Origin: Candidatus Poribacteria bacterium
GTDB taxonomy: Bacteria > Poribacteria > WGA-4E > GCA-2687025
NCBI GenBank assembly: GCA_028818695.1
Contig: JAPPNK010000020.1
Location: 1-33,671 of the forward strand
Reading direction: 5' to 3'
DNA: 33,671 nt
Within the stretch, counting starts at the first letter, position 1. Each line of letters starts with the position of its first letter. The translations under genes and the position numbers were made by a program. Under the pieces are notes generated by a model that did not search any database, was not told the origin of the DNA, and was given only the letters and a program-made list of their open reading frames with translations. This document shows, in pieces, positions 1 to 33,671 of this stretch.

Positions 1-112
1 ACGAAATGATTGACTTTGAACACAGATACTCCCGCGAAAGCGGGAATCCAGAGTCATGGCAGAAACCGCACGCATTCGCATTCCGATTTGTTCCAACTAA
101 AGCCCTAAGGTC
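1..112. repeat. Small palindromic repeat element, copy 1 (cut by window start)
   Basis: A hairpin CCCGC-GAAA-GCGGG lies at 31-44. It is followed by a 3' arm ending in TTCCAACTAAAGCCCTAAGG (91-110). Both the hairpin with its trailing AATCCAGAG and the 3' arm recur in the full-length copy at 25286-25451. The bases before the hairpin (about 1-27) also resemble that copy's left arm, so the window probably opens inside the element. No coding potential is seen. The element ends about 70 bp before the oxidoreductase gene and may overlap its promoter region. Confidence 0.65.
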
Positions 113-181
113 AGATGTCGGTCATGACGCAGCGGAGAGAATCGGCTAAAATGAATCTGTCAACAAACGGGAGTCAACGCT

Positions 182-1228
182 ATGGCTGAAAAAGTCCGCA
201 TTGGATTTGTCGGCGCAGGTTATATGGGTCAAAACGCGCATATGGCGAATTACGCCAAGATCGAGAGCTGCGAGCTGGCCGCCCTCGCCGAAGGAAGAGC
301 CGAAACCGCTAAGGCGGTCGCCCAAAAATTCGGAATACCTAAAATCTACCCCGACCACCATGCGCTCCTAGAGGATGAGAGCATCGACGCGGTTGTCGCT
401 GTCATGGGTTTTCACCTGTTCAACTCGCTTGTACGGGATATTTTGAACGCCGGCAAGCCTCTCATCACCGAAAAACCGATCTGCATTCGGCCCGACAACG
501 CCCGACAGCTGAACGATCTCGCCGAACAGAAGGGGGTTCATTACCAGATCGGGTATATGAAACGGCACGATGTCGGAGCGAAAGCGGCGCGGCAAACCAT
601 TCAGCAGTGGCGCGAAACGGGCGAGGCGGGCAACCTGAGCTATCTGCGCGTCGCCATGCCTCCTGGCGACTGGACCATGGAACATGAGCAGCCCGTCAAC
701 CGAGGCGACCATGCGCCGCCGTATGAAGGGCAGACAGGCGAATCGCCGCCCGAATGGATGGACAAGCGTCAAGGAAACCGGTATGTCGGGTTCATTAACT
801 TTTACATCCATCAGATCAATCTGATTCGGTATCTGCTGGGGGAAGATTATCGGGTTGAATACGCCGACTCAGGCGGGAGAGTGATGACCGCAGTGTCGGA
901 CAGCGGCGCTCTCATTCTGCTTGAGATGGCGGGGCGCGGTCTTCAATACCGGTGGATCGAGACCTACACGGCGCATTTTGACAGCGGCTATGTTCATTTG
1001 GAAATGCCGGCTCCGATGGCGCGCCACCGCGCCGGCGAGGCGCACATCTACCGCGCGGGCGATCCGCCGCAGGAAACGCGGCTTTATCTGCCGCAGAAGT
1101 GGGCGTTTGAGGAGCAGGCGCGCGCCTTCGCCGCCTCCATACAGCATGGCGAACCGAACCTCGCGCCCGCCGGGGACGCCGTCAAAGACCTGGAAGTGAG
1201 CGAGGAGTATATTCGAGCTGTTTCATAA
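182..1228 (+). CDS. Gfo/Idh/MocA family NAD(P)-dependent oxidoreductase
   Basis: This is a 348-residue protein of the usual length for the family, predicted to be a cytoplasmic NAD(P)-dependent sugar or inositol-type dehydrogenase. The N-terminal Rossmann fold shows GFVGAGYMG at residues 9-17. It is followed by the family's EKP signature (TEKPIC, near residue 96), whose lysine contacts cofactor and substrate, and by QIGYMKRHD, the start of the C-terminal alpha/beta domain. The later segment GFINFYIHQINLIRYLLG carries the H-Q-I pattern typical of the active-site helix. The ATG at 182 has a GGGAG ribosome binding site 8 bases upstream. The gene stands alone, with no transporter or sugar kinase beside it, so the substrate cannot be named. 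The family call is firm; the substrate is unknown. Confidence 0.92.
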   Translation: MAEKVRIGFVGAGYMGQNAHMANYAKIESCELAALAEGRAETAKAVAQKFGIPKIYPDHHALLEDESIDAVVAVMGFHLFNSLVRDILNAGKPLITEKPICIRPDNARQLNDLAEQKGVHYQIGYMKRHDVGAKAARQTIQQWRETGEAGNLSYLRVAMPPGDWTMEHEQPVNRGDHAPPYEGQTGESPPEWMDKRQGNRYVGFINFYIHQINLIRYLLGEDYRVEYADSGGRVMTAVSDSGALILLEMAGRGLQYRWIETYTAHFDSGYVHLEMPAPMARHRAGEAHIYRAGDPPQETRLYLPQKWAFEEQARAFAASIQHGEPNLAPAGDAVKDLEVSEEYIRAVS

Positions 1229-1296
1229 TCTGGATGGCGCATATCAAAAACGCGCCGACGCGGCGGTACGCATCGGGCGGGAGGATCGTTAAATTC

Positions 1297-1347
1297 AACG
1301 GGAAATAGCCGCCGCGTTTAACCCAAAGGGAAGGATCCATTCCCGTT
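1297..1347 (+). terminator. Possible terminator or leader hairpin
   Basis: AACGGGAA (1297-1304) is perfectly complementary to TTCCCGTT (1340-1347), and the right arm runs on into TTTTC. A second segment, GGGAA at 1328-1332, can pair with the same right arm, so two hairpins are mutually exclusive. It lies between the oxidoreductase stop and the cohesin/PKD gene. It could end the first transcript or act in the leader of the next. The long 35-base loop makes the terminator reading tentative. Confidence 0.3.
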
Positions 1348-1411
1348 TTCATCAAACGCGCTCTCCATGCAACTGCGGCGGCGCGCTTAAATTTAAAGGA
1401 AGGACGCGCCC

Positions 1412-2806
1412 ATGCGAATCCATAACGCGCTCATGAAACTTGCCGCTCCGCTCATTGCCGCCGCTTTGAGCGCCGCAACTTTACAGCAGGCGGCAGGGGC
1501 GGATGTGTCGCTCACGCCTCCGCCGGGACCGATGCCGACCGCCGGCAGCCGAGTCGATCTACGCCTCTCTGTCGACGGCGCCGTCGACCTGTTCGGCTGG
1601 CAGATTGAGATCGCCTATCCCAAATCGGTTCTAGAGTTCCATTCATTCCAAGAGGGCGATTTTTTAAAACAGGGCGGGTCCACCTTCGCCGTGGCGCCGA
1701 TCCTGAAAGATATTCAGAACGATCCTGATCAACTGGACGGGTCGGTTCTTCTCGCCGTCACATCAACCGAAAACGGCGTTGATGGCTCCGGTCTGCTCGG
1801 TACCCTCTCCTTCACCGTCCTTTCCGAATCGGAGGCGCTGCTGAAACCGATTCGCCCCAAGTTTCTCAATTCGGATGAGGAACAGATTGCCGTTGCGAAT
1901 TTGACCAACGCTACCCTTCTGCCGAATCAAGCGCCGACCGCCGTCATCAAAGGGCCGGCGGAAGTTGAGACGGGCGCGGCGTTTCAGCTGGACGCGACCG
2001 GTTCGACGGACGATTACGGCATCGCGGCGTATATGTGGAGCTTCGGAGACGGCGCCTCGGCGCAGGGGGCTAATGTCTCCCACGCCTATCAGAACGCGGG
2101 GGTTTATACGGTGTCGCTCACCGTTGTGGACGCGCAGGGGGCGTCCTCTAAAACGACCTTGACCGTCGAAGCGGTCGACCCAGGAGATCCCGCTGTGCGG
2201 AAGCCTGAAGGCGCTTTCATCGTCTTCTACTTCAACCTTCCGCAAGCCGAATCGGACGCGAAGGCGCACATTAAAATATGGGACGGGCGATTCGCCGTTG
2301 AAGAGGGTATGTTTTTGGAATATCAAACCCGCATCGCATCCAGAAGCCCCGTGTACAGCGTCGGCATTGACGCCGTCGCCGCGGACGGGCGGACGCTCAG
2401 CGGAAGCGGAGCCAAAGATGAAAACAATCTGTCAGCCGACCCGGACGCCGACCTGTCTGACAACGCTGTCGACAAATGGTACCACCGCAAGATCCCTCTC
2501 AACGCGCTCAGCGGAAGCAATCTTGTGGAAATCTCCCTCGCGTTTAAGACGGGCGGACATCCTGGCGGCGTGTACCGCGCCTTCTTCGACAACATTCAGA
2601 TCACGGACGGACGCTGGATTATTGAAACGATCTACGCGAACGAGGCGAACTTCCCGCTAGACGAGCCGGCGTCCGTCTCCGCCATCGAAGGAAGCGGAGG
2701 GATGGAAGGCGTTTTACACGCGGGCGCCTCCGCCGGCGAGCTGACCGCGCAGATTGAGCCGCGCGGAAAACTTGCCTCCGTTTGGGCAAATCTGAAGGCT
2801 GAATAA
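1412..2806 (+). CDS. Secreted cohesin-like/PKD domain protein
   Basis: A 464-residue exported protein. Residues 1-29 form a Sec signal peptide (basic start, Ala/Leu core, cut near AGA-D). Residues about 30-170 look like a cohesin-type beta sandwich, with a FGWQIEIAYP strand and a GLLGTLSFTV strand. Residues about 171-257 are a PKD domain with the hallmark WSFGDGASAQG and an SHAYQNAGVYTVSLTV ending. Residues about 265-400 look like a jellyroll ligand-binding module that ends in FFDNIQI; I cannot assign it to a family. No sortase signal, PorSS tail or dockerin is visible. The ribosome binding site AAAGGAAGG precedes the ATG. The next gene follows after 14 bases, so the two are probably co-transcribed. 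A role in surface adhesion or polysaccharide binding is inferred from domains only. Confidence 0.82.
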   Translation: MRIHNALMKLAAPLIAAALSAATLQQAAGADVSLTPPPGPMPTAGSRVDLRLSVDGAVDLFGWQIEIAYPKSVLEFHSFQEGDFLKQGGSTFAVAPILKDIQNDPDQLDGSVLLAVTSTENGVDGSGLLGTLSFTVLSESEALLKPIRPKFLNSDEEQIAVANLTNATLLPNQAPTAVIKGPAEVETGAAFQLDATGSTDDYGIAAYMWSFGDGASAQGANVSHAYQNAGVYTVSLTVVDAQGASSKTTLTVEAVDPGDPAVRKPEGAFIVFYFNLPQAESDAKAHIKIWDGRFAVEEGMFLEYQTRIASRSPVYSVGIDAVAADGRTLSGSGAKDENNLSADPDADLSDNAVDKWYHRKIPLNALSGSNLVEISLAFKTGGHPGGVYRAFFDNIQITDGRWIIETIYANEANFPLDEPASVSAIEGSGGMEGVLHAGASAGELTAQIEPRGKLASVWANLKAE

Positions 2807-2820
2807 CGCTGGAGAAACCC

Positions 2821-3642
2821 ATGTCCGCTTGGCAATCAGAAGCGCTGTTTCGGAAGTTTATCCATGAACTGCGCCTGCGGAGCTTCAAAGCGAACGAGCT
2901 GACGGTGCTCTTTCAAAGGGAGCGGGACGGCGTCCGCAACAGCCCGCCGGCGCCAGAGCTTTGGAGCAACATCGCGCCGACGCTCGTCGTCCTAGACGCG
3001 CTGCGCGAGCGGATGAATGCGCCCATCAGCCTCTCCTCGGCGTACCGGTCGCCCGATTACAACGCCGCTATTGGCGGCGCGTCCGCCAGCCTCCACACCG
3101 CCTTCTCCGCCGTCGACTTTTATCTCGACAACGGCAAAGAGGAAGCCGCCGCCGAAACGCTTCTCAACTGGCAGGGCAGGCGTTTCCATTGCCCCGTCCC
3201 GATACGAAGCGAGGCGGACAAAAACGGCACCGCGCGGCTCTATTCGCTCCGTCCAGTCGACGAAGAGAACGGGTGGAGCTTCGAGTTCAACGGAGGAGTC
3301 GGATACTACCGCGCGCAGCGGTTCGTGCATCTAGACACGCGCGGGCGGCGCGCCGTCTGGCAGGACGCCCCGGCGCTGATGGAACGAATCGCCCAAGAGA
3401 CGCGCAGCGGCATGCGCAAGCTGATTGCAGAGGCGCAGCCGCATGATCCGTCCGTCTTCCGCCGTCTATTTCAGCTGACAGAAAAAGCTCTCGCCGAATT
3501 GGACGCCGAGAACGCTCCGCCCGCCGCGCGGAAAGGCGCGCTCCAAAAACTGAACTTTCTGATCAAGCGTCTAGAAAACAGCTCAAAACAGGAGGCGGAA
3601 ACGGCGCTGGAAGAGCTAACCCCGCTCTGGCCGATTCTTTGA
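2821..3642 (+). CDS. M15-family peptidase (D-Ala-D-Ala carboxypeptidase-like)
   Basis: A 273-residue protein. Residues about 68-175 match the peptidase M15_3 (VanY/endolysin-like) fold: SSAYRSPDYN, GGASASLH and a FVHLD strand. The expected zinc ligands are present as H92-x6-D99 and H170-x-D172. This fold cuts D-Ala-containing peptidoglycan cross-links. No signal peptide is seen, so export would need another route, or the enzyme acts on cytoplasmic peptides. The C-terminal 90 residues are helical and charged, with no family recognised. It begins 14 bases after the cohesin/PKD gene with GGAG as ribosome binding site, suggesting one operon. The catalytic role is inferred from motifs. Confidence 0.82.
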   Translation: MSAWQSEALFRKFIHELRLRSFKANELTVLFQRERDGVRNSPPAPELWSNIAPTLVVLDALRERMNAPISLSSAYRSPDYNAAIGGASASLHTAFSAVDFYLDNGKEEAAAETLLNWQGRRFHCPVPIRSEADKNGTARLYSLRPVDEENGWSFEFNGGVGYYRAQRFVHLDTRGRRAVWQDAPALMERIAQETRSGMRKLIAEAQPHDPSVFRRLFQLTEKALAELDAENAPPAARKGALQKLNFLIKRLENSSKQEAETALEELTPLWPIL

Positions 3643-3803
3643 CCCGCTTGGACCTGCTTGCGCGGGAACGACGATCAGATTCGTCAAATGTGTTCCATAA
3701 ACGCCCCAACTCAAGCGCCAAGCTCCGAATGCGCCGATTGACGCGCCCCGCCGTCCATGATATACATAACAATCCACAGTTCACGCAGGAAGGCGATGTC
3801 GTT

Positions 3804-5174
3804 ATGTTTCATCTGCGATGCTCATTTAAAAACAGATACATGATTCTCTCGGCCGCGGCGCTTCTGCTCTTCGCGGCAATACCCGCTTCAACATTCGCCC
3901 AAGAGGCGATGCCAACCGAAACCGCCGAGGCGCAGGCGGATGAAGGCTCCGACGCGGCCGCCGCTCTCGACAGCGGCGACACCGCATGGATGCTCACCTC
4001 CTCCGCCCTTGTGATGCTCATGCTTCCAGGCCTCGCCCTGTTCTACGCAGGAATGGTGAGGCGCAAAAACGTCCTCAGCTCCATGATTCACTCCTTTGCC
4101 GCCCTCGGCGTGATCGGCGCTTTATGGGCAGTCGTCGGCTACTCGCTGGCGTTCGGCAGCACCCTCGGCGGCTTTATCGGCAACCCGCTGGATAAGATTT
4201 TCTTGCTAAGCGTTGACTACAAGGACCTAGCGCCCGACAGCGCTTATCCTGAGCTGGTCTTCATGGCATTCCAAGGCATGTTCGCCATCATCACGCCGGC
4301 GCTCATCAGCGGCGCCATCGCCGAGCGCGTCAAATTCGGCGTCTACATTTGGTTCATCGCCCTCTGGAGCCTGCTCGTGTACTGCCCGCTCGCGCACTGG
4401 GTATGGGGCGGCGGGTGGCTTGCCAGCTTGGATACATCCCCGCTCGATTTCGCCGGCGGCACGGTCGTTCATCTCTCCTCCGGCATTTCAGCTTTGATTG
4501 TCGTTCTCATCATCGGGACGCGGCGCGGATGGCCCAGCGGCGAAATGCTTCCGCATAACCTGACGCTCACGCTTCTCGGCGCGGGGCTGCTCTGGTTCGG
4601 CTGGTTCGGCTTCAACGCCGGCAGCGCCGTTGCCGCCAACGCCGACGCCGGCCTCGCCTTCACAACGACGCAGATCGCCGCGGCATGCGGGGCGCTTGGC
4701 TGGCTCATCATAGAGCGCATCCACACCGGCAGAGCGTCCGCTCTTGGGGCGGCGTCCGGCATCGTCGCCGGCCTTGTCGGAATCACCCCCGCCGCTGCGT
4801 ATGTGGAACCATGGGCTGCCATGATCATCGGCTTCGGCGCAGGGCTAATCTGCTACGGCGGCGTCCTGCTCAAAGGGCGTCTGAAATACGACGATTCGCT
4901 GGATGTCATGGGCATCCACGGCGTTGGAGGCGCATGGGGAGCCATCGCGACAGGCATCTTCGCAACGGTCGGAGCGGTAGGCCTCATCTCAGGCAACTTT
5001 GATCAGTTCTTGGCGCAGATCATCGGCGTTCTCGCCGCAGCCGCATACGCCGCCGTCATCACGTTCATCATCGTCAAGGTCCTTGACGCAATCATCGGCT
5101 TCCGAGTCGAAGAAGAGCAGGAGCAGATCGGACTTGACCAGGTTGAACATGGCGAAGCCGGTTACAACTTCTAA
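3804..5174 (+). CDS. amt: Ammonium transporter, Amt family
   Basis: A polytopic inner-membrane ammonium channel of 456 residues. A cleavable signal-like segment precedes the first Amt helix (DTAWMLTSSALVMLMLPG). Family signatures are clear: FYAGMVRRKN, the DFAGGTVVHLSSG helix with the conserved Asp and first pore His, and MGIHGVGGAWG with the second pore His, so the channel should work. An upstream in-frame TTG at 3639 overlaps the M15 gene stop. I prefer the ATG at 3804 because AGGAAGG precedes it by about 10 bases and the added 55 residues are polar and unlike the family. No glnK (PII) gene is adjacent, which is unusual because amt is commonly paired with it. The next gene follows after 15 bases. 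Confidence 0.95.
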   Translation: MFHLRCSFKNRYMILSAAALLLFAAIPASTFAQEAMPTETAEAQADEGSDAAAALDSGDTAWMLTSSALVMLMLPGLALFYAGMVRRKNVLSSMIHSFAALGVIGALWAVVGYSLAFGSTLGGFIGNPLDKIFLLSVDYKDLAPDSAYPELVFMAFQGMFAIITPALISGAIAERVKFGVYIWFIALWSLLVYCPLAHWVWGGGWLASLDTSPLDFAGGTVVHLSSGISALIVVLIIGTRRGWPSGEMLPHNLTLTLLGAGLLWFGWFGFNAGSAVAANADAGLAFTTTQIAAACGALGWLIIERIHTGRASALGAASGIVAGLVGITPAAAYVEPWAAMIIGFGAGLICYGGVLLKGRLKYDDSLDVMGIHGVGGAWGAIATGIFATVGAVGLISGNFDQFLAQIIGVLAAAAYAAVITFIIVKVLDAIIGFRVEEEQEQIGLDQVEHGEAGYNF

Positions 5175-5189
5175 ACGAAAGGCAGTTCC

Positions 5190-6134
5190 ATGTTGATCGC
5201 TCTTTCCGCGGCCGCCCTCTCGCTGGACACAGCGGGGGCGGTCGATCCCGCTGTTGTTTTTGAAGGCGAAACGGTCGAAGCTGTCGCGCGGTACGAGATC
5301 CATGAAGCGGTCGCGCTTGAGGGCGGCGCCGTTCTCATGCGCCGTTCCGACGCGCCGAATGAGAAAGGTTGGACGCGCGTCAAAACAGGCGTCCAGGAGG
5401 AAACGGCCGCGTTCGCGTTTGTTCCAAACGGCAAGGTACCAACGCTGCTCATCGGAACGGACGACAGCGCCTTTGTCTATGCGCTCAAAAGCGCCGACGG
5501 TCCCGCCGTCCGAAACGTCCAGTTCGACAACCTAGAGGCGCGGAAAAAATGGTACACCCCATGGGGCGGACCGCCCGCCGTTCGCCGCTTCGCTGTCACG
5601 CAGGACGGAACCGTGTACGCCGACATCCACGTCGGCAGCATCATGCGCTCCAAAGACCATGGCGCGACCTGGGAGCCTGTCGAACCGAGCCTGCATCCCG
5701 ATGTCCATGAAATTGCCGTTTCAAAGGCAAAGCCCGACCGCGTCTACGCAAACACAGCCAACGCTGTCTATGTGAGCGACGACCGAGGCGCGACATGGAC
5801 GCACCGAAGGGACGGCCTCCCCGCGCGGTATGGACGCGCTGTCGCCGTTCATCCAGAGAATCCCGACCTTGTGTTGGCGAGCGTCAGCGACGGGCCGCGC
5901 GGCGGAAACGGGCGGCTTTTCCGCTCCGAAAACGCCGGCGCCGACTGGGAGCATGTCGACAACGGCTTCCCTGCCTCCGTCAATCAGAACATCGACACGA
6001 AGCGCGTCGCGTTCACTTCCGACGGCTCCGCCTGGGCCGCTGTCGGCAAGACGCTCTATATGTCCCAAGACGGCGGGAAAACATGGTCAATACGCTGGGA
6101 AGCGGAAGAAGCGATCCGCGCCCTCGCCCCGTAA
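5190..6134 (+). CDS. Secreted Asp-box (BNR) beta-propeller protein
   Basis: A 314-residue protein with a short signal peptide (MLIALSAAALSLDTAGA). Four Asp-box repeats of the S-x-D-x-G-x-T-W type are readable: SKDHGATW, SDDRGATW, SENAGADW and SQDGGKTW. Each is preceded by strands such as VHEIAVSKAKPDRVYA. This pattern is shared by sialidases, sortilin/VPS10-type propellers and photosystem-assembly Ycf48-like proteins. The catalytic residues of sialidase (Arg triad, Tyr) are not recognisable, so it is more likely a binding or scaffold propeller than an enzyme. It starts 15 bases after the ammonium transporter with GAAAGG as ribosome binding site, so the two probably share a transcript; the functional link is unknown. 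Confidence 0.8.
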   Translation: MLIALSAAALSLDTAGAVDPAVVFEGETVEAVARYEIHEAVALEGGAVLMRRSDAPNEKGWTRVKTGVQEETAAFAFVPNGKVPTLLIGTDDSAFVYALKSADGPAVRNVQFDNLEARKKWYTPWGGPPAVRRFAVTQDGTVYADIHVGSIMRSKDHGATWEPVEPSLHPDVHEIAVSKAKPDRVYANTANAVYVSDDRGATWTHRRDGLPARYGRAVAVHPENPDLVLASVSDGPRGGNGRLFRSENAGADWEHVDNGFPASVNQNIDTKRVAFTSDGSAWAAVGKTLYMSQDGGKTWSIRWEAEEAIRALAP

Positions 6135-6189
6135 AAAGCCCTTTGGCAAGGGGTTTGTAGGCATCGGTTAAATCCCGCTTCGGACGAAA

Positions 6190-6232
6190 GGCGCCCGTCA
6201 GACGTCTCAACCGAGACAGCCTGACGGGCGCC
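6190..6232. terminator. Long hairpin between convergent genes, likely bidirectional terminator
   Basis: GGCGCCCGTCAG (6190-6201) pairs perfectly over 12 bases with CTGACGGGCGCC (6221-6232). Inside it GTCTC and GAGAC form a second 5-base stem closed by AACC. It lies between the stop of the propeller gene (+) and the stop of the macroglobulin gene (-). Read on the minus strand, the stem is followed by TTTCGT, a weak U tract; read on the plus strand there is only a C-rich tail. It therefore best fits termination of the macroglobulin transcript. Confidence 0.6.
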
Positions 6233-6249
6233 CCGCTCCTCCCCTCCGC

Positions 6250-9200
6250 TCAACGCTCCTCCGTCACATTCACCTCTAAAGGCGCAGCGTAGGCGACCCG
6301 CTTCGGGTTGTAATACTCATACGCCTTAGACGCCCCCGTTTGAGCGCGCAGCGGAAACTTTGCCCGAAGGCTGTATTCAAACGCGACGGTCTGACGCGCG
6401 GAAACCTCGTCAAAATATAGAATCACTTGACGCGGCGCGATCTCAAACTTCTGAACGACCCCGTCCGACACCAGACGTTCAAAATCGGCGGGTTGAACCG
6501 CAAAGCCCGGCGGAATGCCCAGGTCAATGACAACCATCTTTGCGTTCATGTTCTGCGGGTTGCGGAAAACGCAGGCCGCCTTGACCGTCTCATCCTTAAC
6601 CAAACGCGACCTGTCATACGAAACGGACACATTGAACGCGGGCAGCGGCGGCGCTATCTTCGGCTGATTGCCCCACGGCATATAGAAGCGCCCGAAGATC
6701 TGAAACGCCGGCCGCCCTGTCCCGTCCATACGAATCTCCACCTCATGCGCCCCCGATTTCAGCCCGCCGTTTCCGTCCGACAGGGCGAGTAGATGCGCAA
6801 CGTCGCTGTTCTGCGGCTCGATGCGTATCTGCCCCATTTCGCGACCGTTCAGCAGAACGGTCGCCGTTCCGTCCGCCTCGCCGACCGCGCCGGACGATCC
6901 CTTCAGCAACGCCTTCAGCGCTAGGACGGTCGCCTGCGTCGTGTGCCATGTCCCGCGCGGGTCGCGCATCGACATCAGATAGGTCAAGGCGCGCTCGGTC
7001 AACATCGGATCGCGCCGCCAACGCAGGAGCGCCAGCGCTGCTAAGCCTGTCGCCTCAAGATTGGCGGCTTCTTCGCGGGCGTAGGTCATCGTCGGCAAGC
7101 CGCTTGTCCAATAGGAACCGTCTCCGTCGCGCTTCGCCATCGCGATCAGACGCGCCATCGCGTCGTCGACGGCGGCATCGTCCGGCGCGGCGTTCGCCAG
7201 CGCGTTGCAGACCATCGCCAGCATATACGGGTCTTCGGCGGCTTTCCAGTGCGCCTTCAGGTAGTCAACGCCCTTCGTCAGCGGTTCGCCTTCGTAGCCG
7301 CTGGACGCCAAAGCCCAGACGATATACGCTGTCGGCAGCAGTTCGCTCGACTGAATGCGCCCCCAGACGCCCCGATGCAGATACGCCGCGTCCGGCGCCC
7401 ATGAGCCGTCCCTGCGCTGCGTTGAAACAAGCCACTGCTGCGTCCGCTTGATAAGGGCGGGATCCACCTCATGAACGCGCGACATGTCGGCAAACTCCAT
7501 AAGCCCGTACGCCGTCAAGATCTTGTTTGCGGGCGCATTTCCAAACCAAGAAAACCCGCCCCCGTCCACCTCAAACGAGAGCAAACGCTGATAACCGAGG
7601 TTGATATACTGTTCCGCCTTCATCTGGATTTCTGGGGAGATCTGCTCCGTCTCGCGCATATAATCCAGCGCCAGGATGTTCGGATAAGTGGTGGAGCTGG
7701 TCTGTTCAAAACAGCCGCTCGGCATGCGCAAGATGGCGTCTAACCCGTCCGCAAGTTGGCTAAAGGCGCCAGGGTAGATCTTCACAAACAGCTGGCTTGC
7801 GCCAGGGACAGCAGAGGCGGGTATCTGCGCCGTCCGCTTCGCCGCTTCAGGTCCAAGCCGCCCGTTCATGGTCAGCTCATATTTCCGTCCGTTCGGCGTC
7901 ACCTGCAGCTCTCGGCGCACCGCGTCGCTCATGGTCGACCCGTAGGCGCGCGCTGTGAACGCATGCCGCCCATGTTTCTCCGCCTTGACGCGAAAATACC
8001 TGACCGTCACTTCGCCCGGCTCCAGCTCGGCGCGCATTTCCAAGCCGCTCAACGGCTCGAACCAGTCCGCCTCGTCGATCTCAAGCCGTATCGTCTGCGG
8101 CGTTTCAAGGTAATTGTAAAGCGCGATCGGCATGCTCACCTCGTCGCCCTGCGTCAGTTTGGACGGGAGATCGATGTCGATGAAGAAGTCTTGAAAGACG
8201 CGCACGCCCGCCGACGCGCTGCCCAGCAAACCGCCCTTGGTGGAGGCGGACGCCGCCAGTTGCCATGTGGTGATCGAGTCGGCGAGCGGCACGTTCAGCT
8301 GCGCATGTCCTTTTTCGTCGGTCAGGAGCGACGGCATGACAAACAGCGTCTCTGGGAAATACTCGCGCAGTCGTGGAGGCGCCGCGCTGTCCGCCGGAGC
8401 CGCCGAAGCGTCTTTTTCTAACAGGAGATTCGTTAATCCAGCCGTTTTGAATTGTCGGGCGCGCGATGCGGAAACCGGGGAGTTCACCGCCACTACAGGC
8501 GCCCTCCCCAATACAGACGATCGCGCGGAGAATCTCCGCAACCGCCTCCCCACGATGGCGAAGCGCCCCATTCCAAAGCCCAAATTTTCCTGCTCAAAAA
8601 GTTCTTCGTCAGCGGGGACTCTGCCACTCGCGATATAAAGCCAAATGTCGTCTTCCGTCCCGAAACGGCCGTCCGGTCCCATGCTCATTGCGAACGATTG
8701 ATGATATTCATTGGACTGGAAGCTCAAACGGTTGCCCCATGGGTCCAGCAGCGCCTCATCAGGCAGATGATCCCCTGCCATGATCTCCATGAATATATCC
8801 CTGCGTTCAGAACCTGTCGTCCCTTTGAGCGCGTTTTTGAACGCTTGCTTGAACGGCTCAAATAAGCTCTCAGCGACGGGGCGCAGCGCTTCCTGAAGCC
8901 CCTCGGCTGTATGGCTCGTCGATTGCTTCGCCAACGTGTATTCAGGGTGCGCCGTGTCGACCGCGGCGAAGAGCAGGCGCGCCGCTTGTTCGCGCCTCTG
9001 CGCGCCGTTGGGCGCCGCAGCCTTCCGCGGCATGGGTCCCGCAATCAATTCCGGCTGCAGCTGGGTTATCTGGACGCGCGGGGTCAACAGCTCCTTTTCC
9101 AATAAGAAGAAGACGCGCTCAAACCCAGGCTGCGCCTCCACCCGCGCGAACACCGCCTCATCCACCATCTGAACGCCCAGCGCAGCCAAAACGGGGTTGC

Positions 9201-11715
9201 CTTTTCGGTTCGTCACCTGAAAATTGATCTGCGCCTCTTCGCCCGGAAGATAGACGTTCTGATCAGGGCGAATCTCGATCGTCAGATCGTCCGCCGGCGA
9301 CACAAAGGCGCGGCGGGTGTCCCGGCGTATCTGTCCGTCTGGAAAGGTCTGGTATGCGTGGAGCGTCAAGGAGCCGAAATCGCCAGGTCCGACCGGCATC
9401 GCCGCCTGCGCGCGTCCTTCCTTCAGCTCCGCCGACGCCGTGTAGATCGTCTGCCCTTCCCGTATTGCGTCCACATAAACCCAGCCCGACTTGCCCGGCG
9501 AAAAGACGGTCATCTCCAGCCGATCGCCCGCCTTGAGAAGCGTTTGATTGGGTCGAAGCAGCAGCGCGTTCGTTTCCGTCTCAAGGTTGATGATTCGCGA
9601 AAGGGCGTTGCCTGCCGCGTCCTTCGCTTCAAGGCGCGCCTCCGCCGTTTCGTCTGGGGTTAAGCGAAACAGGGCGGAACCCATGCTGTCGGTCTCCGCC
9701 GTCTTTGTTTCGCCGCCAAGAGTCAATGACGCCTTTACTCCCTCCGCCGGCGATCCGTCAGGATAGGAGACCACAGCGTAAATCTCATTCTCAACATTCG
9801 GAATCAACCGTCCGCTTTCGGGCAGAAGAACGGCGTTCAACGGCGTTTCAACAACCGGCGCCGAAATCGATACCGACTCGGAATGTCCAGTTCCGTCCGT
9901 TACGGTCACAGCAAAGCGGGCGAAGCTGTTCCCCTTCTCCAACGGCAAACCTGCAAACAGTTTCGGCAGCTGAATCTCAAATGCGCATTCTCCAGACTCG
10001 TTTGTCTTCCCTTCAAACTTCGCAAACTGATCCCAGCCGACATCAAACTTCGAAGCGTCTATATCGACCGACCCCGCCGAGACAGGCTTTCCGAAAAAAT
10101 AATCTGCCTGTATCGTCCCTGAAACCGTCTCGCCGGGCAGATAGTAAGCGCGCTCCAGCGTCGGCTTCACCTTGAACTTCGGCAGCGCATACCGTTCTAC
10201 CGATGCGCTTTTTTGCGCCGTCTGTCCGTCTGAGACGACCCGCGCCGTGTAGGTTCCCATGTTCACCTCGTGCGCCAGCTGAAACTCTGCCGACGCAATG
10301 CCGAACTCGTTGCGTTCCGCCTCGCGCTTGAAAACCTTGTTTCCCTTCGAATCCTCCACCTCAAAAACGACGGAGCCGCCGTCCTGCGCTTGAAGGTCGC
10401 CGGCGCGCAGCGACAACGCCCGAAGGCGCATTCTCTGACCCGGCTGATAGGTCGGCTTGTCGAGCGTCAACATGATCTTCTGCCGCGCCTCGATGCGCAT
10501 CTCCGACGTCAGCTCCTCGTCCCCCCTCTCCGTCCGGACAAGAACGCGCAGCTGGGCATCGCCCTGCGCGTCTTTTGGCAGCTCAAAACGCAAACGCGCC
10601 GATCCGTCCGCGCCGGTCTCCCCCTTTGCCTCCGCAAGCGTCTTGCCGTCCTGCGACGCCTCTGCCGACACATTCGCGCCCTCATACGGATTTTCTTGAT
10701 CGTCTTTCACGAAAACGCGCGCCTCCGCTGGACTGCCTGCAACCCATGTCGTCTGACCCTTCAACTCCGCCCGAATCGATCCGATCAGCTCCGACAGGGC
10801 GAATGTGCGGCGATACGGCGCCGGTCCCATTCCCTCCACGCGCGTCCAGAGAAGGTTTGGCTGTAGCGCCATATCCTTAATGGACGCTTTGAGGCGCAGC
10901 GTCCAAGACCCGCCCGCCCGTTTCGCCGCCTTTGAGCCGCGCGCCAGCTCCTTTCCGTCCGCGCCGTACACGACAGCGCGCATCCGATTCACATACTTCG
11001 TTCCGTCAGGGACTGTCGCTTCAACAATCAGATGGTTTTTCGATCGCTTCGCTGAAACCAGCACAGGCGGCGCCGGCAACATGCGCCGATGAGGCGACAG
11101 CAAAGCCGCCGCTAACACAGGCTCCTCCGCAATCGATAAGGGGGTTTTGCTGAAAATGACCGCCGCGCGAATCTTGTCGTCGATCTGGACGACCTGCGCA
11201 TTGTGGTCATAAACGCGCTGGATCTGGGTATTTTCCAGACGCATCCACCATTCCGGGACGATCTTCTCGATGGAAACATCCAGCAGCGGGCGGTTTGGGA
11301 CGACGCTTTGAAGCCATCCGCGCATCTTTTCTCCTGCCCTGTAGTCCCGGCAGTCGATGATGAGCATTCCGCCGTTTTTTAGATATTCCGCCGTTTTTTC
11401 GCGGTCGATCGGGACATCGCCGATGTTGGCTCCAGCCGTAATGAGCGCGACCGGCGCCGTTTTTGGGTATTTCGAATCGGGCGCTTCTGAAATGATCATA
11501 CGATGGTCAGCGAGTGCCGCCTCCTGAATCGTCTTCAGTTGCGGCTTTGCGTCTCCTAGGACGATCTCATGCAGGACAAAGCTGCCGCCGAACAACCGAT
11601 CTCCAATGTATATCCGATTTCCGTCGTATGTGGCGACAGGCGTTATTTGAGAAGGAGCGGAAGCGCCGACCAGCGTCAACGCCGCAAGCGCAACGGCAGT
11701 GTAAGATTTCATCAT
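6250..11715 (-). CDS. Alpha-2-macroglobulin family protein with intact thioester motif
   Basis: An 1821-residue exported protein. Bacterial alpha-2-macroglobulins trap attacking proteases: cleavage of a bait region exposes a Cys-Gln thioester. A Sec signal (residues 1-22) lacks a lipobox Cys, so it is secreted or periplasmic rather than a lipoprotein. Residues about 40-190 resemble a DUF4159/glutamine-amidotransferase-like domain (NGGMLIIDCRD). Repeated macroglobulin beta domains follow to about 900. The A2M core begins at REYFPET (1117-1123). The thioester GCFEQ has C1335 and Q1338, inside an alpha/alpha barrel that ends near 1620, followed by a receptor-binding-like end. Between the last bait-side domain and the core is an insert (about 900-1040) with DPWGN (991-995) and GPDGRFGTEDD (1013-1023), which resembles the C-terminal calcium-binding part of GspG pseudopilins. 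The usual partner pbpC is not adjacent. AAAGGA precedes the start. Confidence 0.93.
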   Translation of the reverse strand: MMKSYTAVALAALTLVGASAPSQITPVATYDGNRIYIGDRLFGGSFVLHEIVLGDAKPQLKTIQEAALADHRMIISEAPDSKYPKTAPVALITAGANIGDVPIDREKTAEYLKNGGMLIIDCRDYRAGEKMRGWLQSVVPNRPLLDVSIEKIVPEWWMRLENTQIQRVYDHNAQVVQIDDKIRAAVIFSKTPLSIAEEPVLAAALLSPHRRMLPAPPVLVSAKRSKNHLIVEATVPDGTKYVNRMRAVVYGADGKELARGSKAAKRAGGSWTLRLKASIKDMALQPNLLWTRVEGMGPAPYRRTFALSELIGSIRAELKGQTTWVAGSPAEARVFVKDDQENPYEGANVSAEASQDGKTLAEAKGETGADGSARLRFELPKDAQGDAQLRVLVRTERGDEELTSEMRIEARQKIMLTLDKPTYQPGQRMRLRALSLRAGDLQAQDGGSVVFEVEDSKGNKVFKREAERNEFGIASAEFQLAHEVNMGTYTARVVSDGQTAQKSASVERYALPKFKVKPTLERAYYLPGETVSGTIQADYFFGKPVSAGSVDIDASKFDVGWDQFAKFEGKTNESGECAFEIQLPKLFAGLPLEKGNSFARFAVTVTDGTGHSESVSISAPVVETPLNAVLLPESGRLIPNVENEIYAVVSYPDGSPAEGVKASLTLGGETKTAETDSMGSALFRLTPDETAEARLEAKDAAGNALSRIINLETETNALLLRPNQTLLKAGDRLEMTVFSPGKSGWVYVDAIREGQTIYTASAELKEGRAQAAMPVGPGDFGSLTLHAYQTFPDGQIRRDTRRAFVSPADDLTIEIRPDQNVYLPGEEAQINFQVTNRKGNPVLAALGVQMVDEAVFARVEAQPGFERVFFLLEKELLTPRVQITQLQPELIAGPMPRKAAAPNGAQRREQAARLLFAAVDTAHPEYTLAKQSTSHTAEGLQEALRPVAESLFEPFKQAFKNALKGTTGSERRDIFMEIMAGDHLPDEALLDPWGNRLSFQSNEYHQSFAMSMGPDGRFGTEDDIWLYIASGRVPADEELFEQENLGFGMGRFAIVGRRLRRFSARSSVLGRAPVVAVNSPVSASRARQFKTAGLTNLLLEKDASAAPADSAAPPRLREYFPETLFVMPSLLTDEKGHAQLNVPLADSITTWQLAASASTKGGLLGSASAGVRVFQDFFIDIDLPSKLTQGDEVSMPIALYNYLETPQTIRLEIDEADWFEPLSGLEMRAELEPGEVTVRYFRVKAEKHGRHAFTARAYGSTMSDAVRRELQVTPNGRKYELTMNGRLGPEAAKRTAQIPASAVPGASQLFVKIYPGAFSQLADGLDAILRMPSGCFEQTSSTTYPNILALDYMRETEQISPEIQMKAEQYINLGYQRLLSFEVDGGGFSWFGNAPANKILTAYGLMEFADMSRVHEVDPALIKRTQQWLVSTQRRDGSWAPDAAYLHRGVWGRIQSSELLPTAYIVWALASSGYEGEPLTKGVDYLKAHWKAAEDPYMLAMVCNALANAAPDDAAVDDAMARLIAMAKRDGDGSYWTSGLPTMTYAREEAANLEATGLAALALLRWRRDPMLTERALTYLMSMRDPRGTWHTTQATVLALKALLKGSSGAVGEADGTATVLLNGREMGQIRIEPQNSDVAHLLALSDGNGGLKSGAHEVEIRMDGTGRPAFQIFGRFYMPWGNQPKIAPPLPAFNVSVSYDRSRLVKDETVKAACVFRNPQNMNAKMVVIDLGIPPGFAVQPADFERLVSDGVVQKFEIAPRQVILYFDEVSARQTVAFEYSLRAKFPLRAQTGASKAYEYYNPKRVAYAAPLEVNVTEER

Positions 11716-11908
11716 GGTTCCTTTCAGGCTTCTCGGCAGCGCGCCGTTTCTTTATGTCCATATTAAACGTATCGCCCGCCCTCATGGTTGACTCCCGCAT
11801 GACCCTTTAGACGCTAACTTAAGGGGCATGCCGGGAGAGGAGCTTGCGCTCCGTCGACGCGCGCGCTATCTTAACTCTCAACAACATCGTTTTTAGAAAA
11901 ATTGCGCC

Positions 11909-12955
11909 ATGCCAAATCTTTCCCGCGACCAGCTCCATGATCTCATGACGCGCCTTTTTGAGGCTCTTGGCGCGCCTAAAGACGAGGCGCAAACGACAGC
12001 GGATGTGCTGACACAGGCGAACATGACGGGGCATGACTCCCACGGGCTGATCCGAATGCCGCAATACGCCGAAGCGGTCCGAAAAGGGTTTATCCAGCCC
12101 GGCGCCCCGACGGAGATCGTTCAGGACGCGGACGGCGCCGCCGTCTATAACGGCAACTGGAATTTCGGGCAGGTCTCCATGACGCATGCGTTGAACGAGA
12201 CTCTGGAACGCGCTGAGAAGGGAGCTCCCGTCTCCTTTGGCATCCGCAACTGCAACCATATCGGCAGGCTCGGACATTACGCCCATCTGGCGGCGAAGCG
12301 CGGCTGTTTCGCGCTGATTGTTGTCAACAGCACCGGGTCCGCTTCGGCGGTCGCGCCTTACGGAGGCTCAGAGCCGCGGCTCGGCACGAATCCGTTTTGC
12401 GCAGCCTTTCCAACCGAGAGCGACCCCGTCCTCATCGACATGACCTCCAGCGTGGCGGCGGAAGGAAAGATACGAGCGCGTCGAAACGCGAATCAGCCGC
12501 TGCCTGAAGGATGGATACTGGACCTGGAAGGCAAGCCGTCCACCGATCCCGCCGATTTTTACGGACCGCCGCGCGGCGCGATCCTTTCGTTCGGAGGGCA
12601 GGCGGCGCATAAAGGTTTTGGGCTTGGGCTGTTCGCCGAGCTGCTGGCGGGGACGCTCACCGGCGCGGGCAATGTGCGCGAGCGGGAGGGGCATGTCGGC
12701 AACGGCGTCTTCTGCCTGCTCATCAAGATCGACGCCTTTCGTCCGTTGGGCGAGTTTCAAAGCGGCGTGTCGCGTCTCGCGCGCTTCTTGAAGGCGACTC
12801 GGCTGGCGGAGGGTTTTGACGAGATACTGCTCCCTGGCGAACCTGAAGCGCGCGCCGAAAAGGAACGCTCCGCAAACGGCGTCTGGATTGACGAGACGAC
12901 GTGGGGTCAGGTCATGGCAGAGGCGGAGCGGTATGGATGCGCGCCGCCCTTTTAA
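11909..12955 (+). CDS. Ldh_2 family malate/L-lactate-type dehydrogenase
   Basis: A 348-residue NAD(P)-dependent 2-hydroxyacid dehydrogenase of the Ldh_2 family (malate, L-lactate, ureidoglycolate, 2,3-diketogulonate reductases), cytoplasmic. Visible signatures: TGHDSHGLIRMPQY with the catalytic-site His, NHIGRLGHYAH, LGTNPFCAAFP, LIDMTSSVAAEGKI, and a substrate/cofactor segment HKGFGLGLFAELLAGTL. The full family pattern and length are kept, so it is probably active; the exact substrate cannot be told. It is transcribed divergently from the macroglobulin gene across a 193-bp spacer. No good Shine-Dalgarno sequence precedes the ATG; the bases just before it are AT-rich. A second, more divergent member lies at 14997-15992. 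Confidence 0.92.
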   Translation: MPNLSRDQLHDLMTRLFEALGAPKDEAQTTADVLTQANMTGHDSHGLIRMPQYAEAVRKGFIQPGAPTEIVQDADGAAVYNGNWNFGQVSMTHALNETLERAEKGAPVSFGIRNCNHIGRLGHYAHLAAKRGCFALIVVNSTGSASAVAPYGGSEPRLGTNPFCAAFPTESDPVLIDMTSSVAAEGKIRARRNANQPLPEGWILDLEGKPSTDPADFYGPPRGAILSFGGQAAHKGFGLGLFAELLAGTLTGAGNVREREGHVGNGVFCLLIKIDAFRPLGEFQSGVSRLARFLKATRLAEGFDEILLPGEPEARAEKERSANGVWIDETTWGQVMAEAERYGCAPPF

Positions 12956-13016
12956 TCTAAACCTTTCGGCGGGAAGGAACGTCATGAACGTATGACAAGT
13001 GTATTGAGAGGCATGT

Positions 13017-14990
13017 ATGGATAAGTTGAGAAAATGGGCGGCGGCCGCTGCGGCCGCATGCGTATCGGTCGTATCTCTTGCGGCGGTCGGATGCGGAGGC
13101 GAAACGGAGGCGCGGGGCGGACAAGCCCGCACCGAAGCGGTCCGCAAAGCCCCCTTTGTCGTCCGAGTGCAGGAGTCGGGGCGGCTTGAAGCGCTCATAT
13201 CGGTCGATGTGAAATCCAACGTCGAGGGCGAAATTTTGACGCTCAACGTGGAGGACGGCGACAACGTCAGCGCCGGCGACGTCCTGATCGAAATCGATCC
13301 GAAGCAGGTGGACGAGGAAGTGAACCAAGCCTCGGCGAATTATGAGGCGTCGCTGGCGCAGCTTGAACAAGCAAAGGAGCAGACGCGGGTGACGCAGCGC
13401 CGGCTGGACGCGGAGCTTCAGCAGGCGATCGAAAATGTGCGTTCATCGCAGGCGGCGCTGGAGTCATCGAAGCAGTCGACCATCACGCAGGTGGCGCAGG
13501 CGGAGACGGGCATCTCCACCTCGGAGGACGGACTGGCGCGCGATCAGATCGCGCTGAGCCAGGCGGAGATCACGCTTCAGCAGTACCAAATCAATATGAA
13601 CCAGCTGCAGACGTCGCTTGCGTCGGCGCAGCTGGCGCACACGAACGCGCAGAATGAGTTGAAGCGGAATCAGGAGCTGTACGAGAAAAAATATGTGAGC
13701 CTAAGCGTTCTAGAGGCGGCGCAGGAGCGGGAGAGTTCCGTCAAAACATCTCTTGAGAGCGCGCAGCGGAATCTTGAAAATCAGAAGAAGGCGGTTGAAT
13801 CGCAGAAGGCGTCTATTGAGGCGCAGAAGCGGGTCATTCAATCGAGCCAGACGCGGCTTGAGTTTGAAAAGGCGAATTTAGAGATACTGAAAACATCCAG
13901 AGACGCGTCGGAGCGGCAGGCGGAAGCAAACCTTGCCAGCGCAAAGTCGCGGCTGGACGAAATACAGAGCAACATTGAGGCGGAAAAGAAGGTGGCGGCG
14001 CTGTCTGAAAAAACGGCGCAGGCTTCCGTTCTGCGCAACAAAAGCGCGCTTGAAACCGCCAATCAGCGCAAAGGATGGACGACGCTTTCGGCGCCGATTT
14101 CAGGAACGGTGACAAACCTTGTCATTGAACAGGGCGAGATTGTGACCTCCGGGCGCAGCGCTTTTGCGCAGACCCCGCCGCTCATGACCATTGAAGATTT
14201 GAAGCAGATGATTGTGCGCGTCGGCGTCAACGAGGTGGACATGGGGCAAATGGGCGTCGGGCAGCGAGCGGAAATCAGCGTTGATGCGTATCCGAATAAA
14301 AAATTTAAGGGCGAGGTGCGCCGAATCGCCCCCAGCGGTCAGTCGGTCGACAACATTGTGCGGTTTGAAGTGGAGGTGCAGCTGATCGGATCGCCGAAGG
14401 AGCTGCTGCCGGGCATGACAGCGAATGTGGACATCTTTGTGGTGGATATGCAGGATGTGCTTCAAGCGCCGCTTGAGGCGGTGAGCAAGACGGACACCTT
14501 CGGCATACGGGCGGAGTTGAAGCCTGAAGAGCGGTCGAAGTTGAAGGTTGGGGACGCCGTGACGGTGGAGACGCAGATGGGCAAGGCTGTTGAGGCGCGC
14601 GTGGACTCAATAGAGGGGGCCGAGGCGCGTTTTGTGTTGACGAGCGAGTCGCGCGGCTGGCGCGCCGGGTCGGTGAATATGACGGTCGTGACGCCTGCGG
14701 GCGAGACGCTGAAAAGTTTGAGCGGACAGATCACCCGCGCCGAGGCGCATTTTGTTGAAGTCGCCGATGGAGCCGCGCCCAGCCCCGGCGGAAAAGGCCG
14801 CGGCGGTAAACCCAGCGAAAACGGATCCGGCGGAAAAGGCGGCGGACCGAACGCCTCCGAAGGCCAAAAAACTCCTGTTCGGGTCGGACTTAAAAATGAA
14901 GGCTTTTACGAGATTCTGTCCGGCGTACAAGAGGGGCAGATGGTCGTGATTCGACCGCCCCAGCCTCAAGACATGCAGTGGAGGCGGTAA
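13017..14990 (+). CDS. Periplasmic adaptor (HlyD/MacA-like) lipoprotein with very long coiled coil
   Basis: A 657-residue membrane-fusion-type protein. The N-terminus has a lipoprotein signal with C26 (AAVGC). A first lipoyl half (KSNVEGEILTLNVEDGDNV) leads into a Gln/Ala/Glu-rich alpha hairpin, residues about 98-345. A second lipoyl half (LSAPISGTVTNLVIEQGE) and beta-barrel and membrane-proximal parts follow (VGVNEVDMGQMGVGQ, LLPGMTANVDIF). About 130 extra residues then include a Gly/Lys-rich linker (near residues 588-625). Adaptors of this kind join an inner-membrane transporter such as MacB to a TolC-type channel. Usual length is near 400, so both the hairpin and the C-terminus are extended. 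No MacB, RND pump or TolC gene is seen nearby, so its partner is unknown. The next gene starts 6 bases after the stop. Confidence 0.88.
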   Translation: MDKLRKWAAAAAAACVSVVSLAAVGCGGETEARGGQARTEAVRKAPFVVRVQESGRLEALISVDVKSNVEGEILTLNVEDGDNVSAGDVLIEIDPKQVDEEVNQASANYEASLAQLEQAKEQTRVTQRRLDAELQQAIENVRSSQAALESSKQSTITQVAQAETGISTSEDGLARDQIALSQAEITLQQYQINMNQLQTSLASAQLAHTNAQNELKRNQELYEKKYVSLSVLEAAQERESSVKTSLESAQRNLENQKKAVESQKASIEAQKRVIQSSQTRLEFEKANLEILKTSRDASERQAEANLASAKSRLDEIQSNIEAEKKVAALSEKTAQASVLRNKSALETANQRKGWTTLSAPISGTVTNLVIEQGEIVTSGRSAFAQTPPLMTIEDLKQMIVRVGVNEVDMGQMGVGQRAEISVDAYPNKKFKGEVRRIAPSGQSVDNIVRFEVEVQLIGSPKELLPGMTANVDIFVVDMQDVLQAPLEAVSKTDTFGIRAELKPEERSKLKVGDAVTVETQMGKAVEARVDSIEGAEARFVLTSESRGWRAGSVNMTVVTPAGETLKSLSGQITRAEAHFVEVADGAAPSPGGKGRGGKPSENGSGGKGGGPNASEGQKTPVRVGLKNEGFYEILSGVQEGQMVVIRPPQPQDMQWRR

Positions 14991-14996
14991 AGCGCG

Positions 14997-15992
14997 ATGA
15001 ATACGCCTCCCAAGACGGACGCGCGCGTTCCGTATGAGCAGCTGGAGAGCGCGGCGTCGCTCATCGGGCGCAGTGCCGGAATGCCTGAACAGCAGGCGGC
15101 TCTCCTAGGGCGGCTGCTCGCAACGAACGACGCGCGCGGCGTCTTCAGCCATGGCACGCAGCAGGCGGCCGCCTACGCGCGCCAGTTCACGAGCGGGCAG
15201 CTGAACCCAACGCCGAAGCCGCGCCCCGTCCGAGAAACGCCGAACAGCCTGCAGATGGACGGGGACGGCGGGCTGGGCTACTTTCCCGCATATGAGGGAA
15301 CCTTGCGCGTCATCGAAAAGGCGCTGGAGAACGGCGTCGGCGTTCTCTCCACAGGCAACCATGGACATTTCGGCGCCGCAGGAATCTATACACGGCTCAC
15401 GTTGGAGCATGACCTGCTCGCCTTCGTCACGTCGGGGCATCAGATGTCGCTCTCTCCCGGCAGGCCGTATGTGACGGCGGCGGGAGGCTCCCCGATGTCG
15501 TTCAGCTCTCCCGCGGGAGAGGAGGACAGCCTTGTGGTGGACTTCGGCGCGATCCACGACTGCTACGAGGGCGACGTTCACCGAAAGGCGATCTCGCTGC
15601 TGGCGCCGGCGGTTGTGTTTCGGGGGGTCGGGCTGGGCGGCATATGCCAGTCTTGGGGAGGTTTTTTGGCGGGAGTACCGTATGGATCGCCGCCTGAAGA
15701 GCGGAAATGGGCGGGCGCAAATCAAGGCGCGCTGCTCATCGCGTTTCGCATTGATCTGTTTGCGGAGCCTGCAGAGTTCAAGCGGCATATGGACGCCTAT
15801 ATTCGAGATGTGAAACGGCTGGAGCCGGTGGAGCGGTTTGACGAGTGCTTCATGCCGGGCGGTCTTGAGTCGCATCGAGAACGTCTCTGGAAAAAAGAGG
15901 GGGTCCCGTTTGGAGAACATCACCGGCGCCGGCTGGAAGAGACAGCGCGGACGCTGGAGATACAGCTGCCTTGGGAGGAGCGGGCGGAGTAG
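14997..15992 (+). CDS. Divergent Ldh_2 family dehydrogenase-like protein
   Basis: A 331-residue protein related to the Ldh_2 family. The N-terminal part keeps SHG (RGVFSHGTQQ) and GNHGHFGAAGIYT. The usual Asp before the SHG is replaced by Phe, and the mid-protein DMxxSxxAxGK cofactor segment is not recognisable; LVVDFGAIHDCYEGD stands there instead. A glycine-rich GVGLGGICQSWGGFLAG replaces the usual HKGFGLGL helix. It could be an enzyme with altered cofactor or substrate use, or an inactive relative. Its ribosome binding site GGAGGCGG (14980-14987) sits inside the end of the adaptor gene, and the gap is 6 bases, so the two are probably translationally coupled. Confidence in the family is good, in activity low. 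Confidence 0.8.
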   Translation: MNTPPKTDARVPYEQLESAASLIGRSAGMPEQQAALLGRLLATNDARGVFSHGTQQAAAYARQFTSGQLNPTPKPRPVRETPNSLQMDGDGGLGYFPAYEGTLRVIEKALENGVGVLSTGNHGHFGAAGIYTRLTLEHDLLAFVTSGHQMSLSPGRPYVTAAGGSPMSFSSPAGEEDSLVVDFGAIHDCYEGDVHRKAISLLAPAVVFRGVGLGGICQSWGGFLAGVPYGSPPEERKWAGANQGALLIAFRIDLFAEPAEFKRHMDAYIRDVKRLEPVERFDECFMPGGLESHRERLWKKEGVPFGEHHRRRLEETARTLEIQLPWEERAE

Positions 15993-16029
15993 CAGCGCCG
16001 GAGCGATAACTCAAACGCGGGAAGGTTCC

Positions 16030-16818
16030 ATGATACATATCGCGTTTCTGATCCTTATAGCATTCGTTATCGCCGTTTTTGTCTTTCTAGCGCCGGTCTT
16101 GGACGCGCTCATTCCATTCGATGTACTAGCGAATGAAGTTGCGGTTGGATTCGGAGTTACAGCGGGTGCGATCATCCTCTTGGCAACCGCGATCATGCGC
16201 CCCGTATCCGACAAATGGGGGACATTCGTCGGATTCGGGATGGTCGCGATGCTGTTTTGGTCGGATGCGCTGTCGATGTTTATGTTCACAGCGGTCTGGA
16301 CGCTCTTCGCGGGCGGGGTTGTCGGGGATGCGGTTCAAAGGTTTAATGATATAAGGGAAGAGGACGTAGGACGCCCGGCTCTCGCGACAACGGCGGCAGG
16401 ACTGGCGCATCTTTCCTTCCCGCTCGCATTCCTCATCCCTTTTGAGACCTCATTTTTTGGCAAGTCTCTCCCGTTTCTACTTGGCGCGCTGCTGCTGGCG
16501 CTGACAGGGTTCTCTTGTTGGTTCTGGCGACGGTCGGTCCCCCTCGGCTTGGAGGCGCTCCGCGAAGCGTATAAAGCGGCAGCGTCCATGCCGCTGCTCT
16601 CCGTCTTCATCATAACGCGCCGTTATTTTGAGACGCTTGCCTCGCCGCCAATTTCCGAGGCAGCGCTTTGGGGGGCGCTGATTGCGGCGTTCATCGCGCT
16701 TGTAGCCGCCTTCTACCGCATAGAAAGAGAGCGGAAAGCGCGGAGCAGGAGCCGTCAGAGGCTTAAGCCGAAACAAACCCGCGGCGGCGCTGAATTCCCG
16801 CTTGCTTCACAACTTTAA
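16030..16818 (+). CDS. Multi-pass membrane protein of unknown function
   Basis: A 262-residue protein I do not recognise. It begins with a hydrophobic helix (IAFLILIAFVIAVFVFLAPV). Further hydrophobic stretches lie near residues 35-55, 62-95, 130-145, 150-170 and 215-235, so about five or six membrane segments are expected. The C-terminal 30 residues are strongly basic (RERKARSRSRQRLK), suggesting a cytoplasmic tail. The ATG at 16030 is chosen because GGAAGG lies just upstream; an in-frame extension back to 15838 would overlap the preceding gene and is polar. It follows the divergent Ldh_2 gene by 37 bases and may belong to the same transcript. No function is inferred. Confidence 0.75.
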   Translation: MIHIAFLILIAFVIAVFVFLAPVLDALIPFDVLANEVAVGFGVTAGAIILLATAIMRPVSDKWGTFVGFGMVAMLFWSDALSMFMFTAVWTLFAGGVVGDAVQRFNDIREEDVGRPALATTAAGLAHLSFPLAFLIPFETSFFGKSLPFLLGALLLALTGFSCWFWRRSVPLGLEALREAYKAAASMPLLSVFIITRRYFETLASPPISEAALWGALIAAFIALVAAFYRIERERKARSRSRQRLKPKQTRGGAEFPLASQL

Positions 16819-16890
16819 AGAATGTTCCAACGCAGGTAGCCTCTACAGATGATGATGTACGAAAATCCTGTTCAAATCGGGCTCCTCGTC

Positions 16891-16910
16891 ATTCCCGCGA
16901 AAGCGGGAAT
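16891..16910 (+). repeat. Solo GNRA-capped palindrome (copy 2 of the repeat family)
   Basis: A perfect 8-base stem ATTCCCGC/GCGGGAAT is capped by GAAA, followed by CCAGAG as in the other copies. It sits in the 238-bp gap before leuB. A lone copy of the family's outer-arm word (AATGTTCCAAC) is at 16821-16831. No matching arm is found downstream, so this locus looks like a partial or composite copy. Confidence 0.65.
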
Positions 16911-16999
16911 CCAGAGTTTTCCTAGACGGCCTCCACATTCCAAAACGGCTTCTAAAATCAACATCGTCGCCTATAGAGACCGCCCCAACGCATGCGCCT

Positions 17000-17028
17000 T
17001 TGCTTTTTTGGTTAAAAGGCGGTATCGT
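17000..17028 (+). promoter_or_regulatory. Candidate sigma70 promoter for leuB
   Basis: TTGCTT and TATCGT are separated by exactly 17 bases, 28 bases before the leuB ATG. The -10 box matches the consensus at four of six positions. This is a sequence match only. Confidence 0.4.
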
Positions 17029-17056
17029 AGCGGCGTTGTCAAAACGGGAGAGCTTT

Positions 17057-18130
17057 ATGGATATGCGCATCGTTCTCATTCCAGGCGACGGCATCGGCGA
17101 AGAGGTCATGCGATCCGCCGTCCAGGTCTTAGACGCCGTCCAGAAACGGCGCCGCCTCAACTTCCAATACGAATGCGCCCTCCTAGGCGGGTGCGCCATC
17201 GACGCGGCAGGCGTACCTCTCCCAGACGAAACGCTTCATCAATGCCTTGACGCTGAAATCATACTCTTCGGAGCCGCCGGCGGACCCAAATGGGACCATG
17301 TCTCTCCCGAAAAACGCCCCGAACGCGCCCTCGCCAAACTCCGAAAAGAGATGGACCTGTTCGCCAACCTGCGCCCTGTGCGCGGACGAAAAGCGCTCGC
17401 GCCCATACTGCCGGTTAAAAACCGCCTCATCGGCGACGGCATTGATCTGCTCATCGTCCGCGAGCTGACCGGCGGACTTTACTACGGGGAGCCGCGCGGC
17501 ATCTCAACCGAGAACGGAGAAACGCGCGGATACAATACGATGGTCTATACAAAAGCCGAAGTCGAGCGGGTCGCAAGGACCGCCTTTGAGCTCGCAAAGG
17601 AGCGCAGCGGACGCCTGACCTCCATCGACAAAGCGAATATGCTGGAAACGTCCCGGCTATGGCGCGAAACGACGACGCAGCTTGCCGACGAATACCCCGA
17701 CGTGAAACTGGACCATCTGCTGATTGACGCCGCCGCGCTTTCTCTTATCTCTCATCCGAGTCGGTTCGATGTCCTTGTGACGGGCAACATTTTCGGTGAC
17801 ATACTCTCGGACGAGGCGGGCGCGCTCGCCGGCTCCTTAGGGATGCTGCCGTCCGCCAGCTTCGGCTCTGGGCGCGGAGCCCTTTATGAGCCGGTGCATG
17901 GAACAGCCCCCGACATCGCCGGTCAGGACAAGGCGAACCCGATCGCCATGATACTCTCCGCCGCGATGATGCTCAGGCGCTCCTTCGGCCTCCGCGCTGA
18001 GGCGCGCGCCATCGAAGAGGCGGTTGATCAGGCGCTGGAAGATGGATACCGCACCATCGACATCGCCCAAAAGGGAATGAAAACCTGCGGAACGCAAGAG
18101 ATGACCGACGCGATCCTGCAGAGAATGTGA
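17057..18130 (+). CDS. leuB: 3-isopropylmalate dehydrogenase
   Basis: This enzyme carries out the NAD-dependent oxidative decarboxylation of 3-isopropylmalate in leucine synthesis, in the cytoplasm. The 357-residue protein is of normal length. Signatures are RIVLIPGDGIGEEV at the start, the LeuB-type RELTGGLYYGEPRG loop, the NMLETSRLWRE helix, NIFGDILSDEAG with the metal-binding aspartates, and GTAPDIAGQDKANPIAM, the NAD-binding end (the expected D-I-A-G-x-x-x-A-N-P pattern). The ATG at 17057 has GGGAG six bases upstream; an in-frame ATG at 17000 would add 19 atypical residues and overlap the candidate promoter. leuA, leuC and leuD are not in the window, so the pathway genes are scattered. 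It is followed after 34 bases by the M42 peptidase gene. Confidence 0.95.
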   Translation: MDMRIVLIPGDGIGEEVMRSAVQVLDAVQKRRRLNFQYECALLGGCAIDAAGVPLPDETLHQCLDAEIILFGAAGGPKWDHVSPEKRPERALAKLRKEMDLFANLRPVRGRKALAPILPVKNRLIGDGIDLLIVRELTGGLYYGEPRGISTENGETRGYNTMVYTKAEVERVARTAFELAKERSGRLTSIDKANMLETSRLWRETTTQLADEYPDVKLDHLLIDAAALSLISHPSRFDVLVTGNIFGDILSDEAGALAGSLGMLPSASFGSGRGALYEPVHGTAPDIAGQDKANPIAMILSAAMMLRRSFGLRAEARAIEEAVDQALEDGYRTIDIAQKGMKTCGTQEMTDAILQRM

Positions 18131-18164
18131 TACGGCGCCGCCCGTTTTTTAAAGAAAGAGAGAC

Positions 18165-19184
18165 ATGTCTGAATCTTTACAATTTTTAAAACGCCTCATG
18201 GCGGAACCCGGCATCTCCGGCTACGAAGAGAACGCGCAGCAGATCTGGCGCGAGTATGTTGAGCCGCATGCGGACAGGATCCAACAACACACGCACGGCG
18301 CCTTGACCGCCTTCCTGCGCGGAGAGCAGGCCGCCGCTGTCATGCTCATCGGCCACATGGACGAAATCGGCATGATTGTCAAACATATCGAGGGAAACGG
18401 CTTTTTGAAAGCGGCAACGGTTGGAGGCTTGCCGAGACATCTGCTGCAATCGCAGCGGGTTCAGATTGTCGGGCGAAACGGCATTGTTCGCGGCATCGTC
18501 GGAACCTTCGCCGGCGCAAAGCCCGACCCCGCCATCGAGGAAATTTTCATCGACATCGGCGCCAAAGACCGGGACGAAGCGATGAAGCATGTGGAGCTGG
18601 GAGACCCGATCGTCGTCGGCGAGGGCTGGCTTGACCTGCCGAACGGACTCGCCGCAGCGCGCAATTTCGACAACCGCATCGGGTGCTACATCGCCGCTGA
18701 AACGATCCGCCGACTCAGCCAAAACGGACGTCCGAGCGCCTCTGTTTTAACCGTCTCCTCTGTTCAAGAAGAGACGGGCGGACTCGGCGCAGGGCAAGCC
18801 GCATACGACGGAGACCCTATCGAAGCGATCGCCTTCGATGTCACCTGGGCGACCGACTACCCGTCCACCTCCGCCGCAAAGCGGGGAGAGGTGAAACTGG
18901 GCGGGGGACCCGTTCTTATTCGCGGCGTCCGAACGAGCCAGCGCATCTTTGAACGGCTCCGCGCGACTGCCGAAAAGCATGACATTCCATGGCAGGTTGA
19001 AACGGAAACGGGGAGAACGCACACGGACGCGGACGCCGCCTCCACGCAGCGCGGCGGAATGCCTGTCAGCGTCGTCAGCGTCCCCTGCCGATATATGCAT
19101 AGCTCAACCGAGGTTGTCAACCTGAACGACGTTGAGCAGATTGTCCAGCTGACGGCCGCCTATTTGAACGAATACGAAGCTTGA
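18165..19184 (+). CDS. M42 family zinc aminopeptidase
   Basis: A 339-residue cytoplasmic di-zinc aminopeptidase of the FrvX/glutamyl-aminopeptidase/TET type. These enzymes form large cages that finish peptide breakdown. All expected metal and catalytic residues are readable: H64-x-D66 (HMDEIG), D169 (NFDNRIG), E202/E203 (QEETGG), D225 (AFDVT) and H312 (MHSSTE). The ribosome binding site is a purine run AAAGAAAGAGAG. The gene lies 34 bases after leuB and is probably co-transcribed with it. Its stop is only 3 bases from that of the convergent mannonate-dehydratase-like gene. Substrate preference cannot be read from sequence. Confidence 0.93.
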   Translation: MSESLQFLKRLMAEPGISGYEENAQQIWREYVEPHADRIQQHTHGALTAFLRGEQAAAVMLIGHMDEIGMIVKHIEGNGFLKAATVGGLPRHLLQSQRVQIVGRNGIVRGIVGTFAGAKPDPAIEEIFIDIGAKDRDEAMKHVELGDPIVVGEGWLDLPNGLAAARNFDNRIGCYIAAETIRRLSQNGRPSASVLTVSSVQEETGGLGAGQAAYDGDPIEAIAFDVTWATDYPSTSAAKRGEVKLGGGPVLIRGVRTSQRIFERLRATAEKHDIPWQVETETGRTHTDADAASTQRGGMPVSVVSVPCRYMHSSTEVVNLNDVEQIVQLTAAYLNEYEA

Positions 19185-19187
19185 CAG

Positions 19188-20144
19188 CTAAGCCGCCAGC
19201 GCAGCGAACATCGCCTTCAGATAGCCGATGGAGTACGCCAGCCCGAAGCTCAAATTCTCGTAGTCGCCCTCCAGTTGCGGTATATGGTCGGCGTTGATGC
19301 ATCCGTTGAACCCGACCTTTTGGAGCTCCTTCAAGATTTTGAAGACGTTCATGTCGCCGTCGTCCAGCAGCGCCTCTTCAAAAGCGCCGGCGGTGGCGAG
19401 GCTCCCGCGCACGTTGCGCATGTGTACGGTGAAGATGCGCCCCTTCCGCCCGTAGTTGTTGATTTCGTCCAGCACCAGCGAAGAGCCGCCCGCCTCTGCC
19501 CGCGTTCCGCAGCAGTAGAGATACCCGACATTCTTGCTGGGAAAAGCGTCAATGACGCGGTGGTAGCCGAGGCCGCCCAGCGGCGTGTCCGGCAGCGGCG
19601 TGTCGGACGGGTGGATCGCCAGCTTGACGCCATATTTTTCCGCGGCGGGGGTCAGATGTTCATACACGGCGCAGAATCGGCTCCACCAGTAATCCAGCGC
19701 CTCTTTATCAGGCGTCTCCGGAGCTTGATGGGGCGGAATGCGCGTCTCCCCGCGCGACAGATAGCCGCCGCGGTGAACCGACCTGTAGCGGAACATCTGC
19801 TCGCGGAACACATCGCCCCAAAAACGCTGACGCGCCACCGTGATTCCCGCCTCGCCGAAAACCTGTATCGCCTTCACCGAGTTTTCGATCTCGCGTTCGC
19901 TGCCTTCGGCGCCGCGCATGAAGCCGGCGGAGATGTCGGGCAGCGTGACGCGGTTGATCTCCATGCCCCAGGCGGCGATTTTCTGCTTGATCTCCCTCAC
20001 ACCTTCTGGAGACGGGTACCCCTGCTCCCGCACGCCCGGAAACGAAGGCGCGCCTCCGAAGTCGATGGCGTCGGCGCCGAGCTGCGTCACAAGCCGCAGA
20101 TACCGCTCCGAGAGACCCTTATCCCACACAGACACTCTAAACAT
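19188..20144 (-). CDS. Mannonate dehydratase (UxuA)-like TIM-barrel protein
   Basis: A protein of about 318 residues resembling UxuA, which dehydrates D-mannonate to 2-keto-3-deoxygluconate in glucuronate breakdown. Matching segments are LAIHPSDTP, NVGYLYCCGT, RIFTVHMRNV, LDDGDMNVFKILKEL and NADHIPQLEGD, in the family order; the His and Cys expected to bind metal are present. It is shorter than E. coli UxuA, as are many relatives, so another xylose-isomerase-like activity is possible. I choose the ATG at 20144: GGAGG lies 10 bases upstream, while two earlier ATGs are too close to or before it. A promoter lies at 20184-20212. Parts of this gene and its promoter recur as a decayed copy at 21384-21560. 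Pectate lyase in the window fits a uronate-using lifestyle, but no other uronate genes are here. Confidence 0.82.
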   Translation of the reverse strand: MFRVSVWDKGLSERYLRLVTQLGADAIDFGGAPSFPGVREQGYPSPEGVREIKQKIAAWGMEINRVTLPDISAGFMRGAEGSEREIENSVKAIQVFGEAGITVARQRFWGDVFREQMFRYRSVHRGGYLSRGETRIPPHQAPETPDKEALDYWWSRFCAVYEHLTPAAEKYGVKLAIHPSDTPLPDTPLGGLGYHRVIDAFPSKNVGYLYCCGTRAEAGGSSLVLDEINNYGRKGRIFTVHMRNVRGSLATAGAFEEALLDDGDMNVFKILKELQKVGFNGCINADHIPQLEGDYENLSFGLAYSIGYLKAMFAALAA

Positions 20145-20183
20145 AGACATCCTTCCTCCGAATGCCGCATCCAATTTGAGAGC

Positions 20184-20212
20184 AGTTTAACGAAACGCGG
20201 AGCGGACTGCAA
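20184..20212 (-). promoter_or_regulatory. Promoter of the mannonate-dehydratase-like gene
   Basis: Read on the minus strand, TTGCAG and TAAACT are spaced by 17 bases. The same arrangement, with a 17-base spacer, is kept in the decayed duplicate at 21526-21554, which supports both as real promoters. Confidence 0.6.
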
Positions 20213-20232
20213 ATGAGCGCCAGCGCGCCAGA

Positions 20233-21369
20233 TCACTCAAAGGGTTGCAATGCGCCGTTTTTGACGATCAGCACCTTCGGCGCATAGACGGCGTCTCCAT
20301 CCGCATTAAACGAGAATTTGCCCAAAACGGTGTCAAAGTTTTTGATGTTTGCAAGCGCGTCTCGGATTCGAGTTGAATCGGTGGATTGGGCGTTCTTAAT
20401 TGCCTCCGCTAAAATATAGACTGCGGCATACGACGCTGCGGCAAAGACGTTAGGCGCCATGCCGAACTCTGCGCTATAATTTTGAACGAAGGCTTGATTT
20501 ACGGGCGTGTCGTCTGTAGGGAGCCAACCGATAAAAGTTATGGCGCCCTCGGCTGCGGCGCCCGCATCTTGCACCTCGACATCTGTTAGTGAGCTCACGA
20601 TAAAAGGAGCGGTTATGCCGAGTTCGCGTCCTTGAGTCAGTATGACCGGTTTGTCCGGCGGCAACGAGGAGACAAAGACGACGTCGGGATTCAACGCCTT
20701 TATCCGACTTAATTGCGCCGAGAAGTCCGTATCGCCGCCCTGAAAGGTTTCCGCGGGGAGCGCTTCAATGCCGTTTGCTGCGAATACTTCCCGCAATGTC
20801 GCGTCTCTATCCGTGGAGAAGAGATCGGTTTCGTCATATAACGTAGCTGCCCGTTGATAGCCGAGTTTCGCCTGCGTTGCCTCAACGCCTACGGAAATGA
20901 CAACATCTGTCGCAAGCGGGACGCGAAAAACATAGTCGCCGATTGCGCTAAGGCCGCGGGCGCTTGAGGTCGGGCTAATTGCCGCGATCTGATTTTCTTG
21001 CGCGATCGGAAAAGCCGCCTGAGTCGCGCTTGAGGACGCCGGACCGATAATAACAGACACGCCGTCTTCGTGAATCAGTTTGTTGAAAGCTTCAACCGCC
21101 CCCTCCGGGGTACTGGCGTCGTCGGCAACGATGAACCTGAATTGGGCATGATCGGGTTGCGACATGTTAATTTCGCTGAGAGCGAGGTCGAAGCCTTGTT
21201 TCATGAGGCTGCCGGCAGGAGCCAAGCGCCCTGTCAAAGGCAAAGCGATTCCGATGGGAATTTCGCCGCTCTCCTCTTCTGTGTCAGGCTGGAGAACTTC
21301 GTACACCTGCTCACAAGCGGACATCCCTACTGCTAGAGTGAAAATGAGGACAAAATTAAGCTTTTTCAA
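20233..21369 (-). CDS. ABC-transporter substrate-binding lipoprotein, branched-chain amino acid type (orphan)
   Basis: A 378-residue lipoprotein of the periplasmic-binding-protein type I (LivJ-like, Peripla_BP_6) group. The signal ends in a lipobox with C19 (GMSAC). Family segments are IPIGIALPLTGRLAP, VEAFNKLIHEDGVSVIIGPASSS, AAISPTSSARGL, VFRVPLATD and DVVFVSSLPPD. It should bind a small amino-acid or amide-like ligand outside the inner membrane. No permease or ATPase gene (livHMGF) is adjacent, so it either serves a transporter elsewhere or acts as a sensor. The start is a TTG at 21369 with AGGAG 9 bases upstream. The bases immediately beyond the AGGAG are homologous to the inside of the mannonate-dehydratase-like gene, so this gene has been joined to a duplicated promoter region. 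Confidence 0.9.
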   Translation of the reverse strand: MKKLNFVLIFTLAVGMSACEQVYEVLQPDTEEESGEIPIGIALPLTGRLAPAGSLMKQGFDLALSEINMSQPDHAQFRFIVADDASTPEGAVEAFNKLIHEDGVSVIIGPASSSATQAAFPIAQENQIAAISPTSSARGLSAIGDYVFRVPLATDVVISVGVEATQAKLGYQRAATLYDETDLFSTDRDATLREVFAANGIEALPAETFQGGDTDFSAQLSRIKALNPDVVFVSSLPPDKPVILTQGRELGITAPFIVSSLTDVEVQDAGAAAEGAITFIGWLPTDDTPVNQAFVQNYSAEFGMAPNVFAAASYAAVYILAEAIKNAQSTDSTRIRDALANIKNFDTVLGKFSFNADGDAVYAPKVLIVKNGALQPFE

Positions 21370-21383
21370 TTTAATCGGCTCCT

Positions 21384-21487
21384 GGTTTCAATCTTGCGTT
21401 CGCAGCCTTCGGCGCCGCGTTGCGTTACATGCCGCTGATGCCGTCCCGTCCCGAGTGGCTCTTATCCCGCGCAAACGTTTTAAACAT
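21384..21487 (-). pseudogene. Decayed 5' fragment of a mannonate-dehydratase-like gene
   Basis: Bases 21384-21417 match 19881-19914 of the intact gene with about four mismatches. From TCGGCGCCG onward (21409-21417) the match jumps to 20071 and continues past the start codon into the promoter region. The fragment therefore lacks 165 bp lying between two TCGGCGCCG words of the intact gene (19906-19914 and 20071-20079), as if deleted by recombination at this 9-base repeat. The start ATG (21487) is kept, with MF at the start and DK two residues from the expected context, but small indels shift the frame and a stop follows at codon 21. It now forms the leader between a conserved promoter and the binding-protein gene. 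Confidence 0.75.
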
Positions 21488-21525
21488 GGACGTCCATTCC
21501 CCGAATGCGGCGGCTAACATGGAGC

Positions 21526-21554
21526 AGTTTAGCGAAACGCGGGGCTGAATGCAA
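21526..21554 (-). promoter_or_regulatory. Duplicated promoter upstream of the pseudogene and binding-protein gene
   Basis: On the minus strand TTGCAT and TAAACT are separated by 17 bases. The surrounding bases (GCAGTTTA, CGAAACGCGG) are nearly identical to those at 20184-20212. As the pseudogene is untranslatable beyond 20 codons, the likely beneficiary is the binding-protein gene that starts at 21369. Confidence 0.55.
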
Positions 21555-21566
21555 CAATGTCAGGCA

Positions 21567-21672
21567 GACCTTAAGGCTTAGTCGGGACATGTCGGCATGC
21601 GCTTACTGTTCATACATGCTCCGCGCAGGCGGAAATCCACATAGCCGCTGATCCGTCCCAACCCAAGCGTCA
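21567..21672. repeat. Diverged copy of the small palindromic element (copy 4)
   Basis: A left arm reading GACCTTAAGGCTTAG then TCGGGACAT (21567-21590) corresponds to the end of copy 1 read backwards. A shortened hairpin CCGC-GCAG-GCGG with trailing AAATCCA is at 21621-21637. A right arm CGTCCCAACCCAAGCG is at 21654-21669. The order arm-hairpin-arm is the same as in the copy at 25286-25451, but the sequence is more decayed and shorter. Confidence 0.5.
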
Positions 21673-21688
21673 ATCTCCCGACTTCTCC

Positions 21689-21716
21689 TTGCCCTTACAG
21701 CGAATGTGTATATAAT
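21689..21716 (+). promoter_or_regulatory. Sigma70-type promoter for the coiled-coil protein gene
   Basis: TTGCCC and a perfect TATAAT are separated by 16 bases, 37 bases before the ATG at 21754. It lies just downstream of the diverged repeat copy. Confidence 0.6.
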
Positions 21717-21753
21717 ATACGCATAGGCGGTTTTATTTTGGGGCGGTTCGCGC

Positions 21754-22557
21754 ATGGACAAATTTGACAGCAACGCTGCAGATACGCTAGTGTCGCGCAT
21801 ACTTGAAGAGCTGAGCGCAAATCCAGAGGCGAAATGGAAACTTTTCAACGCGCTGCTTTCAGATGAAATGAAGCAGCTGCCGAGTCGCGTCAGCAAATTG
21901 CAAGACGATGTGGATGAGCTGAAGGAAGATGTGGGTGAGCTGAAGGAAGATGTGGGTGAGCTGAAGGACGATGTGGGTGAGCTGAAGGACGATGTCCAAG
22001 AACTGAAGACAGACATGGCTGAGGTAAAGACGGACTTGGCTGAGGTAAAGACGGACATGGTCGAGGTAAAGGCGGATATGGCTGAGGCAAAAAGAGACAT
22101 CCGAGAACTAAAGAACTCCAACGCAGAAATGAAAGGGCAAAACCTTGAGTTCAAGCTGGGCGTGCGGGCTAAAGCGTACGTCTGCCAATGGCTAAGCTTG
22201 CGAAACCCCGTTGTCCTGTCAAGTTACGTCGACCATTTGGAACAGGAATTAGATGCGGCGGTCGAGAAAGCGAAACGGGAGGGACGCATCAGCGGCCGAC
22301 AAGAAACGCGCATCATCGAAACCGACGTAATCCTGCGGGCAAAGCTCCGATCCGACGGCTCGCCAGTATGCGTAGCGGTCGAAGCTTCCTATACAATCGA
22401 TGCGAACGACATCAACCGCGTCAAAGAATCGGCAGACGCGCTCCATATCGTTACGGGCTTGGCGGCAATACCGGTCGCCGCGGGCTATATCGTTTCCGAC
22501 CAAACAGAGCGTTACGCTGAAGAGTTGGGCGTCGAGATATGTCTCGTATCGTCCTAG
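21754..22557 (+). CDS. Coiled-coil protein with PD-(D/E)XK-nuclease-like C-terminus
   Basis: A 267-residue cytoplasmic protein. Residues 1-50 are helical. Residues 55-117 are nine near-identical heptads (ELKEDVG, then EVKTDMA types) that form a parallel coiled coil. Residues about 125-267 resemble the restriction-endonuclease-like domain found in DUF3782-type proteins: TDVILRAKLRSDG, then VCVAVEASYTI, then a helix DINRVKESADAL and a VAAGYIVSD strand. The expected E-x-K appears as E-A-S, so catalysis, if any, would need the Lys from the following helix. Such proteins are common, often in many copies, in some uncultured and cyanobacterial genomes; their role is not established. The gene has its own promoter and overlaps the glutaredoxin gene tail to tail by 4 bases. 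Confidence 0.75.
   Translation: MDKFDSNAADTLVSRILEELSANPEAKWKLFNALLSDEMKQLPSRVSKLQDDVDELKEDVGELKEDVGELKDDVGELKDDVQELKTDMAEVKTDLAEVKTDMVEVKADMAEAKRDIRELKNSNAEMKGQNLEFKLGVRAKAYVCQWLSLRNPVVLSSYVDHLEQELDAAVEKAKREGRISGRQETRIIETDVILRAKLRSDGSPVCVAVEASYTIDANDINRVKESADALHIVTGLAAIPVAAGYIVSDQTERYAEELGVEICLVSS
21916..22104 (+). repeat. Tandem 21-bp repeats encoding heptads
   Basis: Nine units of 21 bp run in frame through the coiled-coil gene. The first four units (21916-21999) are nearly identical in DNA, including synonymous positions, while later ones diverge. This points to recent expansion by slippage or unequal exchange, changing coiled-coil length by whole heptads. Confidence 0.85.
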
Positions 22558-22838
22558 CGCGCCTCTTTCAGCGCCTCCAATTTGCCAGCTTTCTCCCATG
22601 CTTCCAGGTCGTCGTCGTCCCCGATATGCTTCCCGTCGATAAAAATTTGCGGCACATCGCTTCTTCCGCCTGTGAGTCCAGCGATTTCGTCCCGCAGTTT
22701 CGGCTCGTCCGGTCCGTAGATGTTCACCTCTTCATACGGAATATCGCGGTATTTGAGAATGTCGAGAGCCGTTGTGCAATACGGGCATCCTGTGCGCGTG
22801 TAAATTTTGACGCGCGGTTTTACGTCCGCTTTGTTCAT
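22554..22838 (-). CDS. Glutaredoxin
   Basis: A 94-residue GrxC-like dithiol glutaredoxin, cytoplasmic, reducing disulfides and glutathione-mixed disulfides. The CPYC active site (TGCPYCTTAL) is near residue 17, followed by the SDVPQIFIDG cis-Pro strand that binds glutathione and by HIGDDDDLEAWEKAG. The ATG at 22838 is preceded by GGCGGGA. Longer in-frame starts would run into the 3' end of the pectate lyase gene and have no family match. The gene follows the pectate lyase after 64 bases. Its stop overlaps that of the convergent coiled-coil gene in the palindrome CTAG. Confidence 0.93.
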   Translation of the reverse strand: MNKADVKPRVKIYTRTGCPYCTTALDILKYRDIPYEEVNIYGPDEPKLRDEIAGLTGGRSDVPQIFIDGKHIGDDDDLEAWEKAGKLEALKEAR

Positions 22839-22902
22839 CTGTCCCGCCTTTCGCGTGTTCGTTCCGTCTAAAGTATAGCGCCTATCGACCGACCGCAGAG
22901 CT

Positions 22903-24318
22903 TCAACGCCGCAGACTTTTAGAGAGGCGGATAAACTCGGCAAGCGTCCGCACATTTCGGTTGAAGGTACTGCAGCGGATCTGCCCTTCCTCAACCCACC
23001 GCCCTTGATCGTCTAAGCGATGGACGATCTCCATGACGCGCGGCTTCAGCTCTTCAACCTTCTCTCTCCGCCTTTTGTCGGAAAGCGGCGCATTCTGTTT
23101 GGCGAGATACGCTTCCCGCCCCTCCGCCTTCACCTCTTCAGCGTAGCGAAGCAGTCCCGCGACGCCGTAACCGCCCTGGAACGAGTAATGGGTCGGCAGG
23201 TCGTTCGGATGGTCGACGATCTCGTAACGCTTGTTGAAATAGATCGGCTTGTTGGTGCGGAGCTCATAGAAACGCGCCCATCGGTTTTCGCCGACGCTGG
23301 AGCGCTGGTACCATTCCGCCGCCTTCAGCGCAGCGTTCAAGTATTCCTCCCGCCCGTATTCAAGATACAGGTCGATGAGAAGCCGAGCGGTACCGGACGA
23401 CTCGCCGCCGGAGATCGACGGCGGTTCAAACTTGCGCGCCCAGTCGGGTTCCATCTGGTAGTTGTACTGCTGCGCCCATGCCGGCTGCGGATCTGGCATC
23501 TGCGCGTCCAAAATGAACTGGGCGGCGCGCAAAACCGCCTGTTCATAAGCCGAATCCCCGTACTGCTTGGCGGCGATGATGAGCGTCTCGACGATGTCGC
23601 GGATGGCGTTGTCGTTGAAGGTGTAGAAACCGGCGTGGGGCGTTTTGACGTATGTCCGCGACCAACTCTCAGGGTATTTCGCTTTGAGAGAGGGTCTTTC
23701 TTCCACGCTCCAGGTTTCTCCCGCGTAAACTTGCGGCCAAGCCCCATTTGGATACTGCGCCTTCAAAAGCGCCTTCAGCCCGTATTCAACAGCCTCCCGC
23801 GCCTCTTTGAGCCGCCCTTCTTCCAGCCGGTCGATTCTCATGAGAAAGCGCAGCGCGCTCTGCGTGTTGTCGTCGTCAAAGATCGTGCGGTCTCTCGCGC
23901 CCTGTCTTGGGTTGACGCGGTAATTCCATTTTTTGCGCTGGTCGGGGTGAAACTCGATGCGGTAGTCCCATCCGCCCGTCGTCAGCTGCGTCTCGTAGAG
24001 CGCCCTGGCGGTTTGCCTCGCCGCTTCGAGATACTCCCGTCTTCCCGCCGCTTCGTAGGCGTCCAGCAGAGCCTCTCCAACAGCGGGCGTTCCCGGCGGC
24101 TGAACCCATCCCATCGTTTTCGTCGCGTCCCCTTCTCCTTTGCGGACAGACAGATCTTCCGAGTATGTCCACAGATAGCTCCCCCGCGTCGACACCTTCT
24201 GCGTGAAGTATTGAACGGCGTCGTCCAGCGCTTTCTCCGCCGTTCCCAAAGCCGTCTCTGCCTGCGCGTTAACGCATAAAGCGAGCGCAAACGCCGCCGC
24301 AATCCGCAGTATCGGCAT
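22903..24318 (-). CDS. Pectate lyase, polysaccharide lyase family 10
   Basis: A 471-residue secreted enzyme that cleaves polygalacturonate by beta-elimination. The signal peptide is residues 1-20 (ILRIAAAFALALCVNAQA). Residues about 25-400 form an alpha/alpha toroid. PL10 hallmarks are QYPNGAWPQVY, a TFNDNAI segment with the conserved Asn-Asp, AWAQQYNYQMEPDWARKFEP, and PSISGGESSG. Near the N-terminal half GGWDYRIEF and FDDDNTQSALRFL also fit. The C-terminal 60 residues are charged helices that I cannot assign. It starts 11 bases after the phytanoyl-CoA dioxygenase-like gene, with AAAGGGAAAAG before the ATG. Release of unsaturated galacturonides would feed uronate metabolism; this link to the mannonate-dehydratase-like gene is inference. 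Confidence 0.9.
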   Translation of the reverse strand: MPILRIAAAFALALCVNAQAETALGTAEKALDDAVQYFTQKVSTRGSYLWTYSEDLSVRKGEGDATKTMGWVQPPGTPAVGEALLDAYEAAGRREYLEAARQTARALYETQLTTGGWDYRIEFHPDQRKKWNYRVNPRQGARDRTIFDDDNTQSALRFLMRIDRLEEGRLKEAREAVEYGLKALLKAQYPNGAWPQVYAGETWSVEERPSLKAKYPESWSRTYVKTPHAGFYTFNDNAIRDIVETLIIAAKQYGDSAYEQAVLRAAQFILDAQMPDPQPAWAQQYNYQMEPDWARKFEPPSISGGESSGTARLLIDLYLEYGREEYLNAALKAAEWYQRSSVGENRWARFYELRTNKPIYFNKRYEIVDHPNDLPTHYSFQGGYGVAGLLRYAEEVKAEGREAYLAKQNAPLSDKRRREKVEELKPRVMEIVHRLDDQGRWVEEGQIRCSTFNRNVRTLAEFIRLSKSLRR

Positions 24319-24329
24319 CTCTTTTCCCT

Positions 24330-25163
24330 TTACTGATTCGGTCCGATGTAGTCGAACAGGTAATCGTGCGACTCTTCAAGGAAGACAGCGTTCGGATCAA
24401 TGACGGCGTTTTCAAATACGCTTTCGCACCCTTTGCCGTATCGAAGCGGCCGTCCCCGACGAAGCCACCCGGCGCAGTGAACAAGCGCGATCATATGCCG
24501 TATTTGGTCGGAGCGGTTCGGGACGCCCCGGTGCCATAGACGCATATCGCGTATGAGAACCGACCCTTTCGGCGCCGTTCCTCGGACAGGCGGGACCTCA
24601 GCCCGCCGTTTCGCTTCGTCTCCTGGAGAGACGCCCCTGCCGACATCCCCAATCAGATGCGTCCCCGGCCACAGCTCCACGGCGCCGTTCTCTTCGGTCG
24701 TATCAAGAGGCGAAATGTTGACGACAACCATATGCGTCGGATGCGACGGGTTCCGATTCGGCCAAAGATGCCCCGTGTCCATATGAAGCGGCTGCGTTTC
24801 GCTGCCGGGGGTGTTTGTGTTTCCGTTGTAGAAGCTGTTGAAGGCGCCGCTCCCGAACAGGCTGGAGGTTGTATGTTCAACAATCGGATTCGCCGCGACA
24901 TCGGGAAAAACATATGGGTCAAACGGCGGCGGTCCCTGCTGCAGATGCCCTTTCGTCCGCCCCGATCCCCCCCATCGCTCATCTTGAATCATGCGGAGAG
25001 AGTCCTCCGTCATTTTGCCGCGCAGTATGTCAAGATGATCATGCCGCACAATGTCCTTGAGAATAACATAGCCTGTTTCTCGGATGGCGTTCAGCGCGCT
25101 CTGCAGGTTTTCTTGGTTCAGTTCTCCGCTCTCTAACTCGCTTTTGGAGACGCTAATTCGCAT
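24330..25163 (-). CDS. Phytanoyl-CoA dioxygenase (PhyH) family protein
   Basis: A 277-residue Fe(II)/2-oxoglutarate-dependent oxygenase-like protein. The first two iron ligands appear as H-x-D in QPLHMDTGHLW. The distal His is in LWHRGVPNRSDQIRHM, where the downstream Arg fits the 2-oxoglutarate carboxylate site. The segments GYVILKDIVRHDHLDILRG and AVELWPGTHLIGD are typical of the family. The substrate is unknown; bacterial members act on varied small molecules. It is the first gene of a likely operon with the pectate lyase, with AAAGGGCG before its ATG and a candidate promoter at 25199-25227. Confidence 0.92.
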   Translation of the reverse strand: MRISVSKSELESGELNQENLQSALNAIRETGYVILKDIVRHDHLDILRGKMTEDSLRMIQDERWGGSGRTKGHLQQGPPPFDPYVFPDVAANPIVEHTTSSLFGSGAFNSFYNGNTNTPGSETQPLHMDTGHLWPNRNPSHPTHMVVVNISPLDTTEENGAVELWPGTHLIGDVGRGVSPGDEAKRRAEVPPVRGTAPKGSVLIRDMRLWHRGVPNRSDQIRHMIALVHCAGWLRRGRPLRYGKGCESVFENAVIDPNAVFLEESHDYLFDYIGPNQ

Positions 25164-25198
25164 ATCGCCCTTTCGCTGATCATGTCCGTTTCGGCGTT

Positions 25199-25227
25199 AT
25201 TATCGTCAATTGGCAAGTTTTGCGCAA
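25199..25227 (-). promoter_or_regulatory. Candidate promoter of the PhyH/pectate lyase operon
   Basis: Read on the minus strand, TTGCGC and GATAAT are separated by 17 bases, about 35 bases before the PhyH start codon. Confidence 0.45.
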
Positions 25228-25285
25228 GCGGGAGAGGAAATCTAGAGCCGCGCAAAGCGGTCTCAAGAATCAACGTCAGTCAATA

Positions 25286-25451
25286 CCGACCTCATGCGTA
25301 AAGTTGGGACATTTGAACGAATGATCGCTCTATTGATGGGAAAAAGGCGCCGCCAACCAGGCCGTCATTCCCGCGCAAGCGGGAATCCAGAGGCGCCGCA
25401 GAGACCGTCCGCGTTCGCCAGGCGGAATGTCCCAACTAAAGCGCTAAGGTT
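25286..25451. mobile_element. MITE-like palindromic element with candidate target duplication (copy 3)
   Basis: This 166-bp segment is bounded by the same 8 bases, AGTCAATA, on both sides (25278-25285 and 25452-25459). Its ends are inverted repeats: GTTGGGACATT (25303-25313) is perfectly complementary to AATGTCCCAAC (25426-25436), and the outer bases match less exactly (GACCTCATGCG against CGCTAAGGTT). Inside is a perfect 8-base hairpin ATTCCCGC-GCAA-GCGGGAAT at 25367-25386. No transposase is encoded, so movement would need an enzyme supplied from elsewhere. It fills most of the 360-bp space between the divergent PhyH and maturase genes; the remainder holds their promoters. Confidence 0.65.
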
Positions 25452-25462
25452 AGTCAATAGCG

Positions 25463-25491
25463 TTGCCAGCCGCAAAAAAATCGTTTATAGT
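25463..25491 (+). promoter_or_regulatory. Sigma70-type promoter of the radical SAM gene
   Basis: TTGCCA and TATAGT are separated by exactly 17 bases with an A-rich spacer, 32 bases before the ATG at 25524. It begins 12 bases after the end of the MITE-like element, so the element sits immediately upstream of the promoter. Confidence 0.65.
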
Positions 25492-25523
25492 AACCTCCGT
25501 AGCAACTGAAAGGGCTTCCAACA

Positions 25524-26885
25524 ATGCCGCAGACGCCGTTTCATATCATGACAAAGCCGATCGGGCCGATCTGCAACCTGGACTGCAAATACTGTTACTA
25601 CCTAGAAAAAGAGCATCTCTACCCGCCCCGCCACAGCTTCCGTATGACGGATGAAACCCTAGAAAACTATATCCGCCAATACCTAGCTGCCCAGCCGACG
25701 CAAGAAATCGAATTCGCATGGCAAGGCGGGGAACCGACGCTCATGGGTCTAGACTTCTTCAAGCGCATGGTCGAACTCCAGCAGAAGTACTGCCCGCCTG
25801 GCAAGCGCGTCACAACCTCGCTCCAAACAAACGGAACGCTCCTGAACGACGAATGGTGCGAATTCTTTAAAAAGCATGACTTCCTCGTCGGAATCAGCAT
25901 CGACGGACCGCCGGACCTGCATGACCGCTACCGCGTCGACAAAGGAGGCAAGCCCAGCTTCGACCAGGTCATGCGCGGCGTCAAATATCTGCAGGCGCAT
26001 GAGGTGCGTTACAACACGCTCACCGTCGTCCATCGGTACACCGGCAAACGCCCGCTGGATGTGTACCGCTTCCTGCGCGACGAGGTGAAAACGGAGTTCA
26101 TGCAGTTCATTCCGATCGTTGAGCGCGTCGGCGAAGGCGAGGGTCTGTTGTGGCTGGCTCCTCCGCCGGCAATCGGAGAGGACGCCTCTGTCGAGAAGGG
26201 TCCGCCCGTCCAGCCGTGGAGCGTGGAGCCGCGCGACTACGGCGACTTCCTCTCCGCTGTTTTTGACGAATGGGTGCGCAGCGATGTCGGCAAGGTGTTC
26301 GTCCAGCTGTTTGAGGTGCATCTCGGCATCTGGATGGGCATGGGAGCCTCCCTGTGCGTCTTCGGCGAAACATGCGGCAGCGCCCTTGCGATGGAGCATA
26401 ACGGCGACCTGTACTCCTGCGACCATTACGTCTATCCCGAATACCTGCTCGGCAACATCAACGAAACGCCGCTCATCGATCTGGTGAATCTGCCGGCGCA
26501 GAAAAAATTCGGCGACGACAAACGAGACGCGCTCCCGAAGTACTGCCGAGAATGCGACGTCCGCTTCGCCTGCAACGGCGAATGCCCAAAACACCGGTTC
26601 TATACCACGCCGGACGGCGAGCCTGGACTCAATTATCTGTGCGCAGGGTATAAACGCTATTTCAAGCACATCGACCCGTATATGCGCGCCTTCACAAGGC
26701 TGCTGCGTTCAGGGCGCCCCGCGACAGAGATCATGGCGCTAGTCCGAGAACACGACGCCCAGCGCGAAACGCAAGCCAGATGGACATCTGCGTCGCGCAA
26801 CGACCCATGCCCATGCGGCAGCGGAAAGAAGTATAAGACATGCTGCTGGAGCAAACGAGGTCAAGCGGCGGCGCATGGTTCTTGA
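25524..26885 (+). CDS. Anaerobic sulfatase maturase-like radical SAM protein with SEC-C tail
   Basis: A 453-residue cytoplasmic radical SAM enzyme. The 4Fe-4S/SAM motif is C17-x3-C21-x2-C24 (ICNLDCKYCYY). Next come AWQGGEPTLMGLDFF, a SAM-binding GGEP strand, and TSLQTNGTLL. A SPASM region with extra clusters follows: CGSALAMEHNGDLYSCDHYVYP and a CRECDVRFACNGECP knot. These match anSME enzymes, which turn a Cys or Ser of a type I sulfatase into formylglycine. The last 20 residues are an SEC-C zinc motif (PCPCGSGKKYKTCCW), an uncommon addition. No sulfatase gene is in the window, so the target is encoded elsewhere or is a different peptide. AAAGGG precedes the ATG. Confidence 0.9.
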   Translation: MPQTPFHIMTKPIGPICNLDCKYCYYLEKEHLYPPRHSFRMTDETLENYIRQYLAAQPTQEIEFAWQGGEPTLMGLDFFKRMVELQQKYCPPGKRVTTSLQTNGTLLNDEWCEFFKKHDFLVGISIDGPPDLHDRYRVDKGGKPSFDQVMRGVKYLQAHEVRYNTLTVVHRYTGKRPLDVYRFLRDEVKTEFMQFIPIVERVGEGEGLLWLAPPPAIGEDASVEKGPPVQPWSVEPRDYGDFLSAVFDEWVRSDVGKVFVQLFEVHLGIWMGMGASLCVFGETCGSALAMEHNGDLYSCDHYVYPEYLLGNINETPLIDLVNLPAQKKFGDDKRDALPKYCRECDVRFACNGECPKHRFYTTPDGEPGLNYLCAGYKRYFKHIDPYMRAFTRLLRSGRPATEIMALVREHDAQRETQARWTSASRNDPCPCGSGKKYKTCCWSKRGQAAAHGS

Positions 26886-26914
26886 GCGGAAATGACGATC
26901 TGGGAGGGGCGGGG

Positions 26915-27877
26915 TCAACGTTCCACGAATGCGCCGCGCAGGATCTCCATGATCAGCTCGTCGTAGGAGACGCCGTCTTCCGCCGCTTGAGCGGGGAGGT
27001 CGCTTAGGTCGGTCAGTCCTGGGAGAGTGTTTAGGTCTAGGATATGCGGCTGTCCGTTCGGGTCAATCATCATATCGACGCGGGAAACGCTATGGCATCC
27101 GAGGGAGCGGTGGGCGGCAATTCCAATCTGCTGAACGCGCAAGGTTGTTTCAGGAGAAAGCCGCGCAGGGAGGATAAACTCGGTCATGCCTTCGGTGTAT
27201 TTCGCGTGATAATCATAAAACTCGTTCCGCGGAACCAACTCTAAAATAGGAAGAGCGCGCAGTTTTTGACCTTCGCCGAGGAGGCCGACTGTCGCTTCCA
27301 TTCCTTTGATGCGCTTCTCGGCGAGAACCGAGCCGTATTTCTGCCGCGTTTCGTACAGCGCCGCTGTCAGCTCATCCCGCCGACCCGCCATGACGACGCC
27401 GAGGCTGGAGCCTTCCGAGGTGGGCTTCACAACTGCGGGCAGCCCGATCCGTTCGATGAACTCGTCCGCCTGCTCCTCGAAGCCGCGCCGCGGGTCGATC
27501 TCCATATACGGCGGGGTCGGCAGGCCGTTCGCTTCCCAGACCTGTTTGGCGCGTCCTTTGTGCATGGCGAGGGCGCTCGCTAGGACGCCTGAACCGGTAT
27601 AACGCAAGCCGAGCGTTTCTAAAAAACCTTGGACGCTTCCATCCTCGCCCCATCTGCCATGGAGCGCCAGAAAAACAGCCGACGGGCGGTTCGACAGCAG
27701 CGTTTCAAGCCAACCCTCCTCGCCTGGATCAACGGGGTAGGCATCAACGCCTTGACGGCAGAGAGCATCCAGCGCATTGCTTCCCGACCGAAGGGACACC
27801 TCCCGCTCTCCGGAACGTCCGCCCAGCATGACAGCGACGCGCGCGTTTTCATCGATGACGCCAATGTTCTCGCTCAT
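26915..27877 (-). CDS. ddl: D-alanine--D-alanine ligase
   Basis: A 320-residue cytoplasmic ATP-grasp ligase that makes the D-Ala-D-Ala dipeptide for peptidoglycan. Signatures are VMLGGRSGEREVSLRSG, FLALHGRWGEDGSVQGFLE, KPTSEGSSLGV, EKRIKGMEATVG and LDLNTLPGLTDLSDLP. The last usually reads E-x-N-T-x-P-G-M-T; here Asp replaces the Glu before the Asn, a conservative change at a metal-binding position. The usual murein cluster genes (murC, ftsQ) are absent. It follows the DUF58 gene on the same strand after 42 bases and could be the last gene of that operon. Confidence 0.92.
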   Translation of the reverse strand: MSENIGVIDENARVAVMLGGRSGEREVSLRSGSNALDALCRQGVDAYPVDPGEEGWLETLLSNRPSAVFLALHGRWGEDGSVQGFLETLGLRYTGSGVLASALAMHKGRAKQVWEANGLPTPPYMEIDPRRGFEEQADEFIERIGLPAVVKPTSEGSSLGVVMAGRRDELTAALYETRQKYGSVLAEKRIKGMEATVGLLGEGQKLRALPILELVPRNEFYDYHAKYTEGMTEFILPARLSPETTLRVQQIGIAAHRSLGCHSVSRVDMMIDPNGQPHILDLNTLPGLTDLSDLPAQAAEDGVSYDELIMEILRGAFVER

Positions 27878-27919
27878 TCCCGTTTCCTTTATATGTGAAT
27901 CTCCCGCTTGAAGCGGAAT

Positions 27920-28786
27920 CTAAGCCGCCTCGGCGACGATGCCGGCGGCGCGCAGCTCCTGATAAAAAAGGGTCTCGATTGGCGCCTCGATTTTGAGCCT
28001 GGCGTATCGTATCCGTTTTTGGGCGCATTCAGCCTCTATGCGCGACAGATGCGCTTGAAAGCGGGCGTCGTAGGCTCGGCTTCTTTCGGCATTCCAGGCG
28101 ACGCTGCGGCTCTCGCCCGTCTCGATGTCCGTCACAGAAGCTTCCGCCGGCGGCTCAGGAGCTTCCGCCAAGCGCGACACCAAATGCGCCGCGGAGCCGC
28201 GCCCCGCCATCGTTTTAAGCCCTTCTGCGCATTCTTCAGCGTCCAGCAGCATATCGGACAGAAGAATGATCGTCCCAAAAGCGTTGATGCCCCGACCGCG
28301 CATCCATCGGGCGAAGTTCGCCTCTGGCGCAGGCTCCAACCGCTCTAGATAACGTTCCAAACGCGCCAGCCCCGCCCGTCCGCGCGCGTATAAAACAGGC
28401 TTGCGAGATCCAACCGCAGCGACCGCGGCTGAGTCCCCGCGCCGCAACGCAAGAAACGCCAGCGCATACGCTATGCGCTTCGCCGACTCAAACGGAGAAG
28501 GCTCGCCCGCTGTCATCGAGAGGCTTGCGTCGATGAGCAGCAGAGCCGTCATCGCCGACTCGGCTTGGGTACGCTTCACGAGAACGCGGTCAGCGCGGGC
28601 GGCGGCGCGCCAGTCGACCCTGCGCAGGTCGTCTCCCGGCGAATAGGGGCGGCGGTCTTCAAACACCATGCCTCCGCCGGCGCCTTTTGCCGTCCATTCG
28701 CCTTGAACGCGGGAGCGGAACGGAGCGGACGCCGTGAGACGAAGCGATTTCAACCGCTCTAATGGGAGAGAGCGCAGGGCGTTCAT
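27920..28786 (-). CDS. DUF58 domain protein (von Willebrand A-like)
   Basis: A 288-residue protein with the DUF58 core YSPGDDLRRVDWRAAARADR followed by LVKRTQAE near residues 47-75. A vWA-like alpha/beta fold begins with TALLLIDASLSM, whose D-x-S-x-S-type pattern suits a metal site. DUF58 proteins usually work with a MoxR-type AAA ATPase encoded beside them; none is present here, and there are no membrane helices. The ATG at 28786 overlaps the M28 peptidase stop as ATGA, so translation is coupled. A much longer in-frame start exists upstream but would overlap the peptidase gene. The function is not established. Confidence 0.85.
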   Translation of the reverse strand: MNALRSLPLERLKSLRLTASAPFRSRVQGEWTAKGAGGGMVFEDRRPYSPGDDLRRVDWRAAARADRVLVKRTQAESAMTALLLIDASLSMTAGEPSPFESAKRIAYALAFLALRRGDSAAVAAVGSRKPVLYARGRAGLARLERYLERLEPAPEANFARWMRGRGINAFGTIILLSDMLLDAEECAEGLKTMAGRGSAAHLVSRLAEAPEPPAEASVTDIETGESRSVAWNAERSRAYDARFQAHLSRIEAECAQKRIRYARLKIEAPIETLFYQELRAAGIVAEAA

Positions 28787-30186
28787 GAGGCGCCTTTGCC
28801 GTCTGCCTGGCGTTCTTCGCACAGCTGGTCGTAGGCGTCTGAAACGGCGCGCATATCGACCAGATCCGGTTCTTGGCGCATGATCTCCTCGATCTCTTCG
28901 GGAGCGCGCCGCCGGGCGGGCCAATTCTCTTCAGACGCGGCGCGCAGAACGATTCTTGCCGCCAGCGCGCTCGCCGCCCAGAGATGGCGGAGCTCCAGCT
29001 TGTCGACCGTGTCGTACGCCGTATGCCCCCATCCGCGCCCTGTGAAACGCCCGCGCGGATTGCCGACATACGCTGTCGGAACGCCCCGTAAAAAGTACGG
29101 GTAGTGATCGCTGAACGCATGCGTCTTCTGCCCGAAGGGGGCGTCCCCCATCTGCTTTTCGTACGCTTCAAACAGCGGCTCCAGCTCCTTCAGCTGATTC
29201 AGGATAACGCCTTTGCCGCCGGAGCCGCCCGCGGCGTCGCAGTTTAACAAAAAGCGAACCTTGTCCAACTCATCCGCGGTCGCTTCGGCATGGCGGTAGG
29301 CGCCGGTGAGGCCGATCTCCTCGCAGCTCCAGAAGATGAAGCGCGCTGTTCGGCGCAGCTTGTCCTTCGCATGCTTGGCAAGAACGCGCGCCGCTTCCAA
29401 CACGGAGACGACGCCGGACGCCGGGTCCATCGCCCCCTGCGCGATGTCATGTCCGTCATGATGCGACCCGATCATCACGATTTCGTCCGTTTCGCCGGGG
29501 ATCTCCGCGACGATGTTCCATGACTCAGACGGATAGGTTGCGCAGTCCGCTCTCAACCGAGCCGTCAACGGGCCGAGGCGCGCTTCCTGACGGCGCAGAA
29601 ACTCCGCGTCCTCATGTCCGATGGAGAAGCCTGGGATCAGCCCTTCGCGGTCGCCGCCCACGCTGCCCGTTTCGGGTCCGCGCCCTTCATACATTCCGAT
29701 AAACACAAAGCCGACCGCGCCGGCGAGCGCGGAGCGTTCATACATCTCGGTGCGATGCACGACTCGGTTGACGTCGGAGGGCGGCGCGCTGGAAACGGCG
29801 GCGATTCCTCCCTTGAGACGTTCCGCCGCGCGCTCAAAGGAGGCGGGACCGCCGTCCGGCAAGAGAACCAACGGCGCTGTCAGATCGGTCGGCGGACAGT
29901 AGGGCAGCGCGATGCATGGAATCTCTTTTTGAAACGGCTTTTCGATATGGAGAGATGTTGGGCCTCGGCGCCATGCGTTGTGTTGAAACGGCTCTAAGCG
30001 CGCGTTTTCTAAGCCGTACGCTTCCAGCTTGCCGCGCAGAAAATCGGCGGCGGCGCGCTCGTCGGGCGTGCCAGGCGTACGCGAACCAAATTCGTCGCAC
30101 AGCATGATCAGATTGTCCATCGGCTCGGTCGTCGTGTAGATGTCGCCGAGCATGGCGCGGTCCAGTTCAAGGTAAGGGTTGTTCAT
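28783..30186 (-). CDS. M28 family zinc peptidase
   Basis: A 467-residue aminopeptidase-like protein. All five expected di-zinc ligand sites are seen: the His in GSHHDGHD, the bridging Asp in GAMDPASGVVSVLEAARVL, the Glu pair in WSCEEIGLTG, the Asp in LLNCDAAGG, and the His in GHTAYDTVDKL. Residues about 130-250 form a PA-like insert (GAVGFVFIGMYEG). No signal peptide is seen, which is unusual because many M28 enzymes are exported. The ATG at 30186 overlaps the stop of the MetE-like gene by 4 bases (ATGA), and its own stop overlaps the DUF58 start likewise. An in-frame start at 30285 would lie inside the preceding gene and is not preferred. Confidence 0.9.
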   Translation of the reverse strand: MNNPYLELDRAMLGDIYTTTEPMDNLIMLCDEFGSRTPGTPDERAAADFLRGKLEAYGLENARLEPFQHNAWRRGPTSLHIEKPFQKEIPCIALPYCPPTDLTAPLVLLPDGGPASFERAAERLKGGIAAVSSAPPSDVNRVVHRTEMYERSALAGAVGFVFIGMYEGRGPETGSVGGDREGLIPGFSIGHEDAEFLRRQEARLGPLTARLRADCATYPSESWNIVAEIPGETDEIVMIGSHHDGHDIAQGAMDPASGVVSVLEAARVLAKHAKDKLRRTARFIFWSCEEIGLTGAYRHAEATADELDKVRFLLNCDAAGGSGGKGVILNQLKELEPLFEAYEKQMGDAPFGQKTHAFSDHYPYFLRGVPTAYVGNPRGRFTGRGWGHTAYDTVDKLELRHLWAASALAARIVLRAASEENWPARRRAPEEIEEIMRQEPDLVDMRAVSDAYDQLCEERQADGKGAS

Positions 30187-31196
30187 GAGGCTCCTGTCAG
30201 TTCTCGGCGCACAATATGGGCGGCTTTGACCATCGCGTTCAGTTTTTGGACGGCCGCCCAGCGCGCCGTTTGTGAAAATCCGCAATCGGGCGTGACGGTC
30301 AGTTTTTCAGGCGGGACATACTCTAGCGCATGGCGTATCCGCTGCGCGATCAGATCGACCGGCTCAATCCATAGGTTTTTGACATCCACAACGCCGACGG
30401 CAGCCTCCTTCTCCTGCGCAATTTCGCCCAGAAGCTCCATCTCGGCAAATTCACGCGAAGCGAATTCCAGCGCGAACTGGTCGGCGCGCATCTCCATCGC
30501 CTTTGGAAAAAGCGGGCTGTAACGCCGGTTTCCGACAGCCCGCGCCCGATAATTCCCAAAGCAGAGGTGCGTCCCGATCTTGGCGTTCAGCCCCTCCACG
30601 GTGCGGTTGAAGATCGACACATACTGGTCAATGCGGTCGGGATAGACGCTAAAGGAAGGCTCGTCGATCTGCAGGAAGTCGGCTCCCGCCTCAATCAACA
30701 TTTCGCATTCGCGCCGCACAATCGGTATCAGCGCTTCAGTCATCGCGATTCGGTCGGGGTACCGCTTGTTCGGTTCAATGCGCCCCGACAAGGTGAACGG
30801 GCCTGGGATGCACGCTTTCAGGTCGGCGCGGGCGATCTGTTTCAGGTAGATAAAATCCTTGACGGCTCCCAGTCCGTTCGGCGCCTTCAGCTCGCCTGTG
30901 AGACGGTATTTGCCGCGCTGATCATGCGCCGGAACGCCGAGGCGCCGGCGCAGCGGCAGCGGCTCTAGATTTTCAAAATGCGAATAGAAGCCGAGGTTGA
31001 AGTCGAGCCGGCTCATCTCGCCGTCGGTGACGCGGTCGATGCCGGCGCGCTGCTGGTCTTCGACTGCGGCGGTGACGGCGTCCTGTATCATCTCGCGCCG
31101 GTCGTCTTCGCCCAATTCGCCGCGCTGCGCCGCCGCGTCCGCCAGAAAAACCCAGCCGGGCGTCGCATGGCTTCCGATCACAGAGGTTTCAATCAA
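30183..31196 (-). CDS. Cobalamin-independent methionine synthase (MetE C-terminal)-like protein
   Basis: A 337-residue protein matching only the catalytic C-terminal barrel of MetE. Segments are GIDRVTDGEMSRLDF, ACIPGPFTLS, EAGADFLQIDEPSF, GTHLCFGNY with the His and Cys zinc ligands, and VTPDCGFSQT with the last Cys. Full-length MetE is about 750 residues with a duplicated barrel; short versions in many bacteria and archaea use other methyl donors or do other methyl transfers to thiols, so the exact reaction is uncertain. The start is TTG at 31196, the first codon matching the family N-terminus (IETSVIGSHATPGW). It is the first gene of a tight run with the M28 and DUF58 genes. Confidence 0.87.
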   Translation of the reverse strand: MIETSVIGSHATPGWVFLADAAAQRGELGEDDRREMIQDAVTAAVEDQQRAGIDRVTDGEMSRLDFNLGFYSHFENLEPLPLRRRLGVPAHDQRGKYRLTGELKAPNGLGAVKDFIYLKQIARADLKACIPGPFTLSGRIEPNKRYPDRIAMTEALIPIVRRECEMLIEAGADFLQIDEPSFSVYPDRIDQYVSIFNRTVEGLNAKIGTHLCFGNYRARAVGNRRYSPLFPKAMEMRADQFALEFASREFAEMELLGEIAQEKEAAVGVVDVKNLWIEPVDLIAQRIRHALEYVPPEKLTVTPDCGFSQTARWAAVQKLNAMVKAAHIVRRELTGAS

Positions 31197-31222
31197 AAGA
31201 GCCTATACCCCTAACTAGCTAC

Positions 31223-31260
31223 GCGGCGCATTTCTCGCCGCCTTTTTCGTTTCTTTTTTC
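31223..31260 (+). terminator. Rho-independent terminator on the plus strand
   Basis: GCGGCG (31223-31228) and CGCCGC (31236-31241) form a 6-base stem with a 7-base loop, followed by CTTTTTCGTTTCTTTTTT. The T run lies on the plus strand, opposite to all genes around it, which are on the minus strand. It would end transcription coming rightwards from within the MetE-like gene region. Nothing else is recognised in the 183-bp gap 31197-31379. Confidence 0.5.
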
Positions 31261-31379
31261 AAAGCCCGCCGTTCCTTCCGGGTCAACCTGTACTTCTAAT
31301 CCCGAAAGGTCAGAAGCGCGTCCATCATCTAATCATACTCACCGTACAGCGGATTTTATCATCGGATGCCTTTCATTGT

Positions 31380-31742
31380 TCAGTTTCTCCAATGAAGATC
31401 GCGGATTTCGTTTTTCAGCGTCTGTATTTCGCTCCTTAGGCTTGCGTTTTCATTCCGGAGTTTACGGAACTCGCCCTCTGCTCCGAAAAGGGCTGAAATT
31501 ATATATCCAATGAGTCCGACGAAAACTATGCCACAGAACACCAAATTCCCCACCGTCAGACTCACAATCTTTTGCAATCCTAAGGGATCCTCAATACCGA
31601 GGAGACCAGGGACATCAAACCCAAGGAAGCTGCTTATGAGGAAGAACATGCCCAGCACGAGACATACCAGATTGTAGACTGTACCCCGCCATGCGATGTC
31701 TTTTTTTCGCCGCTTTCTCCGCCGCTCAATCAAACGAGTCAT
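31380..31742 (-). CDS. Small two-helix membrane protein with C-terminal coiled coil
   Basis: A 120-residue protein with no recognised family. The basic start (MTRLIERRRKRRKKD) leads into two hydrophobic segments, about residues 22-42 (VYNLVCLVLGMFFLISSFLG) and 60-83 (SLTVGNLVFCGIVFVGLIGYIISAL). The last 35 residues form a short coiled coil (RKLRNENASLRSEIQTLKNEI). The basic N-terminus and the coiled coil would both face the cytoplasm. The ATG at 31742 overlaps the SDR stop as ATGA, so it is translationally coupled to that gene; this argues it is real. Confidence 0.7.
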   Translation of the reverse strand: MTRLIERRRKRRKKDIAWRGTVYNLVCLVLGMFFLISSFLGFDVPGLLGIEDPLGLQKIVSLTVGNLVFCGIVFVGLIGYIISALFGAEGEFRKLRNENASLRSEIQTLKNEIRDLHWRN

Positions 31743-32542
31743 GGCCCCTCCGCCGTCATTTGACCCTCCGAGACGCTCCATCCGCCGTCCACTTTTAATG
31801 CCGCTCCAGTGAGAAACTTCGATTCGTCGGACGCGAGATACAGCGCCGCCTGCGCGCAGTCTTCAGGGGTTCCGAGCGCCTTTGTCAACGGCTGTTTCGT
31901 TTTAATATAGGACAGAACCGCCTCGTTCGACTGCGCCCGCGCGCTCATCGGCGTTGCAATGAGCGCCGGCGCGATCACATTGACGCGAATGCCCATCGGC
32001 GCGTAATAGGCTGCCATGGAGCGGCTCAGAGCGATGACGGCGCCTTTGCTCGCGGCGTATGCGTGCGTCCCAAAAAGAACGGGAGAAGGCGACTCCGCCA
32101 AAACGGAGCTCGTGTTGATGACGCTTCCGCCGCCGCTTCTCAACATGGAACGCGCCGCCGCCCTGCACATTAAAAACATCCCGCGCGCGTTCATGCGGAG
32201 CGTTTGATCCCACCCATCTTCAGTGCATTCATGAATCGGTCCGTCCCCGTATCGGCGTCCGCTTCCGCCCGCGGTGGTGAAGACGATGTCGGGCGGTCCG
32301 TGCGCTTGCTCGGTTTGGCTGAAGAGCCTGTCGACCTGCCGCGCGTCCGAGACGTCTGTCTGGATATAGAGAGCCTTTCCGCCGTTCGATATGATTTGGC
32401 TTGCGGTCGATTCTCCAGTTTCGCGTGTGCGGCTTGCGACAACGACCGCGGCGCCTTCTTTAGCGAAGAGCAGCGCCGCCGCCCTGCCGATGCCGGTTCC
32501 GCCGCCCGCAATCACCGCCGTCTTGCTCTGTAAGCGCCCCAT
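31739..32542 (-). CDS. Short-chain dehydrogenase/reductase (SDR)
   Basis: A 267-residue classical SDR, cytoplasmic. The cofactor motif is GGGTGIG (residues 13-19). VASRTRE with Arg after the second strand favours NADP(H). TTAGGS stands where NNAG is usual. The catalytic Ser is in NTSSVLA and the catalytic pair is Y-A-A-S-K in HAYAASKGAV. RVNVIAPALIATPM and FLTGAALKVDGGWS complete the fold. The substrate is unknown. It starts 8 bases after the SIS gene, with which it probably forms an operon. Confidence 0.93.
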   Translation of the reverse strand: MGRLQSKTAVIAGGGTGIGRAAALLFAKEGAAVVVASRTRETGESTASQIISNGGKALYIQTDVSDARQVDRLFSQTEQAHGPPDIVFTTAGGSGRRYGDGPIHECTEDGWDQTLRMNARGMFLMCRAAARSMLRSGGGSVINTSSVLAESPSPVLFGTHAYAASKGAVIALSRSMAAYYAPMGIRVNVIAPALIATPMSARAQSNEAVLSYIKTKQPLTKALGTPEDCAQAALYLASDESKFLTGAALKVDGGWSVSEGQMTAEGP

Positions 32543-32550
32543 CTCAACGC

Positions 32551-33312
32551 CTATCGATAGAGCGCGCCGACGCGCCGCCGGTAATCGTCATACGATTCTT
32601 CAAACATCTCCGCCGCCCGTTCCTTGCCGACATGGACAGGGCTGGTCAACACCTTCGGCGGCTGACCCGCGCGCGTCAAACGCTCCGCCACCTCCGCCTT
32701 CAAAGCGTTCGCAATGAAACATGCGGAGACGCTTGAAACGGGGCTGACAGGCGTCTCAAGCCCGTCGATCCAGACGACCGCGTCGCCCGGCGGAACGCCG
32801 TTGTCAATGACAATGTCGCACACATCGGCGAGCGTCCTGTTTGGGTTAGCGCGGTTGCTTTCAAGCGAGGTGACAGCGATCGTCGTCATCCCGATTTCGT
32901 TCGCGCCTTCCGCCATCTCTATCGGCACAAGGTTCGATCCGCCGTTCGAAAACACGACCATGGCGTCCTCTTCGGACAGGACGAAATTGCGGAGGATGCG
33001 CTTTGCCAGCCCCGGCGCGTTTTCCAGCGCCATCGCCTGCCGCTGCCCGTTTGCGCCGACAACCTGCGTATGAAAGGTCAACGACAGCTCCACAATCGGA
33101 TGAAAGCCGGGAAAGCTGCCGTATCGGGGATAAATCTCCTCAACAGGAATGCGCGAATGGCCTGAGCCGAACAGATGCGCAAGCCGCCCTTTTAAGATGG
33201 CGGACGCGCACACATCTGCCGCGCGTTGAATGCGCTTCGCCTCGCTCTCGGCGACGCGGTTGATCAGCTCAAGCGTGGAGCGAAGATACTGTTGCGTGGG
33301 CGATTCGGACAT
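32551..33312 (-). CDS. SIS domain sugar-phosphate-binding protein (UPF0309-like)
   Basis: A 253-residue protein with a sugar isomerase (SIS) fold. Key segments are HLFGSGHSRIPVEEIYPRYG (the phosphate-binding loop with GSGHS), VVFSNGGSNLVPIEMA (the second Ser-rich loop) and MTTIAVTSLES. It resembles the UPF0309 group, thought to handle N-acetylated amino-sugar phosphates, and is neither a GlmS nor an RpiR. The ATG at 33312 has GAGG a few bases upstream. It is the first gene of a likely operon with the SDR and the small membrane protein. Upstream (33313-33671) lie no further genes, only the inverted repeat and tandem array described below. Confidence 0.88.
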   Translation of the reverse strand: MSESPTQQYLRSTLELINRVAESEAKRIQRAADVCASAILKGRLAHLFGSGHSRIPVEEIYPRYGSFPGFHPIVELSLTFHTQVVGANGQRQAMALENAPGLAKRILRNFVLSEEDAMVVFSNGGSNLVPIEMAEGANEIGMTTIAVTSLESNRANPNRTLADVCDIVIDNGVPPGDAVVWIDGLETPVSPVSSVSACFIANALKAEVAERLTRAGQPPKVLTSPVHVGKERAAEMFEESYDDYRRRVGALYR

Positions 33313-33384
33313 GCGCCTCGGTTCGATTCATGCTGAAGTTGGTAGATACCCTATCACAAGAGCCGTTGACCTGCAACCGATTTT

Positions 33385-33454
33385 CTCTGGGCGACGGTTC
33401 TCACATCCATCCCTTTTTCAGAGCCGCAAGCGCAATGGAGGCTAGCGCCCAGAG
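33385..33454. repeat. Inverted repeat next to the tandem array
   Basis: CTCTGGGCG (33385-33393) and CGCCCAGAG (33446-33454) are perfect 9-base complements, enclosing 52 bases. TCCAT (33405-33409) and ATGGA (33435-33439) can pair inside. The span is 70 bases, the same length as the adjoining tandem units, but its sequence is not clearly theirs. Confidence 0.55.
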
Positions 33455-33460
33455 ACGCTT

Positions 33461-33671
33461 TGTGTCTCATAATTTGGGATAAGTGGGACACAACCGATTT
33501 TGCGTCCCACTTATGAGACTCAAATCGCTTTGTGTCGCATAACCGGGGAAAAGTGCAACGCAACGGATCTCGTGTTGCACACATGCAAATCGAATCGTTT
33601 TGTGTTGCATAAACAAGGAAAAGTGCAACGCAACGGATCTCGTGTTGCACACATGCAAATCGAATCGTTTT
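33461..33671. repeat. Tandem array of 70-bp units with nested covarying hairpins (runs off window)
   Basis: Three units begin with TGTGTCTCAT (33461), TGTGTCGCAT (33531) and TGTGTTGCAT (33601). The period is exactly 70, and the first base of a fourth unit ends the window. Units 2 and 3 differ at 4 of 70 positions; unit 1 differs from unit 2 at about 21. Each unit holds an inner hairpin (unit positions 23-29 with 44-50) and an outer stem (4-10 with 53-59). In unit 1 the inner stem extends to 11 perfect pairs (positions 19-29 with 44-54). The paired bases change together between units. No open frame is conserved, as 70 is not a multiple of three. Confidence 0.9.

What the first reader, a model, noticed from the sequence alone, without database searches (positions are those of the whole stretch)
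33461..33671. 70-bp tandem units built from one 7-base word whose identity changes coordinately while hairpins are kept
Within each unit a 7-base word occurs four times in alternating orientation (unit positions 4-10, 23-29, 44-50, 53-59). Read in one orientation, unit 1 has ATGAGAC, GTGGGAC, GTGGGAC, ATGAGAC. Unit 3 has ATGCAAC, GTGCAAC, GTGCAAC, ATGCAAA. Unit 2 is as unit 3 except ATGCGAC in the first position. Positions 4-5 of the word thus switch from AG/GG to CA in all arms together, so inner and outer stems stay complementary. Pairs 26-47, 27-46 and 7-56 change by compensation in units 2 and 3; pair 6-57 does so in unit 3 but is broken (C/A) in unit 2. The arms within one unit resemble each other more than the same positions in the next unit. 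That suggests selection on a DNA cruciform or RNA structure, or on a protein-binding site array, rather than neutral repeats.
Basis: seen in the sequence. Interest (0 to 1): 0.75.

Follow-up and report, generated by a model that had tools for sequence, protein, structure and literature searches.

The report
Operator array beside a defence toxin
The repeated words at the window's end are most likely a ladder of DNA docking sites for the anti-phage toxin gene (a SoFic-type Fic protein) next door, and the same regularly spaced sites turn up beside its relatives in unrelated bacteria.

Summary
The array runs past the window end, breaks at a 100-N scaffold gap, and stops just 3' of a gene for a SoFic-type Fic AMPylator (PADLOC SoFic, E 2e-105) whose start overlaps a type IIG restriction-modification gene. 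The hairpin reading fails. Relatives of this Fic gene (38-56% identity, several bacterial lineages) carry arrays of the same design: head-to-head half-sites ending CAA(A/G), always with a 4-bp spacer, dyads alternating 30 and 40 bp apart, so a 70-bp period exists even where nothing is tandemly duplicated. The signature occurs 13 times in 12 close homologues' 3' flanks (0.7 expected) and 15 times in 12 mid homologues' 5' flanks (0.4 expected), only at spacer 4. Two loci fetched afterwards fit the rule. Arms of one dyad match no better than arms swapped within the same array (P = 0.54), so pairing is not selected; half-site identity is. Best explanation: a helically phased multi-site operator for the Fic protein's own C-terminal winged helix. 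This resembles CccR (Fic-HTH, autorepression through an inverted repeat, PMC9755527), but with an array, a different layout and often a 3' position. Binding is inferred, not shown. New variant of a known kind.

The parts
33459..33472 (-). outermost half-site of the array (TTTGTGTCTCATAA; reads TTATGAGACACAAA on the - strand)
   Evidence: sequence
33482..33511 (.). head-to-head dyad 1: AGTGGGACACAAC-CGAT-TTTGCGTCCCACT
   Evidence: core score 7 of 8, arms 11 of 13 symmetric
33512..33541 (.). dyad 2, 30 bp on: TATGAGACTCAAA-TCGC-TTTGTGTCGCATA
   Evidence: core 8 of 8
33552..33581 (.). dyad 3, 40 bp on: AGTGCAACGCAAC-GGAT-CTCGTGTTGCACA (degenerate core)
   Evidence: core 6 of 8
33582..33611 (.). 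dyad 4, 30 bp on: CATGCAAATCGAA-TCGT-TTTGTGTTGCATA
   Evidence: core 7 of 8
33622..33651 (.). dyad 5, 40 bp on: same sequence as dyad 3
32551..33312 (-). SIS-domain gene, next gene 3' of the array and in the same orientation as fic; probably outside the module

Best explanation
The array is a helically phased set of DNA binding sites for the C-terminal winged-helix domain of the adjacent SoFic-family AMPylating toxin. Each half-site is about 13 bp, an outer word plus a conserved CAA(A/G) end. Two half-sites meet head to head across 4 bp, and such dyads follow one another at alternating 30 and 40 bp, which gives the 70-bp unit. Shown computationally: the array lies directly 3' of fic, and its core, spacer and 30/40 phasing are shared with relatives' arrays. 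Inferred: that the Fic protein itself is what binds. Inferred and less certain: what binding does. Upstream of fic, as in most relatives, it should autorepress a protein reported to be toxic when expressed. Placed 3' of fic, as here, it should control the following gene (hsdR in three relatives) and/or hold Fic on DNA. The 70-bp tandem units here are an expanded copy of that operator.
For: Array ends just 3' of fic in the own genome, and arrays sit 3' of fic in the closest homologues from other sources: L056 (51% id), L044, L085-L087, L093, L094, L175, L179. CAAR-N4-YTTG: 13 v 0.7 expected (close, 3') and 15 v 0.4 (mid, 5'), only at spacer 4, at or near expectation in the opposite flanks and the coding sequence. 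Dyad distances: 31 of 35 pairs (mid) and 7 of 7 (close) at 29-31, 39-41 or 69-71 bp, 0.1 expected in each case. Loci fetched later, Shinella L191 (dyads at -102, -32) and Rhodobacter L192 (-102, -62, -32), fit. No pairing constraint between arms. Half-sites agree more within an array (4.37 of 9) than between arrays (2.95). More distant SoFic genes almost all have inverted words 5' of fic: 81 of 82 loci, 381 centres v 72 in coding sequence. The protein is SoFic; a homologue is modelled at pLDDT 93 with a C-terminal helix-strand-helix-helix-strand-strand wing and matches solved SoFic (3zcn, TM 0.83). CccR, a Fic-HTH protein, autorepresses through an inverted repeat (PMC9755527).
Against: No binding experiment exists for this protein. 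Similarity of half-sites tracks similarity of the winged helix only through close relatives (Mantel r 0.27, P 0.008, but r 0.04 for pairs under 60% identity; the Fic part correlates as well, r 0.33). One Fic protein here would have to read two words (ATGAGAC and ATGCAAC), though L087 also carries both ATGAG and ATGCAAC words. The core is weak in dyads 3 and 5. Autorepression does not explain a 3' position. The Novosphingobium homologue (52% id) shows no clear array on either side. The signature was first noticed in the same loci on which it was counted; only two later loci are independent of that choice. CbFic2 bound random DNA tightly (PMC10628234), so family members may bind non-specifically.
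Confidence: 0.75

Rival explanations
1. A structured RNA, or a DNA cruciform, kept by base pairing: for instance an RNA antitoxin made of repeats, as in type III toxin-antitoxin loci.
For: Unit 1 folds strongly (z -5.1 to -5.9); some compensating changes between units are real; repeats lie next to a toxin gene.
Against: Arms of a dyad match no better than swapped arms; unit 2 folds no better than shuffles and unit 3 pairs differently; no Rfam match; a terminator-like hairpin lies between the fic stop and the array (weak); the fixed 30/40 phasing is near-helical, and the arrays occur on either side of the gene.
Confidence: 0.06
2. Binding sites of another protein (a separate regulator, or a tyrosine recombinase of the mobile island), with Fic only a passenger.
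For: Some loci have an integrase nearby (L087, L175); inverted half-sites are typical of many DNA-binding proteins.
Against: Fic is the only gene seen in common among the loci; neighbours differ (hsdS/hsdR, type IIG methylase, WYL protein, FRG protein, plasmid genes); core and phasing follow fic whether the array is 5' or 3'.
Confidence: 0.12
3. A neutral or selfish intergenic tandem repeat, the likeness of arms being due to duplication and gene conversion.
For: Units 2 and 3 are nearly identical, so recent tandem duplication did occur; the gap shows that the array is long enough to break the assembly.
Against: The same spacer and phasing occur in loci without tandem duplication and at 38-56% protein identity; the array is unique in its genome.
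Confidence: 0.05
4. The 3' region encodes a small antitoxin protein like AS1, the 47-residue protein encoded downstream of E. coli Sofic.
For: AS1 is reported to counteract Sofic toxicity (PMC12249575).
Against: No small reading frame is shared by the 3' flanks of the close homologues; hits occur only among L093, L094 and L179, consistent with the hsdR gene that starts there.
Confidence: 0.02

Closest known systems
CccR of Yersinia pseudotuberculosis (Fic + C-terminal HTH; PMC9755527)
   Same: [quoted passage not shown] there autorepression and binding to the inverted repeat were shown.
   Different: One inverted repeat, AGATAATCAT-N26-ATGATAATCT, in the promoter; here several dyads with a 4-bp head-to-head spacer at 30/40 bp, 3' of the gene. 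CccR is described as only 29% identical to SoFic over 45% coverage.
SoFic / Sofic single-gene anti-phage system (PMC12249575; PADLOC SoFic)
   Same: The adjacent protein belongs here by profile and fold.
   Different: DNA-binding of SoFic had not been shown as of PMC10628234; the Sofic paper gives a protein antitoxin (AS1), and the passages read name no DNA sites.
CbFic2 of Coxiella burnetii (PMC10628234)
   Same: Fic enzyme with an HTH domain; DNA binding induces its (de)AMPylation activity.
   Different: Tested with random DNA; no specific site known.
C-protein controlled restriction-modification operons (from general knowledge, not tested)
   Same: In L093, L094 and L179 the array lies between fic and hsdR, where a controller's sites would lie.
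   Different: C proteins are small HTH proteins without an enzyme domain; no regulation has been shown here.
ToxIN-like type III toxin-antitoxin loci (from general knowledge)
   Same: Repeats beside a toxin gene.
   Different: There the repeats act as RNA; here no pairing constraint is found.

Membership tests
SoFic anti-phage Fic family (the adjacent gene) | full-length match to the SoFic profile | tested here: met
   PADLOC SoFic E 1.7e-105, residues 14-373; NCBIfam SoFic model hit but below its equivalog cut-off, 165 v 550 bits
SoFic anti-phage Fic family (the adjacent gene) | HPFxDGNGRxGR catalytic motif and N-terminal inhibitory (S/T)xxxE(G/N) motif of class II Fic | tested here: met
   HPFLDGNGRLGR and SSRIEGT in P0001
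SoFic anti-phage Fic family (the adjacent gene) | C-terminal winged helix-turn-helix domain | tested here: met
   predicted on homologue L107 (56% identity to the own protein), pLDDT 93, with full-length match to 3zcn
SoFic anti-phage Fic family (the adjacent gene) | protects cells against phages | not testable with these tools
   needs plaque assays
CccR-type autoregulatory Fic operator | inverted repeat next to the gene of a Fic-HTH protein | tested here: met
CccR-type autoregulatory Fic operator | 10-bp half-sites AGATAATCAT separated by 26 bp in the promoter | tested here: not met
   word, spacing and position differ
CccR-type autoregulatory Fic operator | the Fic protein binds the repeat and represses its gene | not testable with these tools
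   needs EMSA, footprinting and a reporter
type III (RNA antitoxin) toxin-antitoxin array | repeat units kept as a structured RNA | tested here: not met
   arm-swap test P 0.54; unit 2 fold z -0.7
described structured RNA family (Rfam) | covariance-model match | tested here: not met
   no match at gathering score in the window

The most novel reading that the evidence does not exclude
The array is not only a promoter operator but a DNA partner of the toxin: SoFic dimers assemble on the phased sites, which holds the AMPylator inactive, or sets the level of the following restriction gene, until phage infection frees it. DNA would then act as the antitoxin, or as the sensor, of a one-protein abortive-infection system linked to restriction-modification.
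Probability: 0.15. Interest if true: 0.85.

Novelty: new variant of a known kind. Interest (0 to 1): 0.58.

Why it matters
SoFic is a widespread one-gene phage-defence toxin whose control is poorly understood: wild-type protein is toxic (PMC12249575), and its C-terminal DNA-binding domain had no demonstrated target when PMC10628234 was written. The conserved operator code found here (half-sites ending CAAR, 4-bp spacer, 30/40 phasing) gives a direct, testable target for that domain. The arrays between fic and hsdR suggest that a Fic protein may control restriction genes.

Tried and rejected
Dispersed repeat family: no other copies in the genome and no convincing copies in 57 relatives. Rfam and tRNA: none. 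Single-hairpin pattern across 84,980 genomes: 11 hits, of which only L044 adjoins a fic gene; of the others read, L042 looks like an ordinary hairpin between genes. Two dyad pattern scans of viral contigs gave none and one non-Fic hit. Phage records: no close Fic homologue. First dyad count by arm symmetry was blurred because one centre is counted at several spacers, so the core-based count was used instead. Word-by-recognition-helix matching is not informative below 60% identity. Small conserved reading frame 3' of fic: not found. Searching other phyla through a genome contigs locus as centre was not accepted by the tool.

Full report
WHAT IS THERE. The window is contig C21 of a 3.57-Mb draft genome. 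Beyond the window end the array goes on into a scaffold gap of 100 N, and 58 bp at 98% identity to the array follow the gap. The copy number is therefore unknown. Nothing else in the genome resembles the array; three other hits of the single word RTGNRACACAAA were read and lie in coding-like sequence.

NEIGHBOURS. Directly beyond the array lies a 375-aa Fic gene on the minus strand, so the array is at its 3' end. Its start overlaps the end of a 1083-aa type IIG restriction-modification gene. The Fic protein matches the PADLOC SoFic profile over its full length (E 1.7e-105) and solved SoFic structures by sequence. A model of homologue L107 is confident (pLDDT 93), has a C-terminal helix-strand-helix-helix-strand-strand domain, and fits SoFic 3zcn at TM 0.83. 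A terminator-like hairpin lies between the fic stop and the array; that scan is weak (1 found, 0.6 expected).

THE SAME DESIGN ELSEWHERE. An inverted-word search of 84,980 genomes found one clear relative, a Thermomicrobiaceae contig with TTTGTGTCTCATAAGTGAGACACAAACTCCGTTGTGTCTCACTTATGAGACACAAA, and this too is just 3' of a fic gene. The closest Fic homologue in the same class (51% identity) has an array 3' of fic built from another word, TTAGCAACAAA, again interrupted by a scaffold gap. Homologues in viral contigs (43-56%) have arrays 3' of fic as well. Homologues at 38-40% have similar arrays, but 5' of fic.

STATISTICS. The signature CAAR-N4-YTTG was counted against dinucleotide shuffles. 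In 12 close homologues the 3' flank has 13 (0.7 expected), the 5' flank 2, the coding sequence 1. In 12 mid homologues the 5' flank has 15 (0.4 expected), the 3' flank none. Other spacers are near expectation. Distances between dyads fall almost only at 30, 40 and 70 bp: 31 of 35 pairs in the mid group and 7 of 7 in the close group (29-31, 39-41, 69-71; 0.1 expected). In the window itself the dyads start at 33482, 33512, 33552, 33582 and 33622, so 30, 40, 30, 40. The 70-bp unit is thus the period of a shared layout, not just a duplication length. The signature was noticed before it was counted, on the same loci. Two loci fetched afterwards, from Shinella and Rhodobacter plasmids, have dyads at -102/-32 and -102/-62/-32 and support it. 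Several mid-group loci are related alphaproteobacteria, so they are not fully independent.

NOT A HAIRPIN. Over 18 arrays and 61 dyads the two outer words of a dyad agree at 4.30 of 9 positions; with right arms swapped among dyads of the same array the mean is also 4.30 (P 0.54). Words in other arrays agree at 2.95. Half-sites within an array are therefore alike one by one, as expected for sites of one protein, and not because they pair. The fold is strong in unit 1, absent in unit 2 and different in unit 3.

WIDER FAMILY. In 82 more distant SoFic-type loci the signature is not enriched, yet 81 have inverted words within 200 bp 5' of fic (381 centres against 72 in coding sequence and 125 in 3' flanks). 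Their words differ from lineage to lineage.

MECHANISM. The simplest account is that the C-terminal winged helix of SoFic proteins reads these sites. CccR, a Fic protein with an HTH domain, represses its own gene through an inverted repeat (PMC9755527); DNA binding changes the activity of CbFic2 (PMC10628234, and its title). Sofic of E. coli is toxic enough that it could not be cloned under a single lac operator (PMC12249575), so tight repression makes sense. In L093, L094 and L179 fic follows hsdS and the array lies between fic and hsdR (for L179 read from the sequence); there the array could govern hsdR. In the own genome the next gene 3' of the array encodes a SIS-domain protein, which offers no obvious target. 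Steps shown: the arrays exist, share core, spacer and phasing, and adjoin fic. Steps inferred: that Fic binds, and what binding does.

LIMITS. The Novosphingobium homologue lacks a clear array. Half-site similarity follows winged-helix similarity only through close relatives. The search of papers held here found no report of such arrays, but subscription papers and preprints are not in that library.

Noticed in passing
G000:C21 at 33672-33771 and L056 3' array: Both the own genome and its class relative G010 have a scaffold gap inside the array, so these arrays may be long and are under-counted in draft genomes.
   Followed up: partly
L093, L094, L179: A SoFic gene sits between hsdS and hsdR of type I restriction systems, with the dyad array between fic and hsdR.
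   Followed up: partly
L090 and L196 (Thermus plasmids): fic lies between a helicase-related gene and a DUF1156 gene; inverted words such as TTGTGATAC and GTATCATAAG stand right before the fic start.
   Followed up: no
L110, 3' of fic: An AT-rich array of inverted words (TAGTCCAATATAT) without the CAAR-N4-YTTG core, 3' of a fic gene at 35% identity.
   Followed up: no
L173:7562-7589: A single perfect-core dyad ATGAGTCACAAAGTGTTTTGTGGCTCAT on a viral contig with no Fic homologue found nearby.
   Followed up: partly
window:21904-22091: Two in-frame 21-bp repeat tracts in a reading frame that looks like a coiled coil (weak Lpp/ZapB-like matches).
   Followed up: no
window:6250-11715: An 1821-aa bacterial alpha-2-macroglobulin-like protein with the TED domain.
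   Followed up: no
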